Program-made: the position numbers and the translations under genes
The notes under the pieces: generated by a model
Database searches by the model: none
What the model was told of the DNA's origin: nothing
What the model saw: the letters and a program-made list of their open reading frames with translations, nothing else
Source: Actinoplanes sichuanensis
GTDB lineage: Bacteria; Actinomycetota; Actinomycetes; Mycobacteriales; Micromonosporaceae
Reading direction: 5' to 3'
NCBI RefSeq assembly: GCF_033097365.1
Contig: NZ_AP028461.1
Span: forward strand, 434,001-498,000
Length of the DNA: 64,000 nucleotides
Part shown: positions 1-64,000 of the stretch, one piece after another
Layout of the letters: each line of letters opens with the position of its first letter
How positions within the stretch are numbered: the first letter of the stretch is position 1

Positions 1-573
1 GGCTGCACCGAGACCACGCTGATCACGCATGCCGTCGAGCTGTATGGGACCGAGGATCCGGTGCCGATCGGGCGGCCGCTGCCGCACGTGATCGAACGGC
101 TCGATGACGCGGAGCTCCTGATCGGTGGTCCGGCGCTGGCCGACGGCTACCCGGGACATCCATCGGTCACCGCGCAACGGTTCGTGACGATCGGCGGGGA
201 GCGGTTCTTCCGTACCGGAGATCGGGTTCTCACCGCGACCGACGGAGTCCGCACGCATCACGGGCGGGTCGACCGGGAGATCAAGATCCGTGGCATCCGG
301 GTCGACCCGGCCGAGGTGGAGGCCCATCTCACCGGCCATCCGGCGGTGCGGGCGGCGTTCGTCACCGGGGTCACAGTCGCCGGGCGCACCGCACTGACCG
401 CCTTTGTCGTGGCCGGCCGAGGCGAAACCGACCTGCCCGCCCGGATCACCACCCACCTGCGCGGCCTGGTCCCCGCGCATCTGGTTCCCAGTCGTATCCG
501 CGTGGTCGACGAGCTCGCCTACACCGCGAGCGGCAAGGTCGACCGGCGCCTGAGCGAGGAGATGCATCGATGA
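1..573 (+). CDS. Adenylation-domain protein, C-terminal part (5' end outside window)
   Basis: The frame is open from base 1, so only the C-terminal part of this ATP-dependent amino/carboxylic acid activating enzyme is present. NRPS-type core motifs appear in the expected order: GCTETT at the first bases (A5 region), FRTGD near base 205 (A7), GRVDREIKIRG near 265 (A8) and TASGKVDR near 525 (A10), whose lysine contacts the acyl-adenylate in this family. The substrate-pocket residues lie upstream of the window, so specificity cannot be read. The stop codon overlaps the start of the carrier-protein gene (ATGA), which makes that carrier the likely acceptor. It could be a free-standing A domain or the end of a larger NRPS; the absence of a fused carrier domain at its C-terminus favours a free-standing enzyme. 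Confidence 0.85.
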   Translation, partial: GCTETTLITHAVELYGTEDPVPIGRPLPHVIERLDDAELLIGGPALADGYPGHPSVTAQRFVTIGGERFFRTGDRVLTATDGVRTHHGRVDREIKIRGIRVDPAEVEAHLTGHPAVRAAFVTGVTVAGRTALTAFVVAGRGETDLPARITTHLRGLVPAHLVPSRIRVVDELAYTASGKVDRRLSEEMHR

Positions 574-896
574 ACGTCCACCAGGCGACCGCCCTGTTCC
601 GGCGGGTGCTGGAGAACCCGGAGGTCACCGCCGAATCCGACTTCTTCGACGCGGGCGGCGACTCGCTGCTGGCCACCCGGGTGCTCAGCGCCGTCGCCCG
701 CGACCACGGGGTCGAGCTGACCTTCGAGGACTTCCTGCTGGCCCCGACCCCGGCCACGCTGGCCGGCGCGGTTTCGGCCGGCGCCGTCTCCGGTGGTGCG
801 GTTTCGGGCGGCGCGGTTCCGACCGGTGCCGTTTCCGGTGGCGCGGTTTCGGCCGGTGCGGTTTCGGACGGTGCCGTTTCCGGTGGTCCGCGATGA
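570..896 (+). CDS. Stand-alone peptidyl/acyl carrier protein with repetitive tail
   Basis: This 108-residue protein has a carrier-protein fold signature. FFDAGGDSLLATRV contains Ser32, the expected attachment site for 4'-phosphopantetheine. The region from about residue 1 to 65 covers a normal carrier domain. The remaining 40 residues are a run of eight GAVS/GAVP-type pentads encoded by imperfect 15-bp repeats, which is not part of the family. The gene overlaps the adenylation gene before it and the amine oxidase gene after it by four bases each. It probably carries the acyl group activated by the neighbouring adenylating enzyme while other enzymes of the operon act on it. That tethering role is inferred from context. 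Confidence 0.88.
   Translation: MNVHQATALFRRVLENPEVTAESDFFDAGGDSLLATRVLSAVARDHGVELTFEDFLLAPTPATLAGAVSAGAVSGGAVSGGAVPTGAVSGGAVSAGAVSDGAVSGGPR
769..893 (+). repeat. Imperfect 15-bp coding repeats (GAVS pentads) in carrier-protein tail
   Basis: About eight in-frame 15-bp units encode Gly-Ala-Val-Ser/Pro-X pentads at the end of the carrier protein. The units differ mostly at third positions and at the fifth codon. Confidence 0.8.
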
Positions 897-2218
897 GGGT
901 GCTGGTGGTCGGTGCCGGGCTCGGCGGGCTGACCGCGGCCACCGACCTGGACGCCGCCGGGGTCGATGTGGTCGTGCTGGAGGCCCGGGACCGGGTCGGT
1001 GGCCGTACCCACGGCATCGAGGTGGCGTCCGGCACGTGGGCCGACGCGGGTGCCGCCTATCTCGGAGACCGGCACACCGAGCTGCACAAACTGATGGCCG
1101 GTCTGGGACTGTCGGCGACACCCACGGCGATGCGCGGTGGCAGCCGGTTCGCTCTCGGGCACGGGGAGAAGACGCGGGCCGGACGGTTCCCGCCGCTCAA
1201 CGCGGTCGCCCTGGGCGAGATGTTCGATCGGCTCTACGACCTGGTCGACGCGGTGCGCCCGGACGCGCCCTGGCTCACCCCGGACGCCGCCGCACTCGAC
1301 TCCACCACCGCCGCCGCTTGGGCGGCCGCGAACCTGCGCCACCCGGACGCCCGGCTGTTCTTCCCGTTGTTCCTCGGCGAGATGATGGCCGCCGATCCGG
1401 CCGCGATCTCGGTGCTGCACATGGCCCTCTACCTGCGTGCGGGCGGCGGCATCCGATACCTCAACGCGTTCGACGGCGGCGCCCAGCAGGACCGGGTGCT
1501 CGGCGGCGCGCATCAGGTGGCCGAGCGGCTCGCCGGACAGCTCGGTGACCGGGTGTGGCTCGGACATCCGGTCCACGCCGTCGAGCAGGACGGCGGCGGG
1601 GTGTCCGTGCGGTCCGGCGATCGGTGCCTGACCGGCGACGCCGTGATCGTGGCGGTGCCTCCGCTGTTGGCCCAGGCCATCGACTTCCGGCCCGGACTGC
1701 CGGCGCCCCGGGCCACCGCCGCGACCGGGCGGGGCTGCGCGGTGAAGGTGCAACTCGTCTACCCGCGGGCCGCCTGGCACGAGCAGGGTCTGTCCGGCTG
1801 GTCGGTGAGCGCCACCGGCCCGTTGCTGTCGACCGTGGACGACTCACCGCCGGGTGGCGCCGGGGTGCTGACCGGGTTCGTGACCGGCGCCGAGGCGTAC
1901 CGCTTCGCCGGACTGGACCCGGTCGCCCGGGAAGCCGAGGTGCTGTCCCAGGTCGGCGAGCTGTTCCCGCGGCTCGGCCGGCCGGTCGCGGTGCACATCA
2001 CCGACTGGGTGAACGAGCCGTACAGCAAGGGCTGCTACGCGGCCGTGTTCGGGCCCGGCGACTGGACCCGGCTCGGGCCGCACCTGATCGCACCGCACGG
2101 GCGCGTGCACTGGGCCGGCACCGAGACCAGCACCGAGTTCTTCGGGCTGATGGAGGGCGCGATCCGCTCCGGGCACCGGGTGGCCGACGAGGTTCTCTCT
2201 CTTGAAGGGGATAAGTGA
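893..2218 (+). CDS. Flavin-dependent amine oxidase (MAO family)
   Basis: This 441-residue flavoenzyme belongs to the monoamine oxidase superfamily. The N-terminus has the dinucleotide-binding motif GAGLGGLTAA followed by an acidic ribose-binding strand and RVGGRT. The C-terminus has HWAGTETSTEFFGLMEGA, the second FAD-contact motif. KGCYAAVFGPG places a cysteine (Cys381) where mammalian MAO attaches FAD covalently through 8-alpha-S-cysteinyl linkage, so covalent flavin is likely. The family oxidises amines to imines with release of peroxide. Within this operon it may oxidise an amino group of the substrate or of a carrier-bound intermediate, but neither is shown by the sequence. The start overlaps the carrier-protein stop (ATGA). 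Confidence 0.87.
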   Translation: MRVLVVGAGLGGLTAATDLDAAGVDVVVLEARDRVGGRTHGIEVASGTWADAGAAYLGDRHTELHKLMAGLGLSATPTAMRGGSRFALGHGEKTRAGRFPPLNAVALGEMFDRLYDLVDAVRPDAPWLTPDAAALDSTTAAAWAAANLRHPDARLFFPLFLGEMMAADPAAISVLHMALYLRAGGGIRYLNAFDGGAQQDRVLGGAHQVAERLAGQLGDRVWLGHPVHAVEQDGGGVSVRSGDRCLTGDAVIVAVPPLLAQAIDFRPGLPAPRATAATGRGCAVKVQLVYPRAAWHEQGLSGWSVSATGPLLSTVDDSPPGGAGVLTGFVTGAEAYRFAGLDPVAREAEVLSQVGELFPRLGRPVAVHITDWVNEPYSKGCYAAVFGPGDWTRLGPHLIAPHGRVHWAGTETSTEFFGLMEGAIRSGHRVADEVLSLEGDK

Positions 2219-3903
2219 TGTCCGACAGTCCGATCGCTCCGCTCAGCGTCCGCGAACGGTTCATGACCGAACCCGGCCTGGGCGCCGGCAACTTCCTCGA
2301 CCACGCGGTCCGGCTCAACCCGAACCGGGCCGTACCGATGATCTTCACGCACAGTGCCGACCCGCGCGGCCGGGTCACGCTGCGCGGCCACAGCCTGCTC
2401 GATCTGGTGGCGCTGCGCGACAGGTACGCCAAGTGGTACCGGGCCAACGGCGTCCGCCCCGGCGACCCGGTCGGCATCGTGGTCGCCGAGGGCCTGGAAC
2501 CGCTGATCCACTACCTGGCACTGACCGCGCTCGGCGCCATCCCCGCGATGATCAACGACGCGATGCGGCTCGACGTGCTGCTGCGCTACCTGGAGCACGT
2601 GGGCGTGGTCGGGGTGGTCGCCGACGACACCACCCGGATCGCGTCCGCCTACCGGGCCACCCCCGACCGGCGGCCCCGCTTCCTGGCACTGGCCGCCGAG
2701 ATCCAGGCCTTCGACGACGCGGGCGTGGCACTGCCGGACGAGTACCCGTACCGGCACGAGCCCGACGACGTGTGCGCGCTGATCCACTCGTCGGGCACCA
2801 CGGGCACCCCGAAGTCGACGATCCTCGGGCACCGCAGCTTCTGGGACGGCAAACAACCCCGGATGACCAGGTTCCCGGCGGAGCCGTACGACAGACTGAT
2901 GTCGCTGATGCCGCACACGCATGCCGGTGGGCTCAGCTACTTCCTCACCGCGATCCTGCTCGGCCTGCCCACGGTGGTGATGGGCGACTGGCGGCGATCG
3001 GTGGTGGAGCCGGTGATGGAGGTGTTCCAGCCGACCATGCTGGCGTCCTTCCCGCGCACGTTCGTCGAGCTCGCCACCGGTGACCTGCCGGTTCGTGGCG
3101 CGGCGAAGGTGCATTCGTGGTTCAACACCGGCGACTCGGCGCACTACGGGCACATCCGCAGGCTGGTCACGCTGGGGGAGCGGCCGGCCGGTCTGATCGC
3201 GGCCTGGCTGCTACCGCCCGGTCATCAGGCGGGCACGGCGCTGCCCGGGTCGCAGTTCGTCGACGGGCTCGGCTCGTCCGAGATGGGGATGGCGCTGTTC
3301 GGTGGGCTGACCACCCCGGAGACCCCGCGCGACGACAGGTGTGTCGGCAAGGCGCAGGAGGCGGTGATCCGGGCGGCGGTCCTCGACGAGGACGGGGCGG
3401 AGCTCCCCGACGGGACGGTCGGCCTGCTCGGGGTGATCACCCCGTCGCGGACCCCCGGCTATTGGAAGAACCCCCGCCTCACGGCGAGTTTCGAACTCAA
3501 CGGCTTCTGGCTCACCGGCGACGTCGCCCGCCGCGACGGCGACGGCAACTTCTACCACCTCGACCGTACGGTCGACGTCATCGACACCGGCGACGGCCCG
3601 GTCTACAGCCTGCCGCTGGAGGAGGTGCTGATCGCCGACTGCGCCGACCTGGTCCGGGACTGTTCGGTGATCGGCGTACCCGGTCCGGACGGTCACGCGC
3701 AGGTGCCGATCGCCGTCGTGCAGCTGCAGGCGGACGCGGTCCCGGACGGGCTTCTGGAGACCGCCAACAAGGAGCTGTCCGCGGCCGGTCTGGCCACCCT
3801 CGCCGCCGTGGAGGTCGTCGCCGAGTTCCCGCTCGGGCCGACCGGCAAGGTTCTCAAACGGGAACTGCGCACCCGACACGCCACCATGTTCCAGCAGGCA
3901 TGA
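2218..3903 (+). CDS. Stand-alone adenylate-forming ligase (AMP-binding family)
   Basis: This is a full-length (561-residue) class I adenylate-forming enzyme. The phosphate-binding motif SSGTTGTPKS lies near residues 191-200, GSSEMG follows in the middle, LTGDVARRDGDG marks the hinge region, and LGPTGKVLKREL near the end holds the catalytic lysine. The ATG at 2218 is preferred over the GTG at 2215 because the GAAGGGG ribosome-binding site then sits 7 bases upstream. It follows the amine oxidase stop directly and overlaps the next gene by four bases. It is the second adenylating enzyme in the operon. It may activate a different acid, or act as an acyl-CoA ligase. The substrate is unknown. Confidence 0.86.
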   Translation: MSDSPIAPLSVRERFMTEPGLGAGNFLDHAVRLNPNRAVPMIFTHSADPRGRVTLRGHSLLDLVALRDRYAKWYRANGVRPGDPVGIVVAEGLEPLIHYLALTALGAIPAMINDAMRLDVLLRYLEHVGVVGVVADDTTRIASAYRATPDRRPRFLALAAEIQAFDDAGVALPDEYPYRHEPDDVCALIHSSGTTGTPKSTILGHRSFWDGKQPRMTRFPAEPYDRLMSLMPHTHAGGLSYFLTAILLGLPTVVMGDWRRSVVEPVMEVFQPTMLASFPRTFVELATGDLPVRGAAKVHSWFNTGDSAHYGHIRRLVTLGERPAGLIAAWLLPPGHQAGTALPGSQFVDGLGSSEMGMALFGGLTTPETPRDDRCVGKAQEAVIRAAVLDEDGAELPDGTVGLLGVITPSRTPGYWKNPRLTASFELNGFWLTGDVARRDGDGNFYHLDRTVDVIDTGDGPVYSLPLEEVLIADCADLVRDCSVIGVPGPDGHAQVPIAVVQLQADAVPDGLLETANKELSAAGLATLAAVEVVAEFPLGPTGKVLKRELRTRHATMFQQA

Positions 3904-5213
3904 GCGACTACACCTACCCGCGGACCGCGCTGACCGAACCCGACTGGCGTCGCCTGCCCGGCTGGCGGAAGGTCACCCCACAGCAGTGGCGTGACCCCCG
4001 CTGGCAGCGGGTGCACAGCATCCGCGACGCCCGCCGGCTGCACGAAGTCGCCGGAGACCTGCTCGGCGACGACGTCTACGCCGATCTCACCGCCGACCTG
4101 CGCGACAACGCCACCATGTCGACTCTTCTCACCCCGCAGATGCTCAACACCATGGCGGTACGGGACTCGGCGGCGTTCCGTGCCGATCCGGTCCGGCGGT
4201 ACATGCTCCCGCTGGCCGGCGACCGGGATCCGCGGTGGCCGAGTCACCCGTACGCCCAGCGGGACTCCCTGCACGAGGCCGAGATGTGGGTGACCGAGGG
4301 CCTGGTGCACCGCTATCCGACGAAGGTACTGGCCGAGCTGGTCACCACCTGCCCGCAGTACTGCGGCCACTGCACCCGGATGGACCTGGTCGGCCAGTCC
4401 ACCCCGCAGGTGACGAAGGCCAGGTTCGCGCTGCGCTCCGGCAACCGCCAGGAGCTGATGCTCGACTACCTGAAACGCCACCCGTCCGTCCGGGACGTGG
4501 TGGTCTCCGGCGGCGACGTGGCGAACCTGCCGTGGCCCCAACTGGAACATTTCGTCACCCAGCTGCTCGACCTGGACTCGATCCGCGACATCAGGCTGGC
4601 CAGCAAGGCGGTGATCGGCCTGCCCCAGCACTGGTTGCAACCGGAGGTGGTGACCGGGATGACCAGGCTGGCCACCCTGGCCGCCGACCGTGGTGTGAAC
4701 CTGGCCGTACACACCCACGCCAACCACGCCGCGTCGATCACCCCGCTGGTGGCCGAGGCGACCCGGGCGCTGCTGCGAGCCGGCGTCCGCGACGTCCGCA
4801 ACCAGGGCGTCCTGATGGCCGGCGTGAACGACGACCGGGCCTCGTTGCTGGACCTGTGTTTCGCCCTGCACGGCGAGGCCGGCATCACCCCGTACTACTT
4901 CTACATGTGCGACATGATCCCGAACGCCGAACACTGGCGGATCCCACTGCACCGGGCCCAGGCCCTACAGGACGCCATCATGGGCCACCTCCCCGGCTAC
5001 GCCACCCCACGCATCGTCTGCGACGTCCCGTACGTCGGCAAACGCTGGGTCCACCAGCCCACCGCCTACGACCGCGAGCGAGGGATCTCCCACTGGACGA
5101 AGCCCTACACCGACACCGGCGCACGCTACCCCTTCTACGACCCGATCAGCTCCCTACCGCCCGCGGGTCAGACCTGGTGGCGCACGGCGGGTTCGGTCGT
5201 TGAGAGGGAGTGA
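3900..5213 (+). CDS. KamA-family radical SAM 2,3-aminomutase (lysine-type residues)
   Basis: This 437-residue protein matches the lysine 2,3-aminomutase family. The radical SAM cluster motif is Cys151-xxx-Cys155-xx-Cys158, preceded by YPTKVL as in KamA. DVPYVGKRW places Lys381 at the PLP Schiff-base position. Two aspartates, Asp338 (in YMCDM) and Asp375 (in VCDVP), align by eye with the residues that bind the side-chain amino group in clostridial lysine 2,3-aminomutase; glutamate-type enzymes lack this pair. A basic amino acid substrate such as lysine is therefore predicted. The ATG at 3900 is chosen because it overlaps the ligase stop (ATGA) and gives a normal length. In the operon it would supply a beta-amino acid for activation and carrier loading. 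This is an inference. Confidence 0.88.
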   Translation: MSDYTYPRTALTEPDWRRLPGWRKVTPQQWRDPRWQRVHSIRDARRLHEVAGDLLGDDVYADLTADLRDNATMSTLLTPQMLNTMAVRDSAAFRADPVRRYMLPLAGDRDPRWPSHPYAQRDSLHEAEMWVTEGLVHRYPTKVLAELVTTCPQYCGHCTRMDLVGQSTPQVTKARFALRSGNRQELMLDYLKRHPSVRDVVVSGGDVANLPWPQLEHFVTQLLDLDSIRDIRLASKAVIGLPQHWLQPEVVTGMTRLATLAADRGVNLAVHTHANHAASITPLVAEATRALLRAGVRDVRNQGVLMAGVNDDRASLLDLCFALHGEAGITPYYFYMCDMIPNAEHWRIPLHRAQALQDAIMGHLPGYATPRIVCDVPYVGKRWVHQPTAYDRERGISHWTKPYTDTGARYPFYDPISSLPPAGQTWWRTAGSVVERE

Positions 5214-5227
5214 CAGCGCGGCGCACA

Positions 5228-5256
5228 TTTTCGGACGGGATGTCGCATAGTAGGGT
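5228..5256 (+). promoter_or_regulatory. Candidate promoter for a leaderless TRAP transporter transcript
   Basis: A -35-like TTTTCG (5228-5233) and a -10-like TAGGGT (5251-5256) are 17 bases apart. The predicted transcription start falls about 7 bases further on, essentially at the ATG at 5264. This supports that start codon and suggests a leaderless message. Confidence 0.45.
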
Positions 5257-5263
5257 CCGATTC

Positions 5264-7312
5264 ATGGGCGATGATCGATCTTCGGCGGGGAGTGCCAAGG
5301 CCCTGGCCGAGGCTGAGGCCGGGGCGCCCGCCGTGCACTACGACGATGAGGAACGGCCCGCCCGGGTGCTCGGCGGGCGGGTCGGCGGGCTGGTGTCGAC
5401 CGTCGCGTTCGGGGTGGCCCTGCTGGTGCTGTGGCAGGTGTTCCGGCCGTTGGCACAGGGCAGCCAGTACTACCTGATCGTCTTTCTCGCCCTCACCCTT
5501 CCGCTCGTCTTCCTGGCGTACAAATCGGGGTGGGGTAAAGGCCGGGAGACGCCCACCGTCGGTGACGGGGTTCTCGCCGCCGCCGCACTGGTCGTCTGCC
5601 TCTATCCGCTCAATCCGTTCGACGGCGGCTACAACGGGTTCCTGCTGCGGCAGGGCCTTCTCGAACCGGTCGACGTCGTCTTCGGCGCGGTGCTGCTGAT
5701 CCTGCTGATCGAGGCCTGCCGGCGCACCACCGGCTGGGCGCTGCCGGTGGTCTGTCTGCTCTTCCTCGGGTACGCCTACTACGGCGGCCTGCTGCCGCAG
5801 ACCTGGCCGATCGCGCACGCGGGCCTGGACTTCGCGCAGATCGTCGACGCTCTCTACAATTCCGGCAGCGGCTTCTACGGCACTCCGCTCGATGTCGCGG
5901 CCACCTACATCGTGCTGTTCACCATTTACGGCGCGGTTCTCGACCTGTCCGGGGCGAGCCGATTCTTCGTCGACCTTTCGGTCGCCGCCTTCCGGCGGTC
6001 GCGCAGCGCGGCGGGACGCACCGCGGTCGCCGCCGGGTTTCTTCTGGGCACGGTCTCCGGTTCGGGTACGGCCACCGCCGTCAGTGTCGGCGCGGTCACC
6101 TGGCCGATGCTCCGCCGCGCCGGATATCCGCCGGAGCAGGCCGGTGGCATGCTGGCCGCGGCCGGGGTCGGCGCGATCCTGTCCCCACCGACGCTGGGTG
6201 CGGCCGCGTTCATCGTCGCCGAGTACCTGAACGTCTCCTACCTGACCGTTCTCGGCTGGGCGATGATCCCGACGGTCCTCTACTACCTGGGCATCCTGCT
6301 GGCCGTCGAGATCGACGTGCGGCGGTTCGCGGTCCGCGCCGTGGACGCCCCGCAGACCGGCGCATGGCGGCTGCTGACCCGGTTCGGCTACCACTTCTCG
6401 TCGCTGATCGTCATCGTCGTGCTGTTGGCGCTGGGCCAGAGCGCCACCCGTTCGGTGGTGTACGCGACGATCCTGGCCGGTGTGCTGTCCTTTCTGGACC
6501 GGAGTACCCGTCTCACCCCACCCCGGATCTTCGCGGCGCTGGCGGCCGGGGTGCGCGGGGTGCTCCCGGTCGTCGCCGTCTGCGCCGCGGCGGGCGTGAT
6601 CACCGCGACCACCACGAAGACCGGCCTCGGTGCGCAACTCGCGTCGTTGCTGGTCAACGGGGCGAAGGCGATCACCGACGAGCCGGCCGCGGTGCTCGCG
6701 CTGACCGCGGTGCTGGCCGCGTTCGCGCTGGCGCTGCTCGGGCTGGCGGTGCCGGTGACGGCGAGTTTCATCATCGGCTGGGTGATCATCGGGCCGGCGC
6801 TGCTGACGCTCGGGGTGCCGGCGCCCGCCGCGGCCATGTTCGTCTTCTACTACTCGGTGTTGTCCGAGGTCACGCCGCCGACCGCGCTGGCCGCCGTCGG
6901 AGCGAGCGCGATCACCGGCGGCCGGACGATCCCGACCATGTGGCAGGCGCTGAAGTACGCGCTGCCCGCGTTCCTGGCACCGCTCGCGTTCGTCCTCACC
7001 TCGAACGGGGAGCATCTGCTCGCCCGCGGGTCGTTCGTCGGCATCGTGTGGACGACCGTGGTCGCCGGGCTCGCGGTGCTCGGGCTGGCCATCGCCACCG
7101 GCGGATGGGTCCCGGGAGTGGGGCCGGCCGGGCGGGTGAGCCGGGTGGCGGCGGGGCTCTCCGGGCTGCTGCTGCTCTACCTGGAGACGGCCAGCATCAT
7201 CGCCGGCTTGACCACGCTGCTGGTAGCCGTACTCCTCAGTGGTTTTGAAAGAAGACGCCGGCCCGCGGAGGCCGCGCCCGCTCCGGAAAGCCGGACCCAG
7301 ACCCCCCTTTGA
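5264..7312 (+). CDS. TRAP transporter permease, fused small and large membrane subunits
   Basis: This 682-residue, strongly hydrophobic protein looks like the fused DctQ-DctM (4TM/12TM) permease found in TAXI-type TRAP transporters. Membrane segments begin near residue 35. Mid-protein features include FLLGTVSGSGTATAVSVGAVTWPMLRRAGY and ILSPPTLGAAAF, which are characteristic of the DctM/4TM-12TM family. A GTG at 5210 would also be in frame and would overlap the aminomutase gene. The ATG at 5264 is preferred because a promoter-like element lies immediately before it and the extra residues are not hydrophobic or family-like. With the binding lipoprotein downstream it forms a sodium- or proton-driven importer for an unknown organic acid. 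Confidence 0.85.
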   Translation: MGDDRSSAGSAKALAEAEAGAPAVHYDDEERPARVLGGRVGGLVSTVAFGVALLVLWQVFRPLAQGSQYYLIVFLALTLPLVFLAYKSGWGKGRETPTVGDGVLAAAALVVCLYPLNPFDGGYNGFLLRQGLLEPVDVVFGAVLLILLIEACRRTTGWALPVVCLLFLGYAYYGGLLPQTWPIAHAGLDFAQIVDALYNSGSGFYGTPLDVAATYIVLFTIYGAVLDLSGASRFFVDLSVAAFRRSRSAAGRTAVAAGFLLGTVSGSGTATAVSVGAVTWPMLRRAGYPPEQAGGMLAAAGVGAILSPPTLGAAAFIVAEYLNVSYLTVLGWAMIPTVLYYLGILLAVEIDVRRFAVRAVDAPQTGAWRLLTRFGYHFSSLIVIVVLLALGQSATRSVVYATILAGVLSFLDRSTRLTPPRIFAALAAGVRGVLPVVAVCAAAGVITATTTKTGLGAQLASLLVNGAKAITDEPAAVLALTAVLAAFALALLGLAVPVTASFIIGWVIIGPALLTLGVPAPAAAMFVFYYSVLSEVTPPTALAAVGASAITGGRTIPTMWQALKYALPAFLAPLAFVLTSNGEHLLARGSFVGIVWTTVVAGLAVLGLAIATGGWVPGVGPAGRVSRVAAGLSGLLLLYLETASIIAGLTTLLVAVLLSGFERRRRPAEAAPAPESRTQTPL

Positions 7313-7351
7313 AGTTCGCCCCTTGCCGTACCACCCTCCTGAAGGAGAAGC

Positions 7352-8341
7352 ATGAGACGAATAGTGGGAATCGCGCTGGTCAGCACGCTCGCGGCCGCCA
7401 CCGCGGCGTGCGGCGGCCGGCAGGACACCGCCAGCACCGACACCGGCGGCGCCGTCACCTGTGAGGTGGCGCAGGCCACCCGGGTCGGCATCGCCACCGG
7501 TAACGCCATCGGCGTCTACTTCGCCCTCGGCAACGCGCTCGCTGAACAGGTCAACTCGGCCGGGAAGAACGTCCAGGCCACCGCGGCCGAGACGGGCGCG
7601 TCGGTGCAGAACATCCAGCAGCTGGTCGCCGGCACCTACGACGTGGCGTTCTCGTTGGCCGACACCGCCGCCGACGCGGTGAACGGCACCGGCAGTTTCA
7701 CCGCGAAACAGCCGGTGCAGGCGCTCAGCCGGATCCACACCAACTACACGCAGGTGATCGTCCGCAAGGAGGCGGGCATCAAAGACGTCGCCGGGATGAA
7801 GGGTAAGCGGATCTCGACCGGCTCCCCGAAATCCGGCACCGAGGTCATCGCCAACCGGGTGCTGAAGGCGGCCGGCCTCGCCGAGACCGACGTGCAGGCG
7901 CAGAAACTGGACCTGACGAAGACCGTCGACGGGATGAAGGAGGGCACCATCGACGCCCTGTTCTTCTCCGGCGGCCTGCCCACCCCGGGCATCACCGACC
8001 TGCTCACCACCAGTGCCGACAAGGTCGAGTTCCTGGACATCTCGCCGCTGCTGCCGGAGATGCAGAAGATCAACGAGGTCTACCAGGAGGGGGTCATCCC
8101 GGCCGCCGTCTACCAGGCCCCGGCCGACGTGAAGACGATCGTGGTCCCGAACGTGCTGCTCGTCCGGGAGAACCTCGACCCGAACGTGGCGTGCGTGCTG
8201 ACCAAGACGCTCTTCGAACGGAGGACACAACTGGAGCAGGCCAACGCGGCGGCCAAGGAGATCAGCCTCGACACCGCCCGTGACACCAGCCCGGTCACGA
8301 TCCACCGGGGCGCCGCGAAGGCACTCGACGACCTGAAGTAG
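7352..8341 (+). CDS. TAXI-family TRAP transporter solute-binding lipoprotein
   Basis: This 329-residue protein has a lipoprotein signal with the lipobox TAAC (Cys20) and then a TAXI-type binding domain. IGIATGNAIGVYF-like sequence near the mature N-terminus, the NIQQLVAGTYDVAFSLADTAADA segment and KGKRISTGSPKSGTEV are typical of the family. A good ribosome-binding site (GAAGGAGA) precedes the ATG. It lies 39 bases behind the fused permease and is its extracytoplasmic partner. TAXI proteins of known specificity often bind glutamate-like or other small carboxylates, but the ligand here cannot be read from sequence. An intrinsic terminator follows at once, so the two genes form a complete unit. 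Confidence 0.88.
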   Translation: MRRIVGIALVSTLAAATAACGGRQDTASTDTGGAVTCEVAQATRVGIATGNAIGVYFALGNALAEQVNSAGKNVQATAAETGASVQNIQQLVAGTYDVAFSLADTAADAVNGTGSFTAKQPVQALSRIHTNYTQVIVRKEAGIKDVAGMKGKRISTGSPKSGTEVIANRVLKAAGLAETDVQAQKLDLTKTVDGMKEGTIDALFFSGGLPTPGITDLLTTSADKVEFLDISPLLPEMQKINEVYQEGVIPAAVYQAPADVKTIVVPNVLLVRENLDPNVACVLTKTLFERRTQLEQANAAAKEISLDTARDTSPVTIHRGAAKALDDLK

Positions 8342-8350
8342 GAGATCGGA

Positions 8351-8382
8351 AAGGGAGGCCGATCCGGCGGCCTCCCTTTTTT
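8351..8382 (+). terminator. Intrinsic terminator after TRAP operon
   Basis: A perfect 10-bp stem (8351-8360 with 8369-8378) and an 8-base loop are followed by a run of six T residues (8377-8382). This is the clearest rho-independent terminator in the window. Confidence 0.9.
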
Positions 8383-8453
8383 CCTGCCCGGCCGTGCAAC
8401 CCTGCGAGGTGGTCACCTCGTGTTTATGCGGACCGACAGGATGGGGGACCGGC

Positions 8454-8948
8454 ATGAGCGACCGCGACAACGCGTTCGCCGAGTATTTCGCGGCACGGTC
8501 ATCCGCTATGCGGGCGACGGCTTTCCTGCTGTGCGGGGACTGGCATCGAGCCGAGGACCTGACCCAGAACGCTTTCACGAAACTCTATCTGCGCTGGAAC
8601 CGTGTGCAGAGGCACGAGTCGCTGGACCCGTACCTCCGCAAGGTCTTGATCTCGTCCTTCATCGACGAGGGCAGGTGGGGCTGGTGGAAGCGGGAACGAC
8701 CGCACGACGCCCGGATCGAACGGGTGGCCGACCCGGAACCCAGCGAGGACCGGGTGACGCTGATGCGGGCGCTGGCCCAGGTACCACCCCGCCAGCGGGC
8801 GGTGCTGGTGCTGCGCTACTGGCAGGACCTCTCGGTGGAGGAGACCGCGGCGGCGCTCGGCTGCACGGCGGGGACCGTCAAGAGCCAGGCGGCGCGCGGC
8901 CTGGAGACACTGCGCACCCTGGTCGCCCATCCCGTCACGGCCGACTGA
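8454..8948 (+). CDS. ECF RNA polymerase sigma factor, SigE family
   Basis: This 164-residue protein has the two domains of an ECF sigma factor. Region 2 includes MRATAFLLCGDWHRAEDLTQ and FTKLYLRW near residues 15-45. Region 4 includes PPRQRAVLVLRYWQDLSVEE and a helix-turn-helix (AALGCTAGTVKSQAARGLETLR) near the C-terminus. The ATG at 8454 is preferred over an upstream in-frame start at 8394 because it gives the usual family length and is preceded by GGGGGACC. The gene 11 bases downstream encodes a membrane protein that is probably its regulator. The target promoters are unknown. Confidence 0.88.
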   Translation: MSDRDNAFAEYFAARSSAMRATAFLLCGDWHRAEDLTQNAFTKLYLRWNRVQRHESLDPYLRKVLISSFIDEGRWGWWKRERPHDARIERVADPEPSEDRVTLMRALAQVPPRQRAVLVLRYWQDLSVEETAAALGCTAGTVKSQAARGLETLRTLVAHPVTAD

Positions 8949-8959
8949 GGGGAACCGAC

Positions 8960-9814
8960 ATGGACGAGAACGAACTGCGCGCCGCGCTACGGGACACGAT
9001 CACGCTCCACCCGGAGCCGCCACCGATGGAGTCGAAGACCGCGATCGCCGCGGCCCGCCGGGCGGCGACCCGGCGCAACCTGCTGGCCGGCATCGGCTCC
9101 GCCGCCGCCATCCTCGGCATCACCCTCGCCGTCATCCCGGGGCAGGCTCAACCCGGCGGTGGTACGAACATGCAGGTGGCCGGTGAGCCGTCGGCCGCCG
9201 CCGGGGTGCCGTTCCCGACCGAGACGCCGAGCTGGGCCGACACCACACCGTCGGGTGGGGAGAAGACCGAGCCGTCGTGGCCGCCGGAGAACAGCGGCGA
9301 CGCCACCGCCGACACCGGGCCGCACTACCAGAACGGCAAGAAGCTGCTGACCGCCGTGGTCGCGGCGGTTCCCGACGGGTACACGGCGAAGACCGGGAAC
9401 ACCACCGACGGGATCCCGTTCCGCTCCCACCAGTCGACGATCGAGAACGACGGCTCGTACTGGCGCAACATGGCCGCCGTCGCGATCGGCCGGGACGACC
9501 GGGTCGGCGAACTGCTCGTCGAAGTCGCCGAACCCGGCAACAACCTGCCGAAGGACCCATGCGCCCTGGCCGAGGAGTTCTGGGGGCGCGGTGGGAACTG
9601 CACACCGGTGAACTCCAAGGTCGGCGTGATCCACGAGGGTTCCGGCACGGCCTGGGCCGCCTACCGGCACTCCGACGGCACGGTCGTCTACGTCATGCAG
9701 TCGACGTCGCCGACCTACGCCGACCCGGCGTCCAACGGGCTCAAGCCCCTGCCGGCGCTGCCGCTGAGCGACACCGAACTGGCCGCGCTGGCCACCGACG
9801 CGAGCTTCCGCTGA
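8960..9814 (+). CDS. Putative membrane-anchored partner (anti-sigma-like) of the ECF factor
   Basis: The 284-residue protein begins MDENELRAALRDTI, has a short cytoplasmic N-terminus with basic residues (AARRAATRRN), and one membrane segment at about residues 38-60. A long Pro/Ser/Thr-rich extracytoplasmic part follows. This topology and its position directly behind a SigE-type sigma gene match the membrane proteins that pair with such factors in actinomycetes. No zinc-type HxxxCxxC anti-sigma motif is visible, so the anti-sigma role is inferred from context only. The extracytoplasmic domain was not recognised. Translation probably starts at the ATG at 8960, behind GAGGGGAACC. Confidence 0.6.
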   Translation: MDENELRAALRDTITLHPEPPPMESKTAIAAARRAATRRNLLAGIGSAAAILGITLAVIPGQAQPGGGTNMQVAGEPSAAAGVPFPTETPSWADTTPSGGEKTEPSWPPENSGDATADTGPHYQNGKKLLTAVVAAVPDGYTAKTGNTTDGIPFRSHQSTIENDGSYWRNMAAVAIGRDDRVGELLVEVAEPGNNLPKDPCALAEEFWGRGGNCTPVNSKVGVIHEGSGTAWAAYRHSDGTVVYVMQSTSPTYADPASNGLKPLPALPLSDTELAALATDASFR

Positions 9815-9820
9815 CCGCAT

Positions 9821-9859
9821 CCGCCGCCCGCTTCCACCCATCGGGGAAGTGGGCGGCGG
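9821..9859 (+). terminator. Hairpin terminator after sigma factor operon
   Basis: A 15-bp stem (9821-9835 with 9845-9859, one G-T pair) with a 9-base loop is followed by TTCTGT. The T tract is weak, as is common for actinobacterial terminators. Confidence 0.65.
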
Positions 9860-9930
9860 TTCTGTCGTGAACCGGATGGCGAAGATCGCGGTACACCGCT
9901 GAAGATAGGGGTTCAGCAGGGGAGACCGCC

Positions 9931-11241
9931 GTGACTCAACCGTTCGTCGCGCGTGCCGCGATCGGGACGTACCTCGTCGTCAATCTGGCGGTGATCCACG
10001 CGATGTTCATCGTCGCCGGGCCGCCCGCACACAACATGTTCGGGCAGATCGGCCGGCTCCTCGGCCTCTACCTGGCGTTCACGATGACCGTGCAGGCGCT
10101 GCTGGTGGCCCGCCTGCCGCTGCTGGACCGGGCGATCGGCATGGACCGGCTCACCGGCTGGCACCGCTGGACCGGGTTCGCCGTCTTCTGGCTCGCCGTC
10201 CTGCACCCGACGTTCGTCATCCTCGGCTTCGCCCGATACGACAAGGTGTCGTTCCTCGCGACCTTCCTGACCCTGTCGAAGCAGATCCCGGTGCTGCTCG
10301 GCCTGCTCGCCGTCGCACTGATCGTGCTGGTGGTGGCGCTGTCCGTGCGGATCGCCCGGCGCCGTCTCTCCTACGAGACCTGGCATGCCGTACACCTGCT
10401 TCTCTACGCGGTCCTGGTGCTCGGCCTGGTGCACCAGATGTACGAGGGCACCGCGTTCACCCTCAACGTGCTGACCGAGATCTACTGGTGGGGGCTGTGG
10501 GCGTTCGCCCTGTCGGCGCTGCTCATCTACCGGCTGATCATCCCGCTGGTCCGCAACAACCGGCATCGGATGCGGGTCGCCGCGGTCGTCCCCGAGTCCG
10601 ACGACGCCGTCTCGGTCCATGTCACCGGTCGTGACCTGCACCTGCTCGGCGCGAAGGCGGGCCAGTTCTTCCTGTGGCGTTTCCCCGGCCACAACCGCTG
10701 GTGGCAGGTCAACCCGTTCTCCCTGTCGGCGGCCCCGAACGGCCGCTCACTGCGCCTCACCGCCAAAGCCGTCGGCACGACGAGCGCCGGATTGCGGGAC
10801 CTTCCGATCGGCTCGCGGGTCTTCGCCGAGGGCCCTTACGGCGCATTCACAATCGACCAGCGCAGCGGTACGGCCACCCTGCTGATCGCCGGAGGCATCG
10901 GCGTCACCCCGATCCGTTCCCTGCTGGAGGACCCGACGTTGGACGGCGACGTGATCGTCCTCTACCGGGTCCGCTCCGGCGCCGACGCCGTCCTGCTCGG
11001 CGAGTTGCGCAACCTGGCCCGCGAGAAGGGCGCCCGCCTGCACGTCCTGACCGGCCGCACGTCCGACACCAACCAGCCGTTCACCCCGGCCAACCTGCAC
11101 GCCCTGATCCCCGACATCACCACCCGCGACGTGTATGTCTGCGGCCCGGCCGCTTTGACGAACGCGATCCTGACGACGCTGCGCTCCTTGAAGGTCCCAC
11201 CCCGCCAGATCCACGCCGAACTGTTCCGCCTGGCCCCATGA
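9931..11241 (+). CDS. Ferric-reductase-like transmembrane flavohaem oxidoreductase
   Basis: This 436-residue protein combines a ferric-reductase-like membrane domain (about residues 1-215, six hydrophobic segments) with a ferredoxin-NADP reductase-type module. Histidines in GWHRWTG, AVLHPTF, ETWHAVHLL and LVHQMY are placed as haem ligands of the family. NPFSLSAAP is the FAD-contact motif, LLIAGGIGVTPIRSLLE binds NAD(P), and YVCGPAALTNAIL is the C-terminal nucleotide motif. It should pass electrons from NAD(P)H through FAD and haem across the membrane, to ferric iron, oxygen or another acceptor. The start is a GTG. Nothing nearby indicates the acceptor. Confidence 0.82.
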   Translation: MTQPFVARAAIGTYLVVNLAVIHAMFIVAGPPAHNMFGQIGRLLGLYLAFTMTVQALLVARLPLLDRAIGMDRLTGWHRWTGFAVFWLAVLHPTFVILGFARYDKVSFLATFLTLSKQIPVLLGLLAVALIVLVVALSVRIARRRLSYETWHAVHLLLYAVLVLGLVHQMYEGTAFTLNVLTEIYWWGLWAFALSALLIYRLIIPLVRNNRHRMRVAAVVPESDDAVSVHVTGRDLHLLGAKAGQFFLWRFPGHNRWWQVNPFSLSAAPNGRSLRLTAKAVGTTSAGLRDLPIGSRVFAEGPYGAFTIDQRSGTATLLIAGGIGVTPIRSLLEDPTLDGDVIVLYRVRSGADAVLLGELRNLAREKGARLHVLTGRTSDTNQPFTPANLHALIPDITTRDVYVCGPAALTNAILTTLRSLKVPPRQIHAELFRLAP

Positions 11242-11355
11242 CCCCCACCCACAACCCGTCCCACTCACCTCCGCCGGCCCCGCCCCGGGCCGAATCGGGC
11301 AGATCCCCGGGCGCCGGGCTTCCGCCGCTCGAGCCTCCCTGATTCCGGAAGCTCT

Positions 11356-12012
11356 CTACGGATGGACCAGGCCGCACTCGTAGCCGAGGATCACCGCCTG
11401 CACCCGGTCGCGGAGGCCGAGTTTGGCCAGGATCCGGCTGATGTGGGTCTTCACCGTGCCCTCGGAGACGCTCAGACCGGTGGCGATCTCCGCATTGGAC
11501 AGTCCGCGCGCGATCAAGACCAGAACCTCACGCTCGCGGGCGGTCAGTGCCGCGAGCCGATTGTCCGGGCGGGGTGGTACCTCCGCCGGGGCGTTGACGA
11601 AATGGGCGATCAACCGGCGGGTGGCGCTGGGCGCGGTGACCGCCTCCCCGGAGACCACCACCCGGACCGCGGCGATCAGATCGTCGGCGAGTGTGTCCTT
11701 GAGCAGGAATCCGCTGGCCCCGGCACGCAGCCCGGCGAACAGATAATCGTCCAGATCGAAAGTCGTCAGAATGATCACCTTCGGTGCGGGACAGAGTGCC
11801 CGGATCCGCTCGGTGGCGGTGATCCCGTCGACGCCGGGCATCCGGACGTCCATCAGCACCACGTCCGGCCGGGTGCGAGCGGTCACCTCCAGGGCGGCGG
11901 CCCCGTCCCCGGCCTCGCCGACGACCTCGATGTCCCCGGTCTCGTCCAGGATCATCCGGAACCCGGTCCGCACCAGAACCTGATCGTCGACCAGCACGAC
12001 CCGGATGCTCAT
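11356..12012 (-). CDS. Response regulator, NarL/LuxR family
   Basis: This 218-residue regulator has a receiver domain (Asp55 in VVLMDVRMPG as the phosphorylation site, conserved Lys in FLLKDTLAD) and a C-terminal LuxR helix-turn-helix (LTAREREVLVLIARGLSNAE, then GTVKTHISRIL). The ATG at 12012 (MSIRVV) is chosen because receiver domains begin right there; an in-frame start 18 bases upstream would add six atypical residues. It lies just downstream of the histidine kinase gene on the same strand and is its cognate partner. The target genes are unknown. The neighbouring lipoprotein/efflux operon, transcribed away from the kinase gene, is a reasonable candidate. Confidence 0.88.
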   Translation of the reverse strand: MSIRVVLVDDQVLVRTGFRMILDETGDIEVVGEAGDGAAALEVTARTRPDVVLMDVRMPGVDGITATERIRALCPAPKVIILTTFDLDDYLFAGLRAGASGFLLKDTLADDLIAAVRVVVSGEAVTAPSATRRLIAHFVNAPAEVPPRPDNRLAALTAREREVLVLIARGLSNAEIATGLSVSEGTVKTHISRILAKLGLRDRVQAVILGYECGLVHP

Positions 12013-12039
12013 GAGTCCCTCACCGTCCACATCGGCTGA

Positions 12040-13581
12040 TCATCCCCGCTCTCCGGCCCGGCCGAGGGTAGCCGCGCTCTCCGCCGCCCCGCTCTCCGCC
12101 GCCCCGCTCTCCGCCGCCCCGCTCTCCGCCGCCCCGCTCTCCGCCGCCTCGCCGACGGCCGTCCCGCTCTCCGCCGCGCCGACGGCCGAGGCCCGGTCTG
12201 CCGAGGCCCGGTCTGCGGAGGCGCGATCTGATGTCGTGGGGTCCGTCGAGGTGTGGTTCTGCGGGGTGCCGTCTGGTGGGGTGCCGGTTGGCGGACTCTC
12301 GGTCGGTGAGGTGTCGGTCGGTGAGGTGGCGGCCGGTGCGGCGCGGATCGCCGTGGGCGGCAAGGGCAGGCGGGCCAGGACCCGGAAACCGCCGCTGGTC
12401 AGCGGACCGGTCTCCAAGGTGCCGTCGAGGAGGCGGACCCGTTCGGCGATGCCGCGTAAGCCGTTTCCGGTGGCGTCGAGCAGGCGGGCCGGTGGTCGAC
12501 GGCCGTCGTTCGACACTTCGATCTCCAGCAGGTCCGGGTGGTAGCCGAGCCGCACCCGGGCCGTCGCGCCCTCACCCGCGTGTTTCAGCGTGTTGGTCAG
12601 GGCCTCCTGGGCGATCCGGTACGCCGACAGGTCGACACCGGCCGGCAGCGGGGCCGGATCGCCGTCGATCGTGAACGTGACAGCCGTGCCGGCGGCGCGG
12701 ATCCGGTCGATCAGCTCGGGCAGGGCGTCGACGCCCGGCTGCGGGGCCAGGTCGGGCTCCTCACGGACGATGGCGAGCAGGCGCCGCATCTCGGCCAGCG
12801 ACGACCGGCCGGTGGTGACGATGTCGCGGAGCGCGGTCTCCGTACGGTCGGGATGTCTTTTCAAAGCCGCGGCCGCTCCCTGCGCCTGGACCACCATGAC
12901 CGACAGCCCGTGAGCGACGACGTCGTGCAACTCGCGGGTGATCCGGGCCCGCTCGGCGGCGGTGGCCAGCGCGACCCGCTGCCGCCCCTCGCGCTCCAGA
13001 TCGTCGGCCCGCCGCTGCAGGGTGCGCAGGTGGATGCGCCGGCCGCGCAGATTGTCGCCGAGCAGATAGGTCACCGCGAGCACGAGCAGCAGCCCGGTGC
13101 TCTGCAACAGCCGGTCGGCGATGCCGACGACCTCCTGCTCCGGAACCGGAACCATGGCGCGCTCGTCGCGGACGGCGATCACCCGGGCGTCGACGCTCAG
13201 GTTTGCCACATCGCCGGCCGGCCACGGCAGCACCATGCTCAGCACGGCGATCACCGCCATCAGCGCGCCGCAGGTGATCGCCCCGATCCGTCGTCGTCGA
13301 TCATCGTCGGCGGCCAGCGCGAACAACGCGATCAGCACGGTCAGGTCGAGCGCCTCCACTCCGGACGGCTCGGGCAGATGGTGGCCGAGGGCACCGGTCG
13401 AGGTGAGGACGACCGCGATGAGCGGCCGGTGCCGGCACAGCAGCAGACCGATCACCATGATCAGCGTGAACGTGTACCACCTGTCGACGTCGTCACGCAG
13501 CTCCTCCGCCGACGCGGCGGTCAGGACGAGCGCGAACAGCAGGTCGACAACCAGCCACCCCAGGCCCTTCATCCAGGACAT
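12040..13581 (-). CDS. Sensor histidine kinase (HisKA_3 type) with repetitive C-terminal tail
   Basis: This 513-residue kinase has several N-terminal membrane segments (about residues 5-180). The dimerisation/phosphoacceptor motif is RARITRELHDVVAHG (His219), and an ATP-binding domain includes NGLRGIAERVRLLDG near residue 390. About 90 residues beyond the kinase domain are low-complexity: first Pro/Thr-rich, then Asp/Ala/Ser repeats, then AAESG pentads. That tail is encoded in part by a perfect 15-bp tandem repeat and is not part of the family. The gene precedes its response regulator on the same strand. A tail shared with no known domain suggests a strain-specific expansion. Confidence 0.87.
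   Translation of the reverse strand: MSWMKGLGWLVVDLLFALVLTAASAEELRDDVDRWYTFTLIMVIGLLLCRHRPLIAVVLTSTGALGHHLPEPSGVEALDLTVLIALFALAADDDRRRRIGAITCGALMAVIAVLSMVLPWPAGDVANLSVDARVIAVRDERAMVPVPEQEVVGIADRLLQSTGLLLVLAVTYLLGDNLRGRRIHLRTLQRRADDLEREGRQRVALATAAERARITRELHDVVAHGLSVMVVQAQGAAAALKRHPDRTETALRDIVTTGRSSLAEMRRLLAIVREEPDLAPQPGVDALPELIDRIRAAGTAVTFTIDGDPAPLPAGVDLSAYRIAQEALTNTLKHAGEGATARVRLGYHPDLLEIEVSNDGRRPPARLLDATGNGLRGIAERVRLLDGTLETGPLTSGGFRVLARLPLPPTAIRAAPAATSPTDTSPTESPPTGTPPDGTPQNHTSTDPTTSDRASADRASADRASAVGAAESGTAVGEAAESGAAESGAAESGAAESGAAESAATLGRAGERG
12076..12150 (+). repeat. Five tandem 15-bp repeats inside the kinase gene
   Basis: The 15-bp unit GCTCTCCGCCGCCCC occurs five times head to tail (last copy with one change), and further degenerate copies follow to about 12180. 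On the minus strand it encodes Ala-Ala-Glu-Ser-Gly pentads, so copy-number change would keep the reading frame. Confidence 0.92.
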
Positions 13582-13723
13582 TCGCTCAGTTTAGAGAGCC
13601 GCCGGGCGCCTGCCGTCAACCCGAGGTCTGACCTCTCCGTCATACCGTGGGCATACCCGGGCCGGCCGGAATCCGACCGTTCGCGGACGATCCGGGGGTG
13701 CCCCGCGGGCCAGCCTGACTGGC

Positions 13724-14290
13724 ATGAGAATCGTCATGAGATGCGTCGCGGCGGTGGCGTCTGTCGCGCTGGCCGCCTGCGCCCCCGGGTCCGGCGGAGA
13801 TCCGTCCACCGAGCCGTCGTCGTCGATGTCCGATGCGGACCTGCTGACCCTGGGTAGGCAGATCGTCCAGTGCATGCGGGACAACGGCATCCCGGACGTG
13901 CCGGAGCCGTTCGTCGAGGAGCACCGCCTGAAACTGCCCGAGGGCGAGCAGGAGGCGCTGGAGGAGAAGTACGGCGACGAACAGTTCGACAACGCGCGTA
14001 CCGCCTGCCAGGACCTTTACGACAAGGTGCCGCAGGGCGCCCTCGACCGGGGCCCGGAGGAGGGCGCCGACCAGGGCCCCGGCCCGGAGGACGTCGACGC
14101 GCTGCGCACGTTCGCCCAGTGCCTGCGCGACAACGGTGTCCCGGAGTGGCCGGACCCCACCTCCGACGGCCGGTTCCCGCTGGTCGGCACCCCGCTGGAG
14201 AAGGAGAACCCGAAGGATTCACCACGCCTGAAGAACGCGTTGGACACCTGCCGGCAGCACTGGTCCGGCCCGATCTCGATCGGTGAATGA
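13724..14290 (+). CDS. Lipoprotein with duplicated Cys-containing motif, efflux-operon associated
   Basis: The protein (188 residues) starts with a lipoprotein signal and lipobox LAAC. The mature part carries two similar segments, VQCMRDNGIPDVPEP and AQCLRDNGVPEWPDP, each with one Cys and a conserved RDNG(I/V)P core, plus additional cysteines after each (TACQDL and LDTCRQH). This suggests two repeats, each with a possible disulfide. I do not recognise a named enzyme family. The stop overlaps the start of the next gene, an efflux adaptor, so it is likely an accessory lipoprotein of that transporter. An internal ATG at 13736 is an alternative start. Confidence 0.75.
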   Translation: MRIVMRCVAAVASVALAACAPGSGGDPSTEPSSSMSDADLLTLGRQIVQCMRDNGIPDVPEPFVEEHRLKLPEGEQEALEEKYGDEQFDNARTACQDLYDKVPQGALDRGPEEGADQGPGPEDVDALRTFAQCLRDNGVPEWPDPTSDGRFPLVGTPLEKENPKDSPRLKNALDTCRQHWSGPISIGE

Positions 14291-15368
14291 CGTGCGGCGC
14301 ACAGGCCGGCTGATCGCCGGCTCGCTGACCGGCGTGGTGGTGGCCGCCGGAGTACTGGTCACCGGCTGGACCCTGACCGCCGAACCGGAGGCCGCCGCCG
14401 GCGCCACCGAGGTGCCCACCGGGACCGCCGAGGTGATCCGAGGGTCGGTCAGCCAGCGGTTCCGGCTGTCCGGCACGTACGGCTTCGACGGCACCTACTC
14501 GGCGGTGCACCGCGGCCCGGCCGGGGTGCTGACCGGGATCGCCGCGACCGGTTCCCGGGTGGCCCGCGGTGGTGTCCTCTACCGGGTCGACGGCTCCGCG
14601 GTCCGGCTGCTCTACGGCGACGTCCCCGCCTATCGCGACCTGAACCTCTGGACCACCGACGGCGAGGACGTCCACCAGCTCGAACGCAACCTGCGGGCCC
14701 TCGGCATGGACCCGGACCACGAGATGACGATCGACGACGACTTCACCGCGGCGACCGCTGCCGCGGTGCGACGCCTCCAGAAGAGATGGGGCGTGACCAG
14801 GACCGGCGGCCTGACTCTCGGCTCGGTGGTGTTCCTCACCGGTGAGATCCGGGTCAGCGCGGCGACCGCGTCCGTCGGCACCGGCACCCACCCCGACCAG
14901 CCGGTACTGACCGGCACCTCGACGAGGCGGGTGGTGACGGCCCAGGTGTCCGCCGAACGGCAGAACCAACTCAAGGCAGGCGACCAGGTCACCGTCACTC
15001 TCCCCGGCGGCATCAAGACGAAGGGCCGGGTGGTACGGGTGGGCAAGGTGGCCACCTCGGCGACCGACGGCGAGGGCGCCCCGCAGCAGGCCACCGTCGA
15101 CGTGACCATGAGCATCGAGGTGCCGGCCGGTTCACCCGACTACGACCAGGCGGCCGTGCAGATCAGCCTGGCCACCGCGGTCCGCGAGAAGGTACTGACC
15201 GTGCCGGTGTCGGCACTGCTGGCCCGGCCCGGCGGCGGCTACCGGGTGAAGCTAGCCACCGGCGCGTACGCGGACGTCGAACCCGGCCTGTTCGACGAGG
15301 TCACCGGCCTGGTCGAGGTGACCGGCGGCGTCAACGCGGGTGACCGGGTGGAGGTGCCGCAACAGTGA
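14283..15368 (+). CDS. Periplasmic-adaptor-like protein with peptidoglycan-binding domain (MacA-like)
   Basis: This 361-residue protein has an N-terminal membrane anchor (about residues 10-32). A peptidoglycan-binding PG_binding_1-type segment follows (VHQLERNLRALGMDPDH and AVRRLQKRWGVTRTGG, about residues 125-175). The C-terminal region (residues about 200-360) has the beta-rich pattern of HlyD/MacA adaptors, including VTVTLPGGIKTKGRVV and LTVPVSALLARPGG. It overlaps the lipoprotein gene before it and the ATPase gene after it, forming a MacA-MacB-like export system. The start is a GTG at 14283; a second GTG at 14292 is possible. The exported compound is unknown. Confidence 0.82.
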   Translation: MNDVRRTGRLIAGSLTGVVVAAGVLVTGWTLTAEPEAAAGATEVPTGTAEVIRGSVSQRFRLSGTYGFDGTYSAVHRGPAGVLTGIAATGSRVARGGVLYRVDGSAVRLLYGDVPAYRDLNLWTTDGEDVHQLERNLRALGMDPDHEMTIDDDFTAATAAAVRRLQKRWGVTRTGGLTLGSVVFLTGEIRVSAATASVGTGTHPDQPVLTGTSTRRVVTAQVSAERQNQLKAGDQVTVTLPGGIKTKGRVVRVGKVATSATDGEGAPQQATVDVTMSIEVPAGSPDYDQAAVQISLATAVREKVLTVPVSALLARPGGGYRVKLATGAYADVEPGLFDEVTGLVEVTGGVNAGDRVEVPQQ

Positions 15369-16030
15369 CCGCCGTCCTGGAACTCGTGAACGTGCGAAAG
15401 ACGTACCCCGGAAGCCCGCCTGTCGAATCGGTCCGCGGCGTCGACCTGACCGTGCACAGCGGCGAGATGGTCGCCGTCGTCGGCCCGTCCGGATCTGGCA
15501 AGAGCACCCTGCTCAACCTGGCCGCCGGCCTGGACCGGCCGACCTCCGGTTCGGTCCGCATCGCGGGCGTCGCCCTGGAGAAGCTCAGCGAACGCCGCCT
15601 GGCCGGCCTCCGCGCCCACCGCCTCGGCGTGGTGTTCCAGCAGTTCTTCCTGCTCGACCACGCCGACGCCCGGGACAACGTGGCGGCCGGGCTGCTCTAC
15701 CGCGGAACACCGGCCCGGCAGCGCCGGGCCGCCGCCGAACAGGTCCTGGAACAGGTCGGGCTCGGCCACCGGATGCGGCACCGGGCCCGGCTGCTCTCCG
15801 GCGGCGAACGGCAGCGGGTGGCGATCGCCCGCGCCCTGATCGGCCGGCCCGCGGTGCTCTTCGCCGACGAGCCGACCGGCAACCTGGACTCGGCCAACGG
15901 CGACGCCATCCTGGAACTGCTCCGCGACCTCAACCGGGGCGGCACCACCATCGTCGTGATCACCCACGACACGCACGTCGCCGCGGCCGCCCAGCGTCAG
16001 GTCACCATCCTCGACGGACGGGTGGCGTGA
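15365..16030 (+). CDS. ABC transporter ATP-binding protein (MacB/LolD type)
   Basis: This 221-residue ATPase has Walker A GPSGSGKST near residues 40-48, signature LLSGGERQR, and Walker B VLFADEPTGNLDS, the latter typical of the MacB/LolD/FtsE group. It overlaps the adaptor gene by four bases (GTGA) at its start and the permease gene by one base at its end. It powers the FtsX-type permease encoded next. The group usually drives mechanical export or lipid/peptide transfer rather than import. Confidence 0.9.
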   Translation: MTAVLELVNVRKTYPGSPPVESVRGVDLTVHSGEMVAVVGPSGSGKSTLLNLAAGLDRPTSGSVRIAGVALEKLSERRLAGLRAHRLGVVFQQFFLLDHADARDNVAAGLLYRGTPARQRRAAAEQVLEQVGLGHRMRHRARLLSGGERQRVAIARALIGRPAVLFADEPTGNLDSANGDAILELLRDLNRGGTTIVVITHDTHVAAAAQRQVTILDGRVA

Positions 16031-17226
16031 TGAGCAGCCCACTCTCCCGGCTACGGCTCGCCGACCTGCTGCCGGTCGCCACCATCGGGCTGCGGACCAG
16101 ACCCGGCCGGGCCGCCCTGTCGGTGCTCGGCGTGGCCATCGGCATCGCCGCGATGGTCGCCGTGCTCGGTGTCACCCGCTCCAGCCAGGCCGAGGTGCTC
16201 GCCCGGCTCGACCGGCTCGGCACCAACCTGTTGACCGTGGCCAGTGCCGAACCGCACGGCGGCGACGAGACACGACTTCCGGACAGTGCCGGGGCGTCGG
16301 TCGCCCGTACCGAAGGGGTGCTAGCCGCATCGGCGACCGCGCAGCTCAACGACCTCGCCGTCTACCGCTCCGACCTGATTCCGACCGCGCACCGCGGCGG
16401 CCTGGACGTCCGCGCCACCGACCCCGCCCTGCTCGCCACCCTGGACGCCGACCTGCTGCACGGAGTGTTCCTCGACGAGTCCACCGCGAACTATCCGGTG
16501 GTGGTCCTCGGTCACCAGGCGGCGACCGTGCTCGGCATCGCCACCCTCACCGGCGACGACCGGATCTGGCTCGGCGGCCGCTGGTTCGTCGTGGTCGGCC
16601 TCCTCGACCGGGTGGAACTGGCACCGGAGATCGACCGGGCCGCGCTCGTCGGATTCGGGGTGGCCGCCTCCGACCTCGGCTGGACCGGGCATCCCAGCCG
16701 GGTCTACGTGCGTACCGACACCACCCGTACCGCCGAAGTCGCCGGAATGCTCCCACGGTCGGCGAACCCGCAGGCCCCGAGCCGGGTCACGGTCAGCCGC
16801 CCGTCCGATGTGCTCTCCGCCCGGCTGGCCGTCGCCGACGCCACCACCTCGCTCTTCCTCGGCCTCGGAGCGGTGGCCCTGCTCGTCGGCGGCATCGGCA
16901 TCGCCAACGTCATGGTGATCTCGGTGCTCGAACGGCGCGGCGAGGTGGGCCTGCGGCGCGCACTCGGCGCGGCCCGACGGCACGTGGCCGCACAGTTCGT
17001 CGTCGAGTCGGTGCTGCTCGGCGCGGTCGGCGGCGGCACCGGTGTGCTACTCGGCGCCGCGGTCACCGTGGCCCTGGCCCAGAACCGGGGCTGGCAGCCG
17101 ATCATCCCACCGGTCGCGGCCGGGCTCGGCCTGGCCGCCGCCCTGCTGGTGGGCACGGTAGCGGGTCTCTACCCGGCACTGCGCGCCGCCCGGATGGCCC
17201 CTACCGAGGCGCTGCGGACGGCGTGA
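16030..17226 (+). CDS. ABC transporter permease, FtsX/MacB family
   Basis: The protein has 398 residues and the layout of a MacB-type permease. One membrane segment lies near residues 25-48 (LSVLGVAIGIAAMVAVLG), a large extracytoplasmic MacB-like domain follows to about residue 270, and three C-terminal segments end the protein (LVGGIGIANVMVISVLERRGEVGLR is the family motif). The ATG at 16030 overlaps the ATPase stop and is chosen for normal length. With the adaptor and ATPase it forms a tripartite export system. The 3' end overlaps by 26 bases with the convergent ABC permease gene on the other strand. Confidence 0.88.
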   Translation: MSSPLSRLRLADLLPVATIGLRTRPGRAALSVLGVAIGIAAMVAVLGVTRSSQAEVLARLDRLGTNLLTVASAEPHGGDETRLPDSAGASVARTEGVLAASATAQLNDLAVYRSDLIPTAHRGGLDVRATDPALLATLDADLLHGVFLDESTANYPVVVLGHQAATVLGIATLTGDDRIWLGGRWFVVVGLLDRVELAPEIDRAALVGFGVAASDLGWTGHPSRVYVRTDTTRTAEVAGMLPRSANPQAPSRVTVSRPSDVLSARLAVADATTSLFLGLGAVALLVGGIGIANVMVISVLERRGEVGLRRALGAARRHVAAQFVVESVLLGAVGGGTGVLLGAAVTVALAQNRGWQPIIPPVAAGLGLAAALLVGTVAGLYPALRAARMAPTEALRTA

Positions 17227-17959
17227 CCGTGACCAGACCCAGCAGCGTGTCGCTGAACTTCCCGATCAGCGCCAGCAGGATGATCGCCAGGAGCATCACA
17301 TCGGTACGCCCGGTGTTCTGGCTGTCGATCAACAGGAAACCCAACCCCATCGACGACGCGATCAACTCCGCCGCGACCAGGAACAGCCAGCCCTGCGCCA
17401 GCCCGAGCCGCAACCCGGACAGGATCGCCGGCGTCGCGGCCGGGAACAACACGGTCCCCAGCAGCGCCAACCCGGACCGCCCGTACGCCCGCCCGACCTC
17501 CACCAGATGCGGATCGATGTGCGACAGTGCCGCCGACACGGTGGTGTACACCGGGAAGAACGCGCCGATCGCCACCAGCACGATCTTCGGGGTCTCCCCG
17601 ATCCCCAGCCACAGCAGCAACAACGGCACCCAGGCCAGTGACGGCACCGCCCGGATCGCCTGCACCGTGGGCGAGAGGACGGCGTTCGCCGCACGCGACA
17701 ACCCGACCAGCCCGCCCAGAGTGAGTCCCAGCACCGAGCCGACCGCGAACCCGATCAGCACCCGCTGCGTGCTGATCGCCACGTGGTGCCACAGCTCACC
17801 CCGGCGCAACAACTCACCGAGAGCCGACAGCACCTCACCGGGCGGCGGCAGCTGAGCGGCCGAGTAGATCCCGGCCGCCGCGACCAGATGCCACACGACC
17901 AGGATCACCGCCGGGAGCAGAGCCCCGGCGGTGATCCGGCCGATCCGCGGCAGCGTCAC
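17201..17959 (-). CDS. Sulfonate/taurine/nitrate-type ABC transporter permease
   Basis: This 252-residue permease of the BPD_transp_1 (SsuC/TauC) family has about six membrane segments. The cytoplasmic coupling motif is seen in EVGRAYGRSGLALLGTVLFPAATPAILSGLR. The GTG at 17959 is chosen because it overlaps the binding-protein stop (GTGA), the usual arrangement in this operon type. It is the last gene of the leftward three-gene operon. Its 3' end overlaps the end of the MacB-type permease gene on the opposite strand, so the two convergent operons share 26 bases with no room for a terminator between them. Confidence 0.88.
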   Translation of the reverse strand: MTLPRIGRITAGALLPAVILVVWHLVAAAGIYSAAQLPPPGEVLSALGELLRRGELWHHVAISTQRVLIGFAVGSVLGLTLGGLVGLSRAANAVLSPTVQAIRAVPSLAWVPLLLLWLGIGETPKIVLVAIGAFFPVYTTVSAALSHIDPHLVEVGRAYGRSGLALLGTVLFPAATPAILSGLRLGLAQGWLFLVAAELIASSMGLGFLLIDSQNTGRTDVMLLAIILLALIGKFSDTLLGLVTVTPSAAPR

Positions 17960-18960
17960 GAAACGACCCGCGCGGTGGCGTACTTCGGCTCGAACAGCGT
18001 GTCGATCGCGGTCCGCGCGTCCGCCTCGCTCTTCACGTTGGCGTCGGCGACCAGCACCGGCAGGATCTTCTCGAAGACCGCCCGCTGCGCCGCGCCCGGC
18101 ACCGGGTCGATGTCGAGCACGGTCCGCTCGGTGAGCACCGCCTTCGCCACCGGCTCGGAGATCTTCGCCTCCTTGGCGTACAACGCGACCGCCTGATCCG
18201 GATTCGCCGTGATCCACTGGCGGGCCTTCTCGTACGCGTTCACCACCGACTGCGCCAGATCCGGGTGCTCGGCCAGGAACGCCTCGCGCGCGTTCAGCAC
18301 GCCGTACGAGTTGAACGCCACGTTCCGGTAGATCAACTTCGACCCGGCGTCCACCTCGGACGTCGCCATCAGCGGATCGAGGCCGGCCCACGCGTCGACG
18401 TCACCGCGTTCCAGCGCCGTCCGCCCGTCGGCGTGCTGCAGGTTGGTCACCGTCACGTCGGCCGGCTTCAGCCCCGCCGCGTCGAGTGCCTGCAGGAGGA
18501 AGAAGTAGGGGTCCGTACCCTTGGTCGCCGCGATCTTCTTGCCCTTGAGCTGGGCGACCGACGTGACCGGGGAATCCTTCGGCACCACGATCGCCGCCCA
18601 CTCCGGCTGACTGAACACGTCGATGGTCTTGATCGGCGACCCGTTCGCCCGGGCCACCAGGGCCGCCGCGCCGGCGGTCGAGCCGACGTCGATGGCGTCC
18701 GCACGCAGCGCCTCGTTGGCCTTGTTGCTGCCCGCCGACAGCTGCCAGCTGACCGTCACACCCTTGCCGGCCAGTTCGGTCTCCAGCCACTTCTGCTCGC
18801 GCAGCACGAGACTCGCCGGGTTGTAGTAGGCGTAGTCGAGCCGCAGCGCGACCGACCCGCCGCCGTCCGCGTCGGTGGCAGGCGCGTCCTCGCCCTGCAC
18901 ACAGCCGGCCAGCAACGCGGTCGCGGCGGCCGCCGCGAAAACGGCGCGCAAGATCTTCAT
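17956..18960 (-). CDS. SsuA/TauA-type ABC transporter substrate-binding lipoprotein
   Basis: The 334-residue protein has a lipoprotein signal with lipobox LAGC (Cys19). It then has an NMT1/SsuA-like binding domain: LRLDYAYYNPASLVLREQKW near the mature start and VAQLKGKKIAATKGTDPYFFLLQALDAAGL in the first lobe. It lies between the ATPase and permease genes of the same operon. The family binds aliphatic sulfonates, taurine, nitrate or thiamine precursors. The aromatic-rich start and overall pattern favour sulfonates, but the ligand is not certain. Confidence 0.87.
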   Translation of the reverse strand: MKILRAVFAAAAATALLAGCVQGEDAPATDADGGGSVALRLDYAYYNPASLVLREQKWLETELAGKGVTVSWQLSAGSNKANEALRADAIDVGSTAGAAALVARANGSPIKTIDVFSQPEWAAIVVPKDSPVTSVAQLKGKKIAATKGTDPYFFLLQALDAAGLKPADVTVTNLQHADGRTALERGDVDAWAGLDPLMATSEVDAGSKLIYRNVAFNSYGVLNAREAFLAEHPDLAQSVVNAYEKARQWITANPDQAVALYAKEAKISEPVAKAVLTERTVLDIDPVPGAAQRAVFEKILPVLVADANVKSEADARTAIDTLFEPKYATARVVS

Positions 18961-19004
18961 ATCGGGGGTCCTTCCAGGGGATTTCGTTGCGGTTGTGCGG
19001 TGGT

Positions 19005-19874
19005 TCAGGAGGGCACGGCAGCGGGGGTACGGACTCCGAGCTCGGCCAGCAGCGCGGAGCGGAGGGTGGCGAGCCGGGCGTCGGCGCGGTCCCGGGGGCG
19101 GGTGCCGGGCACGTCGAGCACGAGACGGATCGATGCGCCGTCGTCCACATCGCCTGGTTGTCCACAGGCCGTCCGGCGGGGGGACACATTTTCGACCACA
19201 CTGTCCTGTGGGGGCTCCCCCTGGGAGGGCGGGCTGGCTGTGGCGCCGAGCAGCACCACCCGGTCGGCCAGGTGCAGCGCCTCGTCGACGTCGTGGGTGA
19301 CCAGCAGCACCGTGGTCCCGGCGGCCCGCTGCACCTCGGCCAGCAGGTCCTGCATGCGCAGCCGGGTCAGCGCGTCCAGCGCTGCGAACGGCTCGTCGAG
19401 CAGCAGCACGCCGGGCCGCCGGGCCAGGGCGCGGGCGAGTGCGGCCCGCTGCGCCATGCCGCCGGACACCTGCCGGGGCCGGTGCTTCGCGAAGTCGGCG
19501 AGCCCGACGACGGAGAGCCAGTGCGCGACCTCGGCCTGGGCCTGGTCGCCGGTGACACCCCGGGGCAGGCCGAAGGCCACGTTGCGTTCGACGGTGCGCC
19601 AGGGCAGCAGCCGCGGTTCCTGGAAGACGACGGCGCAGCGCGGCTCGAACTCGCGCACCGGCCGCCCGTCGACGAGGACCCGCCCCGAGGTGGGTGTGTC
19701 GAGGCCGCCGGCCAGGCGCAGCAGTGTCGACTTGCCACAGCCGGACGGGCCGAGCAGGGCGACCACCTCACCGGCCGCGACGGTGAGGTCCACCCCGGCC
19801 AGGACGGCCCGCCGCCGCCCGCTCGTGGTGAACTCCTTGCCGACGCCGGAGATCTCCAGGGGCACTGCGCTCAT
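19005..19874 (-). CDS. Sulfonate/taurine-type ABC transporter ATP-binding protein
   Basis: The 289-residue ATPase has Walker A GPSGCGKST near residue 45, signature QVSGGMAQR, and Walker B VLLLDEPFAALD, as in SsuB/TauB. It is the first gene of the operon, followed by the binding protein and permease. The last 60 residues form an extension rich in charged residues and Pro that is longer than usual for SsuB. The ATG lies only 7 bases after a TAGGCT element on the same strand, so the message may be leaderless. Confidence 0.88.
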   Translation of the reverse strand: MSAVPLEISGVGKEFTTSGRRRAVLAGVDLTVAAGEVVALLGPSGCGKSTLLRLAGGLDTPTSGRVLVDGRPVREFEPRCAVVFQEPRLLPWRTVERNVAFGLPRGVTGDQAQAEVAHWLSVVGLADFAKHRPRQVSGGMAQRAALARALARRPGVLLLDEPFAALDALTRLRMQDLLAEVQRAAGTTVLLVTHDVDEALHLADRVVLLGATASPPSQGEPPQDSVVENVSPRRTACGQPGDVDDGASIRLVLDVPGTRPRDRADARLATLRSALLAELGVRTPAAVPS

Positions 19875-19881
19875 GCCGCGC

Positions 19882-19912
19882 AGCCTACCTAGTAATCCTA
19901 TTGAATTACTAG
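19882..19912 (-). promoter_or_regulatory. AT-rich palindrome and -10 element of the sulfonate transporter operon
   Basis: CTAGTAAT (19889-19896) and ATTACTAG (19905-19912) form a perfect 8-bp inverted repeat with an 8-base spacer, strikingly AT-rich for this genome. On the minus strand it lies just upstream of a -10-like TAGGCT (19882-19887), seven bases before the ATPase start. A repressor or activator binding here would control the operon. Confidence 0.6.
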
Positions 19913-19925
19913 AATGTGTGGGTGT

Positions 19926-20693
19926 TCATAGCGAGGCCGGCAGGGCGCCCACCGTCGCCGCCACATAGAGCACGACCGCGACCACCATCACCCGCCGGCG
20001 CTCCGGCTCCGCCCGACCCAGCCACCGCAGGAACACCGCGAGCAACGGCAACACCAGCACGGCGTGCAGGGCGACACCGTGCACCGGTTTCAGGAAACCG
20101 CCACCGTCGTACGCCGCCTGTGGGCTCACCGTCCGGAAGAGGACCGTCCCGCGGGCGATCATCGCCACTCCGCTCGCCAGGCTGACCAGCAGTAACGCGA
20201 ACCCGGCCCGCACCGCCAGCCGCATGTCGGCCGGCCCGGCGAGCCGCCCGCGCAGAGCCGTCACCGCATACGCGCCGAGCACCGCGACCAGCACCGCACC
20301 GCCGACGGCCAGGCTCATCGCGACACCCCGATCGAACGGCGTCTCAGTGTTCCAATGCGATGGCACCCCGCGCCACGCCTGCATGGTGATCCCGGCGACC
20401 TCCAGCACGCAGTCGGCCGCGAACACGCCGAGCAGCCAGGCCCGCGCCCGGTCGCCGAGGACCAGACCCCGGGTGATCCACGCGACCGTGATCAGGGTCA
20501 GCCCGAACGACAGGCCGAACGTCGTCGGCTTACGCCACGACACCGGGCCGGCCCACGGCACGTCGTCGACGAGGAACACCCCGAGATGCACGATCCCCGA
20601 CAAGATCAAAACCAGGCCGATGCCGTACGCCCAGAGCTCCACCGGCTTTCGCATGACCGGAGCATGCCCCGCCCGGACCGGCGGCGTCGTCAT
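19926..20693 (-). CDS. Multipass membrane protein of unknown function
   Basis: This 255-residue protein shows about seven hydrophobic segments (for example IGLVLILSGIVHLGVFLV near the start and LHAVLVLPLLAVFLRWLG near the end). Features include a WRKPTTFGLSFGLT segment between segments one and two and conserved-looking His residues in the first and sixth helices. I do not recognise a named family. The ATG at 20693 is preferred; an internal ATG at 20654 (MRKPVEL) is possible. It is divergent from the PARG-like gene and shares a control region of inverted GGTCGTA repeats with it. Confidence 0.7.
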   Translation of the reverse strand: MTTPPVRAGHAPVMRKPVELWAYGIGLVLILSGIVHLGVFLVDDVPWAGPVSWRKPTTFGLSFGLTLITVAWITRGLVLGDRARAWLLGVFAADCVLEVAGITMQAWRGVPSHWNTETPFDRGVAMSLAVGGAVLVAVLGAYAVTALRGRLAGPADMRLAVRAGFALLLVSLASGVAMIARGTVLFRTVSPQAAYDGGGFLKPVHGVALHAVLVLPLLAVFLRWLGRAEPERRRVMVVAVVLYVAATVGALPASL

Positions 20694-20698
20694 GCCCC

Positions 20699-20729
20699 GG
20701 TCGTAGCGGCGGATACGACCCTGGTCGTA
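20699..20729. promoter_or_regulatory. Inverted GGTCGTA repeats between divergent genes
   Basis: GGTCGTA (20699-20705) and TACGACC (20714-20720) form a perfect 7-bp inverted repeat with an 8-base spacer. A third GGTCGTA copy follows at 20723-20729. The array sits in the 46-bp gap between two divergent starts, so it is a likely operator. Confidence 0.5.
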
Positions 20730-20739
20730 CGCGTACGTC

Positions 20740-21555
20740 ATGATCGTGAGCGTGAGCGGCAGACTACGGGCGATCGCCCAGGAGACGGTCTCCATCGTGG
20801 GACGCGGATGGTATGAGGGTCCGGACGGTGTCGTCGACATCGCCGCCGACGTCGCCCGGGCGGTGGCGGGCACCCGGTTGCACCTGCCGGACGACGTGCT
20901 CGCCGAGCCGGTGCCCGTGGCCGGGCCGCCGGTGGTCGAGGTGACCGGGGAGAGCAGCCTGGACGCCGCGCGTCGGCTGGCCGCCGACCGGGACGGGGTG
21001 GCCTGCCTCAACTTCGCGTCGGCCCGCAACCCGGGCGGCGGGTTCCTCAACGGCGCCCAGGCACAGGAGGAGAGCATCGCCAGGGCCTCGGCGATCTACC
21101 CGACGCTGCGGGCGGCGGGCGACTTCTACGCCTTCCACCGGGCGGATCGGGGACTCCTCTACACCGACCGGGTCATCTGGTCGCCCGCGGTTCCGGTGTT
21201 CCGCGACGACCGCGGGCGGATGCTCGTCCGGCCGTACCCCGTCTCGTTCTTGACCTCGGCCGCCCCGAACCGTGCCATGATCGCCCGCGATCAGCCCGGA
21301 CTCCTGCCCGAGGTCGCCGGGGCGCTCGCCCGGAGGGCGGCGCGGGTGTTGCGGGTGGCGGCCGCGCACGGAAGCCGTGAGCTGGTGCTCGGTGCCTGGG
21401 GCTGCGGGGTGTTCGGCAACGATCCGGCGCAGGTGGCCGCCGTGTTCGCCGAGGCCCTGGCCGATGCGCCGTGGTTCGACCGGGTGGTCTTCGCGATCCT
21501 GGACCGGCGCGAGACGGTCCGTGACGAGTTCCGCGCCGCCTTCGGCCTGACCTGA
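20740..21555 (+). CDS. Bacterial-type poly(ADP-ribose) glycohydrolase-like macrodomain protein (TIGR02452 family)
   Basis: The 271-residue protein matches the TIGR02452/DUF2263 group, which includes bacterial PARG enzymes. NFASARNPGGGFLNGAQAQEE contains the PARG signature: a GGG loop followed by QEE, whose second Glu is catalytic in characterised PARGs. The following SIARASAIYPTLR and YTDRVIWSPAVPVFRDD segments are also typical of the family. It would remove ADP-ribose chains or units from proteins, possibly in DNA-damage or stress responses. No PARP-like transferase is visible nearby. A 12-bp hairpin follows the gene. Confidence 0.85.
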   Translation: MIVSVSGRLRAIAQETVSIVGRGWYEGPDGVVDIAADVARAVAGTRLHLPDDVLAEPVPVAGPPVVEVTGESSLDAARRLAADRDGVACLNFASARNPGGGFLNGAQAQEESIARASAIYPTLRAAGDFYAFHRADRGLLYTDRVIWSPAVPVFRDDRGRMLVRPYPVSFLTSAAPNRAMIARDQPGLLPEVAGALARRAARVLRVAAAHGSRELVLGAWGCGVFGNDPAQVAAVFAEALADAPWFDRVVFAILDRRETVRDEFRAAFGLT

Positions 21556-21566
21556 TCCCCGCTCCG

Positions 21567-21615
21567 CGCGAGGAGCGCCTCTCGTGCCGGTCCGGCTCGA
21601 TTCGCGCTCCTCGCG
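21567..21615 (+). terminator. Hairpin after PARG-like gene
   Basis: A perfect 12-bp inverted repeat (21567-21578 with 21604-21615) with a 25-base loop lies just after the stop codon. There is no T tract, so termination is plausible but not certain. Confidence 0.4.
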
Positions 21616-21696
21616 GCTCGTCTCCCGCACCGGGGGTGACGGAAGGTAGGGTGTTCCTCACCGCCCGCCCGTGGATCGTGTACGGCTGGAGTGCAC

Positions 21697-22182
21697 ATGA
21701 CGACGGCTACCGATGATCCGCTGATCCGTTTCGGCCGCTGGGCGCTCGCCAAGGTGTGGTTCGGGGTGGTGCTCTCGGGCGGCTACGCGCTCGGCCGCCA
21801 CTTCGACTGGCCGCAGGCGTTCCTGACCGCGGCGGCCGTGCTCGGCGCCGTGACACTGGCTCTCGCGTCGTCGTTCCTGCCGGTCTGGACCAGGCAGCGG
21901 CCCAGCGGCATCCCGGTCGCCGACGTCGGGCTGCGGGTGATGGTCTGGGGCGGCCTGGTCATCTCGGTGATCGCCCTGCTGGTGGGCATGCCCGCGGTCG
22001 GCATGGTCTCGGCCGCGCTGCTGCTCAACACGGCGGCCCACACGTTCGGCGACCCGTTCGCCCCGCTGCTGCGCCGGATGCGGATCACCCCCGAGGTCCG
22101 TTACCTCAGGCCCCGGGAGCGTCCGGCCCGCCCTGATCGCAACCGGTCACGACAGCCCGCACCGGCTCGTCGGGCGGCCTGA
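21697..22182 (+). CDS. Small membrane protein of unknown function
   Basis: This protein of about 161 residues has four hydrophobic segments (about residues 15-35, 42-62, 75-95 and 96-115) and a basic, Arg/Pro-rich C-terminal tail. No family is recognised. The ATG at 21697 and the GTG at 21691 are both possible starts; the difference is two residues. It precedes the chemoreceptor gene by about 85 bases on the same strand, but there is no evidence of cotranscription. Confidence 0.65.
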   Translation: MTTATDDPLIRFGRWALAKVWFGVVLSGGYALGRHFDWPQAFLTAAAVLGAVTLALASSFLPVWTRQRPSGIPVADVGLRVMVWGGLVISVIALLVGMPAVGMVSAALLLNTAAHTFGDPFAPLLRRMRITPEVRYLRPRERPARPDRNRSRQPAPARRAA

Positions 22183-22267
22183 CGTTTTCCCTGGTCTCAG
22201 AGGTTGCGGCGGGTTGCCGACCTGAGTATTGCGGGCAATGGTTGCCCCTCCGGACCAGGGGGACGGG

Positions 22268-23857
22268 ATGAATCGGTTCTGGGCCGACCTCAGTGTGAAT
22301 CTCAAGATCATGATCACGATCACCGTGGCGGCTGTGATCGCGCTGCTGATCGGCGTTCTCGGTCTGCGTGCCCTCTCCTCGGCCAGCGACTCCGCCCAGT
22401 GGATCTACCGCAGCAACGTGGTCGGCGTCTCCGCTCTGGGCGAGCTCAAGGCCTGGATCAACCAGTCCCGGGTCGACCTGGTCGGCCACGTCGTCTACCC
22501 GGAGGCGGCGGCCAAACAGAAGTACGAGGCGGCGTTCGAGAAGGACCTCGCCGAGGTCGACGCGGCGATGGCCGACTACGAGGCGACCACCCCGGCCGCC
22601 TCCCCGGAACAGGTCGCGGCGGTCAAGGACGGCTGGCAGCAGTACATCACCGTCGCCCACGACAAGCTCATCCCGACCTCCCGACGCAACGACATCAAGG
22701 CCTGGGGTGACATCCGCGACCAGCAGATCACCCCGCTCGTGGCCGAGATCCGAGAACAACTCGAGGACATCGACGCCGCCGAGAACGCCGCGGCCGCCGC
22801 CTCCGCCGCCGACGCCCGGTCCGCGTACGAATCCAGCCGTCTGCAGTCGATCCTGCTGCTCGTCCTCGGCATCGCCGGGGCGCTCGCCCTGGGGACCCTC
22901 GTCGCCCGCGGCATCGTCCGCTCCCTCAGCCGCGTCACCGCCGTCTGCGAGGGCCTCGCCGACGGCGACCTCACCCAGCAGACCGGGCTGACCAGCCGCG
23001 ACGAGCCGGGCCGGATGGGCCGCGCCCTCGACGCCGCGATCACCCGACTCCGGGACACCGTCAGCACCATCGGCGGCTCCGCGGTCACCCTCGCCAGCGC
23101 CTCCGAGGAACTCTCCACGGTCAGCGCCCAGCTCCAGTCCGGTGCCGCCGACGTCGCCGACAAGGCCGGTTCGGCCAGTTCCGCCAGCGAGAACGTCAAC
23201 CACGGCGTCCAGTCGATCGCCGCCGGCGCCGAGGAGATGAGCGCCTCGATCACCGAGATCGCCTCCAACGCCGCCCAGGCCGCCCGGGTCGCCCAGGAGG
23301 GCATGGCCGTCGCCGAACGCACCAACAACCAGGTCGCCGAACTGGGCGCGGCCAGCGCGGAGATCGGCGACGTGGTCCGGCTGATCACCAGCATCGCCGA
23401 ACAGACCAACCTGCTCGCCCTCAACGCCACCATCGAAGCGGCCCGGGCCGGTGAACTCGGCAAAGGCTTCGCCGTCGTCGCCGGCGAGGTCAAGGAGCTG
23501 GCCCAGCAGACCGCCAAGGCCACCGAGGAGATCACCGGCCGGATCGGCGCCATCCAGGAGTCCAGCGACTCGGCGGCCACCGCGATCGGCGAGATCACCC
23601 AGGTCATCCAGCGGATCGGCGACTACACCACCACGATCGCCTCGGCCGTCGAGGAGCAGACCGCCACCACCGGTGAGATGAGCCGGTCCGTCGCCGACGC
23701 CGCCACCAGCAGTGGGGACGTGGCCCGTACCGTCTCCGGGGTGGCCGAGGTCGCGTCCGCGACCGCCGACGGTGCCCGGGCCACCCAGCAGGCCGCCGCC
23801 GATCTCACCCGCCTCGCCGGCGACCTGACCAACCTCGTCGGCGGATTCCGGCACTGA
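22268..23857 (+). CDS. Methyl-accepting chemotaxis protein
   Basis: The 529-residue receptor has an N-terminal membrane segment (residues about 12-33), a four-helix-bundle-type sensor region (about 35-190), a second membrane segment (about 195-215) and a HAMP linker. A long coiled-coil signalling domain follows. The signalling hairpin tip reads [20 protein letters not shown], the most conserved stretch of MCPs, followed by [17 protein letters not shown]. The ATG at 22268 follows GGGGGACGGG. An MCP implies flagellar or other Che-controlled motility, in keeping with actinomycetes that make motile spores. A small ORF and a GAF protein follow and may be part of the same operon. Confidence 0.93.
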
Positions 23858-23886
23858 CGTTTCGAACGCTGATCGGGGGAACACAG

Positions 23887-24156
23887 GTGTTCTCGGAGAC
23901 GCCCTACGGCCTCACCCGGCCCACCATGGACGACGCGCGGGCCGCCGTGCACCGGGTGCACGCCGGTGACGGGCCGCGGATCTGGGCCGACCTGCTGCGG
24001 GCCGCCGGGCTGGACGGTACCGGCGACCACGGGCTGGACCGACTGCTCGCCGTCATGCACCAGGCCGACCCGGTCAGCCGGCTGTGCGCGCTCGCCCTGA
24101 CGATCCGGGTCACCTCGCACTCCCAGCTGTCACTTCTCGCGAAGGAGCTGTCGTGA
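23887..24156 (+). CDS. Small uncharacterised protein between MCP and GAF genes
   Basis: This 89-residue protein has no signal, membrane segment or recognised domain. It appears helical, with a central RIWADLLRAAGLDGTGDHG segment and a C-terminal SLLAKELS. It starts 29 bases after the chemoreceptor stop and overlaps the next gene by four bases (GTGA), so it is very probably translated with the GAF protein. The tight linkage suggests a role alongside the receptor, but no function can be assigned. Confidence 0.7.
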   Translation: MFSETPYGLTRPTMDDARAAVHRVHAGDGPRIWADLLRAAGLDGTGDHGLDRLLAVMHQADPVSRLCALALTIRVTSHSQLSLLAKELS

Positions 24157-24662
24157 ACACCGACCTGTTCGACCGGCTCGGCGTACCGGAACGGATCCGG
24201 GAGATCGCCGGCTACGACCTCTTCGACCCCGACCTGCGGACCAGCCTCGACGCCATCGCCCAGCGCAGTGCCGGGCTCCTCGAAGCACCCGTCGCCCTGG
24301 TCTCGGTGGTGCTCGACACCTCACAGTTCATCATCGGCTCGCACGGCGTCTCCGGATGGGTCGCCGAGACCCAGGGCGTACCGGCCGAATGGGCCATGTG
24401 CACGCACACCGTGCTCACCGGCGAGCCCTACTGCGTGGTCGACGGAATGAACGACCCGCGCCACCTGGACAACCCGTTCCTGCAGATGACCGGGCTGCGC
24501 AGCTATCTCGGGGTGCCGCTGACCGGGACCGGTGGGCACACCCTCGGCGCGCACTGTGTGATCGACGCCCGGCCACGCATCTTCAGCGACGTGGACCTGG
24601 CGGTGCTCAGTGACGGGGCGGAGAAGGCGATGAAGCTGCTCTGCGCCTACCGCCTCCGATAG
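24153..24662 (+). CDS. Stand-alone GAF-domain sensor protein
   Basis: The 169-residue protein is essentially a single GAF domain. The segments APVALVSVVLDTSQFIIGSHG, AMCTHTVLTGEPYCVVDGM and RSYLGVPLTGTGGHTLGAHC match the strands and helices of GAF proteins in bacterial signalling. A Cys in AMCTH and a following His are common in this subgroup. No output domain is attached, so it may act through protein contact. The GTG at 24153 overlaps the stop of the 89-residue gene. Its place behind a chemoreceptor suggests that it feeds a cytoplasmic signal into the same response. Confidence 0.83.
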   Translation: MNTDLFDRLGVPERIREIAGYDLFDPDLRTSLDAIAQRSAGLLEAPVALVSVVLDTSQFIIGSHGVSGWVAETQGVPAEWAMCTHTVLTGEPYCVVDGMNDPRHLDNPFLQMTGLRSYLGVPLTGTGGHTLGAHCVIDARPRIFSDVDLAVLSDGAEKAMKLLCAYRLR

Positions 24663-24667
24663 GTTTC

Positions 24668-25285
24668 TCAGACCGGCGTGCCGTTCCATCGCCAGTCGGT
24701 GCGGCGGGGGTGGTCCGGCAGTTCGCCGCGGCCGGTCGCCCACAGTAGCGTCGCCCAGCGGTCCGTCGTCTCCGGCGCCTCCCGGAACAGGCGGCGCAGC
24801 GCCCGGTCGCACAGATCCGCCGGCGGCGCCCACGGCAGGTCGAGCGCCACCGCCACGTCGTGCAGGTGCACCAGCGTCTCGACCACGCCCATCGCCGCGA
24901 AACCGGCCGGATCCGAGATGCCGTACGGGTGGAACGCCCGACGCTCCGGCGGCGCGACCGTGACCACCGCCGCGAGCAGCCCGCCCGACGACTCCAGCAC
25001 CTGGATCAGCCCCTCCGGGTTCTTGGTGTCCTCGGAGTAGATCGTCAGAGCCGGTCCGTCCGGCCGGCCACGCCGCCATCCGAAGGGGACATATCCCTCC
25101 GGTGGGGTGTTCTCCGAGGCGACCTGACCGGCGTACGCGAAAAGGTCGTCGGCGACATGCTCCACCGTCTCCCAGCAGGTCCAGGTCAGGCCGGCGGCGG
25201 GCACATGCCAGTCCCGGCCGAGGGCCGTCCGGAGGGTGGTGGCGGCGAGAGAGACGGCGGAACGCACGTCGTCAGCTGAGGTCAT
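24668..25285 (-). CDS. DinB-like metalloenzyme (maleylpyruvate isomerase N-terminal-type)
   Basis: This 205-residue protein resembles actinobacterial DinB/MDMPI_N proteins that use a metal and a thiol cofactor such as mycothiol. The metal-site pattern is seen in TVEHVADD (first His) and LVHLHDVAVAL (later His pair), with an N-terminal WHVPAAGLTWTCWE segment of the sort found in this group. The reaction is unknown; relatives catalyse thiol transfer or isomerisation. It is convergent with the GAF gene, with only five bases between them. No obvious partner lies nearby. Confidence 0.7.
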   Translation of the reverse strand: MTSADDVRSAVSLAATTLRTALGRDWHVPAAGLTWTCWETVEHVADDLFAYAGQVASENTPPEGYVPFGWRRGRPDGPALTIYSEDTKNPEGLIQVLESSGGLLAAVVTVAPPERRAFHPYGISDPAGFAAMGVVETLVHLHDVAVALDLPWAPPADLCDRALRRLFREAPETTDRWATLLWATGRGELPDHPRRTDWRWNGTPV

Positions 25286-25356
25286 GGGCGGAATCTATCC
25301 GTACGGTGACGGCCGCCCCACGCATTTTTGTCATACCCCCGGCGCATCATCGCGGT

Positions 25357-25986
25357 ATGGGAGAACCAGCAACTCCGATTCGCCGCCGGATCGAGCTCAC
25401 CGTCGCTGAGGCTCGCCTGCGTTTCCAACAACTGGTCCGGGTGACCGGGCTGACCGGCCAGATCACCGTCGTGGTCGACGGTGGCCGACCGATCGCCGCG
25501 ATCGTCCCGGTCTCCGAGGCCCTCGGCACCGGCCCGGCCCCACCGTCCACCCCGGTCTCCGCCGTCGCGCCCCCACCTCCGTCCGCCGCGTCCGCGTCCC
25601 GCTCGGCCTCCGCGCCGCCCGCCTCCGGGGCTCCTGCCATGTCTGCGCCGCCGTCCCGTTCCGCTTCCCCTTCCTCCTCGCCTCCCGGCTCCCTTCCCTC
25701 CACGTCTCCTGCCTCGCCCCCCTCCACTTCGGCTTCCGGGGCCCCTTCCTCTTCCGAGCCCTCGTCGTCTCCTTCGGCTCCGTCGGCCGTCAATGCCGCG
25801 GGCTGGATGCGGCGGATCGAGAAGGTTCGGGAGGACGTCCGCCGTCAGCACGCTCAGCGGATCGGCGATTTGTCCCAAGCCTTGGACGAGGCCTGGCGTC
25901 TGCTCGACGACCTCCGGCCGGCCGGCACCGACCGATCCGTCGACACCCTGCGTGCCGCCCACACCGACCTGCGAAAAGCCGGCTGA
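25357..25986 (+). CDS. Phd/YefM-antitoxin-like domain with long Pro/Ser/Ala linker and coiled-coil end
   Basis: This 209-residue protein has three parts. Residues 8-52 (IELTVAEARLRFQQLVRVTG then ITVVVDGGRPIAAIVPVSEA) resemble the N-terminal DNA-binding fold of Phd/YefM antitoxins. Residues about 55-145 are a low-complexity linker of Pro, Ser and Ala. Residues about 146-209 are charged and helical, probably coiled coil. No toxin gene flanks it: upstream lies a divergent metalloenzyme and downstream a sugar kinase. It may be a DNA-binding protein that has lost its toxin or never had one. The similarity was judged by eye and is moderate. Confidence 0.55.
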   Translation: MGEPATPIRRRIELTVAEARLRFQQLVRVTGLTGQITVVVDGGRPIAAIVPVSEALGTGPAPPSTPVSAVAPPPPSAASASRSASAPPASGAPAMSAPPSRSASPSSSPPGSLPSTSPASPPSTSASGAPSSSEPSSSPSAPSAVNAAGWMRRIEKVREDVRRQHAQRIGDLSQALDEAWRLLDDLRPAGTDRSVDTLRAAHTDLRKAG

Positions 25987-26029
25987 TCAATCACGACTTG
26001 ACCGATAGGAGCGGGGCTAAGATCGGACG

Positions 26030-27073
26030 ATGGCTCGACCGCTCGACCTCTTCGTCCCGGGAGTCGTCTATCTCGACGTGATCTTCACCGGCCTCCGAGA
26101 GCTGCCCGCCCCCGGCGAGGAGGTGTGGGCGAGCGGCATGGGTTCGTGCCCCGGCGGGGTGGCCAACCTCGCGGTCGCCGCGAGCCGGCTCGGCCTGCAC
26201 ACCGGCCTGGGCACAGCGCTCAGTTCGGACGCCTACGGCGAGTTCTGCCATCGGGTGCTCAGCTGGCAGGAGGGTATCGACCTGTCCGCGTCCCGCAGGG
26301 TCGACGACTGGCACTCCCCGGTGACGGTCTCGCTGGCCTACGACCGCGACCGCAGCATGATCACCCACGGCCATCCGCTCCCGACCGACGAGGACGGCCT
26401 GGTCAACGGCCTACCGGCGGCCCGCAGCGCGGCGGTCAGCCTGTCACCGGAGGGCACCGGCTGGATGCGGCGGGCCCGAGCCGCGGGCACGATGGTGTTC
26501 GCCGATGTCGGGTGGGACGAGACCGAGCAGTGGTCGTGCGACGTGCTGGGCGATCTGTCCGACTGCCACGCCTTCCTGCCGAACCAGGTGGAGGCGATGC
26601 GCTACACCCGCACCGACGACCCACGGCAGGCGTTGGAGAAACTGTCCGGCCTGGTTCCGGTGGTGGTGGTCACGTGCGGTGCCGACGGGGCGATGGCGGT
26701 CGACGGCACCACGGGTGAGGTGGCGACGGTCCCGGGCGTACCGGTGGAGGCCCTCGACCCGACCGGCGCGGGGGACGTCTTCACCGCCGGTTTCATCACC
26801 GGCACCCTGGGTGGCTGGCCCCTCGCCGACCGGGTCGCCTTCGCCACGCTGGTCGGCGCGCTCTCGGTCCAGCATTTCGGCGGTTCCCTGTCGGCCCCCG
26901 GCTGGGGTGACATCGCCGACTGGTGGCAGGCGACCCGCCGGACCACCACCGACCGCGAACTGGTGACCCGCTTCGGTTTCCTCGACGACGTGATCCCACC
27001 GGGCAGCCGAGCCGCTGTCCACCGGGCGACCGCCACCATCGCCCGCCTGTCCGACGCCCAGCCCGACCAGTAG
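26030..27073 (+). CDS. PfkB-family carbohydrate kinase
   Basis: The 347-residue kinase has the two ribokinase-family signatures. Near the N-terminus PGGVANLAVAASRLG binds the sugar, and near residue 240 DPTGAGDVFTAGFITG contains the catalytic aspartate and the anion-hole glycines. It phosphorylates a sugar or related alcohol with ATP; the substrate cannot be told from sequence. The first residues (LFVPGVVYLDVIFTGL) are typical of the ribokinase/fructokinase branch. It appears to be a single gene with a short gap on either side. Confidence 0.87.
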   Translation: MARPLDLFVPGVVYLDVIFTGLRELPAPGEEVWASGMGSCPGGVANLAVAASRLGLHTGLGTALSSDAYGEFCHRVLSWQEGIDLSASRRVDDWHSPVTVSLAYDRDRSMITHGHPLPTDEDGLVNGLPAARSAAVSLSPEGTGWMRRARAAGTMVFADVGWDETEQWSCDVLGDLSDCHAFLPNQVEAMRYTRTDDPRQALEKLSGLVPVVVVTCGADGAMAVDGTTGEVATVPGVPVEALDPTGAGDVFTAGFITGTLGGWPLADRVAFATLVGALSVQHFGGSLSAPGWGDIADWWQATRRTTTDRELVTRFGFLDDVIPPGSRAAVHRATATIARLSDAQPDQ

Positions 27074-27152
27074 TCCGGCGTTCGACCGTCCACCGGAAAT
27101 CGTCATACCCGCCTGGCAGGGTGAGGGCCGAGCGACGGTGAAGGAGATGATC

Positions 27153-27461
27153 GTGAAATACGGCTACTTCGGTTCGATGAAGGCGAAGTCCGGCCACCGC
27201 GACCAGGTGATCAAGATCCTTTTGCGTGCGGCCGAGGGCGTCCGGGCCGCCGGCTGCCATCTGTATGTGGTCGGCGTGGCCGATGACGACGATCAGACGA
27301 TCCTGGTCAACGAGGTGTGGGACAGCAAGGAGCAGCACGACGCCTCCCTGCGGCTTCCGGAGACGCGGGCCGCCATCGCCGAGGCCATGCCGATGCTGAC
27401 CGGCGAGTTCGACAGTCGCGAGTTCACCGTCCTCGGCGGCCTGGGCCTCCCACCGGAGTAG
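27153..27461 (+). CDS. Antibiotic biosynthesis monooxygenase (ABM) domain protein
   Basis: The protein of about 102 residues is a single ABM-type ferredoxin-like domain: YGYFGSMKAKSGHRDQVIKI, then VVGVADDDDQTILVNEVWDSKEQHDASL, the latter containing the family's usual W-x-S/D-x-E-x-H pattern. Such proteins are quinol monooxygenases or small stress enzymes. The GTG at 27153 is preferred because AAGGAG at 27141-27146 then lies six bases upstream; earlier in-frame starts at 27138 and 27147 would put that site inside or directly against the start codon. A strong hairpin follows. Confidence 0.8.
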   Translation: MKYGYFGSMKAKSGHRDQVIKILLRAAEGVRAAGCHLYVVGVADDDDQTILVNEVWDSKEQHDASLRLPETRAAIAEAMPMLTGEFDSREFTVLGGLGLPPE

Positions 27462-27475
27462 GTCGCGCGCTCGGC

Positions 27476-27502
27476 TGCCCGGCCGCGGTGAGCGGCCGGG
27501 CA
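27476..27502 (+). terminator. GC-rich hairpin after ABM gene
   Basis: A perfect 11-bp stem (27476-27486 with 27492-27502) and a 5-base loop lie between two convergent genes. There is no clear T run, but the position suits a shared terminator. Confidence 0.65.
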
Positions 27503-27542
27503 GGTTGCGGAACCAGCGGGGCCCGAGGCCCCGGGCGTGACG

Positions 27543-28721
27543 TCAGACGGTGGCCTCGGCCGGGTGCCGCGGCGGGATCGTGTGGTCGATGGCGCGCGTC
27601 GGCTTGCGGTTCGGCAGGGCCAGGCGGAAGACCTTGGCCCACGCCGAGGCCACCTGCACGACGAACGGCCCGGTCACGTACTTCAGCTCGTACTTCTCGA
27701 AGAGGGCCCGCACCTTCGGCGCGATCTCCGCGTAGCGGCTGGCCGGCAGGTCCGGGAAGAGGTGGTGTTCGATCTGGTGCGACAGGTTGCCGGTCATGAT
27801 GTGCATGAGCTTGCTGCCGGAGATGTTCGCCGAGCCGAGCATCTGCCGCAGGTACCACTCGCCGCGGGTCTCGCCGGTGATCGAGGTCCGCTCGAAGGTC
27901 TCCACGCCCTTCGGGAAGTGGCCGCACATGATCACCGAGTGGCTCCACAGGTTGCGGACCACGTTGGCGACCGCGTTGGCGGCCATCGTGCCGAAGAACG
28001 CGCCGAACGGGTTGCCGAAGGCCAGGCCGACCGGCACGGACAGGGCCGGGTGAGCGACGTAGTCCTTGAGCACCTGGTTACGGATCTTGCGGCCGACCTG
28101 ACGCAGCCGGGCCCGGAAATCCGGGTTGTTGCGGCGGCGCTTGCTGGCCAGGTTGCGGCCGAGCTCCAGGTCGTACGCGGCGATGCCGTACTCGAAGAGG
28201 CAGGCGTTGATGAAGTTGTAGAGCGGCTGGCCGAGGTGCGCGGGCGCCCACTTCTGCTGCTCGTCGACGCGCATGATGCCGTAACCGAGGTCGTTGTCCC
28301 GGCCGACCACGTTGGTGTACTTGTGGTGCAGCTCGTTGTGCGAGTGCTTCCACTGCTCGGCGGGCGCCGCGAAGTCCCACTCCCAGGTGGTCGAGTGGAT
28401 CTTAGGGTCGCGCATGAAGTCGTACTGACCGTGCAGGATGTTGTGGCCGATCTCCATGTTCTCCAGGATCTTGGCGATGGAGAGTCCGATCGTGCCGAGG
28501 ATCCAGGCCGGCGGCAGCACCGAGAAGAGCAGCACGGCCCGGCTGCCGACCTCGAGGCGTCGCTGGACGGCGATCATCCGGCGGATGTACTTCGCGTCCT
28601 TCTCGCCACGGACGGCGAGCACCTCGTCCCGGATGGCGTCGAGTTCGCGGCCGATCTGCTCGATGTCCTCGGGGGACAGGTGGGCGATCGGGTTGACTTC
28701 CTTGCGCTGCAGCGTCGTCAC
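27543..28721 (-). CDS. Membrane fatty-acid desaturase (DesA3-type)
   Basis: This 392-residue membrane enzyme carries the three histidine boxes of acyl desaturases: GHNILHGQ (His93, His97), HSHNELHHKYTN (His128, His132, His133) and NLSHQIEHHLFP near residue 325. The layout and length match the acyl-CoA delta-9 desaturase DesA3 of Mycobacterium. It would introduce a cis double bond into a fatty acyl chain, using electrons from the reductase encoded just upstream on the same strand. The GTG at 28721 follows GAGGAAG. The product adjusts membrane fluidity in relatives. Confidence 0.9.
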   Translation of the reverse strand: MTTLQRKEVNPIAHLSPEDIEQIGRELDAIRDEVLAVRGEKDAKYIRRMIAVQRRLEVGSRAVLLFSVLPPAWILGTIGLSIAKILENMEIGHNILHGQYDFMRDPKIHSTTWEWDFAAPAEQWKHSHNELHHKYTNVVGRDNDLGYGIMRVDEQQKWAPAHLGQPLYNFINACLFEYGIAAYDLELGRNLASKRRRNNPDFRARLRQVGRKIRNQVLKDYVAHPALSVPVGLAFGNPFGAFFGTMAANAVANVVRNLWSHSVIMCGHFPKGVETFERTSITGETRGEWYLRQMLGSANISGSKLMHIMTGNLSHQIEHHLFPDLPASRYAEIAPKVRALFEKYELKYVTGPFVVQVASAWAKVFRLALPNRKPTRAIDHTIPPRHPAEATV

Positions 28722-28820
28722 GGAACTTCCTCGTTCTTTCGTGGGAGCCGGCCCGCCGGGGGAGCGGCTCTCGGGTGGGGCTCCGAGGGTTGCGGCCTCG
28801 GAGAGAGTGCGGTCAGCGGG

Positions 28821-29897
28821 TCAGGCGTCGAGCCGGCACGGGCCGGCCGCGGCCGAGATGCAGGTCTGGATCAGGGGCTTGTCGCCGTCCACCTCGGACG
28901 CGGTGGTGATGGTGCCGTCCCGCAGGTCACGGACGATGCCCTCGCGCATCGGGAGCACGCACTTGTAGCAGATGCCCATCCGGCAGCCGGATTTCATCAG
29001 CTGTCCGGCGGCCTCACCGGCGTCGAGGATCGAGGTGCCGCCGGCGGACTCCACGACCAGGCCGGATTTCTCGAAGGTGACCGTGCCGCCGTCCCCGGCG
29101 ACCAGCACGACGGTCCGGAACCGCTCGACGTGCAGCCGCTCGGTGGCGCCCGCGTCGGCCCAGTGCTCCTGGAGGTCGTCGAGGAGGTCGCCGGGGCCGC
29201 ACGCCCAGGTCTCCCGCTCGAACAGGTCGGGCACCAGGTCGGCGAGCCCGGCCGGCTTGAGCCGCCCGTCCGTGCCGGTGTGCCGCTCGATCAGCCGGAT
29301 CCGGCCCTGTGCGGCGAGTTCCCGCAGCTCGGCACCGAAGACGACGGCCTCGGCGGTCCGCGCCGAGTGGACCACGACGACGTCGCTGAGCTCGTGCAGG
29401 GCGCTGCGCAGCATCCCCATCACCGGGGTGATGCCGCTTCCGGCGGTCACGAAGAGCGTCTTCGCGGGCCGCTTCTCGGGCAGCTGGAAGTCACCGTCCG
29501 GCAGGTCCAGGTGGACCAGCATGCCCTTACGGGCGTTGTTCAGGAGGTACGAGCTGACGACACCGTTCTCGACAGCGTTGACCGTGATCGTGAACCGGCC
29601 GTCGGCGCGACCGGTCGCGCTGCTCACCGAATAGGCGCGCCACAGGCGTACCCCATCGACGTCCACGCCGACCCGAACATACTGTCCCGGCTTGTGGGGC
29701 TGCCAGCCGCGCCCCGGCCGCAGCACCAGGGTGACCGCCTTGGCGGTCTCGGAGCGCACCGCGTCGACCCGGGCACGCAGAACGGTCGGGTTGCGCAAGG
29801 GCGCGATCACGTCGAGGTAGTCGGCCGGCACCACCGGGGTGGTGATCAGCTCGACTACGCGCCACGCGCCGTCGCGCAACTTCTGGGTAACAGCCAC
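28821..29897 (-). CDS. Ferredoxin-fused flavin reductase, electron donor to the desaturase
   Basis: This 358-residue protein combines an FAD domain (WRAYSVSSATG), an NAD(P) domain (LFVTAGSGITPVMGMLRSAL) and a C-terminal plant-type 2Fe-2S ferredoxin domain (CRMGICYKCVLPMREG plus a distal Cys in IQTCISA). Its arrangement with a DesA3-type desaturase matches the mycobacterial Rv3230c-Rv3229c pair, in which the reductase passes electrons from NADPH to the desaturase. The GTG at 29897 is chosen because the sequence then begins just before the conserved VVPADYLDVIAPL segment; an ATG 84 bases upstream is open but would overlap the divergent promoter region. Confidence 0.88.
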   Translation of the reverse strand: MAVTQKLRDGAWRVVELITTPVVPADYLDVIAPLRNPTVLRARVDAVRSETAKAVTLVLRPGRGWQPHKPGQYVRVGVDVDGVRLWRAYSVSSATGRADGRFTITVNAVENGVVSSYLLNNARKGMLVHLDLPDGDFQLPEKRPAKTLFVTAGSGITPVMGMLRSALHELSDVVVVHSARTAEAVVFGAELRELAAQGRIRLIERHTGTDGRLKPAGLADLVPDLFERETWACGPGDLLDDLQEHWADAGATERLHVERFRTVVLVAGDGGTVTFEKSGLVVESAGGTSILDAGEAAGQLMKSGCRMGICYKCVLPMREGIVRDLRDGTITTASEVDGDKPLIQTCISAAAGPCRLDA

Positions 29898-30082
29898 CTG
29901 ACCAAGCCTGCTGCCTGCGATATGCAAAGTCCTGACCAGGGGAAGTGAATCCGGAGCCGCATAATTGTTCGGTGGGGACAAGGATGCGGGTTCACGGCCT
30001 CCTACAGTCCGTACTTACGGGGCATCGTGAACAATCCTGGTTGATTGGACAGGGTATGTCGGGCGAAAAGGTGGGAGACCGC

Positions 30083-31270
30083 GTGAAACAGCCGTTACGT
30101 GACGTACGGTCCTATCGTCTCCCGACGGAGGTGATCGACCCGCTCCGGCACGGCCTGCCGAAGGTGTCCTCGCAGACCATCGCGGCGATCATCAGGGAGG
30201 TGCCGGCGTACGCCGAGCCGTTCTCCGGCGCGCTCGGGCACAAGATCGCACGTGCCGTGCGGGCCGCCCTCGGCACGTTCCTCAACCTGGTGTCCCGACC
30301 CGGCGCCGACCCGGGCACCCCGATGTCGTCGGCGATCGAGGCGGCGTACGCGCTGGGTCGTGGCGAGGCCCGCTCCGGCCGCAGCCTGGACGCGCTGCTC
30401 GCGGCCTACCGGGTGGGCGCCCGGGTGGCGTGGCGCGGGCTGGCCGCGATCAGCGTCGAGGCGGGGCAACCGGCCGCCACCATCGCCGACTTCGCCGAGC
30501 TGGTGTTCGCGTACATCGACGAGTTGTCGGCGGCGAGCGTGGCCGGGCACGCCGACGAGCTCGCCGCGTCCGGCCGGATCCGCCTGCGGCGGCTTCAGGA
30601 ACTGGCCCAGGCGCTGGTCGCGGGGGAGCCCGCGCACGTCCTGCAAGGGCTGGCCGAGCAGGCCGAGTGGGCGCCGCCGCAGAGCCTCACCGCACTGCTG
30701 CTGCCGGAGCGCGCGGCACGATGGGTGATCGACCTGCTCGACCCGCGTACGTTGCAGCTCGCGGACGCCGTACCAGATCTGCCTGGTTTGACGGTCTTGT
30801 TGGTGCCGGATCCGCAGGGTTGCTCCCGCCCGACGCTGAACCGGCTGCTCACCGGCCACAACGTGGTGATCGGCCCGGCCCGGCCATGGACCGAGGCACG
30901 CAGCTCGCTGGATCGGGCGGTGCGGGTGTATCGGCTCGGCCCGCCGGACGGTGGCGCGGTGACCGACACCGAGGATCATCTCGCCGCGGTGGTGGTGACC
31001 GCCGACCCGAGCGCCCTGGCGGACCTGCGTGCGTGGGCGCTGACGCCACTCGCCGGGGAGCGCGGGGCCGCCGCCGCCAAGCTCATCGAGACGCTACGCA
31101 GCTGGCTGCTGCACCACGGCCGCCGCGAGGACGTCGCCGCCGAGCTGTTCGTGCACCCGCAGACGGTCCGCTACCGGATGGCGCGGCTGCGGGAGCTGTA
31201 CGGAGAGCGGCTCCGCGACCCGCAATGGGTGCTCGCGCTGACCATCGCCCTGGCCATCCCGGAGACGTGA
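30083..31270 (+). CDS. PucR-type helix-turn-helix transcriptional regulator
   Basis: The protein of about 395 residues ends in a PucR/CdaR-type helix-turn-helix (LIETLRSWLLHHGRREDVAAEL then FVHPQTVRYRMARLRELYG), where the HPQTVRYR core is diagnostic. The N-terminal part matches the RsbR-like all-helical domain seen in actinobacterial regulators of this type. It is divergent from the desaturase/reductase operon, as is usual for regulators of that pair, and probably controls it in response to a lipid or membrane signal. The GTG at 30083 is preferred because GGTGGGAG lies five bases upstream; an ATG at 30056 is possible. Confidence 0.83.
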   Translation: MKQPLRDVRSYRLPTEVIDPLRHGLPKVSSQTIAAIIREVPAYAEPFSGALGHKIARAVRAALGTFLNLVSRPGADPGTPMSSAIEAAYALGRGEARSGRSLDALLAAYRVGARVAWRGLAAISVEAGQPAATIADFAELVFAYIDELSAASVAGHADELAASGRIRLRRLQELAQALVAGEPAHVLQGLAEQAEWAPPQSLTALLLPERAARWVIDLLDPRTLQLADAVPDLPGLTVLLVPDPQGCSRPTLNRLLTGHNVVIGPARPWTEARSSLDRAVRVYRLGPPDGGAVTDTEDHLAAVVVTADPSALADLRAWALTPLAGERGAAAAKLIETLRSWLLHHGRREDVAAELFVHPQTVRYRMARLRELYGERLRDPQWVLALTIALAIPET

Positions 31271-31380
31271 CGGCGGACACATACCAAAGTCTCGGACCAT
31301 CGACTTTCGGCAACTGGCCGGTCACCCGCCGCCGGGCATAGCGTCAGACCCATCAGCGGTACGGCGGAGCGGGGGCGTGG

Positions 31381-32079
31381 ATGGGCGGCGAAACATCGGG
31401 CCGGGAGCCGACCGTGCTCGCGTTCTCCCCGGCCGGTCGGGTCCTCGTGCTGCTCGGTCCGGCGGCCGCCGGAGTGGTCGTGGCCGTGCTGGCTCCCATC
31501 CTCGCGCGCTGGCTGGTCGAGGTGCACTTCCCGGTCCTCGGCGTGGTCTGGCGGGTGGTCGGGTCCGTCGACACATGGTGGAAGGTCGCGGTCCAGGCCC
31601 TCATCCTGGCCGTGTTCGGCGCACTCGCCAGCGTGGAGATCATGCGCCGCAGCACCCGGGTGACGGTCGGCTCCGGCGGAGTGCGCCTGGAGACCGGCGA
31701 CCGGGCGGTGTCCCTCACCCGCCCGCAGATCGACTTCGTCTTCATGGACGGCAGCTTCCTGGTGATCCTCGACCGCGAGTCCCGGCAGCTGTTCCACGGC
31801 GAGCCGCAGGCGGAGAGCGGCCCGCTGAAAAGGACCTTCACGGAGTATGGCTATCCCTGGCGTGAGGCTGACCCGTTCGCCGAGCTCTACCAGCAGTGGG
31901 TCCCCGGGACGGACCGGCTCCCGGTCGCCGTCGAGGCGGTCCTGTCCGCCCGTGCCGTCGCCCTGCGCAAGAAGGCCCCGCGCGAAACCGCCGAACTCCG
32001 CGATTCCCTGGAGAAACTCGGCTACGCCGTCCGTGACGACGGTGATCGGCAGCTCTGGCGCCCCCTGGTCCGCTCATGA
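31381..32079 (+). CDS. YqeB-like membrane protein
   Basis: The 232-residue protein has two membrane segments (about residues 20-45 and 68-88) with the rest probably cytoplasmic, including a beta-rich VTVGSGGVRLETGDRAVSLTRPQIDFVFMDGSFLVILD stretch like a PH-type domain (read here in short pieces). It resembles actinobacterial YqeB-family proteins. No function is known. The start is an ATG behind GGGGGCGTGG. Its stop overlaps the start of the histidine kinase gene by four bases, so it is likely translated with the two-component system and may affect its signalling. Confidence 0.62.
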   Translation: MGGETSGREPTVLAFSPAGRVLVLLGPAAAGVVVAVLAPILARWLVEVHFPVLGVVWRVVGSVDTWWKVAVQALILAVFGALASVEIMRRSTRVTVGSGGVRLETGDRAVSLTRPQIDFVFMDGSFLVILDRESRQLFHGEPQAESGPLKRTFTEYGYPWREADPFAELYQQWVPGTDRLPVAVEAVLSARAVALRKKAPRETAELRDSLEKLGYAVRDDGDRQLWRPLVRS

Positions 32080-33530
32080 CCTCCCCGGACAACCGCGTCG
32101 TGACCGCGCCTTCTCCGTCCACGCCGAGGTCCGGGGCGGTGGCGCTGACGGACGCCGCGACCGTCTCGGGTGTCGCGCCCGAGGCCGATGGCACGAGTGT
32201 GCGGGAGCCGGCTGCGGTTCCGGCCGGGCGCCGAGGGCGGTTGAGCGGCGGGCGGGCCTGGGATGTGGCGGCGATCCTGGTCTCCTGGTTCGGCGGGCTG
32301 CTGCTGATCGGCGACGCCGCGACGGTTCGCGGGCTCTCCGACGACGCCGTCTTTCTGCACTTCGTGGCCGGGTGCGCCGTGTCACTGGCGCTGTGGTGGC
32401 GGCGCAGCCACCCGATGGGCGTGGCGATCTTCCTGCTGGCCGCCTCGGTCGTCACCGACGGTGCCGGGATAGCGGCGCTGATCGGGCTCTACACGGTGAT
32501 CTCGCTACGGCGCGGCCGTCCGGTCGTCGTGCTCATCCTGTTCCAACTGGTCGGCGGGATCGCCTACTCACTCATCTATCCGGACCCGACGCTGTCACCC
32601 GCCGAGAGTTCGGTGGTGAGCTTCGTGCTGACCGTGGCGATCCTCGCCGCCACGGTGGCCCTCGGCGTCGCCGCGCGTTCCCGGCGAGAGCTGATCGAGT
32701 CGCTGCGGGAACGAGCCACCCGCGCCGAGGCGGAGGCGCACCTGCGTGCCGAGCAGCAACGCGCCCGGGAACGCGAGCGGATCGCTCGCGAGATGCACGA
32801 CGCCCTCGCCCACCGGATCTCCATGGTCAGCCTGCACGCCGGTGCCCTTCAGATCCGCCCCGACCTCACTCCGGAAGAGGTCGCCAAGGCGGCCGCGACC
32901 ATCCGGGACAGCGCCCACCACGCACTCGAGGACCTACGCGAGATCCTCGGCGTGCTACGCGCCGGACCGGCCGACGCCCGGCGCCCTCAGCCGGACGTGA
33001 GCCACCTCAGCGAGTTGCTCGCCGACGCCCGGGCGGCCGGCCTGACCGTGACCGCGGCCAACCGTCTGGACGGGTTGAGGCTCAGTGCCTCCCTGGGCCG
33101 CACGATCTACCGCCTGGTCCAGGAGGGTCTCACCAACGCCGGCAAACACGCCCCGGGCAGCCCGGTGACCCTCCTGCTCGACCAGACCCCCGGCGGCGAT
33201 CTGCACGTCCACGTCTCCAATCCGCTGCCACCGGTAAACCGACCCTCGACCGTGGGCGGCCGCCCCGGCTCCCGCCCGAGCCGCATGCCCGACGCGAACG
33301 GCGGCGCCCCGCAGGTCGGCTGGTCTTCTGAGCCCAACGGTGATGTTCCGGTTGGTGGTGGCGGTCTGGGCACGGCCGTTCCCGGGGCCGGCAGCGGACT
33401 TCTGGGGCTGACCGAGCGGGTCGAGTTGCTGGGCGGGCGGATGCGGTATGGGGTGCGTGGCGACCCGCGGGCCGGACTCACCTTCGATCTGGAAGCCTGG
33501 GTGCCATGGCCGACTCCATCCGGGTCCTGA
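32076..33530 (+). CDS. Sensor histidine kinase (HisKA_3 type)
   Basis: This 484-residue kinase has a roughly 60-residue N-terminal tail rich in Pro, Ala and Ser. Five or so membrane segments (about 62-200) and a coiled linker follow. The phosphoacceptor motif is ERIAREMHDALAHRISM (His241). The ATP-binding domain contains LVQEGLTNAGKHAPG and a final G-box LGLTERVELLGGRM, separated by about 60 residues of Pro/Gly/Asn-rich insert between them. The start overlaps the membrane protein gene (ATGA). The 3' end overlaps the response regulator gene by 25 bases, showing tight coupling. Confidence 0.88.
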   Translation: MTSPDNRVVTAPSPSTPRSGAVALTDAATVSGVAPEADGTSVREPAAVPAGRRGRLSGGRAWDVAAILVSWFGGLLLIGDAATVRGLSDDAVFLHFVAGCAVSLALWWRRSHPMGVAIFLLAASVVTDGAGIAALIGLYTVISLRRGRPVVVLILFQLVGGIAYSLIYPDPTLSPAESSVVSFVLTVAILAATVALGVAARSRRELIESLRERATRAEAEAHLRAEQQRARERERIAREMHDALAHRISMVSLHAGALQIRPDLTPEEVAKAAATIRDSAHHALEDLREILGVLRAGPADARRPQPDVSHLSELLADARAAGLTVTAANRLDGLRLSASLGRTIYRLVQEGLTNAGKHAPGSPVTLLLDQTPGGDLHVHVSNPLPPVNRPSTVGGRPGSRPSRMPDANGGAPQVGWSSEPNGDVPVGGGGLGTAVPGAGSGLLGLTERVELLGGRMRYGVRGDPRAGLTFDLEAWVPWPTPSGS

Positions 33531-34684
33531 TCGCCGACGACGACCCGCTGGTCCGGGTCGGGCTGTCACTGGTTCTGGGCGCCGCGCCGGAGATCGAGAT
33601 CATCGGCGAGGCGGGTGACGGTGCCGAGGCGATCGACATGGCCCGCCGCCTGAAACCCGACGTGGTGCTGATGGACGTCCGGATGCCCCGGATGGACGGC
33701 CTGGCCGCCACCGAGGCCCTACGACGCGATGGCCGGGAACCGGCGATCATCGTGCTGACCACGTTCGACACCGACGAGTATCTGCTCGGCGCGCTACGAC
33801 TGGGCGCCAACGGTTTCCTGCTCAAGGACATCGCCCCGACCGAAATCCTGAACGCGGTCCGTCGAGCCGCCACCGGCGAATCGATCCTGGCCCCGGCGGT
33901 GCTACCTCGCCTGATCGACTACGCGGTCGGCCGGGCCGTCACCGACCAGTCCGCCCCGGCCGGCGGTTCGCTCGCGGGGAGTTCTGGTGCGGGCGGCGGT
34001 TCGCTCGCGGCGAGCTCCGGTCGGTCCGCTGCGGTCAGCGGATCGCCCGCGGCTGGTGGGTCGCTTACCGGCGGTTCAGGTCGGTCTGGTGCGGCTGGCG
34101 GTTCGCTCGCGGCTGGTGGGTCGCTTGGGGGCGAATCTGGTGCGGCCGGCGGTTCGCTCGCGGCCGGCGGGTCGGCCGCGAGGAGTTCCGGCCGTTCGGC
34201 CGCAGCTGGTGGCTCGTCGTCGGTGGGCGGTGGGTGGTCTGCTTCGGTTGGTGGCCTGCCGGCGGCCGGCGTTGACGGGTCCGTGGTGGATGGCATCGAC
34301 GGGCTCGCCGGCGATGTCGGTCGTTCCGGGCCGGCCGATGAGCCCGTCCCACATGGAGCCGGCCGGCCCGGTCTGGAAGCCTTCAGCGAGAGCGAGGACG
34401 GCCGGGGCGCCGGAGCCGGTGACAGCGCGAAGGGTCGGCGGTTTCGTCATGCGCAGTCGGACGAATCCGAGCGGCGTGCTCGTGCTGTGGCGACTCTGCG
34501 GCGGCTCTCCGCACGTGAGCGGATCGTCGCCGAGGCCGTAGCCACCGGGCGATCCAACGCGGAGATCGGTGCTGAACTGCACATGAGCGTTCCGACCGTG
34601 AAGGCCTACGTATCCCGGCTGCTGGACAAGCTGGGCTGTTCGAACCGGGTCCAGATCGCGATCCTCATCCACGAATCTCGCTGA
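33506..34684 (+). CDS. Response regulator (NarL family) with about 160-residue Gly/Ser/Ala linker
   Basis: The N-terminal receiver domain (residues 1-120) has Asp57 in VVLMDVRMPRMDG as the phosphorylation site. The C-terminal LuxR-type helix-turn-helix (about residues 325-385) reads ATLRRLSARERIVAEAVATG and PTVKAYVSRLLDKLG. Normal members of this family have a linker of about 20 residues; here it is about 160 residues, mostly GGSLAAGGS-like repeats encoded by degenerate tandem DNA. The protein is therefore 392 residues instead of about 215. The helix-turn-helix remains intact and in frame, so the protein is probably functional. It overlaps the cognate kinase gene. Confidence 0.87.
   Translation: MADSIRVLIADDDPLVRVGLSLVLGAAPEIEIIGEAGDGAEAIDMARRLKPDVVLMDVRMPRMDGLAATEALRRDGREPAIIVLTTFDTDEYLLGALRLGANGFLLKDIAPTEILNAVRRAATGESILAPAVLPRLIDYAVGRAVTDQSAPAGGSLAGSSGAGGGSLAASSGRSAAVSGSPAAGGSLTGGSGRSGAAGGSLAAGGSLGGESGAAGGSLAAGGSAARSSGRSAAAGGSSSVGGGWSASVGGLPAAGVDGSVVDGIDGLAGDVGRSGPADEPVPHGAGRPGLEAFSESEDGRGAGAGDSAKGRRFRHAQSDESERRARAVATLRRLSARERIVAEAVATGRSNAEIGAELHMSVPTVKAYVSRLLDKLGCSNRVQIAILIHESR
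33953..34300 (+). repeat. Degenerate tandem coding repeats in response-regulator linker
   Basis: Units around 15-30 bp encoding GGSL, AAGGS and SGRS motifs recur about a dozen times between the receiver and DNA-binding domains. Identical blocks such as GGCGGTTCGCTCGCGGC recur at about 33961, 34001, 34099 and 34149. Confidence 0.8.
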
Positions 34685-34971
34685 CACCCGCGCTGCTCCC
34701 GGAGCGGAACCGCGGGACGGATTCGGGGTTTCACCGGGCCTGCGGAGCCGGCCACGACCAGGGCGGACGGCCGTGGCGGAGGGAAAGGTGAATGGCCGGT
34801 CGGGGTGGATGGGGGTACTCAGCGACCGTTGTGAAAGTGACGAAAGTCGTGAGGGTCATTACATGGAGTGGCCTGTGGGCGTGCCGGAGGCTAGCGTGGG
34901 CCCTGTCGCAAATGCCCACCTAGTCAGTAGGCATTGCGACGCTCGTCACAACTGCTGACCAGGGTGTTTAC
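34685..34971 (+). other. Intergenic control region upstream of metNIQ
   Basis: These 287 bases have no credible gene. The right-hand half carries a stem-loop (GTCGCAAATGCC at 34905-34916 with GGCATTGCGAC at 34930-34940, one bulged A), about 30 bases before metN. An outer GGTCA (near 34855) could pair with TGACC (34956-34960), hinting at a folded leader. It lacks the core sequences of the SAM riboswitch classes I know. An operator or a leader attenuator for methionine control is possible. Confidence 0.4.
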
Positions 34972-36132
34972 GTGATTGAAATAAGCGGTCTTCGTAAGAC
35001 GTACCGCTCTCGGAAAGGCTCCGTCGTCGCTGTCGACGGGGTGGATCTCCGCGTTGGTGAGGGTGAGGTCTTCGGGGTTCTCGGGCAGAGTGGCGCCGGC
35101 AAGAGCACGTTGCTGCGCTGCGTCAACATGCTGGAGCGGCCGGATTCCGGCACGGTTCGCGTGGGTGGCCTGGAGATGACGAGTCTGCGGCGTAAGCAGC
35201 TGCGGATCGCCCGGCACGGGATCGGGATGATCCATCAGCATTTCGCGCTGCTGTCGTCTCGTACCGTCGCCGGGAATGTGGCGTTCGCGCTGGAAGTCAC
35301 CGGGGTGCCTCGGGCCGAGCGCAAGGCACGGGTCGCCGAGCTGCTGGAGCTGGTCGGGCTCGGTGGGCGCGCGGATGCGTACCCCGCTCAGTTGTCCGGT
35401 GGTCAGAAGCAGCGGGTGGGTATCGCCCGGGCGCTGGCCGCCCGTCCGCGGGTGTTGCTCTCCGATGAGGCGACCTCCGCGCTGGATCCGGAGACCACCG
35501 AGTCGATCCTGCGCCTGCTGCTCGATCTCAACCGGCGGCTCGGGCTCACCATCCTGCTGATCACGCACGAGATGAACGTGGTGAAGCGGATCTGCACCTC
35601 GGCCGCGGTGATGCGGGACGGGCGGTTCGTCGAGTCCGGCACGATCACCGACCTGCTGCGGACACCGGGCTCAGAGTTGGCCCGCGGCCTGTTCCCCCTC
35701 GACGGTTTCGCCGCGGTGAGTGGCGTTGACGGCCCCGCCGCTGTGAGCGGCGCTGACGGCCTCAGCGCGGTGAGCAGCGCTGCTGGTCCGGCTGCGGTCA
35801 GCGGCGGCGGTGGTCCGGCTGCGGTGAACGGCGTCGGCGGTCTCGCTGCGGTGAGTGGCGCTGCTGGTCCGGCTGCGGTGAGTGGCGTCGCTGGAGGTGC
35901 CGACGTGGGCGGTCGGACGATCGTCGACATCACGGTCAGCGGCCCCACGGCGGATGAACCGATCATCGCCGACCTGGCTCGGCGGTTCGGTTTGGACGTA
36001 CGCATCCTCGGTGGGTCGGTGGAAACGCTCGCCGCGACGCGGGCCGGGCGATGGCGGATCGCCCTGCCGGGCGCCCCCGACGACAACCGCGCCGCCCTGG
36101 AGTACCTGCGCGAGCGTGGAGTCCTGTCATGA
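34972..36132 (+). CDS. metN: Methionine ABC transporter ATP-binding protein MetN with repetitive insert
   Basis: The 386-residue ATPase begins with a GTG. Walker A is GQSGAGKST, the signature is QLSGGQKQR and Walker B VLLSDEATSALD, as in MetN. The C-terminal 70 residues (TIVDITVSGPTADEPIIADLARRFG and on) match the NIL regulatory domain, which binds methionine and inhibits transport when it is plentiful. Between the ATPase and NIL domain (about residues 245-311) lies a run of AAVSG/GPAAVSG repeats that is absent from normal MetN. It overlaps metI by four bases (ATGA). Methionine import is the expected function. Confidence 0.9.
   Translation: MIEISGLRKTYRSRKGSVVAVDGVDLRVGEGEVFGVLGQSGAGKSTLLRCVNMLERPDSGTVRVGGLEMTSLRRKQLRIARHGIGMIHQHFALLSSRTVAGNVAFALEVTGVPRAERKARVAELLELVGLGGRADAYPAQLSGGQKQRVGIARALAARPRVLLSDEATSALDPETTESILRLLLDLNRRLGLTILLITHEMNVVKRICTSAAVMRDGRFVESGTITDLLRTPGSELARGLFPLDGFAAVSGVDGPAAVSGADGLSAVSSAAGPAAVSGGGGPAAVNGVGGLAAVSGAAGPAAVSGVAGGADVGGRTIVDITVSGPTADEPIIADLARRFGLDVRILGGSVETLAATRAGRWRIALPGAPDDNRAALEYLRERGVLS
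35700..35905 (+). repeat. In-frame Ala/Val/Ser/Gly repeats in MetN
   Basis: About eight degenerate repeats of 18-30 bp encode the pattern P/L-A-A-V-S-G-x-x-G between the ATPase and NIL domains. GCTGGTCCGGCTGCGGT occurs at about 35779 and again at about 35864. Confidence 0.8.
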
Positions 36133-36776
36133 CCTGGTCCGAGGTTTTCGAGCTGCTGACCGAGGGCGTGCAGGAGACGGCCTGGATGGTGGGCGTCTCC
36201 GCGCTGCTCACCGCGGTCGGCGGCCTGCTCGTCGGGGTGCTGCTGGTGCTCACCGACAAGGGCCGGCTGCGGCCGGTCAACATGGTGCTCGGCGCGATCG
36301 TGAACGTCGGCCGGTCGCTGCCGTTCATCATCCTGCTGGTGGCGGTGATCCCGTTCACCCGGGCGATCGTCGGGACCACGATCGGCACCGACGCGGCGAT
36401 CGTGCCGTTGACCATCGGCGCGATCCCGTTCTTCGCCCGGATCGTCGAGTCGGCGCTGCGTGAGGTTCCGCCTGATGTGGTGGCCGCGGCGACCGCGATG
36501 GGGGCGACCCGCCGGCAGATCGTCGCCAAGGTGCTGTTGCGGGAGTCGCTGCCGAGCCTGGTCGCCGGTCTGACGATCACGGTGATCGCGCTGGTCGGCT
36601 ATTCGGCGATGGCCGGTGTGGTCGGCGGTGGGGGCCTCGGTGACCTGGCGATCCGCTACGGCTATCAGCGGTTCGAGACCGAGGTCATGATCGCGACCGT
36701 GGTCGCATTGGTTCTTTTCGTTCAGCTCGTTCAGATGGTCGGCGACCTGCTCGTCCGTCGGTTGTCGCACCGCTGA
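36129..36776 (+). CDS. metI: Methionine ABC transporter permease MetI
   Basis: The 215-residue permease has five membrane segments. The coupling motif is seen in ALREVPPDVVAAATAMGATRRQIVAKVLLRESLPSLVAGLT (given here as one family feature), and GYSAMAGVVGGGGLGDLAIRYGYQRF near the end is typical of MetI. The ATG at 36129 overlaps the metN stop. It forms the membrane channel of the methionine importer with MetN and MetQ. Confidence 0.93.
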   Translation: MTWSEVFELLTEGVQETAWMVGVSALLTAVGGLLVGVLLVLTDKGRLRPVNMVLGAIVNVGRSLPFIILLVAVIPFTRAIVGTTIGTDAAIVPLTIGAIPFFARIVESALREVPPDVVAAATAMGATRRQIVAKVLLRESLPSLVAGLTITVIALVGYSAMAGVVGGGGLGDLAIRYGYQRFETEVMIATVVALVLFVQLVQMVGDLLVRRLSHR

Positions 36777-36844
36777 ACGGGGGCCGGTCGGAGACGGCTG
36801 TGCCCGAAAACCTGCAAAACCCATAGAAATGAAAGGTTCACAAG

Positions 36845-37666
36845 ATGCGCCGCCGCTCACTCGCCGCCGTCCTCGCCGCCGTCACCCTCACCCTGGGCCT
36901 GTCGGCCTGCGGCTCGTCGGATGACAGCGAGTCGAAGTCGACCGACACCCTCAAGGTCGGCGTCAGCCCGGTCCCGCACGGCGAGATCCTGAAGTACGTC
37001 TCGGAGAATCTGGCCGCCGCCGAGGGCCTGAAGATCGAGATCGTCGAGTTCAACGACTACGTCCAGCCGAACGTCGCCCTCAGTGAGAAGCAGCTGGACG
37101 CCAACTACTTCCAGCACATCCCGTACCTGGACGAGGAGGTCGCGGCGAAGGGCTACAAGTTCACCGCGCTCAAGCCGGTGCACATCGAGCCGCTCGGCGT
37201 GTACTCCAAGACGGTCAAGACGATCGCCGAGGTCCCCGCCGGTGGTGTCGTCGGCATCCCGAACGACCCGTCGAACTCGGGCCGTGCCCTGAACCTGCTG
37301 GCCAAGAACGGCCTGATCACCCTCAAGGACGGGGTCGGCGTCAAGGCGACCGAGAAGGACATCACCGGGAACCCGAAGAACCTGCAGTTCAAGGCTCTGG
37401 AGGCGGCCCAGCTCCCGCGGAGCCTGGAGGACACCGCGATTTCGGTGATCAACGGCAACTACGCGATCGAGACCGGCCTCAAGCCGGCCACCGACTCGCT
37501 CGCGCTGGAGACCGGTGCCGACAACCCGTACGCGAACCTGGTCGTCGTCCGCACCGGCGACGAGTCCGACGCCCGCGTGGTGAAGCTGGAGAAGCTGCTG
37601 CACTCGGCCGAGGTGAAGAAGTTCATCGAGGATAAGTACCAGGGTTCGGTCCTGGCGGCGTTCTGA
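36845..37666 (+). CDS. metQ: Methionine-binding lipoprotein MetQ (NlpA family)
   Basis: This 273-residue lipoprotein has lipobox LSAC (Cys22). It then has an NlpA domain with KVGVSPVPHGEILKYV at the mature start, VEFNDYVQPNVALSEKQLDANYFQHIPYLD in the first lobe and VGIPNDPSNSGRALNLL in the second, all diagnostic of MetQ. The gap to metI is 68 bases and contains GAAAGGTTCACAAG before the ATG. A long hairpin ends the operon. Confidence 0.93.
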   Translation: MRRRSLAAVLAAVTLTLGLSACGSSDDSESKSTDTLKVGVSPVPHGEILKYVSENLAAAEGLKIEIVEFNDYVQPNVALSEKQLDANYFQHIPYLDEEVAAKGYKFTALKPVHIEPLGVYSKTVKTIAEVPAGGVVGIPNDPSNSGRALNLLAKNGLITLKDGVGVKATEKDITGNPKNLQFKALEAAQLPRSLEDTAISVINGNYAIETGLKPATDSLALETGADNPYANLVVVRTGDESDARVVKLEKLLHSAEVKKFIEDKYQGSVLAAF

Positions 37667-37670
37667 CGTG

Positions 37671-37700
37671 TCGAAGGGGAGCCGCACGGCTCCCCTTCGA
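37671..37700. terminator. Bidirectional terminator between metQ and LPMO gene
   Basis: A perfect 14-bp inverted repeat (37671-37684 with 37687-37700) lies between two convergent genes. A related but weaker half follows to 37731. No T run is present, but the stem is very strong. Confidence 0.8.
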
Positions 37701-37734
37701 CAGTGGAGCCGTGCGGCCCCCTTGGACAGTGGGC

Positions 37735-38427
37735 TCAGCAGGCGCCCTGGTCGGCCCAGACGTCGGCGACACCGGGCGTCTCGCCCTGCGTCCACCACTT
37801 GGCCCGCCAGGTGCGGCTGTTGTGCGACGCCAGGTTGCCCCCGACGTAGACCGCGCTGCTGCTCCAGGCCGGGGCCGTGCACGAGCCGGACGGCGGGGGA
37901 GTGGTGGGGCCGCCACCGGTGCCGCCGATGTTGACGTCGATGCAGGAGTAGAACGCGTTCGTCGTGTCGGAGATGGTCCAGACGGCGAGGACCTTCTGCC
38001 GGCCGGAGAACCCGCCCAGGTTGACCGTGTGTGACAGCGTCGCCGGCGGTTGCTGGCCGTTGCCCGCGAAGTAGCCGACCCGCGTGCCGCCGATGAAGTA
38101 CTCCCAGCTGGCGGTCGCGTGCCGGGCCGTGTTGATCCACGTGAACGTCTGCGTGGTACCGACGTTGGTGGCCGGCCAGCCCTTGCTGTCGTCGTTGAGC
38201 TCGGCGAACACCGAGTTGTTGCCGTGGCAGTTCCGCAGGCCCTTGGGGCCTTCGACACTCTGCGGCTCGTACTTGATCTGGCCGCACGCGACCCGGCCCT
38301 GGGCGCAGAGTGCCTGTCGGCTGGGCGGTGACGAGACGTAGCCGTGAGCCGAGGCCGGCGACACGACCAGGAGCGATCCGGCGGCGCCCAGCAGGGCTAC
38401 CGCGAGGAGGGTGATGAGTCGGCGCAT
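37735..38427 (-). CDS. Secreted AA10 lytic polysaccharide monooxygenase with C-terminal CBM5/12-type module
   Basis: This 231-residue precursor has a signal peptide ending SPASA, so the mature protein begins with His (HGYVSSPPSR). That His and a second in TARHATASWEYF form the copper histidine brace of AA10 enzymes. The catalytic domain runs to about residue 175. It is followed by a short Gly/Pro-rich linker and a carbohydrate-binding module of the CBM5/12 type (APAWSSSAVYVGGNLASHNSRTW). It should oxidatively cleave crystalline chitin or cellulose. The ATG at 38427 is chosen because it gives a proper signal peptide. The upstream region contains an AGCGCT-centred palindrome. Confidence 0.92.
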   Translation of the reverse strand: MRRLITLLAVALLGAAGSLLVVSPASAHGYVSSPPSRQALCAQGRVACGQIKYEPQSVEGPKGLRNCHGNNSVFAELNDDSKGWPATNVGTTQTFTWINTARHATASWEYFIGGTRVGYFAGNGQQPPATLSHTVNLGGFSGRQKVLAVWTISDTTNAFYSCIDVNIGGTGGGPTTPPPSGSCTAPAWSSSAVYVGGNLASHNSRTWRAKWWTQGETPGVADVWADQGAC

Positions 38428-38492
38428 GTCACTCCCCAAAGATGAACGTCTATCAATGGATGTGACAAAAATATAAAGCAAGGTTTCCTAAT

Positions 38493-38507
38493 AGAAAAGC
38501 GCTCTCT
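38493..38507 (-). promoter_or_regulatory. AGCGCT-centred element upstream of LPMO (CebR-like)
   Basis: AGAAAAGCGCTCTCT resembles the TGGGAGCGCTCCCA operator bound by CebR-type LacI repressors of cellulose genes in actinomycetes, although its left half matches poorly. The surrounding 50 bases are unusually AT-rich and include promoter-like sequence for the minus strand. Confidence 0.35.
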
Positions 38508-38541
38508 TCCGGAACTCGCGCTGACCAGCGATGATCGATCC

Positions 38542-38709
38542 ATGGCAGATGATAAGAAGGCCGAAGCGGCCACACAGGCCGACAGATTCGGCGCGCTGCT
38601 GGGCCGCGTCCGCCCCGAGGATTACGTCGAGACCGTCGAGACCCGCCGCCACGACGGGGTCACGGCTCTCGATCCCGAGCAGGAGAAATGGAACAAAGCG
38701 GGAGGGTGA
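38542..38709 (+). CDS. Small ORF, 55 residues, highly charged
   Basis: An ATG-initiated ORF encodes a charged, Ala/Glu/Asp-rich 55-residue protein (MADDKKAEAATQADRF at the start, EKWNKAGG at the end). It has a Gly-Arg-Val-Arg-Pro core and no signal or membrane segment. It is divergent from the LPMO gene and ends exactly at a strong hairpin, which supports its being a real transcribed unit. No function can be assigned. Confidence 0.5.
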   Translation: MADDKKAEAATQADRFGALLGRVRPEDYVETVETRRHDGVTALDPEQEKWNKAGG

Positions 38710-38743
38710 GCGCGCCCCCCGTCACATCGGACGGAGGGCGCGC
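38710..38743. terminator. Hairpin between small ORF and ald
   Basis: A 14-bp stem (38710-38723 with 38730-38743, one mismatch) and a 6-base loop lie between two convergent genes. It probably terminates both. Confidence 0.7.
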
Positions 38744-38757
38744 GGGGAGTGGCCGGA

Positions 38758-39873
38758 TCAGGCCAGAACCGAGCTGACGGTCTCGGTGGGGAGCCCGAGG
38801 GCGGATCCGACCAGTTCGTTGGTGAGGACGCCGGCGTGCACGTTCAGCCCGAGGGCCAGCGCCGGGTCGGCCCGCAGTGCCTCGCGCCAGCCCAGGTCGG
38901 CCAGCCGCAGCACGTACGGGAGGGTCGCGTTGGTCAGCGCGTACGTCGAGGTGTTCGGTACCGCGCCGGGCATGTTGGCCACGCAGTAGAAGACCGACTC
39001 GTGCACCCGGTAGACCGGGTCCTGGTGGGTGGTGGCCCGCGAGTCCTCGAAGCAGCCGCCCTGGTCGATCGCGATGTCGACCAGCACCGAGCCCGGCTTC
39101 ATCCGCTTGACCAGGTCGTTGCCGACCAGGGTGGGGGCCTTCGCGCCGGGCACCAGCACGGCGCCGATCACCATGTCGGCGGCGAGCACCGACTGCTCGA
39201 TCGTGTACGAGTTCGACACCAGCGTCTTGACCCGCCCGCCGAACTGGGCGTCGATCTGCCGTAGCCGCGGGAGGCTCAGGTCGAGGATGGTGACGTCGGC
39301 GCCGAGGCCGAGCGCGATGGTCGCCGCGTTCACCCCGGAGACGCCGCCGCCGATCACCGTCACGTTGGCCGGGGCGACACCCGGGACCCCACCCGGCAGC
39401 ACGCCGCGGCCGCCGCTGTTGCGCATCAGGCTGTACGCGCCGACCTGCGGGGCGAGCCGGCCGGCCACCTCGGACATCGGGGCGAGCAGCGGCAGTGACC
39501 CGTCGGCGAGCTGCACCGTCTCGTAGGCGATCGCCGTCGTCCCGCTGTTGAGCAGCGCCTTCGTCCCCTCGGCGTCGGCCGCGAGGTGCAGGTAGGTGAA
39601 GAGCACCTGCCCGGCGCGCAGCCGGTGGTACTCGGACGCGATCGGCTCCTTGACCTTGAGGATCATGTCGGCCGAGCCCCACACCGCGTCGGCGTCCGGA
39701 AGGATGGTCGCACCGGCGGCCACGTAGTCCTCGTCGGTGATGGCGGATCCCACTCCGGCGCCGGCCTGCACCGACACCGTGTGCCCGTGTCGTACCGCCT
39801 CGACCACTCCGGCCGGGGTGATCGCCACCCGGTACTCGTGGTTCTTGACCTCTGCCGGCACGCCGATGTGCAT
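38758..39873 (-). CDS. ald: Alanine dehydrogenase
   Basis: The 371-residue enzyme matches alanine dehydrogenase throughout. It begins [22 protein letters not shown]. The substrate-binding Lys and His are in [14 protein letters not shown] and [10 protein letters not shown], and the NAD motif is [22 protein letters not shown]. It interconverts L-alanine and pyruvate plus ammonia with NAD, and serves nitrogen use or redox balance under low oxygen. It is divergent from an Lrp/AsnC-type regulator, the same arrangement as ald-aldR in Mycobacterium. Confidence 0.96.
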
Positions 39874-39941
39874 GGGACTTTCCTTCCGTCACCAAGTGAT
39901 GGCGATAGGGTGGAACGATGTGCAGCAGACCGGCAAGTCGA

Positions 39942-39986
39942 GCGAAGAAGATTCTGTCTGTAACGGGTGGGGTGCAGATTCTTCGC
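39942..39986. promoter_or_regulatory. Inverted repeat between ald and its Lrp/AsnC regulator
   Basis: GCGAAGAA (39942-39949) and TTCTTCGC (39979-39986) form a perfect inverted repeat spaced by 29 bases, each next to a copy of AGATTCT. Such paired sites are typical for Lrp/AsnC octamers, here between ald and the regulator start. Confidence 0.6.
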
Positions 39987-40000
39987 GGCGGTGGCCGGAA

Positions 40001-40474
40001 ATGACCGAGCTGCCGAAGGATGTTCGAGGCCTCGACAACATCGATCTGGAGCTGCTGAGCCTCCTGCAGGCCGACGGCCGGATGCCCAACAACGCCCTCG
40101 CCGACCGGGTCGGCATCGCCCCGTCGACGTGCCTCACCCGCATCCGGCGGCTGCGCGAGCTGGGCGCCGTCCGGGGCTTCCACGCCGACGTGGACCCGGC
40201 CTGGATCGGCCGGCCGATCCAGGCGATGATCGCGGTCCGGGTCCGCTCGGACGCCCGTGAGGCGATCGGCCGCTTCGCCGAGTCGCTGGCCGGTATCCCG
40301 GCCGTCCGCGACGTCTACTTCGTCTCCGGCTCCTACGACTTCCTGCTGCACGTGGCCTGCGCCGACGTCGACGACCTGCGAGCCGTGATCACCGAACGCC
40401 TGAGCGGCACCCGCCTGATCGCCGGCACCGAAACCTACCTGATCTTCGAACATCGCCGAGGCGGCGCCGCCTGA
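40001..40474 (+). CDS. Lrp/AsnC-family regulator, probably of ald (AldR-like)
   Basis: The 157-residue regulator has an N-terminal winged helix-turn-helix (LDNIDLELLSLLQADGR, then LADRVGIAPSTCLTRIRRL) and a C-terminal RAM ligand-binding domain (MIAVRVRSDAREAIGRF and VYFVSGSYDFLLHVAC). The ATG at 40001 is chosen because the conserved LDxxDxxLL start then follows normally. Divergence from ald and the shared inverted repeat support control of ald by alanine or another amino acid, as with mycobacterial AldR. Confidence 0.9.
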   Translation: MTELPKDVRGLDNIDLELLSLLQADGRMPNNALADRVGIAPSTCLTRIRRLRELGAVRGFHADVDPAWIGRPIQAMIAVRVRSDAREAIGRFAESLAGIPAVRDVYFVSGSYDFLLHVACADVDDLRAVITERLSGTRLIAGTETYLIFEHRRGGAA

Positions 40475-40508
40475 GCCTCGATCTCCCCGCGATCGACCGC
40501 CGGCCCGC

Positions 40509-40559
40509 CGCCGATCGATCGGCGAGGGTCAACCCGGTTTGCCAAGATCATTTATGATC
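40509..40559 (+). promoter_or_regulatory. Two palindromes upstream of the propeller protein gene
   Basis: CGCCGATCGATCGGCG (40509-40524) and the AT-rich GATCATTTATGATC (40546-40559) are both perfect palindromes. The second sits 41 bases before the ATG and is a candidate operator or promoter element. The first may instead end the preceding gene. Confidence 0.4.
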
Positions 40560-40600
40560 GGCCCGGCTCCGGTACGGGGTACGGCGACGGGGAGGGCGCG

Positions 40601-41899
40601 ATGCGGTCGGGAGAGCTTCCGGCGTGGACCGGGCGAGTGGCGAAGACGTCCGCGCTGACCGCCGTGCTGTCGGTGCTGCTGGCCTGTCTCGGGTTCCGCA
40701 GCGCGGCGCTGGAGTGGCATCCGTTCGGCGGCTCGGCCACCGCCGAGGAACAGGACGTGGGCACCCTCCCGGCCCGGATCGGGGCGCCCTCGCCGTGGAC
40801 CGCCGACGCCGCCGAGGCACCGATCGGCTCGGCCTCGGTCCTCTACACCTCGAACACCTGGTTCACGGACGGGTCGAGCTGGCTGTCCGGCCTGGTCGCG
40901 CGCAGTGACGACACCTACCGGGTGGCCGAGTGGGGCGGCACGGCCGGCATGGCGTCCGTGCTGTCCCCGGACGGGACCCGGCTGGCCTCCCAGAACGGCA
41001 TCGCCGACCTGGCCACCGGGCGGAACACCGGCTGGGGCGACCGGTGGGGCGAGGCGGCGGTCGAACCGCAGGCCTGGTCACCCGACGGCGGCACCATCGC
41101 GCTGCTGGTCGGCGACTGGCTGGACCCGGGCGTCAACAACGACACGTCCCGCCTCTACCTCTTCGACGTGGCCACCGGCACCCCGCAGGAGATCGCCGAA
41201 CTGGGCCGGGTCGGCGCGCTGAGCGGCTGGACCGCGGCGTTCTCCCCGGACGGCGCGCGGCTCGCCTACCAGAACGGCGACAGACTGAGCATCCTCACCC
41301 GGGCCGACGGCACCACCGCCGACGTGCCGCTCCCGGCCGGTGCGCGGCTGGCCGGCAAGGGTGCCTGGTCCCGCGACGGCCGGAACCTGCTGGTGGTGTC
41401 GGGCGCCGGATGCGACTGCGGCGAGCACCGGATCCGCTGGACGGTCAGCACCATCTCGGCCTCGGACGGCACGGCGGCGGGTGTCCCGTACACCCGGGAC
41501 GGGGTTTATGCCCTTCGGGTCGTCGGCTGGTGGCCGTCGGGTCAGCCGGTGGCCGTGGAGTACACCCCGATCGAGGGCATCACCGCGAACACCCTCGACA
41601 AGGCGGGTACGCAGTACGACCTGACCAGCTCGGACGGTATCGAGTCGGCCCGGCTGATCAACCTGGGCACCGGCACGACCCTGATGGACGGCGACACCCT
41701 GGGGTTGGCCGGGGACGTCGAGTCGATCGACGTGGCCGACGCGGTGCTGGCCCGCGGCGACATCCGGCCGGGTTCGGCGCCGCTGTTCGACATCGAGGGG
41801 ATCTTCCTCACCCTGGTCGGGATCCTCGCCCTGTCGTTGCTGGTACTGCTCTTCCTGGGCACGTGGCGGCTGGCCGCCGGGCTGATGCGGCGGCGCTGA
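40601..41899 (+). CDS. Membrane-anchored beta-propeller (WD40/PD40-like) protein
   Basis: The 432-residue protein has a membrane segment near the N-terminus (about residues 15-35) and another at the C-terminus (about 403-425, LTLVGILALSLLVLLFLGTW). Between them are TolB-like propeller blades with SPDG/SRDG turns: ASVLSPDGTRLASQ, AWSPDGGTIALL, AFSPDGARLAYQNG and AWSRDGRNLLVV. Such proteins bind other proteins or ligands on the outer face. The function is unknown. GGGGAGGGCGCG precedes the ATG. A secreted beta-helix protein follows on the same strand 52 bases later. Confidence 0.75.
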   Translation: MRSGELPAWTGRVAKTSALTAVLSVLLACLGFRSAALEWHPFGGSATAEEQDVGTLPARIGAPSPWTADAAEAPIGSASVLYTSNTWFTDGSSWLSGLVARSDDTYRVAEWGGTAGMASVLSPDGTRLASQNGIADLATGRNTGWGDRWGEAAVEPQAWSPDGGTIALLVGDWLDPGVNNDTSRLYLFDVATGTPQEIAELGRVGALSGWTAAFSPDGARLAYQNGDRLSILTRADGTTADVPLPAGARLAGKGAWSRDGRNLLVVSGAGCDCGEHRIRWTVSTISASDGTAAGVPYTRDGVYALRVVGWWPSGQPVAVEYTPIEGITANTLDKAGTQYDLTSSDGIESARLINLGTGTTLMDGDTLGLAGDVESIDVADAVLARGDIRPGSAPLFDIEGIFLTLVGILALSLLVLLFLGTWRLAAGLMRRR

Positions 41900-41951
41900 T
41901 GTGGCCGGACGGCGGGCAGCGGACACGAACCGTCCGCCGTAGCATCGCCCG

Positions 41952-43160
41952 GTGGCACTTCGACGGATCGCTCTGACCCTGCTCGTCGCCGGCAGCCTGG
42001 CCGCCTGCCAGTCCGGCGAGACGCCGGCGGCCGATACGGTCGCCGCGACGCCCGCGCCGGTGACCGAGAGCGGTGTGGCGGCGGCGCCGGCCGTTTCGGC
42101 GAACGCACCGTCGGCGCCCGGGTCGCCGTCGGCCTCGGGTTCGCCGACCCCGTCGCCGTCGAAGGCGACGGTCAAGACCCTTCCGAAACCCGGCAACGCG
42201 TCCGGCACGGCAAGCGTCCCGGCGGCGGCGAAGCCCGTCGACACGAGCGATCCGGATCGTACGATCGGCGACGGCACCCCCGCGAGCTGCACCTCCGCCG
42301 CGGTGGTGAAGGCGGTCGCGGCCGGCGGCGTCATCACCTTCGACTGTGGTCCGTCGCCGGTGACGATCACGATGACCGCGACCGCGAAGGTCCGTAACCC
42401 GGTGGCGAAGGTCGTCCTCGACGGCGGCGGCCGGGTGACCCTGAGCGGCGGCGGGAAGCGACGCATCCTCTACATGAACGTCTGTGACACCGCGCAGGGC
42501 GTGAGCCCGGCGAGCGGGCACTGCCACGACAAGGTGACCCCGCGGCTGACCGTGCAGAACATGGTGTTCGCGAAGGGCAACGCCACCGAACCGGACGACG
42601 AGGTGGGCGGCGGCGGTGCGATCTTCGTCAACGGCGGCGGCCTGCGGGTGATCAACTCACGGTTCACCGACAACCGCTGCGCCGGTACGGGCCCCGACAT
42701 CGGTGGCGGCGCGATCCGGGTGCGGCTCCAGGGCGGAAACCAGCCGGTGTACGTGGTGGGCAGCACCTTCACCGGCGGCGTCTGTTCGAACGGTGGCGCG
42801 CTGAGCAGCATCCACGTCTCGTGGACGATCCTGAACAGTGTCTTCTCCGGCAACTCGGCGGTCGGCAACGGCGCGAACCCGGCCCGGGACGGTACCCCCG
42901 GCGGCGGCAGTGGTGGCGCGATCTACCAGGACGGCGACACCTACCAGCTGATCCTGAACGGGACCCGGGTGGAGAAGAACAAGGCCAACGAGGGTGGCGG
43001 CGCCATCTTCTTCGTCAGCAACGACCGGACCGGCACGCTGACCATCCGCAACTCGACGCTGCGCAACAACGTGAGCAAGCTCTTCGAGACCGACGGCCTG
43101 CCCGGCATCTTCTACCTGGGCAGCGGCGACCCGGTGACGACGGGCTCGAAGCTGAGCTGA
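41952..43160 (+). CDS. Exported beta-helix lipoprotein
   Basis: The 402-residue protein starts with a GTG and a lipoprotein signal (lipobox LAAC). A Pro/Ser/Ala-rich spacer (to about residue 95) follows. The rest is a parallel beta-helix of the kind found in polymorphic outer-membrane-like repeats: segments GGGAIFVNGGGLRVINSRFTDN, GGGAIRVRL, GGALSSIHVSWTILNSVFSGN, GSGGAIYQDGDTYQLILNG and GGGAIFFVSN recur with the GGAI-NS-F-N pattern. This fold is usual for adhesins and polysaccharide lyases, but no lyase active site is seen. A surface role is likely. Confidence 0.72.
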   Translation: MALRRIALTLLVAGSLAACQSGETPAADTVAATPAPVTESGVAAAPAVSANAPSAPGSPSASGSPTPSPSKATVKTLPKPGNASGTASVPAAAKPVDTSDPDRTIGDGTPASCTSAAVVKAVAAGGVITFDCGPSPVTITMTATAKVRNPVAKVVLDGGGRVTLSGGGKRRILYMNVCDTAQGVSPASGHCHDKVTPRLTVQNMVFAKGNATEPDDEVGGGGAIFVNGGGLRVINSRFTDNRCAGTGPDIGGGAIRVRLQGGNQPVYVVGSTFTGGVCSNGGALSSIHVSWTILNSVFSGNSAVGNGANPARDGTPGGGSGGAIYQDGDTYQLILNGTRVEKNKANEGGGAIFFVSNDRTGTLTIRNSTLRNNVSKLFETDGLPGIFYLGSGDPVTTGSKLS

Positions 43161-43360
43161 CGGTCAGCGGTAGCCGGAGGGGCAGTGCGGGGAGGCCGGC
43201 CGGCGTGGTGGCGGCGGTGGCCGTCGGGGCCGTGTCGGGCCGGGCCGGCTGAGGCGGAAGGCGGAGGTCGGGTGCACGCGTACCTCGGGGGCGGGAGTGT
43301 CGGGCCGATCGGCCCGTAGTGTTCGCGCCGGCCCCCGAGGTTGCTCCACTGTGACCGGTG

Positions 43361-44110
43361 TCACGCCGACGGGTGGTGACCGCCGCGGATCGACGACGGC
43401 GGGGCCAGCCGGTCGCTGATCACATGCGCCGCGAACAGGTGGAAGCCGATCACCAGCGGGATCGTCGCCGGCACCGACAGGGCCAGGAAGAACGCGAGCA
43501 CCCCGGCCAGGGCGGGCGCGATCGCCGACCACGGGCGGGCCGACATCCGGCTCCACGACCAGGACAGCGCCGCCCGCCACGGGGTCTCCGGGTCGCGGCC
43601 GACCGCCACCAGGGCGAGCGTGGCCACCCCGGCCAGCAGGCACGCCACCCCGCCGGTGATCAGCAGGACCGGTGTGCCGCCCGGCACCAGGCCACGGGCC
43701 AGCGCCATCAGGTCGATCAGCAGCAGTACGGCCACCACCACGAACGGGATGCCGGGCAGGATCGAGCGGCCGTACTGGCGCAGCAGCGGGCGGAACGCGG
43801 GCAGCCGGCCGTCGCGGTAACGGTGGTGCACGGCCGTGGACCCGGCGGCCAGCGCGGCGGTGAGAGTCAGCACCGGCAGGGCGGCGGCGGTCACCACGAT
43901 CCCGATCAGGGCGAGGTCGGTGCCGAGGGCGAACCGTTCCCGCCAGTCGGGGCGCGGTTCCGGTTCGTCCTCGCTCGGCCAGTCCGGGGAACCGCCGTCC
44001 TTGCCGAAGGAGGGCGCGCCTCCGTCCGTACCGGATGAGGGTGTGGAAAGGGCGAGGGGCGGACCGCCCGCCGCCGAAGCGGCGAGCGGGCGGCTGAAGA
44101 AACGTGTCAT
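43361..44110 (-). CDS. Small multipass membrane protein of sugar-transporter operon (YesL/DUF624-like)
   Basis: The 249-residue protein begins with about 60 residues of charged, Pro/Ser/Gly-rich sequence and then has five or six membrane segments. The region ALIGIVVTAAALPVLTLTAALAAGSTAVHH, followed by a long basic loop, resembles the YesL/DUF624 proteins often found at the end of carbohydrate ABC transporter operons. Its ATG overlaps the stop of the permease gene (ATGA). A transport-accessory or sensory role is inferred from context. It is the last gene of the leftward operon. Confidence 0.65.
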   Translation of the reverse strand: MTRFFSRPLAASAAGGPPLALSTPSSGTDGGAPSFGKDGGSPDWPSEDEPEPRPDWRERFALGTDLALIGIVVTAAALPVLTLTAALAAGSTAVHHRYRDGRLPAFRPLLRQYGRSILPGIPFVVVAVLLLIDLMALARGLVPGGTPVLLITGGVACLLAGVATLALVAVGRDPETPWRAALSWSWSRMSARPWSAIAPALAGVLAFFLALSVPATIPLVIGFHLFAAHVISDRLAPPSSIRGGHHPSA

Positions 44111-44943
44111 CCCTTGAGGCCCGACGTGTTGATGCCCTCGACCAGCAGACGCTGGAAGGCCACGAAGAACAGGAAGACCGGGGCCAGCGACAGCACCGAC
44201 ATGGCGAACATCGGACCGACCGAGGACTGACCGCTGGAGTCGATGAACAGCGTCAGCGCCACCGGTGCGGTGTACTTCTCCAGGTCGGAGAGGTAGACCA
44301 GCTGGCGGAAGAAGTCGTTCCAGGTCCAGATGAACGAGAAGATCGCCGTCGACACCAGCGCCGGCCGCGACAGCGGCAGGATGACGTGCCGGAACACCCC
44401 GAACGGCGTGCAGCCGTCGATGATCGCGGCCTCGTCGAGTTCGCGGGGCACCCCACGCATGAACTGGACCATCAGGAAGACGAAGAACGCCTCGGTGGCC
44501 AGCAGCTGCGGGACGATCAGCGGAGCGTACGGCCAGTCGCCGCCCACCCAGCCGAACGTCTTGAACATCACGAACTGCGGGACGATCAGCACGTGCCCGG
44601 GCAGCAGCAGCGTCCCGATCATGATGGCGAACCAGAAGCCGCGCAGCTTGAACTTGAGTCGGGCGAACGCGTATGCCGCCAGCAGGCAGGAGACACAGTT
44701 GGCGACCACCGTCAGCCCCGCGACGAGCGCGCTGTTGACGAAGAACCGCCCGAAGCTGACGTCGAAGTTGTCCCAGCCCGCGCTGTAGTTGCCGGGTGTC
44801 CACACGTTCGGGAGGATCCCCATGTTGTTGAGGACCTCCTCCTGGCTCTTGAACGAGCTGCCGAGCATCCACACCAGCGGGTAGAGCACCACCGCCGAGA
44901 GCAGGACCAGCGTGAGAGGCCGGGCCAGGCGCTGGAGGGTCAT
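44107..44943 (-). CDS. Carbohydrate ABC transporter permease (MalG-like)
   Basis: This 278-residue permease has six membrane segments. The coupling loop reads VPRELDEAAIIDGCTPFGVFRHVILPLSRPAL, the EAA motif of sugar permeases (quoted as one feature). It begins MTLQRLARPLTLV and ends EGINTSGLKG, as usual for MalG-type proteins. It overlaps its neighbours on both sides by a few bases. With the second permease and the binding protein it makes the import channel. The ATPase must be supplied elsewhere, as is common in actinomycetes (MsiK). Confidence 0.93.
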   Translation of the reverse strand: MTLQRLARPLTLVLLSAVVLYPLVWMLGSSFKSQEEVLNNMGILPNVWTPGNYSAGWDNFDVSFGRFFVNSALVAGLTVVANCVSCLLAAYAFARLKFKLRGFWFAIMIGTLLLPGHVLIVPQFVMFKTFGWVGGDWPYAPLIVPQLLATEAFFVFLMVQFMRGVPRELDEAAIIDGCTPFGVFRHVILPLSRPALVSTAIFSFIWTWNDFFRQLVYLSDLEKYTAPVALTLFIDSSGQSSVGPMFAMSVLSLAPVFLFFVAFQRLLVEGINTSGLKG

Positions 44944-45920
44944 CAGTCTTCTCCGTCCGAGTAGTGCACCCAGAACTTGCCGGTCCGGAAGACCACGGCG
45001 GTGACCAGGCCGATGAAGAGCAGGAACACCCAGGCCATCGCCGAGGCGTAGCCCATCTGGTATTCGTTCCAGCCCTTGATGTAGAGGTGCAGCGTGTACA
45101 TGAGGGTCGAGTCGACCGGGCCGCCGGTGCCGTTGGACAGCACGAACGCCGAGGTGAAGCCCTGGAAGCCGTTGATCGTCTCGAGCACCAGGTTGAAGAA
45201 GATCACCGGCGACAGCATCGGCAGCGTGATGTTGAAGAACTTCCGCACCGCGCTCGCGCCGTCCACCGACGCCGCCTCGTACAGCTCGACCGGTACCTGC
45301 TTCAGACCGGCCAGGAAGATCACCATCGGGGCGCCGAACTGCCACACGGCCAGCAGGATCAGCGTGCCGAGCGCGAAGTCGGGGTCGTTGACCCAGGCCT
45401 TTCCCTCGATGCCGAACCAGCTGAGGAACGAGTTGAACGCGCCGTCCCGGTTGAACATGTTGACCCAGACGATGGCCAGCGCCACGCTGCCGCCGAGCAG
45501 CGACGGCAGGTAGAACAGGCCACGGAACAGGCCGGCGCCCTTGAACGAGCGGTTCAGCAGGAGCGCCACCCCGAGTGCCGCGGCGAGCTTCAGCGGCGTG
45601 GCCACCAGGGCGAACACCAGGGTGGTACGGACCGCGTGCCAGAACGACGGGTCCTCGGTGAACATCGTGCGGTAGTTGTCCAGCCCCACCCACTTCATCG
45701 ACTCCCAGTCGGAGAGGACGTCGTAGTTGGTGAAGCTGAGGTACAGCGACATCAGCATCGGGACGGCCGTGATGGTCAGCAGCCCGAGCAGCCAGGGGGA
45801 GAGGAAGAGGTAGCCGGCGACCCCGTCGGTCCGGTGCTTGGCGGGGCGGCCCCGCCGCTGAGCAGCGGCGGGGCCGGCCGGCGGCCGGGTCGATGAGGGC
45901 CGGGCCGTTGTTGTCGCCAT
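44943..45920 (-). CDS. Carbohydrate ABC transporter permease (MalF-like)
   Basis: The protein of about 325 residues has a Pro/Ala-rich N-terminal tail and then six membrane segments. The coupling motif is LKQVPVELYEAASVDGASAVRKFFNITLPMLSPV (the EAA loop). An ATG at 45920 is preferred; an in-frame GTG at 45929 is nine bases earlier. It sits directly after the binding-protein gene and overlaps the MalG-like gene by one base. Confidence 0.92.
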   Translation of the reverse strand: MATTTARPSSTRPPAGPAAAQRRGRPAKHRTDGVAGYLFLSPWLLGLLTITAVPMLMSLYLSFTNYDVLSDWESMKWVGLDNYRTMFTEDPSFWHAVRTTLVFALVATPLKLAAALGVALLLNRSFKGAGLFRGLFYLPSLLGGSVALAIVWVNMFNRDGAFNSFLSWFGIEGKAWVNDPDFALGTLILLAVWQFGAPMVIFLAGLKQVPVELYEAASVDGASAVRKFFNITLPMLSPVIFFNLVLETINGFQGFTSAFVLSNGTGGPVDSTLMYTLHLYIKGWNEYQMGYASAMAWVFLLFIGLVTAVVFRTGKFWVHYSDGED

Positions 45921-45925
45921 GGGAC

Positions 45926-47224
45926 TCACCGCTTGATCGCGGCCTGGCTGGCGGCGAAGAACTGCTCGGCGGCCTGGGCGGGGGTGGCACGACCGTACTG
46001 GGCCTCCTCAGCGGCCTTGATCAGTTCGGAGCGCACCGTGCTGTGACCCTTCGGCGGAACCGTCGGAGCGGGGCCGAAGTTCTTGCCCAGCTCGTCCATC
46101 ACCTTGATGGTCTCCTTCATCGCCTCGTTGTCCGTCGACGCGGCGACCTGCGTACGGATGTCGAGGTTCGCCGGCAGGCCACGGTCGGTGCCGAGGATCT
46201 TGCCCGCCTCCGGGTCGTTGACCAGGAAGTTGAGCACGTCGGCGGCGACGTCCTTGTGCTTGCTGCCGCGGTAGACGGAGAAGTACATCGAGGCGCGGGC
46301 CCACTGCTTGGTCGCGTCACCGGGGTAGGCGATCACGGCCAGGTCGTCCTTGGTGTTCTTCTGCAGCTCGGGCAGCTGGTTGGCCCACACCCAGGAGGTG
46401 AGCGCCTTGTTCGTCACGACCAGCTGCTTGGTGACGTCGGTGGCGTTGCCCTCGTGGATCACGTCCGGGGTCGGGGTGGACTGCCCGTCGCGGGCGCCCT
46501 TCCACAGCTCGAACCAGGCCTGCACGTCGGCCTGAGTGAAGCCGAGCTCGCTGCCCTTGTAGAGCTCCTTGCCCTGCTGGCGCAGCCACAGCCAGAACGC
46601 CTTGTAGTCGGCGCTCGGGTCCATGGTGCCGGCCACCTTGGTCTTCGCGCCGGCGTCCTTGGCCCAGGCGATGTGCTGCTCCCAGCTCTGCCCGGTGGTG
46701 GGCACGGCGACTCCGGCGGCGTCCAGCTTGGCCTTGTTGTAGACCAGGCCCTGGGTGTTCTCGCCGGGCGCGAGGCCGGCCAGCTTCCCGTCGACCGTGC
46801 CGTAGTCGATCAGGCCCTTCTGGAACTTCGTCGTGTCGATCTTCCCGGACTTGGTGTACTCCGACAGGTCGGCCGTGACGTTGCGGGTCGCGTACTCGGC
46901 CAGGTAGTTGTCGTCGATCTGGAAGATGTCCGGGGCGTCGTTACCGGCGGTCAGCGTGGCCAGCTTGTCGAAGTAGCCCTGGTTGGCCTGCCACGTCTTC
47001 TTGAACGTGACCTCCGGGTGCTTGGCCGTGTAGAGGGCGAGCGCCTGCTCGGTGAGCTGGGCGCGGGCCTCGCCTCCCCACCAGAAGAAGCTCAGCTCGA
47101 CCTTGCCGTCGTCGGCGGCACCGTCGTCGCTGCTACAGGCGCCGAGGGCCAGGGGAAGGGCCAGCATGGCGGCCACGACACCGCTGAGCACGCGGCGGCG
47201 GGGAAGGGGGTGGTATGCGGTCAT
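45926..47224 (-). CDS. Sugar ABC transporter extracellular binding lipoprotein
   Basis: The 432-residue protein has a signal with lipobox LGAC (about residue 29). It then has a type 1 (MalE/UgpB-like) binding domain: VELSFFWWGGEARAQL at the mature start, NDAPDIFQIDDNYLAEY in the first lobe, and DVLNFLVNDPEAGKILGTDRGLP near the end. It is nine bases after the LacI regulator gene on the same strand. The ligand is probably an oligosaccharide or uronate-containing sugar, judging from the divergent uronate genes. Confidence 0.9.
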   Translation of the reverse strand: MTAYHPLPRRRVLSGVVAAMLALPLALGACSSDDGAADDGKVELSFFWWGGEARAQLTEQALALYTAKHPEVTFKKTWQANQGYFDKLATLTAGNDAPDIFQIDDNYLAEYATRNVTADLSEYTKSGKIDTTKFQKGLIDYGTVDGKLAGLAPGENTQGLVYNKAKLDAAGVAVPTTGQSWEQHIAWAKDAGAKTKVAGTMDPSADYKAFWLWLRQQGKELYKGSELGFTQADVQAWFELWKGARDGQSTPTPDVIHEGNATDVTKQLVVTNKALTSWVWANQLPELQKNTKDDLAVIAYPGDATKQWARASMYFSVYRGSKHKDVAADVLNFLVNDPEAGKILGTDRGLPANLDIRTQVAASTDNEAMKETIKVMDELGKNFGPAPTVPPKGHSTVRSELIKAAEEAQYGRATPAQAAEQFFAASQAAIKR

Positions 47225-47233
47225 GGGGTTTCG

Positions 47234-48259
47234 TCACTCCTTGACGGTTGCGGCAACCTCAGCGTTGAGCGCGACGGCCGGGGCGTACGGCCCCGGGCCG
47301 GTGGAGTTGCGAATGATCAAGTCGGTCCGGAGCGTGACCTGCCCGGTCGCTCCGTCGTCGCCCTGCTGCAGCAGCATGTCGACGGCGGTACGGCCGGCGG
47401 CCGCGGTCGGGTTCGCCACGGTGGTCAGCCGTGGCCGGACCAGCCCGCTGTACGCGATGTCGTCGATGCCGACGACACTCACCTGCCCGGGGACGTCGAC
47501 ACCGCGATCCTGCAACGCCTGGAGCAGGCCGATGGCCATCAGGTCGTTGTAGGCGAGCACCGCGGTGGCGCCGGTGCGCAGCACGGCCTCGGCGGCCGCG
47601 GCACCGGTCTCCTCGACCGGCTGGTTCGGGCCGAGGACGGTCAGTTCCGCGCCGGCCGCCCGGGTGGTGGTCCCGGCGGCCCGGCGGATCTCCCGGTTGG
47701 TCCATGAGCCACGTGGCCCGGCCAGGTAGACCAGGTGGCGGTGGCCCAGGTCGAGCAGGTGGCGCACGGCTTCCCGGGCGCCGTGTCCCACGTCCATGAC
47801 CACCGCGGGCAAGCCGGTGATCATGCGGTTGATGACGACCAAGGGCACCTCGCGGCGCACCTGTTCGATCTGGTCGTCGCTCATCCGGGGACTGCACAGG
47901 AGGATCCCGTCGACCTGCTTGGCCAGGGCCTGCACCAGATCGAGCTCGACGATCGGATCCTCGTCGGTGTCGGCGACGAAGACGTGGTAGTCCCGCCGCC
48001 GGGCGTGGGTCTCGGCCGCCTTGATCAAGGGCGGGAAGAACGGGTTCGCGATATCGGCCACGATCAGGCCGATGTTGTGGGTACGTCCGGTGATCAGTGC
48101 CCGGGCCGCCCGGTTCGGGCGGTATCCGAGCTGCTCCGCGGTGGCCAGGACCCGGGCACGCGTCTCGGGGTTGACCAGATGGGGTGCGGAGAACGTGCGC
48201 GACACCGTGGAGATGTGCACTCCGGACGCTCTGGCGACGTCCCGGATCGTCACGGCCAC
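47234..48259 (-). CDS. LacI-family transcriptional regulator of the uronate region
   Basis: This 341-residue repressor has an N-terminal LacI helix-turn-helix (TIRDVARASGVHISTVSRTF and a hinge NRAARALITGR) and a periplasmic-binding-protein-like sensor domain. The GTG at 48259 is chosen because AAGGAGG lies five bases upstream; an open in-frame extension to 48340 lacks such a site and adds atypical residues. It is the first gene of the leftward transporter operon. Two LacI-type palindromes in the divergent control region are its likely operators, giving autoregulation and control of the uronate operon. Confidence 0.93.
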   Translation of the reverse strand: MAVTIRDVARASGVHISTVSRTFSAPHLVNPETRARVLATAEQLGYRPNRAARALITGRTHNIGLIVADIANPFFPPLIKAAETHARRRDYHVFVADTDEDPIVELDLVQALAKQVDGILLCSPRMSDDQIEQVRREVPLVVINRMITGLPAVVMDVGHGAREAVRHLLDLGHRHLVYLAGPRGSWTNREIRRAAGTTTRAAGAELTVLGPNQPVEETGAAAAEAVLRTGATAVLAYNDLMAIGLLQALQDRGVDVPGQVSVVGIDDIAYSGLVRPRLTTVANPTAAAGRTAVDMLLQQGDDGATGQVTLRTDLIIRNSTGPGPYAPAVALNAEVAATVKE

Positions 48260-48317
48260 GGTGCCCTCCTTGCTGGCGATCCGGTGTGACCCGGATCTCT
48301 TGGTGAGAGCCATTAAT

Positions 48318-48329
48318 GCAAACGGTTGC
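48318..48329. promoter_or_regulatory. LacI-type operator upstream of the regulator/transporter operon
   Basis: GCAAACGGTTGC fits the LacI/GalR consensus (a 12-bp near-palindrome with a central CG). It lies 59 bases upstream of the LacI GTG start. Confidence 0.75.
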
Positions 48330-48413
48330 GGTGGTGTCAACGCCCTTCTATGTCGCTTCGGTTTCTAGATCATGATCGGGCCGGGTCAAATCTGGACAAA
48401 TCCGTGTTACGCA

Positions 48414-48444
48414 TTGACTTCGCTCGTGCTTCCGTCCCTAATCT
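48414..48444 (+). promoter_or_regulatory. Promoter of the uronate catabolic operon
   Basis: TTGACT (48414-48419) and TAATCT (48439-48444) resemble -35 and -10 elements, 19 bases apart. The perfect LacI palindrome follows four bases later, where it would cover the transcription start. Confidence 0.5.
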
Positions 48445-48447
48445 GTT

Positions 48448-48459
48448 GCAAACGTTTGC
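48448..48459. promoter_or_regulatory. Perfect LacI-type operator in front of the uronate operon
   Basis: GCAAACGTTTGC is a perfect 12-bp palindrome of the LacI/GalR type, 17 bases before the ATG at 48477 and just after a -10 element. Binding here would block transcription. Confidence 0.88.
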
Positions 48460-48476
48460 CGAATGGAGGCGACGGA

Positions 48477-49796
48477 ATGCCCCCGTCCCCACCCCGCCGG
48501 TACGCCCTCGTGGGCGCTGGCGCACGGGCTGGAATGTTCGTCCGGGCGATCACCGGTGACCACGCGGACGTGGCCGAGCTGGTGGCCATGGCCGACACCA
48601 ATCCCGCCCGGCTCGCCGCCCACAACAGGCGGCTCGCGAAGCCCGTCCCGGTCTACGACGCTGCCGACTTCACCGAGATGCTCAAACGCGAGCGCGTCGA
48701 CGTCGTACTGGTCGCCACCGTGGACCGCTATCACGACCACTACGTGGTGGCCGCTCTCGAAGCGGGCTGCGACGCCATCACCGAGAAGCCGATGACCGTC
48801 GACGCCGCCGGTTGCCGCCGCATCCTGGACGCGCAGCGGCGCACCGGGCGCGACGTCCGGGTCACCTTCAACTACCGCTACAACCCGCTGCACGAGGCGG
48901 TGAAGCAGGTCATCTCCTCCGGCGAGATCGGCGAGGTCGGCTCGGTCCACTTCGAATGGCTGCTCGACGTACGGCACGGCGCCGACTACTTCCGCCGCTG
49001 GCACCGCGACAAGCAGAACTCCGGCGGCCTGCTCGTACACAAGGCCGGCCACCACTTCGACCTGGTCAACTGGTGGCTCGACGACAGCCCTTCGCTCGTT
49101 TTCGCGGCCGGCCGGCTGTTTTTCTACGGCGAGGCGGGGCGGCGGCACGGCTACGCCCGCGACTACGACCGGGCGCACGGCGCGGCCGACGCCGACGGTG
49201 ACCCGTTCGCGCTGCGGATGACCGACGAACCGGCGATGAAGGAGCTCTACCTCGACGCCGAGGACCACGACGGCTACCACCGCGACCGCAACGTGTTCGC
49301 CCCCGGCGTGACCATCGAGGACGACATGGCGGTGCTGGTCCGCTACACCGGCGGCGCGTCGATGAGCTACCACCTCACCGCGTACGCCCCCTGGGAGGGC
49401 TACCGGGTGATGTTCAACGGCAGCCGCGGCCGCCTCGAACTGGAGGTGGTGGAGAGCGACCACGTCGCACCCGACGCCGCCGCCGGGGTCAAGGGCGAGC
49501 CGGGCGCCGAGTCGACCGCCGAGAAGGGCTTCAAACGGCTGCTGGTACGGCCGTTCTGGGCGCCGCCGCGGGAGATCGGAGTGGACGGGCTGTCCCGACA
49601 CGGGCACGGCGGAGCGGACGTGCGGATGCTCGCCGACCTGATCCGCCCGGACGCCCCACCGGATCCGCTCGGCCGTACCGCCGACGCCGTCGACGGCGCC
49701 CGCGCCCTGCTCACCGGCCTCGCCGCCAACGAGTCCCTGGTCCAGGGCCAGGCCATCCGCGTGCAAGACCTCCTCGATCTCAAGGACAACAGGTGA
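48477..49796 (+). CDS. Gfo/Idh/MocA-family oxidoreductase
   Basis: This 439-residue enzyme has an N-terminal NAD(P) fold (ALVGAGARAGMFVRAI) and the family motif ITEKPMTVDAAGCRRIL, with the lysine of EKP at the active site. GGLLVHKAGHHFDLVNWWL, with a catalytic His, is typical of one branch. The ATG at 48477 follows GGAGGCGACGGA. It is the first gene of the rightward operon under the LacI palindrome and overlaps uxaC by four bases. The family oxidises or reduces sugars and derivatives. A role in processing uronate sugars is inferred. Confidence 0.88.
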   Translation: MPPSPPRRYALVGAGARAGMFVRAITGDHADVAELVAMADTNPARLAAHNRRLAKPVPVYDAADFTEMLKRERVDVVLVATVDRYHDHYVVAALEAGCDAITEKPMTVDAAGCRRILDAQRRTGRDVRVTFNYRYNPLHEAVKQVISSGEIGEVGSVHFEWLLDVRHGADYFRRWHRDKQNSGGLLVHKAGHHFDLVNWWLDDSPSLVFAAGRLFFYGEAGRRHGYARDYDRAHGAADADGDPFALRMTDEPAMKELYLDAEDHDGYHRDRNVFAPGVTIEDDMAVLVRYTGGASMSYHLTAYAPWEGYRVMFNGSRGRLELEVVESDHVAPDAAAGVKGEPGAESTAEKGFKRLLVRPFWAPPREIGVDGLSRHGHGGADVRMLADLIRPDAPPDPLGRTADAVDGARALLTGLAANESLVQGQAIRVQDLLDLKDNR

Positions 49797-51214
49797 CCGA
49801 CGAGAACCACCTCCTCCCCGCCGAGCCGGCCCAGCGGCAGATCGCCCGCGAGCTGTACCAGCACGCGAAGGACCTGCCCCTGATCAGCCCGCACGGGCAC
49901 GTCGACCCGGTACTGCTCGCCGACGACCAGCCCTTCCCCGACCCGGCCCGGCTCTTCGTGGTCCCCGACCACTACGTCACCCGGATGCTGGCCAGCCAGG
50001 GCATCCCGCCGGCCCGCCTCGGCGTGCCGAGCGTGGACGGCTCGGCGGTGGAGACCGACGGCCGGGCGATCTGGCGGCTGCTGGCGGAGAACTGGCGACT
50101 CTTCCGGGGCACCCCGTCACGACTCTGGACCGAGAAGGTCCTCGCCGAGGTCTTCGGCATCTCGGCCCGGCTGGGCGCCGACACCGCCGACGAGATCTAC
50201 GACGAGCTGTCGGCCCGCCTGGCCGAACCGGAGTTCCGTCCGCGCGCACTGTTCACGAAGTTCAACATCGAGGTCCTGGCCACCACCGAGAGTCCCCTGG
50301 ACGAGCTGCAGGCGCACGCCAAACTCGCCGCCGACGGCTGGGGCGGCCCCGGTGGACGGGTGATCACCACGTTCCGCCCGGACAACCTGGTCGACCCGGA
50401 CTGGCCGGGCTGGGCCGAGCGGGTCGCCGAACTCGGTGCGCTCACCGGCCTGGACGTCGGCACCTACTCCGGGTTCCTGGCCGCGCTGCGCAGCCGCCGC
50501 GAGGCGTTCATCGAAGCCGGCGCCACCAGCTCCGACCACGGCCACCTGACCGCGCGGACCGTGGTCCTGGACGAGGCCGAGGCGGCGGTCCTCTACCGCA
50601 AGGCCATCGGCGGCGGCGCGAGCGAGGCCGACGCCGAGACGTTCCGGGGGCACATGCTCGTCGAGTTCGCCCGCATGTCACTCGACGACGGCCTGGTGAT
50701 GCAGCTGCACCCGGGTTCGGTCCGCAACCACAACCGGGACCTCTACCAGCGGCACGGCCGGGACACCGGCGGGGACATCCCGTCGGCCACCGACTATGTG
50801 CACGCGTTGCGGCCGCTGCTCGACGCGCACGGCACCGACCCTCGGCTGCGGGTCGTGCTCTACACCCTGGACGAGACCGCGTTCAGTCGGGAGCTCGCCC
50901 CGCTGGCCGGCGGCTACCCGTCGCTCTACCTCGGCGCGCCCTGGTGGTTCCTGGACAGCCCGAACGCGCTGCGCCGGTTCCGGGAGGCGGTCACCGAGAC
51001 GGCCGGCTTCTACAACACCTCCGGCTTCGTCGACGACACCCGCGCGTTCTGCTCCATCCCGGCCCGGCACGACGTGGCCCGCCGGGTCGACGCCGGATAC
51101 CTCGCCAAGTTGGTCACCGAGGGCACGCTGCCGCTCGACGAGGCCGCCGAGACCATCGCCGACCTGGCCTACCACCTGCCGAAGCGGGTCTTCCGGCTGG
51201 CTGAGAAGGCATGA
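49793..51214 (+). CDS. uxaC: Uronate isomerase (glucuronate/galacturonate isomerase)
   Basis: The 473-residue enzyme matches UxaC. ISPHGHVDP near residue 32 supplies the first metal-binding His pair, and TKFNIEVLATTESPLDEL, MQLHPGSVRNHN and GAPWWFLDSPNALRRFREA are family segments, with SGFVDDTRAFCSIPARHD near the end. It converts D-glucuronate to D-fructuronate and D-galacturonate to D-tagaturonate. The GTG at 49793 overlaps the stop of the preceding oxidoreductase gene. The following gene encodes the reductase for the next step. Confidence 0.95.
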   Translation: MTDENHLLPAEPAQRQIARELYQHAKDLPLISPHGHVDPVLLADDQPFPDPARLFVVPDHYVTRMLASQGIPPARLGVPSVDGSAVETDGRAIWRLLAENWRLFRGTPSRLWTEKVLAEVFGISARLGADTADEIYDELSARLAEPEFRPRALFTKFNIEVLATTESPLDELQAHAKLAADGWGGPGGRVITTFRPDNLVDPDWPGWAERVAELGALTGLDVGTYSGFLAALRSRREAFIEAGATSSDHGHLTARTVVLDEAEAAVLYRKAIGGGASEADAETFRGHMLVEFARMSLDDGLVMQLHPGSVRNHNRDLYQRHGRDTGGDIPSATDYVHALRPLLDAHGTDPRLRVVLYTLDETAFSRELAPLAGGYPSLYLGAPWWFLDSPNALRRFREAVTETAGFYNTSGFVDDTRAFCSIPARHDVARRVDAGYLAKLVTEGTLPLDEAAETIADLAYHLPKRVFRLAEKA

Positions 51215-52674
51215 CGGTGACCTACCGCCTCGACCGCGGCGCCCTGGCGTCGTTGCCCGAGGCGTCCCGGCCGGCCGTCGAGCCCGGTTCGGTACGGCCC
51301 GGGATCGTCCACCTCGGACTCGGTGCGTTCCACCGGGCCCACCAGGCGGTCTTCACCGAGTCGGCGGTCGCCGCGTCGGGTGGCGACTGGGGAGTCATCG
51401 GAGTGGCGCCGCGCTCCCGGGTCATCCTCGACCAGCTGCGTGCCCAGGACGGGCTGTACAGCGTCCTGACCGTCGGCGACGGTGCCGACCGGGCCAAGGC
51501 GGTCGGCATCCTGGCCGGGTTCGGGCACGCCGCGGGTGATCCCTACGGGGTGGTCGCGGCGATCGCCGACCCCGGGGTGCGGATCGTGTCGATGACCGTC
51601 ACCGAGAAGGCGTACCGGCTCGACCCGGGCGGGAGGTTGCTGCTCGACGACGAGCTGCGGGCCCAGCTGACCGGGCACGCGCCGCCGACGACCGTACCGG
51701 CGCTGCTGGTCCGTGGTCTGCTGCGGCGGCAGGCCGCCGGTGGCGGCCCGCTGACCGTGCTGTGCTGCGACAACCTGATGGGTAACGGCCCGCGTATCCG
51801 TGGCCTGGTCGAGCAGGCGCTCGACGTGGCCGGCGCGCACCTGCCGGGCGGGGTGGCGTTCCCGGCCACCATGGTCGACCGGATCGTGCCGGCGACCAGC
51901 GCCGAGCACCTCCGCCGGACCGCGCTCGCCCTGGGCGCCGACGACGCCGTCCCGGTGGTCGCCGAACAGTTCACCCAATGGGTGATCGAGGACGACTTCC
52001 CCGGCGGGCGGCCGGACTGGGACGGCGTCGGCGCGATCATGACCGACGACGTCACCTCGTGGGAGAAGCTGAAACTACGGGCCCTGAACGCGGTCCACTC
52101 GGCATGCGCTTATCTCGGGGCACTGGCGGGCCGCGAGCTGATCGCCGACTCCCTGGAGATCCCCGGTCTGCCGGCGGTGCTGCGCCGGTTCATCGCCGAC
52201 GACATCGCACCCACCTTCGAACCACCACCGGGCGTCACCGTCGTCGGTTACGGCGAGACCGCCCTCGGGCGGTTCGCCAACCGCGAACTCGGCCACCGCA
52301 ACCTCCAGGTCGCGATGGACGGCACCCAGAAACTGCCGCATCGGCTGCTCGGCACCATCGCCGACCGGCGGAAGACCGGCGACACTCCCGGTTGGGCGAT
52401 CCTCGTCCTGGCCGCATGGATGCGCTTCGCGAGGGGGTACGCCGACAGCGGCGCCCCCCTTCACCTGGACGACCCACTGGCGCACCGGATCCGGGACGCG
52501 CTCGCCGCCGCCCCGGACACCGCGCCCGGCGTGGTCGGCGCGCTGCTCGCGCTGCCCGAGGTCTTCCCGCCGCACCTGGCCGGCGACGGGGTGCTGCGTG
52601 CGGAGCTGATCCGCTGGTACGGCGAACTGGAACGACACGGCGTCGAGGCGACCATCGGAGGTCTCGGGCGATGA
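51211..52674 (+). CDS. uxuB: Mannitol dehydrogenase-family reductase (fructuronate/tagaturonate reductase)
   Basis: The 487-residue enzyme belongs to the polyol-specific long-chain dehydrogenases. IVHLGLGAFHRAHQAVF near residue 32 is the NAD-binding start, VLCCDNLMGNGPRIRGLV follows, and KLRALNAVHSACAYLG holds the catalytic Lys and the conserved Asn-xx-His. Because it follows uxaC with a four-base overlap, it most likely reduces D-fructuronate to D-mannonate, or D-tagaturonate to D-altronate. Which of the two cannot be decided by eye, so the gene symbol is tentative. Confidence 0.88.
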   Translation: MTVTYRLDRGALASLPEASRPAVEPGSVRPGIVHLGLGAFHRAHQAVFTESAVAASGGDWGVIGVAPRSRVILDQLRAQDGLYSVLTVGDGADRAKAVGILAGFGHAAGDPYGVVAAIADPGVRIVSMTVTEKAYRLDPGGRLLLDDELRAQLTGHAPPTTVPALLVRGLLRRQAAGGGPLTVLCCDNLMGNGPRIRGLVEQALDVAGAHLPGGVAFPATMVDRIVPATSAEHLRRTALALGADDAVPVVAEQFTQWVIEDDFPGGRPDWDGVGAIMTDDVTSWEKLKLRALNAVHSACAYLGALAGRELIADSLEIPGLPAVLRRFIADDIAPTFEPPPGVTVVGYGETALGRFANRELGHRNLQVAMDGTQKLPHRLLGTIADRRKTGDTPGWAILVLAAWMRFARGYADSGAPLHLDDPLAHRIRDALAAAPDTAPGVVGALLALPEVFPPHLAGDGVLRAELIRWYGELERHGVEATIGGLGR

Positions 52675-53795
52675 CGACGAGGGTCGCGCTGATCGGGGCC
52701 GGTGGGCACGGTCTCTCGCATCGGCGGACGCTGCAGCGGCTGCTGGACGCCGGGCGGATCGAGGTGGCCGGGCTCTGTGACCGGCAGCCGGTTGCGGCCC
52801 ACCCGGACGCGCCGCTGGACGGGGCGCCGTTCTTCACCGACCACACCGAGTTGCTCTCGGTCACGCGGCCCGACGTCGTGGTGATCTGCACGCCGCCGCA
52901 CACCCACCTGGCGCTCGCGCTCGACGTGTTCGCGGCCGGTGCCGATCTGCTGCTGGAGAAGCCGCCGGTGATGTCGCTGGCCGAGCACGAGAAACTGGCC
53001 TCGTCGTGCGGCGGGCGGATCCTGCAGATCGGGTTCCAGGCGCTCGGGTCGGTGGCGCTCGCCGAGTTGTGCGCCGCCGAACCGTCCGGGGAGATCGGGG
53101 TGACCGGAGCCTGGTGGCGGCCGGACACCTACTACCAGCGGGCGCCATGGGCCGGGAAACGGCTCGTCGACGGGCGGCCGGTGCTGGACGGGGCGCTGGT
53201 CAACCCGTTCGCCCACGCGCTCATGCAGGCCCTGGTCGTCGCCGACGCCGCCGGTCCGGAGTTCCGTCCGGTGACGCTGGAACTGGAGCGTTACCGGACC
53301 CGGGCGATCGAGACCGACGACACCACGTTCCTGCGCCTGACCGGTGCGGACGGGCGCCGGATCACCGCGGCGGTGACCCTCGCCTCGCCGGTCTTCATCG
53401 CCGGCGAGATCCGGGTCGGCGAGGCGGTGCTCGAATACCCGACCGACCGCCTCCGACTGCCCGGGGAACCCGACTTCCGGCACGTCCCGGGTCGGGCCGG
53501 GCTGCTGGAGAACCTGCTCGACCACCGGCGTGACCGGACGGTGCCGTTGCTGGCACCGCTCTCGCGGACCGCCGGGTTCACCGCCGTGGCCGAGGCGATC
53601 GTGGCCTCGCCCGCGCCGGAGGAGATCGGCCCGGAATGGCTGACGCCGCACCCGGACGGGGGTGGCTCGGTCATCGCGGGCATCGACTCGCTGGTCCGGG
53701 AGGTGGCCGATACGGGGCGGCTGCCCTCCGAGACCGGCGTGCCGTGGGCGCGGCCCGGCCACCGGGTCGCGCTCGGCGCACTGCCCGCCCACTGA
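52671..53795 (+). CDS. Second Gfo/Idh/MocA-family oxidoreductase
   Basis: The 374-residue protein has the NAD(P) start ALIGAGGHGLSHRRTLQRLL, the CTPPHTHLALALDVFAAG segment and the active-site motif LLEKPPVMSLAEHEKL. It shows limited similarity to the first oxidoreductase and seems to belong to a different branch. The ATG at 52671 overlaps the uxuB-like stop. It is the last gene of the operon. Its reaction is unknown; together with the first oxidoreductase it may act on an uncommon uronate derivative. Confidence 0.87.
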   Translation: MTTRVALIGAGGHGLSHRRTLQRLLDAGRIEVAGLCDRQPVAAHPDAPLDGAPFFTDHTELLSVTRPDVVVICTPPHTHLALALDVFAAGADLLLEKPPVMSLAEHEKLASSCGGRILQIGFQALGSVALAELCAAEPSGEIGVTGAWWRPDTYYQRAPWAGKRLVDGRPVLDGALVNPFAHALMQALVVADAAGPEFRPVTLELERYRTRAIETDDTTFLRLTGADGRRITAAVTLASPVFIAGEIRVGEAVLEYPTDRLRLPGEPDFRHVPGRAGLLENLLDHRRDRTVPLLAPLSRTAGFTAVAEAIVASPAPEEIGPEWLTPHPDGGGSVIAGIDSLVREVADTGRLPSETGVPWARPGHRVALGALPAH

Positions 53796-53820
53796 GCCCG
53801 CCCGCGGAGCCACCGGATCA

Positions 53821-53858
53821 GCCCGGCGGTCGCGGTTCGGTCCGGTGTGCCGCCGGGC
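53821..53858 (+). terminator. Hairpin at end of the uronate operon
   Basis: GCCCGGCGG (53821-53829) and CCGCCGGGC (53850-53858) form a perfect 9-bp stem with a 20-base loop, 25 bases after the last stop codon. A second hairpin follows near 53880-53910. Confidence 0.55.
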
Positions 53859-53994
53859 GTCGCGGCGGAGCCACGGAAGGGCGAGCCTGCGTTCGCGGGC
53901 TTTCCCGGCCGTACCGGAAAAGGGTTTTCGTCATGGAGAGAAAGGATTTGATGAAGTGAATGTCATGTCGGGCCGGGAAACGGCCGGGTAGGCC

Positions 53995-55308
53995 GTGCGT
54001 ACCGCTCTCGCCGCGACCATCGGCCTCGTCCTCGCCGCCGGTGTCGCCACTGTCCCCGCGTCCGCCGCACCGGTGAAGATTCCGGCCGGGGCGCGGGAGG
54101 TCCTTCCCGTGAATGACGGGTGGGCCGCCTCCACCACCGGAACCACGGGTGGCTCCGCGGCCGACGACGCACACGTGTTCGTCGTGAGCAATCGCGCCGA
54201 ATTGGCGGCCGCCCTCGCCGGCGGCACCGATCCGACGCCCCGGATCGTGCTTATCAAAGGCACCATCCACGCCAACGAGGATGACGCCGGTAATCCGCTG
54301 ACGTGTGCCGATTACGCGGATCCGGCCTACACCCTGGACGGTTATCTCGCCGCCTACGACCCCGCGGTCTGGGGCCGGGCCACCCGGCCGAGCGGTCCGC
54401 TGGAGGAGGCCCGGGTCCGGTCGCAGCGCAACCAGGCGGCCCGGATCCAGCTCAAGGTCGGCGCGAACACCACGGTCTACGGCCTGCCGAACGCCCGGCT
54501 GATCGGCGGTAACCTGCTGATCCAGAACGTGGACAACGTGATCGTGCGCAACGTGCGGTTCGAGGACGCGGCCGACTGTTTCCCGGCCTGGGATCCGACC
54601 GACGGTTCGCTCGGCAACTGGAATTCCGCCTACGACATGGTGACCCTGACCGGGGCGACGCACGTGTGGGCGGATCACAACACGTTCAGCGACGGCGACA
54701 ACGTCGACGCGAACCAGCCGCTCTACCTCGGGCGGCCCTATCAGGTGCACGACGGCGCGCTCGACATCATCCGGGCGTCCGATTACGTCACCGCCTCCTG
54801 GAATGTATTCCAGGAACACGACAAGACGATGCTGATCGGATCGAGCAACACGGTCGGCGCGGATGTCGGGAAACTGCGCGTCACCCTGCACCACAACAAA
54901 TTCGCCAATGTGGGCCAGCGGGTTCCGCGGGTGCGTTTCGGTCAGGTCGACGTCTACAACAACTACTACTACCAGACCGATGAGGACACCTATTCGTACT
55001 CGTGGGGGGTGGGGGTCTACTCGGCGATCTACGCCGAGAACAACTTCCTGCTGCGCAGTGCGGACATCGCCCTCGAGGACGCCGTCTACGACTGGGGCGG
55101 CACCGCGATCACCGAGATCGGCACGCTGACGCGGGTCGGCACCGGTCCGGTGCGGGCGGTGAACCTGGTCGCCGAGCACAACGCCACCCACGACCCGGAC
55201 CTGGGCACCGACGCGGGCTGGACGCCCGCGCTGCGGGCCGGGCCGGTCACCCCCACCGCCGCTGTTCCGGCGCTGGTCAACAAGGGTGCCGGCGCGGGCC
55301 GGTGCTGA
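53995..55308 (+). CDS. Secreted pectate lyase (PL1 family)
   Basis: The 437-residue precursor has a signal peptide ending PASA and then a parallel beta-helix of PL1. WADHNTFSDGDN supplies calcium-binding aspartates. DGALDIIRASDYVTASWNVF, EHDKTMLIGSSN and RVPRVRFGQVDVYNNYY are the family motifs, the last carrying the catalytic arginine. It would cleave polygalacturonate outside the cell to unsaturated oligogalacturonides. It follows the uronate operon by 200 bases, which links extracellular pectin breakdown to uptake and isomerisation of uronates. The start is a GTG. The upstream 200 bases hold two hairpins and no LacI palindrome. Confidence 0.9.
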   Translation: MRTALAATIGLVLAAGVATVPASAAPVKIPAGAREVLPVNDGWAASTTGTTGGSAADDAHVFVVSNRAELAAALAGGTDPTPRIVLIKGTIHANEDDAGNPLTCADYADPAYTLDGYLAAYDPAVWGRATRPSGPLEEARVRSQRNQAARIQLKVGANTTVYGLPNARLIGGNLLIQNVDNVIVRNVRFEDAADCFPAWDPTDGSLGNWNSAYDMVTLTGATHVWADHNTFSDGDNVDANQPLYLGRPYQVHDGALDIIRASDYVTASWNVFQEHDKTMLIGSSNTVGADVGKLRVTLHHNKFANVGQRVPRVRFGQVDVYNNYYYQTDEDTYSYSWGVGVYSAIYAENNFLLRSADIALEDAVYDWGGTAITEIGTLTRVGTGPVRAVNLVAEHNATHDPDLGTDAGWTPALRAGPVTPTAAVPALVNKGAGAGRC

Positions 55309-55314
55309 GTCGCT

Positions 55315-55354
55315 GATTCCCGGCCCGTCGGTGACGGGCCGGGAATCGGTTTTC
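55315..55354 (+). terminator. Intrinsic terminator after pectate lyase
   Basis: A perfect 15-bp stem (55315-55329 with 55333-55347) with a 3-base loop is followed by GGTTTTCC. Confidence 0.88.
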
Positions 55355-55438
55355 CGCACGGATTCGGGAACGTCCGGAGTTCACCTCGACTACGCTGACG
55401 CCTATTCCCGACATTTCCGTATTTGCGGAGTGGTTCTC

Positions 55439-56158
55439 ATGAAATCAACTGTCCGCCGCCTGGCGGCGGTCCCCGTCGGAATCCTTCTTCTCACCGGTCC
55501 CGCCGCCCCGGCCGAAGCGTCCGGTCTGATCGCGCCGCCGGCCGCATCCGGCCCGGTCGGTTCGGCGGACGCATCCGGATCCACCGGGTCGGTGGGCGTG
55601 TCCCGCTCCGCGGTGCCGGCCGCGGCTTCCGGATCCACCGCGGTCCTCACTCCGCCCGGCGCCGGCTCGGCCGCGCTCGAACAGATGCGCCGCGCGGTCG
55701 CCGCCGAAACCGGCGCGACGGATGTGCCGTGCTGGCGTGATCTCGCGATCAAATCCACCGCCAACGGCCGCTTCGTCTCGGCCGAGATCGGCTGGGACGG
55801 CGGCGACTACGGCGCTTTGCGGGCGCGGGCGGCGGCGGCCGGCAAGTGGGAGAAGTTCATCGTCTGCCGGGACGCCGACACCGGAGTCACCCGGATCCGC
55901 GCGCAGGCCAACAACGAGTACGTCTCGGCGGAGCTGGACTACGCCGGCGCCCGCTACGGAATGCTGCGCGCGCAGGCCGAGAAGGTCGGTGGCTGGGAGC
56001 GCTTCTACTCCAACAGCGCACCCGGCGGGCAGTTCTCCTTCTACACGAAGGACACCCGCCGGTGGGTCGCCGCGGAGACCACGTTCACCGGCAAGTTGTA
56101 CGGCGTACTGCGCGCCCGGGCCACGAGTGTGAGTGCCGAGGAGACGTTCGCATGGTGA
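55439..56158 (+). CDS. Secreted fascin-like (beta-trefoil) protein
   Basis: This 239-residue protein has a signal peptide (about residues 1-30) and an Ala/Ser/Gly/Pro-rich spacer to about residue 80. Three repeats of about 40-45 residues follow, with the pattern of a fascin domain: NGRFVSAEIGWDGGDYGALRAR, NNEYVSAELDYAGARYGMLRAQ and RRWVAAETTFTGKLYGVLRAR. Each ends with a W-E-x-F motif (KWEKFIVC, GWERFYSN, SAEETFAW). In bacteria such modules often bind carbohydrate or attach to enzymes. No catalytic domain is fused. The ATG at 55439 gives the signal peptide and follows GGAG. Function is unknown. Confidence 0.78.
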   Translation: MKSTVRRLAAVPVGILLLTGPAAPAEASGLIAPPAASGPVGSADASGSTGSVGVSRSAVPAAASGSTAVLTPPGAGSAALEQMRRAVAAETGATDVPCWRDLAIKSTANGRFVSAEIGWDGGDYGALRARAAAAGKWEKFIVCRDADTGVTRIRAQANNEYVSAELDYAGARYGMLRAQAEKVGGWERFYSNSAPGGQFSFYTKDTRRWVAAETTFTGKLYGVLRARATSVSAEETFAW

Positions 56159-56281
56159 GGTTCCTTTAAAGAGGAAGCCCCTGAACCTTAAGTTTTTCTT
56201 TATTTCGATCAAGGGTGATCCGCTACTGGGAGCGTTCCCGTATGGACCGGCGAGAAGGTGGTCCAAGAGGAAGGCACGCAG

Positions 56282-57523
56282 ATGAAGCGGTACCAGAGCT
56301 ACCGGAGCAACGCCGGGGGATCCACCATCCGACGCTGGCGTGTGGCCGGGGTGGCGGGTGTCGCGGTGGCCGTGGTCAGCGTCGGACTGGGTGTGGCGGC
56401 TGCGGCCGAGAACGGTGTTCCCACGGTGAACTGTCCGACGGTGGCCGACAAGCTGGGCGCGGTGCCGGCCCAGGCGCAGGCGGAGATCGCCCGCAATCTC
56501 CAGCTGCTTAACACCCAGATCCAGGAGGCGAACACCCGGATCGCCAACACGCAGGGCCAGGGTGGCGCCAACTTCATTCAGAACGCGATCCTCGGCCCGC
56601 TGAAGGACAAGCGCTTCGCCACCATCAACCGGATGGAGACGGCGATCGGCCGGGTCCTGGCGAAGCCGAACCTGAACGCCGAGGGCCTGTCGGGCTGCTC
56701 GCTGAACGCCAACGGCGGCGGCAACGCCTCGCCGGAGCCGGCCAACGTACCGGCCGCCGCGGTGTCGGCCGGTGCCGCCGCGGTCGCGAACGTCGGCACC
56801 ATCGTCTGCCCGAACGTCGTCATCAACGTGGCGATCCCGGCGCAGGCCCAGGCCGAGATCGACCGGAACCTGGCTCTGCTGCAGACCCAGATCAACGAGG
56901 CCAACGCCCGGCTCAAGAGCTCGGTCGGCCAGGGTGGCGCGAACTTCGTGCAGAACGCGATCCTCGGCCCGCTGAAGGACAAGCGCTTCGCCACCATCAA
57001 CCGGATGGAGACGGCGATCGGCCGTAACGCCGCCAAGCCGAACCTGAACGCCGAGGGCCTGTCGACGTGCTCGCTGAACGCCGCCGGCGGTGGCGCCGCG
57101 GCCGAGCCGACCGCGGCCCCGACCACGCAGGCCCCGGCGAACAACGGCAACGCCGGCAACAACGGCAACGCGGGCAACAACCAGGCCGCGGCCAGCCGGA
57201 ACACCGGCAACGTCGGCATCAACGACGGCACCGCGCAGGTCGACTGCCCGAACGTCGTGATCAACGTGGCGATCCCGGCGCAGGCCGCGAATGAGGTCAA
57301 CCAGAACCTCGCTCTGCTGCAGACCCAGATCAACGAGGCCAACGCCCGGATCAAGAGCACCGCCTTCCAGGGTGGCGTGAACTTCATCAACAACGCGATC
57401 CTCGGCCCGCTGCAGGACAAGCGGTTCGCCGCCATCAACCGGATGGAGACGGCGATCGGCCGTAACGCCGCCAAGCCCGACCTGAACGCCGAGGGCCTGT
57501 CCCCCTGCAACCTGAACAAGTGA
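56282..57523 (+). CDS. Secreted protein of three near-identical repeats, unknown family
   Basis: This 413-residue protein has a signal-anchor start (VAGVAGVAVAVVSVGLGVAAAAE, about residues 20-42). The rest is three copies of a unit of about 95 residues, joined by Ala/Asn/Gly/Thr-rich spacers. Each unit opens with a Cys-Pro motif (NCPTV, VCPNVV, DCPNVV). It continues through a helical Q-rich segment (LLQTQINEANAR) and the block NAILGPLKDKRFATINRMET, and ends NLNAEGLS followed by a Cys (GCSLN, TCSLN, PCNLN). The two cysteines at the ends of each unit may form a disulfide. I do not recognise the family. A structural or cell-surface role is the best guess. Confidence 0.82.
   Translation: MKRYQSYRSNAGGSTIRRWRVAGVAGVAVAVVSVGLGVAAAAENGVPTVNCPTVADKLGAVPAQAQAEIARNLQLLNTQIQEANTRIANTQGQGGANFIQNAILGPLKDKRFATINRMETAIGRVLAKPNLNAEGLSGCSLNANGGGNASPEPANVPAAAVSAGAAAVANVGTIVCPNVVINVAIPAQAQAEIDRNLALLQTQINEANARLKSSVGQGGANFVQNAILGPLKDKRFATINRMETAIGRNAAKPNLNAEGLSTCSLNAAGGGAAAEPTAAPTTQAPANNGNAGNNGNAGNNQAAASRNTGNVGINDGTAQVDCPNVVINVAIPAQAANEVNQNLALLQTQINEANARIKSTAFQGGVNFINNAILGPLQDKRFAAINRMETAIGRNAAKPDLNAEGLSPCNLNK
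56415..57520 (+). repeat. Three long direct repeats within the secreted protein gene
   Basis: Repeat units span about 56415-56712, 56800-57084 and 57235-57520. The stretch from AACGCGATCCTCGGCCCGCTG through the ACCGGATGGAGACGG block is nearly identical in all three. Such DNA identity suggests recent duplication or gene conversion. Confidence 0.9.
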
Positions 57524-57547
57524 CCTGTCCCACCTGATCGACGAACC

Positions 57548-57577
57548 GGCCCGGCCGCCTCAGCGGCCGGGCCTTCT
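57548..57577 (+). terminator. GC-rich hairpin terminator
   Basis: A perfect 11-bp stem (57548-57558 with 57563-57573), a 4-base loop and a short TTCT tail lie between convergent genes. Confidence 0.8.
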
Positions 57578-57581
57578 CGTG

Positions 57582-58184
57582 CTACGCGTTCTCCTCCTGG
57601 AACAGCTTGTCCAGAGTGGGGCGGGCCGCCTCCCGGGCCTCCCACGCCTCCAGCACGTCCACCTCGGCGTTACGGGCCTCCTCGACCAGCACCTCGGCCG
57701 CCACCGACGCCACGTGCACCTGCTCACGGGACTGCACGGTCTCGGCCACCGCCGCCTCATACGCCCGTTTCGCGTCGCGGACCCGGCCGTCGTCGAGCTG
57801 CTCGGCCGGTGGGCCGGCATGGTGCCAGATGCCGTTGAGCTGCTCCACCGACAACTCCCCGCGCCGGTAGGCGGCCAACGCCGCCCGCTGCACCAGCAAC
57901 TGCGCCTCGTCCGCCGTCGCCACCCGGGCCTCCCAGCGGGCCTCCAGATAGCGGTCCTCCGCCTGATCCCGCGCCCCGGCCGACCGCTCCGCCTCCAGCC
58001 GCGCCTCCTCGGCGGCCTCGGCGGCCCGCTCGGCGGCGGCCCGCACCGCTCCGGCGTCGGTCAACAGCTGCTCGACCTCACCCGGACCGGACGCCCTCGG
58101 CCGCTGCCAGATCGCCACCGCCGCGACACTCGTCAGAATGGCGACGACGGCCGCGACCGCGATGGCGGCCCACGTCCAGACCAT
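57582..58184 (-). CDS. Membrane-anchored coiled-coil protein of unknown function
   Basis: The 200-residue protein starts with one membrane segment (WTWAAIAVAAVVAILTSVAAV). It continues as an Ala/Glu/Arg-rich helix likely to form a coiled coil (AAERAAEAAEEARLEAERSA, then DEAQLLVQRAALAAYRRGEL). Heptad spacing of Ala and Glu is regular over about residues 50-190. No domain is recognised. It is divergent from the ribbon-helix-helix-like gene, with 34-bp tandem repeats in between. Confidence 0.7.
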   Translation of the reverse strand: MVWTWAAIAVAAVVAILTSVAAVAIWQRPRASGPGEVEQLLTDAGAVRAAAERAAEAAEEARLEAERSAGARDQAEDRYLEARWEARVATADEAQLLVQRAALAAYRRGELSVEQLNGIWHHAGPPAEQLDDGRVRDAKRAYEAAVAETVQSREQVHVASVAAEVLVEEARNAEVDVLEAWEAREAARPTLDKLFQEENA

Positions 58185-58488
58185 CGCTGCTTACCCCTCC
58201 CCGCGCGGGCCGGCCGCCGTCCCGCGGCCGATCCCCCTTCGATCCGGCCGCCGTCCCGCGACCGATCTCCCTTCGATCCGGCTGCCTTCCGGCTGCCGAT
58301 CCCCATCGATCCGACCGTAGGGCGACGTTTGGATCTTCGCCACTCGGGTCCGTCCGGCGGGACGCCGACCACATCGCAGTCGGATAGCAATATCGGATAG
58401 CCTCCCCTCCCGCGCGTGTCAGTTCGAGTCCGTAACGCGGACGTGGTAAAAAGCCCGCCGACACCGATCGACACAGGGAGGACCGGCC
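58185..58488. other. Divergent intergenic region with tandem repeats
   Basis: This 304-base stretch contains no credible gene. Its left half holds the 34-bp tandem repeat array. Its right half is slightly less GC-rich and includes promoter-like TATCGGATAG sequence near 58391. Confidence 0.6.
58210..58310. repeat. 34-bp tandem direct repeats (two close copies, one diverged)
   Basis: Units at 58210-58243 and 58244-58277 differ at only two or three positions. A third at 58278-58310 is diverged. Each unit starts CCGGC(C/T)GCC and ends CGAT. The array lies between divergent genes and about 180 bases before a gene for a probable DNA-binding protein. Confidence 0.85.
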
Positions 58489-58917
58489 GTGCCAGGGAGC
58501 ACCCGCACGATCACCGACGGCGATGGCGGAGCCGTCCGGGCCGGCGGCAGCGTGGTCGTCTACCTGCCCGTCGGTGTGCGCTCCCGGCTGCGCGAAAGGG
58601 CCGCCGCCACCGGCCGCTCCCACACCCAGCTGGTCTTCGACGCGCTCAACGCCACCCACACCCGGCTCGCCGAGGTGGTCGGCTCGGCCGAACCCGACAC
58701 CGAGACCGACGGCATCTTCGTCAGCCAGAGGTCCGGCCGGCGCCGACACCGCGAGGACCGGGTTCAGGTGTCGATCCGGCCGCATCCGGCCAACCTCGCC
58801 GTCATCGACGAACTGGCGGCACGGCACACTACCGGCAACCGCTCCGCGCTGATCGCCGCGGCGCTCGACGAGTTCCTCCCGGCTCCCCCTCCGGCTTCGA
58901 AAGGCGTCACCCCGTGA
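58489..58917 (+). CDS. Small protein with two ribbon-helix-helix-like segments
   Basis: This 142-residue protein contains two segments shaped like RHH DNA-binding motifs, each a short strand followed by two helices. The first is VVVYLPVGVRSRLRERAAAT with THTQLVFDALN-type helix (residues about 22-57). The second is VQVSIRPHPANLAVIDELAA then NRSALIAAALDEFL (about 91-130). A basic loop (SGRRRHREDR) joins them. It may act as a single-chain pseudo-dimer. It overlaps the next gene, a large membrane protein, by four bases. A regulator or DNA-maintenance role is suggested but not shown. Confidence 0.62.
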   Translation: MPGSTRTITDGDGGAVRAGGSVVVYLPVGVRSRLRERAAATGRSHTQLVFDALNATHTRLAEVVGSAEPDTETDGIFVSQRSGRRRHREDRVQVSIRPHPANLAVIDELAARHTTGNRSALIAAALDEFLPAPPPASKGVTP

Positions 58918-60935
58918 AGCAGCTCAACGACCTGCTCGCCGACTTCTGGCAGGACTATGCGGCCCTGGTGCTGCTGGCCGGCGGCCTCCTCGGCGTGGTG
59001 CTGCTGATCAGTTTCGCGATCTGGGCCAAACGCTCCAAGAAGCCGCTGCGGCCGATCGCGCTGGCCTTCAGCATGAACCTGGCGCTGCTGCTCAACGCCG
59101 AGGGCATGTGGGTCATCGCCATCGACCAGCTCAAACTGCCGCCGATCTTCGCGGTGCTGGTGTTCGCGGTCTTCGAGATCTGCTTCCTCACCGCCACCTC
59201 GCTCGCCGCCGAGCAGTACCGGCGTACGTCCACCTACGCGCCGGACGGCACCATCGTCACGCCCGGCCACCCGGGGCCGATGCTGTGGATCGCGGCGCTC
59301 ATCGCGGGACTCTCCGGTGTCATCGTGGCCAGCAACGCGGTCACCTTCACCGAGAAACTGCTGCGGCTGGCCGTACCGTGCATGATCTTCCTGATGTGGT
59401 GGGCGGCGCTGACCGCCGCCGGGCAGCGGGTGCGGCGCGGGCGCTTCGCCTACAGCCCGCGCCGCCTCGCCGAACGCTGGGGATGGCTGATCCCGGACGA
59501 CGACCCCGATCTGGTACGGATGGCGTCCGAGCGTCAGGTCCGGCGGATGGTCGTCAACTACCACCGGGTCAGCGCCGGGCGGTTCCCCAAGCCGTGGTGG
59601 CGTAACCGGCTACTCAAGGACGCGCGCACCGCCGGGGAGCCGGTCGTCGACGAGGTGATCGAGCAGCTCGCCCGGATCCAGCGGGTCATGGACCTGCTCG
59701 TGCCGGGGGCGGTGCGGATCGCCGTGCCGGTCAAGACTCCGGTCACCGCTGCGGCCGACACCCCGGCGACCGCGGCCCTCGCCGGACTCCCGTCGCCGTC
59801 GGTCAACGGATCGGCCTCGGCGCAGGCACTGGTCCAGTCACTGGCCGACGTGCCGGCCGCAGCCGCGGCGGCACCGTCCGATCAGGCCGTCCAGTTCGTG
59901 GAGCCGGTCCGGTTCGTCCAGCCCGCTCCGGCCGAGGTCGCGCCACCGGCCGTCGAGGTGCCCTCGGCGGCTCCCACCGTCGCCGACACGGACGGGGAGC
60001 CGACCGCCGACGACCGGCCGGTCACCAACGGGATCCCGGTGCGGGCCGAACCCGTTGCCGAGCCCGTCGTTCCGGGTCGGGCCACCGTGGTGGAGCGCGC
60101 GGTCGCGGCCGGAGTGCTGCCGGTCCCCGTGCAGCGGGGGATCGTCCGTGACGAGACGGCCGCGCCCGTGCCGCTGTCCGTCCCGCCGGCTCCGGCGCCC
60201 GCGCCCGCCTGGGCGGCCACCCCGACCGGCGCCCGGCCGGCCGTCAGCATCGCCGGTTCGCCCTGGTGGCGGCTCGCCGTCGACCGGCTCAGCAAGTTGG
60301 TGGCCCAGGAGATCACGGCCGAGGACCTGCCCGAGATGAACTACATGCGGCGGACCGAACTCGCCCGCAAACTCGCGCCCCGCGTGCAGGAGCTCGGTGA
60401 GGGCGTGGTCCGCACGTTCATCAACGAGTACATCAGTGAGCTGGACGGCGAGCACGTGGAGTCGGCCTACCCGTGGCGTGACTTCCTGCCCGCCCCGGCG
60501 CTCGCCCCGACCGGTTCCGAAGCCTGGCACAACGCGCTCCTCGACCTGCGGACCGCGCTCGAGGAGGAACTCGGCGACGGCCAGCCGATGGACCCGGAAG
60601 AGCTCGCCGACGTGCTCGCCCCCAGTGCGCCCCGGCTCGACGACTCGACGATCCGGCGGTTCATCGGTGACTACGTGCTCGCACTCAGCGGCATGACCGC
60701 CCCGGGCAACGCCCAGCCCTGGGCCGAGTTGCTGCCCCGCCCGCAGAGTGTCCGCCCGGCCAGCGACGAGGACCTGCTGGAGATGCACGGCGCCGAACTC
60801 TTCGAGCATCTGCGCAGCACCGGCCGGTTGAGCCGCTACAAGGTGCAGGCGGTCACCGGGATCAAGAGCCGGGTCCAGGCCGACCGGATCAAGTCCATCA
60901 TCGAGGAGCGGGCCGCCGAGACCGCCACCGCCTGA
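58914..60935 (+). CDS. Large multipass membrane protein with duplicated C-terminal cytoplasmic domains
   Basis: This 673-residue protein starts with a GTG that overlaps the RHH-like gene. It has four or five membrane segments in residues about 15-165 (including LVLLAGGLLGVVLLISFAIW and LRLAVPCMIFLMWWAAL), an arrangement that recalls DUF2637/SpdA-like plasmid-transfer proteins. A cytoplasmic part follows: a helical section to about 265 and a Pro/Ala/Val-rich linker to about 440. Two or three helical domains end it, with recurring patterns such as VVRTFINEYISELDGE and TIRRFIGDYVLALSGM. The last section (RYKVQAVTGIKSRVQADRIKSIIEE) is like a winged helix. No family is firmly recognised. Confidence 0.65.
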   Translation: MKQLNDLLADFWQDYAALVLLAGGLLGVVLLISFAIWAKRSKKPLRPIALAFSMNLALLLNAEGMWVIAIDQLKLPPIFAVLVFAVFEICFLTATSLAAEQYRRTSTYAPDGTIVTPGHPGPMLWIAALIAGLSGVIVASNAVTFTEKLLRLAVPCMIFLMWWAALTAAGQRVRRGRFAYSPRRLAERWGWLIPDDDPDLVRMASERQVRRMVVNYHRVSAGRFPKPWWRNRLLKDARTAGEPVVDEVIEQLARIQRVMDLLVPGAVRIAVPVKTPVTAAADTPATAALAGLPSPSVNGSASAQALVQSLADVPAAAAAAPSDQAVQFVEPVRFVQPAPAEVAPPAVEVPSAAPTVADTDGEPTADDRPVTNGIPVRAEPVAEPVVPGRATVVERAVAAGVLPVPVQRGIVRDETAAPVPLSVPPAPAPAPAWAATPTGARPAVSIAGSPWWRLAVDRLSKLVAQEITAEDLPEMNYMRRTELARKLAPRVQELGEGVVRTFINEYISELDGEHVESAYPWRDFLPAPALAPTGSEAWHNALLDLRTALEEELGDGQPMDPEELADVLAPSAPRLDDSTIRRFIGDYVLALSGMTAPGNAQPWAELLPRPQSVRPASDEDLLEMHGAELFEHLRSTGRLSRYKVQAVTGIKSRVQADRIKSIIEERAAETATA

Positions 60936-60955
60936 CCCCGGCCGGCCTGTGTTCT

Positions 60956-61900
60956 TCAGGAGTGGGTGGCCAGCCAGACTGCGCGGGTGCTCGTGACTCT
61001 CAGGTCCTTGCGGGTGTGCAGGGCCTGCGGGCCGTTCCTGGTGAGCAGGGTGTCCAGGGTGGACACGTCTTCGGGGGACAGCCGGTCGGCCACGGACTGG
61101 CGGATCCGGCTCAGGGTCGCGTAGGCGTAGCGGATCGCCGGCTCCGGCAGCGGGGACGGCACATCCACTGTCATCTCGCGGGACTCCACGATGCGGAAAC
61201 CGGCCGCGGTCAGCCGGGACGGCCAGTCCGCGCCGATGTGTGGCAGGTGGGCGGCCCGGGCCTCGTCCAGCAGGGTGTGACAGCGGGCTTCGGTGCCGGG
61301 AGTGCCGAAACCCAGGTCGTCGGGGAGGAACCGGGGCATCCGGTCCATCTCGATCATCGCGAGCAGGCCGCCCGGGCGCAGGGCGGCGTGGACGTCGCGG
61401 AGTACCCGGTCCGGGTCGGCCATGTGGTGCATCGACGACGACGCCCAGACCAGGTCGGCCGGGCCGGTGGTGGGCCAGGCCTCGTCCAGGTCGGCGCGGA
61501 GTGGGCGGACCCGGTCGGCCAGGTGGCGGGCTGCCGCGCTGTCCCGCAGGTGGCTCAGCATCTCGTCGGCGGTGTCGATCGCCGTCACCGTCGCGGCCGG
61601 GAATCGCTGGAGTAGGGCGAACGTGCCGGTTCCGGTGCCCGCGCCGATGTCCAGGATGTCGTTCACCGGATGCTCGCCGGCGAGCTCGGCGACGCGGGCG
61701 GTGAGCTCGGCCAGATGGGCGGCGGTCACCTCCGCGTCCAGGTCGAGGATCTCCTGCAGACCGTCGCCGTGACCGTGACCGTGACCGTCGCCGTGGCCAT
61801 GGCCATGGCCGCTGTGGTCGTGGCGTTCGGAGCGACTGTCGTGGCCGGGTCCGGCGTGGGGGGCCGGGCTGTGCGGGGCGAGGAAGCTGTCGTGTGCCAT
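60956..61900 (-). CDS. SAM-dependent methyltransferase with histidine-rich N-terminus
   Basis: The 314-residue protein has a class I methyltransferase core: ILDIGAGTGTGTFALLQRFP (motif I), VTAIDTADEMLSHLRDSAAA, and PADLVWASSSMHHMADPDRVLRD (motifs II/III). The first 50 residues include a His/Gly/Asp tract (HDHSGHGHGHGDGHGHGHGDG, about residues 27-47) likely to bind metal ions. Such a tract is unusual for this family. It is divergent from an XRE-cupin regulator, as seen for other actinobacterial pairs. The substrate is unknown. Confidence 0.85.
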   Translation of the reverse strand: MAHDSFLAPHSPAPHAGPGHDSRSERHDHSGHGHGHGDGHGHGHGDGLQEILDLDAEVTAAHLAELTARVAELAGEHPVNDILDIGAGTGTGTFALLQRFPAATVTAIDTADEMLSHLRDSAAARHLADRVRPLRADLDEAWPTTGPADLVWASSSMHHMADPDRVLRDVHAALRPGGLLAMIEMDRMPRFLPDDLGFGTPGTEARCHTLLDEARAAHLPHIGADWPSRLTAAGFRIVESREMTVDVPSPLPEPAIRYAYATLSRIRQSVADRLSPEDVSTLDTLLTRNGPQALHTRKDLRVTSTRAVWLATHS

Positions 61901-61935
61901 GGGACCGACTGTAGATGCGGATTGCGGCTGACGCA

Positions 61936-61957
61936 TACAATCTTGCGTATGACGCAA
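61936..61957. promoter_or_regulatory. Promoter and palindrome covering the XRE-cupin start codon
   Basis: TTGCGT (61943-61948) and ACGCAA (61952-61957) form a perfect inverted repeat around the ATG (61949-61951). A -10-like TACAAT (61936-61941) precedes it by seven bases, implying a leaderless message. The site is well placed for autoregulation. Confidence 0.55.
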
Positions 61958-62515
61958 GACGCTGAGGTGGATGCGGTGGTTCGGGCTCGGATCCGAGGGC
62001 TCCGGATCGCCAAGGGTTGGTCCCTCGACGAGCTGGCCGGGCGGTGTTTTCTCAGCCCCTCGACCCTGAGCCGGATCGAGACCGGGCACCGGCGGATCGG
62101 GCTCGACCAGCTCACGGCTATCGCCCGGGCGCTCGGCGCCAGTCTCGATCAGCTCGTCGAGACCGCCGGTGACGCGGTCGTGATCAAGCCGCATCACCAT
62201 CCGGAGCGGGGCATGACGACCTGGGTGCTGAGCGGGGACGACGGGCGCAACGGGCTGACCGTGGCCCGGATCCGGGTCAGCCGGCCGGCGTCGCGACGGC
62301 CGGAGGATCAGCGGGTGCATCCGGGGCGAGACTGGTTCACCGTGCTGTCCGGGACCGTCGAGCTGCTGCTCGGGGAGCGGGAGGTGCTCGTTCAGGAGGG
62401 GGAGGCGGCGTCGTTCTCCACCATGACGCCGCATGCCTTCGGGGCGCGGGGCGGGCCGGCCGAGGTGATCGCCGTGTTCGATCCGGATGGCGAGCGCAAC
62501 CACGTCGATGCGTGA
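61949..62515 (+). CDS. XRE-family regulator with cupin domain
   Basis: The 188-residue protein has an N-terminal helix-turn-helix of the XRE type (IRGLRIAKGWSLDELAGRCF then SPSTLSRIETGHRRI) and a C-terminal cupin domain (HPGRDWFTVLSGTVELLLGE and MTPHAFGARGG). The layout matches regulators that sense a small ligand or metal with the cupin barrel. It is divergent from the histidine-rich methyltransferase and probably controls it. The ATG overlaps the palindrome described above. Confidence 0.9.
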   Translation: MTQDAEVDAVVRARIRGLRIAKGWSLDELAGRCFLSPSTLSRIETGHRRIGLDQLTAIARALGASLDQLVETAGDAVVIKPHHHPERGMTTWVLSGDDGRNGLTVARIRVSRPASRRPEDQRVHPGRDWFTVLSGTVELLLGEREVLVQEGEAASFSTMTPHAFGARGGPAEVIAVFDPDGERNHVDA

Positions 62516-62652
62516 CCCCGCGCATCACGAGTCGGGCGCGTCGACGCCTCTCGCGTGGGTCGGTGCAGGCGTGGCCGTATCAACGGAGAAACGGGCGAAG
62601 GGTGAGCCCGCCGCGATGCCGGAGTGGACGCGGCGGTGGGGTGATTGTCGCG

Positions 62653-63669
62653 TCAGCGGGGTGGCGGGACGCATGAGGCGCGCCAGGCCAGGGTCGCGTC
62701 GGCCGGCTCGGAATGCGGGACGTGGTCGTCGTCGAGAGCCAGGGCCATCGCCCGCTCGCCCATCTCGACCAGCGGCAACCGAACCGTCGTCAGGGCGGGA
62801 GTGACGTCGCGGGCGATCGGCATGTCGTCGAAACCGGTGACCGAGACGTCGTCGGGGACGCGGATGCCGCGCTCACGCAGCGTGGCCATCGCGCCGACCG
62901 CCATCGAGTCGTTGAGCGTGATCAACGCGGTCAGGCCGGGTTGGGCGTCCATCAGGGTGCCGGCCGCGGCGGCGCCACCGTCGCGGGTGAAGTCGGAGTA
63001 GATCAGGCGAGACGGCGGGAGCTCGAGGCCGGTGTCGGCGAACGCGCGGCGGAAGCCGGTCAGTCGGTCGGTCGTCGTGGTCAGGTAGCGCGGGCCGGCG
63101 ATCACGCCGATCTCGCGGTGACCGAGCTCGAGGATGCGCAGGCCCAGCTCGTGGGCGCCGGCCTCGTTGCCGGGCAGGACCGCGGTGCCGACCAGGCGGT
63201 GCCGGCCGATCACCGCGACCCGCCCACCGGCCTGCTGATACGCCGTCAGCTCCCCGTTGAGCCGCTCGGTGAACTCGTCGTCGTGGTAGCCGGACCCGGC
63301 CAGGATCAGCGCGTGCACCTGCTGGGCGCGCAGCAGGCCGACGTAGGCCAGCTCCCGCTCCGGCTCCCGGTAGCTGTTGCAGATCACCAGGAGCCGGTCG
63401 TGTGCCCCCGCCTGTCGTTGCAGGCCACGGGTGATCTCGGCGAAATACGGGTCGGAGACGTCATGGACGATCACACCGACCGCCGACTTGCGGGGACGCG
63501 CCACATTCTGCGCGTGCGCGTTCGGTACGTAGTGCAGCTGCCGCACCGCCGCGAGGACCCGCTCCCGCAGGTCCTCGTTGACCTTTTTCGCACTGTCGTT
63601 GATGACGCGGGAGACGGTCGCCGGGGAAACCCCGGCGAGCCGGGCAACATCCGCCAGGGTGACCGCCAT
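62653..63669 (-). CDS. LacI-family transcriptional regulator
   Basis: This 338-residue repressor has the LacI helix-turn-helix (TLADVARLAGVSPATVSRVI) with the hinge YVPNAHAQNVARPRKSAVG, and a sugar-binding-type sensor domain. The ATG at 63669 (MAVTLADV) is chosen over one six bases upstream. It lies nine bases after the GAPDH gene on the same strand and may be cotranscribed with it. The ligand and targets are unknown. No LacI-type palindrome was seen nearby. The 136 bases between it and the XRE gene appear empty. Confidence 0.92.
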   Translation of the reverse strand: MAVTLADVARLAGVSPATVSRVINDSAKKVNEDLRERVLAAVRQLHYVPNAHAQNVARPRKSAVGVIVHDVSDPYFAEITRGLQRQAGAHDRLLVICNSYREPERELAYVGLLRAQQVHALILAGSGYHDDEFTERLNGELTAYQQAGGRVAVIGRHRLVGTAVLPGNEAGAHELGLRILELGHREIGVIAGPRYLTTTTDRLTGFRRAFADTGLELPPSRLIYSDFTRDGGAAAAGTLMDAQPGLTALITLNDSMAVGAMATLRERGIRVPDDVSVTGFDDMPIARDVTPALTTVRLPLVEMGERAMALALDDDHVPHSEPADATLAWRASCVPPPR

Positions 63670-63678
63670 CCGCACAGG

Positions 63679-64000
63679 TTAACGGGCCAGGAGCGTCAAT
63701 GTGTCGACGACCCGGTTCGCGAAGCCCCACTCGTTGTCGTACCAGGCCACGACCTTCACCAGCCGGCCGTTCGCGGCGGTCAGTAGCGAGTCGAAGACCG
63801 ACGACGCCGGGTTGCCGGTGATGTCCGACGACACCAGCGGGTCGGTGGCGTACTCCAATACCCCGCGCAGCGGTCCGGCCGCCGCCGACGCGAACGCCGC
63901 GTTGATCTCGTCGCCCGTCACGTCCCGGCTGACCAGGGCGTTCAGCTCGACGAGTGAGCCGACCGGGACCGGCACCCGCACCGAGTATCCGGACAGCCTG
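63679..64000 (-). CDS. gap: Glyceraldehyde-3-phosphate dehydrogenase, C-terminal part (cut by window edge)
   Basis: The frame is open to base 64000, so only the last 106 or so residues are present. They match the C-terminal end of type I GAPDH: SGYSVRVPVPVGSLVELNAL, GVLEYATDPLVSSDITGN, SSVFDSLLTA and VKVVAWYDNEWGFANRVVD, the last with the invariant WYDNEWG. The enzyme oxidises glyceraldehyde 3-phosphate in glycolysis. The 5' end and catalytic cysteine lie outside the window. Confidence 0.93.
   Translation of the reverse strand, partial: RLSGYSVRVPVPVGSLVELNALVSRDVTGDEINAAFASAAAGPLRGVLEYATDPLVSSDITGNPASSVFDSLLTAANGRLVKVVAWYDNEWGFANRVVDTLTLLAR

Follow-up and report, generated by a model that had tools for sequence, protein, structure and literature searches.

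The ligases CreM, AvaA6, CmaA6, and Tri17 use nitrite, according to the sections of PMC11705231 available, which also give assays of Tri17 on pyrrolidines and piperidines and the stable N-N products that it yields. Most enzymes of this kind AMPylate nitrous acid (available part of PMC10777205), and the named known members act on aromatic amines or hydrazones (excerpted part of a review). Among 134 ava-like clusters, 72 are without CreE/CreD-type genes in the part of PMC10777205 available, and alanosine may rely on nondedicated nitrate and nitrite reductases (partial text of PMC12154649, a preprint). In the azaserine pathway, hydrazinoacetate is oxidized on a carrier (partial text of PMC10445470). 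Here we describe a gene cluster of Actinoplanes sichuanensis whose core, judged from comparative sequence analysis, may make a beta-lysine-derived unit through carrier-bound oxidation and a nitrite-dependent step, probably one of N-N formation; we put the probability of this reading at roughly 0.6.

The window, meaning the whole stretch of DNA analyzed (64,000 nucleotides), is C1:434001-498000 of a one-contig, 12.14-Mb genome (C1 is NZ_AP028461.1), and the sequence upstream was read as L003 (C1:415001-434900). All five genes named in the initial annotation are present on the + strand (Table 1), and their four junctions are 4-base stop/start overlaps (ATGA, ATGA, GTGA, and ATGA). The A-domain gene starts 750 bases left of window base 1, which is a mere window edge, and the unit starts ~11 kb further left. 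The five genes are the end of a longer unit, with the cluster core at C1:422741-439213 and window positions 1 to 5213 as its right end. The initial annotation had asked whether condensation genes or an NRPS end lie upstream; a Pfam scan of eight proteins encoded there detected neither a condensation domain nor a large NRPS, and an MFS transport gene was found. Directly after the KamA gene (window 5210-8341) lie genes for a fused TRAP transporter permease and for a TAXI-like binding protein, which were rejected as unit members; they are present in only 2 of 40 clusters (this one and L005).

Table 1. Features of the cluster, in order along the contig (positions in L003 coordinates or, where marked, in the window)
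Feature	Position	Strand	Basis or remark
PaaI-like thioesterase	ends L003:8211, in-frame ATG at 7741	+	62% identity to L079
SARP regulator	L003:8220-10736	+	
Third ATP-grasp-like protein, weak match	L003:10717-11907	-	NCBIfam match below cut-off; no Pfam match at default cut-off
DdaF-like ATP-grasp	L003:11907-13163	-	
RimK-like ATP-grasp	L003:13272-14249		NCBIfam match below cut-off; no Pfam match at default cut-off
PaaK-like AMP ligase	L003:14246-15469		Upstream of MFS
MFS protein	L003:15466-16704		Upstream of SDR-MDMPI
SDR fused to MDMPI domain	L003:16701-18254		Upstream of A domain
Stand-alone A domain, C-terminal part	window 1..573	+	AMP-binding_C; whole gene L003:18251-19573 = C1:433251-434573
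Free carrier protein	window 570..896	+	PP-binding; phosphopantetheine motif GGDS
Flavin amine oxidase, monoamine oxidase type	window 893..2218	+	Amino_oxidase; covalent-flavin cysteine
AMP-forming ligase, predicted nitrite-using diazotase/N-nitrosylase branch	window 2215..3903	+	AMP-binding; NCBIfam, structure matches, tree, motif
KamA-type radical SAM enzyme, probably lysine 2,3-aminomutase	window 3900..5213	+	Alignment with 2a5h, motifs

Related clusters were collected from a KamA scan (best 80 of >580 loci taken, 18 of these 80 carrying the ligase core) and from ligase searches, in which the ligase was present in 2/396 genomes sampled across the phylum, in 17/354 from the own family (a count that takes in this genome), and in 11/297 from the family to which G006 belongs. 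The final set comprised 40 clusters (the KamA-scan clusters, 21 further ones, and our own), with G459, G729, G736, and G751 omitted as apparent duplicates and the ligase matches in G002, G003, and G006 already in the set. These clusters were picked for having the ligase or KamA, and the stretches read per cluster were unequal (10 to 40 kb), so absences are soft. The carrier, oxidase, and ligase genes stand in the same order in 40/40 clusters, a recurrence beyond chance. The original view that the five genes are one unit is supported. An A domain is present in 39/40 (G832 begins at a contig end), and KamA lies beside the carrier-oxidase-ligase core in 31/40. Accessory genes encode an SDR (37/40), a RimK-like ATP-grasp (35/40), a PaaI-like protein (33/40), a DdaF-like ATP-grasp (7/40), and the third ATP-grasp (4/40); the MDMPI domain occurs in 8/40. 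Lysine catabolism was judged an unlikely role because of the carrier, the SARP regulator, the MFS protein, and the sporadic spread seen across the phylum.

The SDR was considered as an obligatory imine reductase and set aside as not part of the minimal core, being missing in G716, G210, and L014. The same three clusters have the core without RimK-like, DdaF-like, or third ATP-grasp ligases, and in G716 (L112, L113) and G210 (L132, L133) the core is followed by large polyketide synthase-like genes, that of G716 encoding a reducing type I enzyme. A DUF3050 protein is encoded in 5/40 clusters, after KamA in L007 (L007:11342-12124) and directly after the ligase in G544, G545, G546, and G547, which are without KamA; none of the five carries a NarK-like gene.

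Pfam gives no match for the KamA-type protein when run with its default cut-off, and the protein falls below the curated cut-off of every NCBIfam model, the best being lysine 2,3-aminomutase TIGR03820 (AblA; 162.8 versus 525.4 bits). Its residues 19-383 align with the solved lysine 2,3-aminomutase 2a5h (E 1.5e-37), and both acidic residues of the 2a5h lysine pocket, aspartates that we take to bind the lysine side chain, are retained. The CxxxCxxC cluster motif is present in 37/37 homologues. The enzyme is thus probably a lysine 2,3-aminomutase. Its closest match among the best 80 of >580 KamA loci is from Actinoplanes philippinensis (L005; 88%), and it is a second copy in its own genome, which has another KamA at C1:1159955, 65% identical to that of the cluster.

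The A-domain specificity code, its positions located by motif with GrsA numbering, reads DTEDIGTLIK, and all 45 homologues (39 clusters plus six Rhodococcus and mycobacterial loci) fit DTE[DN][VI]GT[LM][IV]K, with N in three. As a beta-lysine yardstick we used L037 (Streptomyces cinnamoneus JCM 4633), in which a viomycin phosphotransferase scores above its curated cut-off (485 versus 400 bits); activation of beta-lysine by its A domain is taken from this viomycin-type context. That A domain adjoins KamA and has the code DTEDVGTMVK, identical to ours at 7/10 positions and conservative at the other 3, with an overall identity of 38%. In 9/40 clusters KamA lies outside the stretch read; the code is unchanged there, and all nine genomes carry KamA elsewhere. 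Because the code so nearly matches that of L037 and stays constant where KamA is not adjacent but elsewhere in the genome, beta-lysine is the likely unit loaded, which supports the suggestion made at the outset. The A domain of our cluster is several dozen residues shorter between the first motifs than that of L037 (fewer are missing relative to L006), which could affect function.

The near-identical code and the adjacent KamA, both as in L037, would also suit a simple beta-lysine peptide akin to viomycin or streptothricin. In such a pathway beta-lysine would be handed over unmodified, the oxidase and second ligase would serve other steps, and the ATP-grasp ligases would be the likely amide formers. 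We regard this as very improbable, given that the scan of the eight upstream proteins found no condensation domain and that the oxidase and ligase occur in every one of the 40 clusters, whereas the ATP-grasp ligases vary (35, 7, and 4 of 40).

The carrier motif is GGDS or GGNS in 46/46 homologues. The amine oxidase matches monoamine oxidases along its full length and has a covalent-flavin cysteine (YSKGCY versus SGGCY in MAO-A); this FAD-holding cysteine is found in 46/46 homologues, in agreement with the covalent flavin predicted initially. One aromatic-cage tyrosine is replaced by leucine in 45/46 (the 45 listed with the pattern), the cage and cysteine residues being assigned the roles that they have in MAO. 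Six loci of Rhodococcus and mycobacteria (L032, L042, L048, L071, L077, and L083) have the A domain, carrier, oxidase, and KamA in the same order without the ligase, and L032 has genes for glycosyltransferase and polysaccharide deacetylase on the upstream side. Might such loci make the oxidized beta-lysine unit minus the nitrite step?

For the second ligase, the best NCBIfam family is diazotase AvaA6 (338 bits), followed by acyl-CoA ligase (162 bits). The score of 338 is below the curated (equivalog) AvaA6 cut-off of 975 bits, and by this measure the ligase is no AvaA6 equivalent, though AvaA6 is its best family. Among solved structures it matches 8ztz/9ijf (280 bits), 9xb8/9xbs (273 bits), and 9bq0 and 8tf7 (250 bits), then FadD5 (92 bits); by entry title, 8ztz/9ijf are the ATP-dependent diazotase CmaA6 and 9bq0/8tf7 are Tri17 (N-nitrosylase), with 9xb8 untitled. 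The predicted structure model of the ligase was poor and was used solely for reading entry titles. Identity is 36.8% to Tri17 (514 columns), 35.8% to CmaA6 (525 columns), and 37.0% to 9xb8 (516 columns). A 13-row tree placed six ligases of the cluster family with Tri17, CmaA6, and 9xb8 in one branch (support, 100/100), in which only CmaA6 and Tri17 are named nitrite-using members; on the other side were FadD5, an acyl ligase from the own genome, and two A domains. ATP-site motifs are conserved. A further motif, GD[AS][AV]HxxH[IV][RK], is present in 39/40 cluster ligases (A for G allowed; G716 deviates at the last residue) and in the three solved relatives, and is absent from FadD5 and from all 45 A domains (0/45). 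By sequence, the second ligase belongs to the nitrite-using diazotase/N-nitrosylase branch, apart from the ordinary acyl ligases.

In an ordinary two-ligase pathway nitrite would have no role, and the second ligase would take a carboxylic acid as the substrate that it activates and then loads or couples. The shared superfamily and AMP-binding domain speak for this, as does the identity with FadD5 (31.7% across 344 compared columns). The fully supported branch with CmaA6 and Tri17, the bit-score gap (250-280 versus 92), the motif common to these relatives, and nitrate genes in 10/40 clusters all argue against such a pathway, which we consider improbable. The initial annotation had proposed an oxidized beta-amino acid built with two adenylating enzymes on a free carrier: oxidation together with the free carrier is supported, and the second ligase as another carrier-loading enzyme is not, in view of its nitrite-using branch and of the nitrate genes in sister clusters.

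Those nitrate genes include a NarK-like nitrate/nitrite transporter in 10/40 clusters (L009, L011, L018, L079, G485, G789, G985, G986, G1005, and G1056), joined in L009, L011, G485, G789, and G986 by genes for a NasC-like nitrate reductase and a NasB-like FAD/[2Fe-2S] protein (that of L011, when checked, had no sirohaem domain). The NasC and NarK matches are under curated cut-offs (NasC, 752 versus 1100 bits). In seven of the ten NarK clusters the nitrate genes sit between PaaI and a second PaaK-like gene; the L011 stretch ends before the second PaaK-like position, and L009 and G485 are arranged otherwise. NarK/NasC/NasB-type genes were found in none of 62 control loci with KamA present and the ligase absent. 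The stretches read of 30/40 clusters, our own included, contain no nitrate gene. NasC-like 35% matches in L068 and L073 were judged to be a different molybdoenzyme and were excluded from the count.

In the A. sichuanensis genome itself, a NasC gene (C1:6142797) neighbors a NirB-type match. The genomes of L009, G789, and G986 each hold a second NasC within 8 kb of a NirB-type match, and the cluster NasC is not so placed; in the genomes of L011 and G485, searched at thresholds of 1e-60 and 1e-200, respectively, no match other than the cluster NasC appeared. The sole sirohaem-domain matches in these last two genomes are a two-domain protein of ~580 residues, found in 24/24 genomes searched, which is probably a sulfite reductase, possibly able to reduce nitrite. 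The nitrite reductase search covered the sirohaem type, and every sirohaem reductase match lay more than 140 kb from the cluster NasC genes or on a different contig from them. In a tree, a branch with support of 100/99 has the five cluster NasC proteins on one side and, on the other, 13 housekeeping copies, each within 8 kb of a NirB-type match; three genomes supply both copies, and the NasC proteins of eight other cluster genomes are outside the tree. The cluster copies stand apart from the NirB-linked housekeeping copies, so a nitrate reductase has passed down together with this type of cluster in two families, and its useful product seems to be nitrite. A check of the own genome for a CreD-type lyase by the Lyase_1 domain gave four matches, and the two that were read resemble PcaB and PurB.

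Sequence comparison supports the assignment of enzyme families and of the beta-lysine code, as well as the conservation of the core and the presence of nitrate reduction genes in sister clusters. We infer every reaction, the amine attacked, the step order, and the product as follows. KamA would convert lysine to beta-lysine, which the A domain would adenylate and load onto the free carrier. The covalent-flavin oxidase would then oxidize one amine of carrier-bound beta-lysine. The likeliest target is the amine at the C6 end, which would give an aldehyde able to close with the C3 amine into a five-membered cyclic imine. The second ligase would spend ATP on activating nitrite, not a carboxylate, and pass NO+ to a nitrogen of the beta-lysine unit. 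The outcome would be a nitrogen-nitrogen group, either N-nitroso, diazo, or a ring formed from it, with an N-nitrosated cyclic amine or imine as one guess of several. The PaaI-type thioesterase may free the acid, which the PaaK-like and ATP-grasp ligases would couple to further units, and the MFS protein and SARP would export the product and regulate the cluster, respectively. A nitrite-dependent step in the pathway is highly probable; an N-N bond in the product is rather less sure, though still favored.

Aliphatic diazonium ions readily lose N2, which favors another outcome, in which the ligase uses nitrite to diazotize one amine of the beta-lysine unit; departure of the diazonium as N2 would leave an alkene, alcohol, or carbocycle and a final product without an N-N bond. 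The closely related ligases CmaA6 and AvaA6 work in a diazotization-dependent pathway of this kind (available parts of PMC10777205 and PMC11705231). Such deamination nevertheless seems unlikely: no AvaA7-like partner was recognized among the cluster proteins as identified here, and Tri17, at a like distance from the ligase, forms stable N-N products in the text available.

Retaining the N-N group as the preferred outcome, we see about an even chance that these clusters are a sporadic, widely spread, undescribed actinobacterial family whose product, built from oxidized beta-lysine on a carrier, is aliphatic and has an N-N bond (as an N-nitroso, diazo, or N-N heterocyclic compound). Part of the family would use a dedicated, coevolved nitrate transporter and reductase for nitrite, a route other than CreE/CreD, and the unit would be joined by varied ATP-grasp ligases or, in two species, made beside polyketide synthase genes. 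Reactive drug leads are found among N-N natural products, and for a ligase of this branch an aliphatic amine would be a novel substrate. If the proposal is true, the chemistry of ligases known on aromatic amines and hydrazones would be extended by a conserved aliphatic route linked to nitrate reduction, and such clusters could be found by the carrier-oxidase-ligase core and by nitrate reductases apart from nitrite reductase. The pathway is directly testable because the substrate (beta-lysine), the cosubstrate (nitrite), and the partner proteins are all predicted.

An exact match to a known cluster, which the initial annotation had counted as grounds against its proposal, did not appear: searches of open-licence papers gave no published match to the cluster or its core, and the letters of the A-domain code had no match in papers. 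Each part is of a known kind; what appears new is the way that they are combined, along with the nitrate reductase bound to the cluster. The viomycin-type module resembles our cluster in KamA, A-domain code, and carrier; our cluster differs in the added amine oxidase and predicted nitrite-type ligase, in having no condensation domain among the upstream proteins scanned, and in an A domain only 38% identical. Negamycin, likened here by description and not by sequence, also brings together beta-lysine genes, N-N chemistry, and ATP-grasp ligases, but uses a KinJ-type haem enzyme (partial text of PMC12154649), whereas our candidate is an AMP-forming ligase. Monoamine oxidases and putrescine oxidase share the full-length match and covalent-flavin cysteine with our oxidase, which differs from them as a fixed partner of a free carrier with a cage tyrosine replaced by leucine. 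Our ligase branches with CmaA6 and Tri17 at 36-37% identity and shares their motif, and unlike in the clusters of CreM, AvaA6, CmaA6, and Tri17 it stands beside a putative beta-lysine A domain, a free carrier, an amine oxidase, and KamA, with no aromatic-amine genes recognized. The nitrite source also differs: published clusters of the CreM/AvaA6 kind use CreE/CreD or no dedicated source (available part of PMC10777205), whereas part of our cluster family carries nitrate reductase genes of its own.
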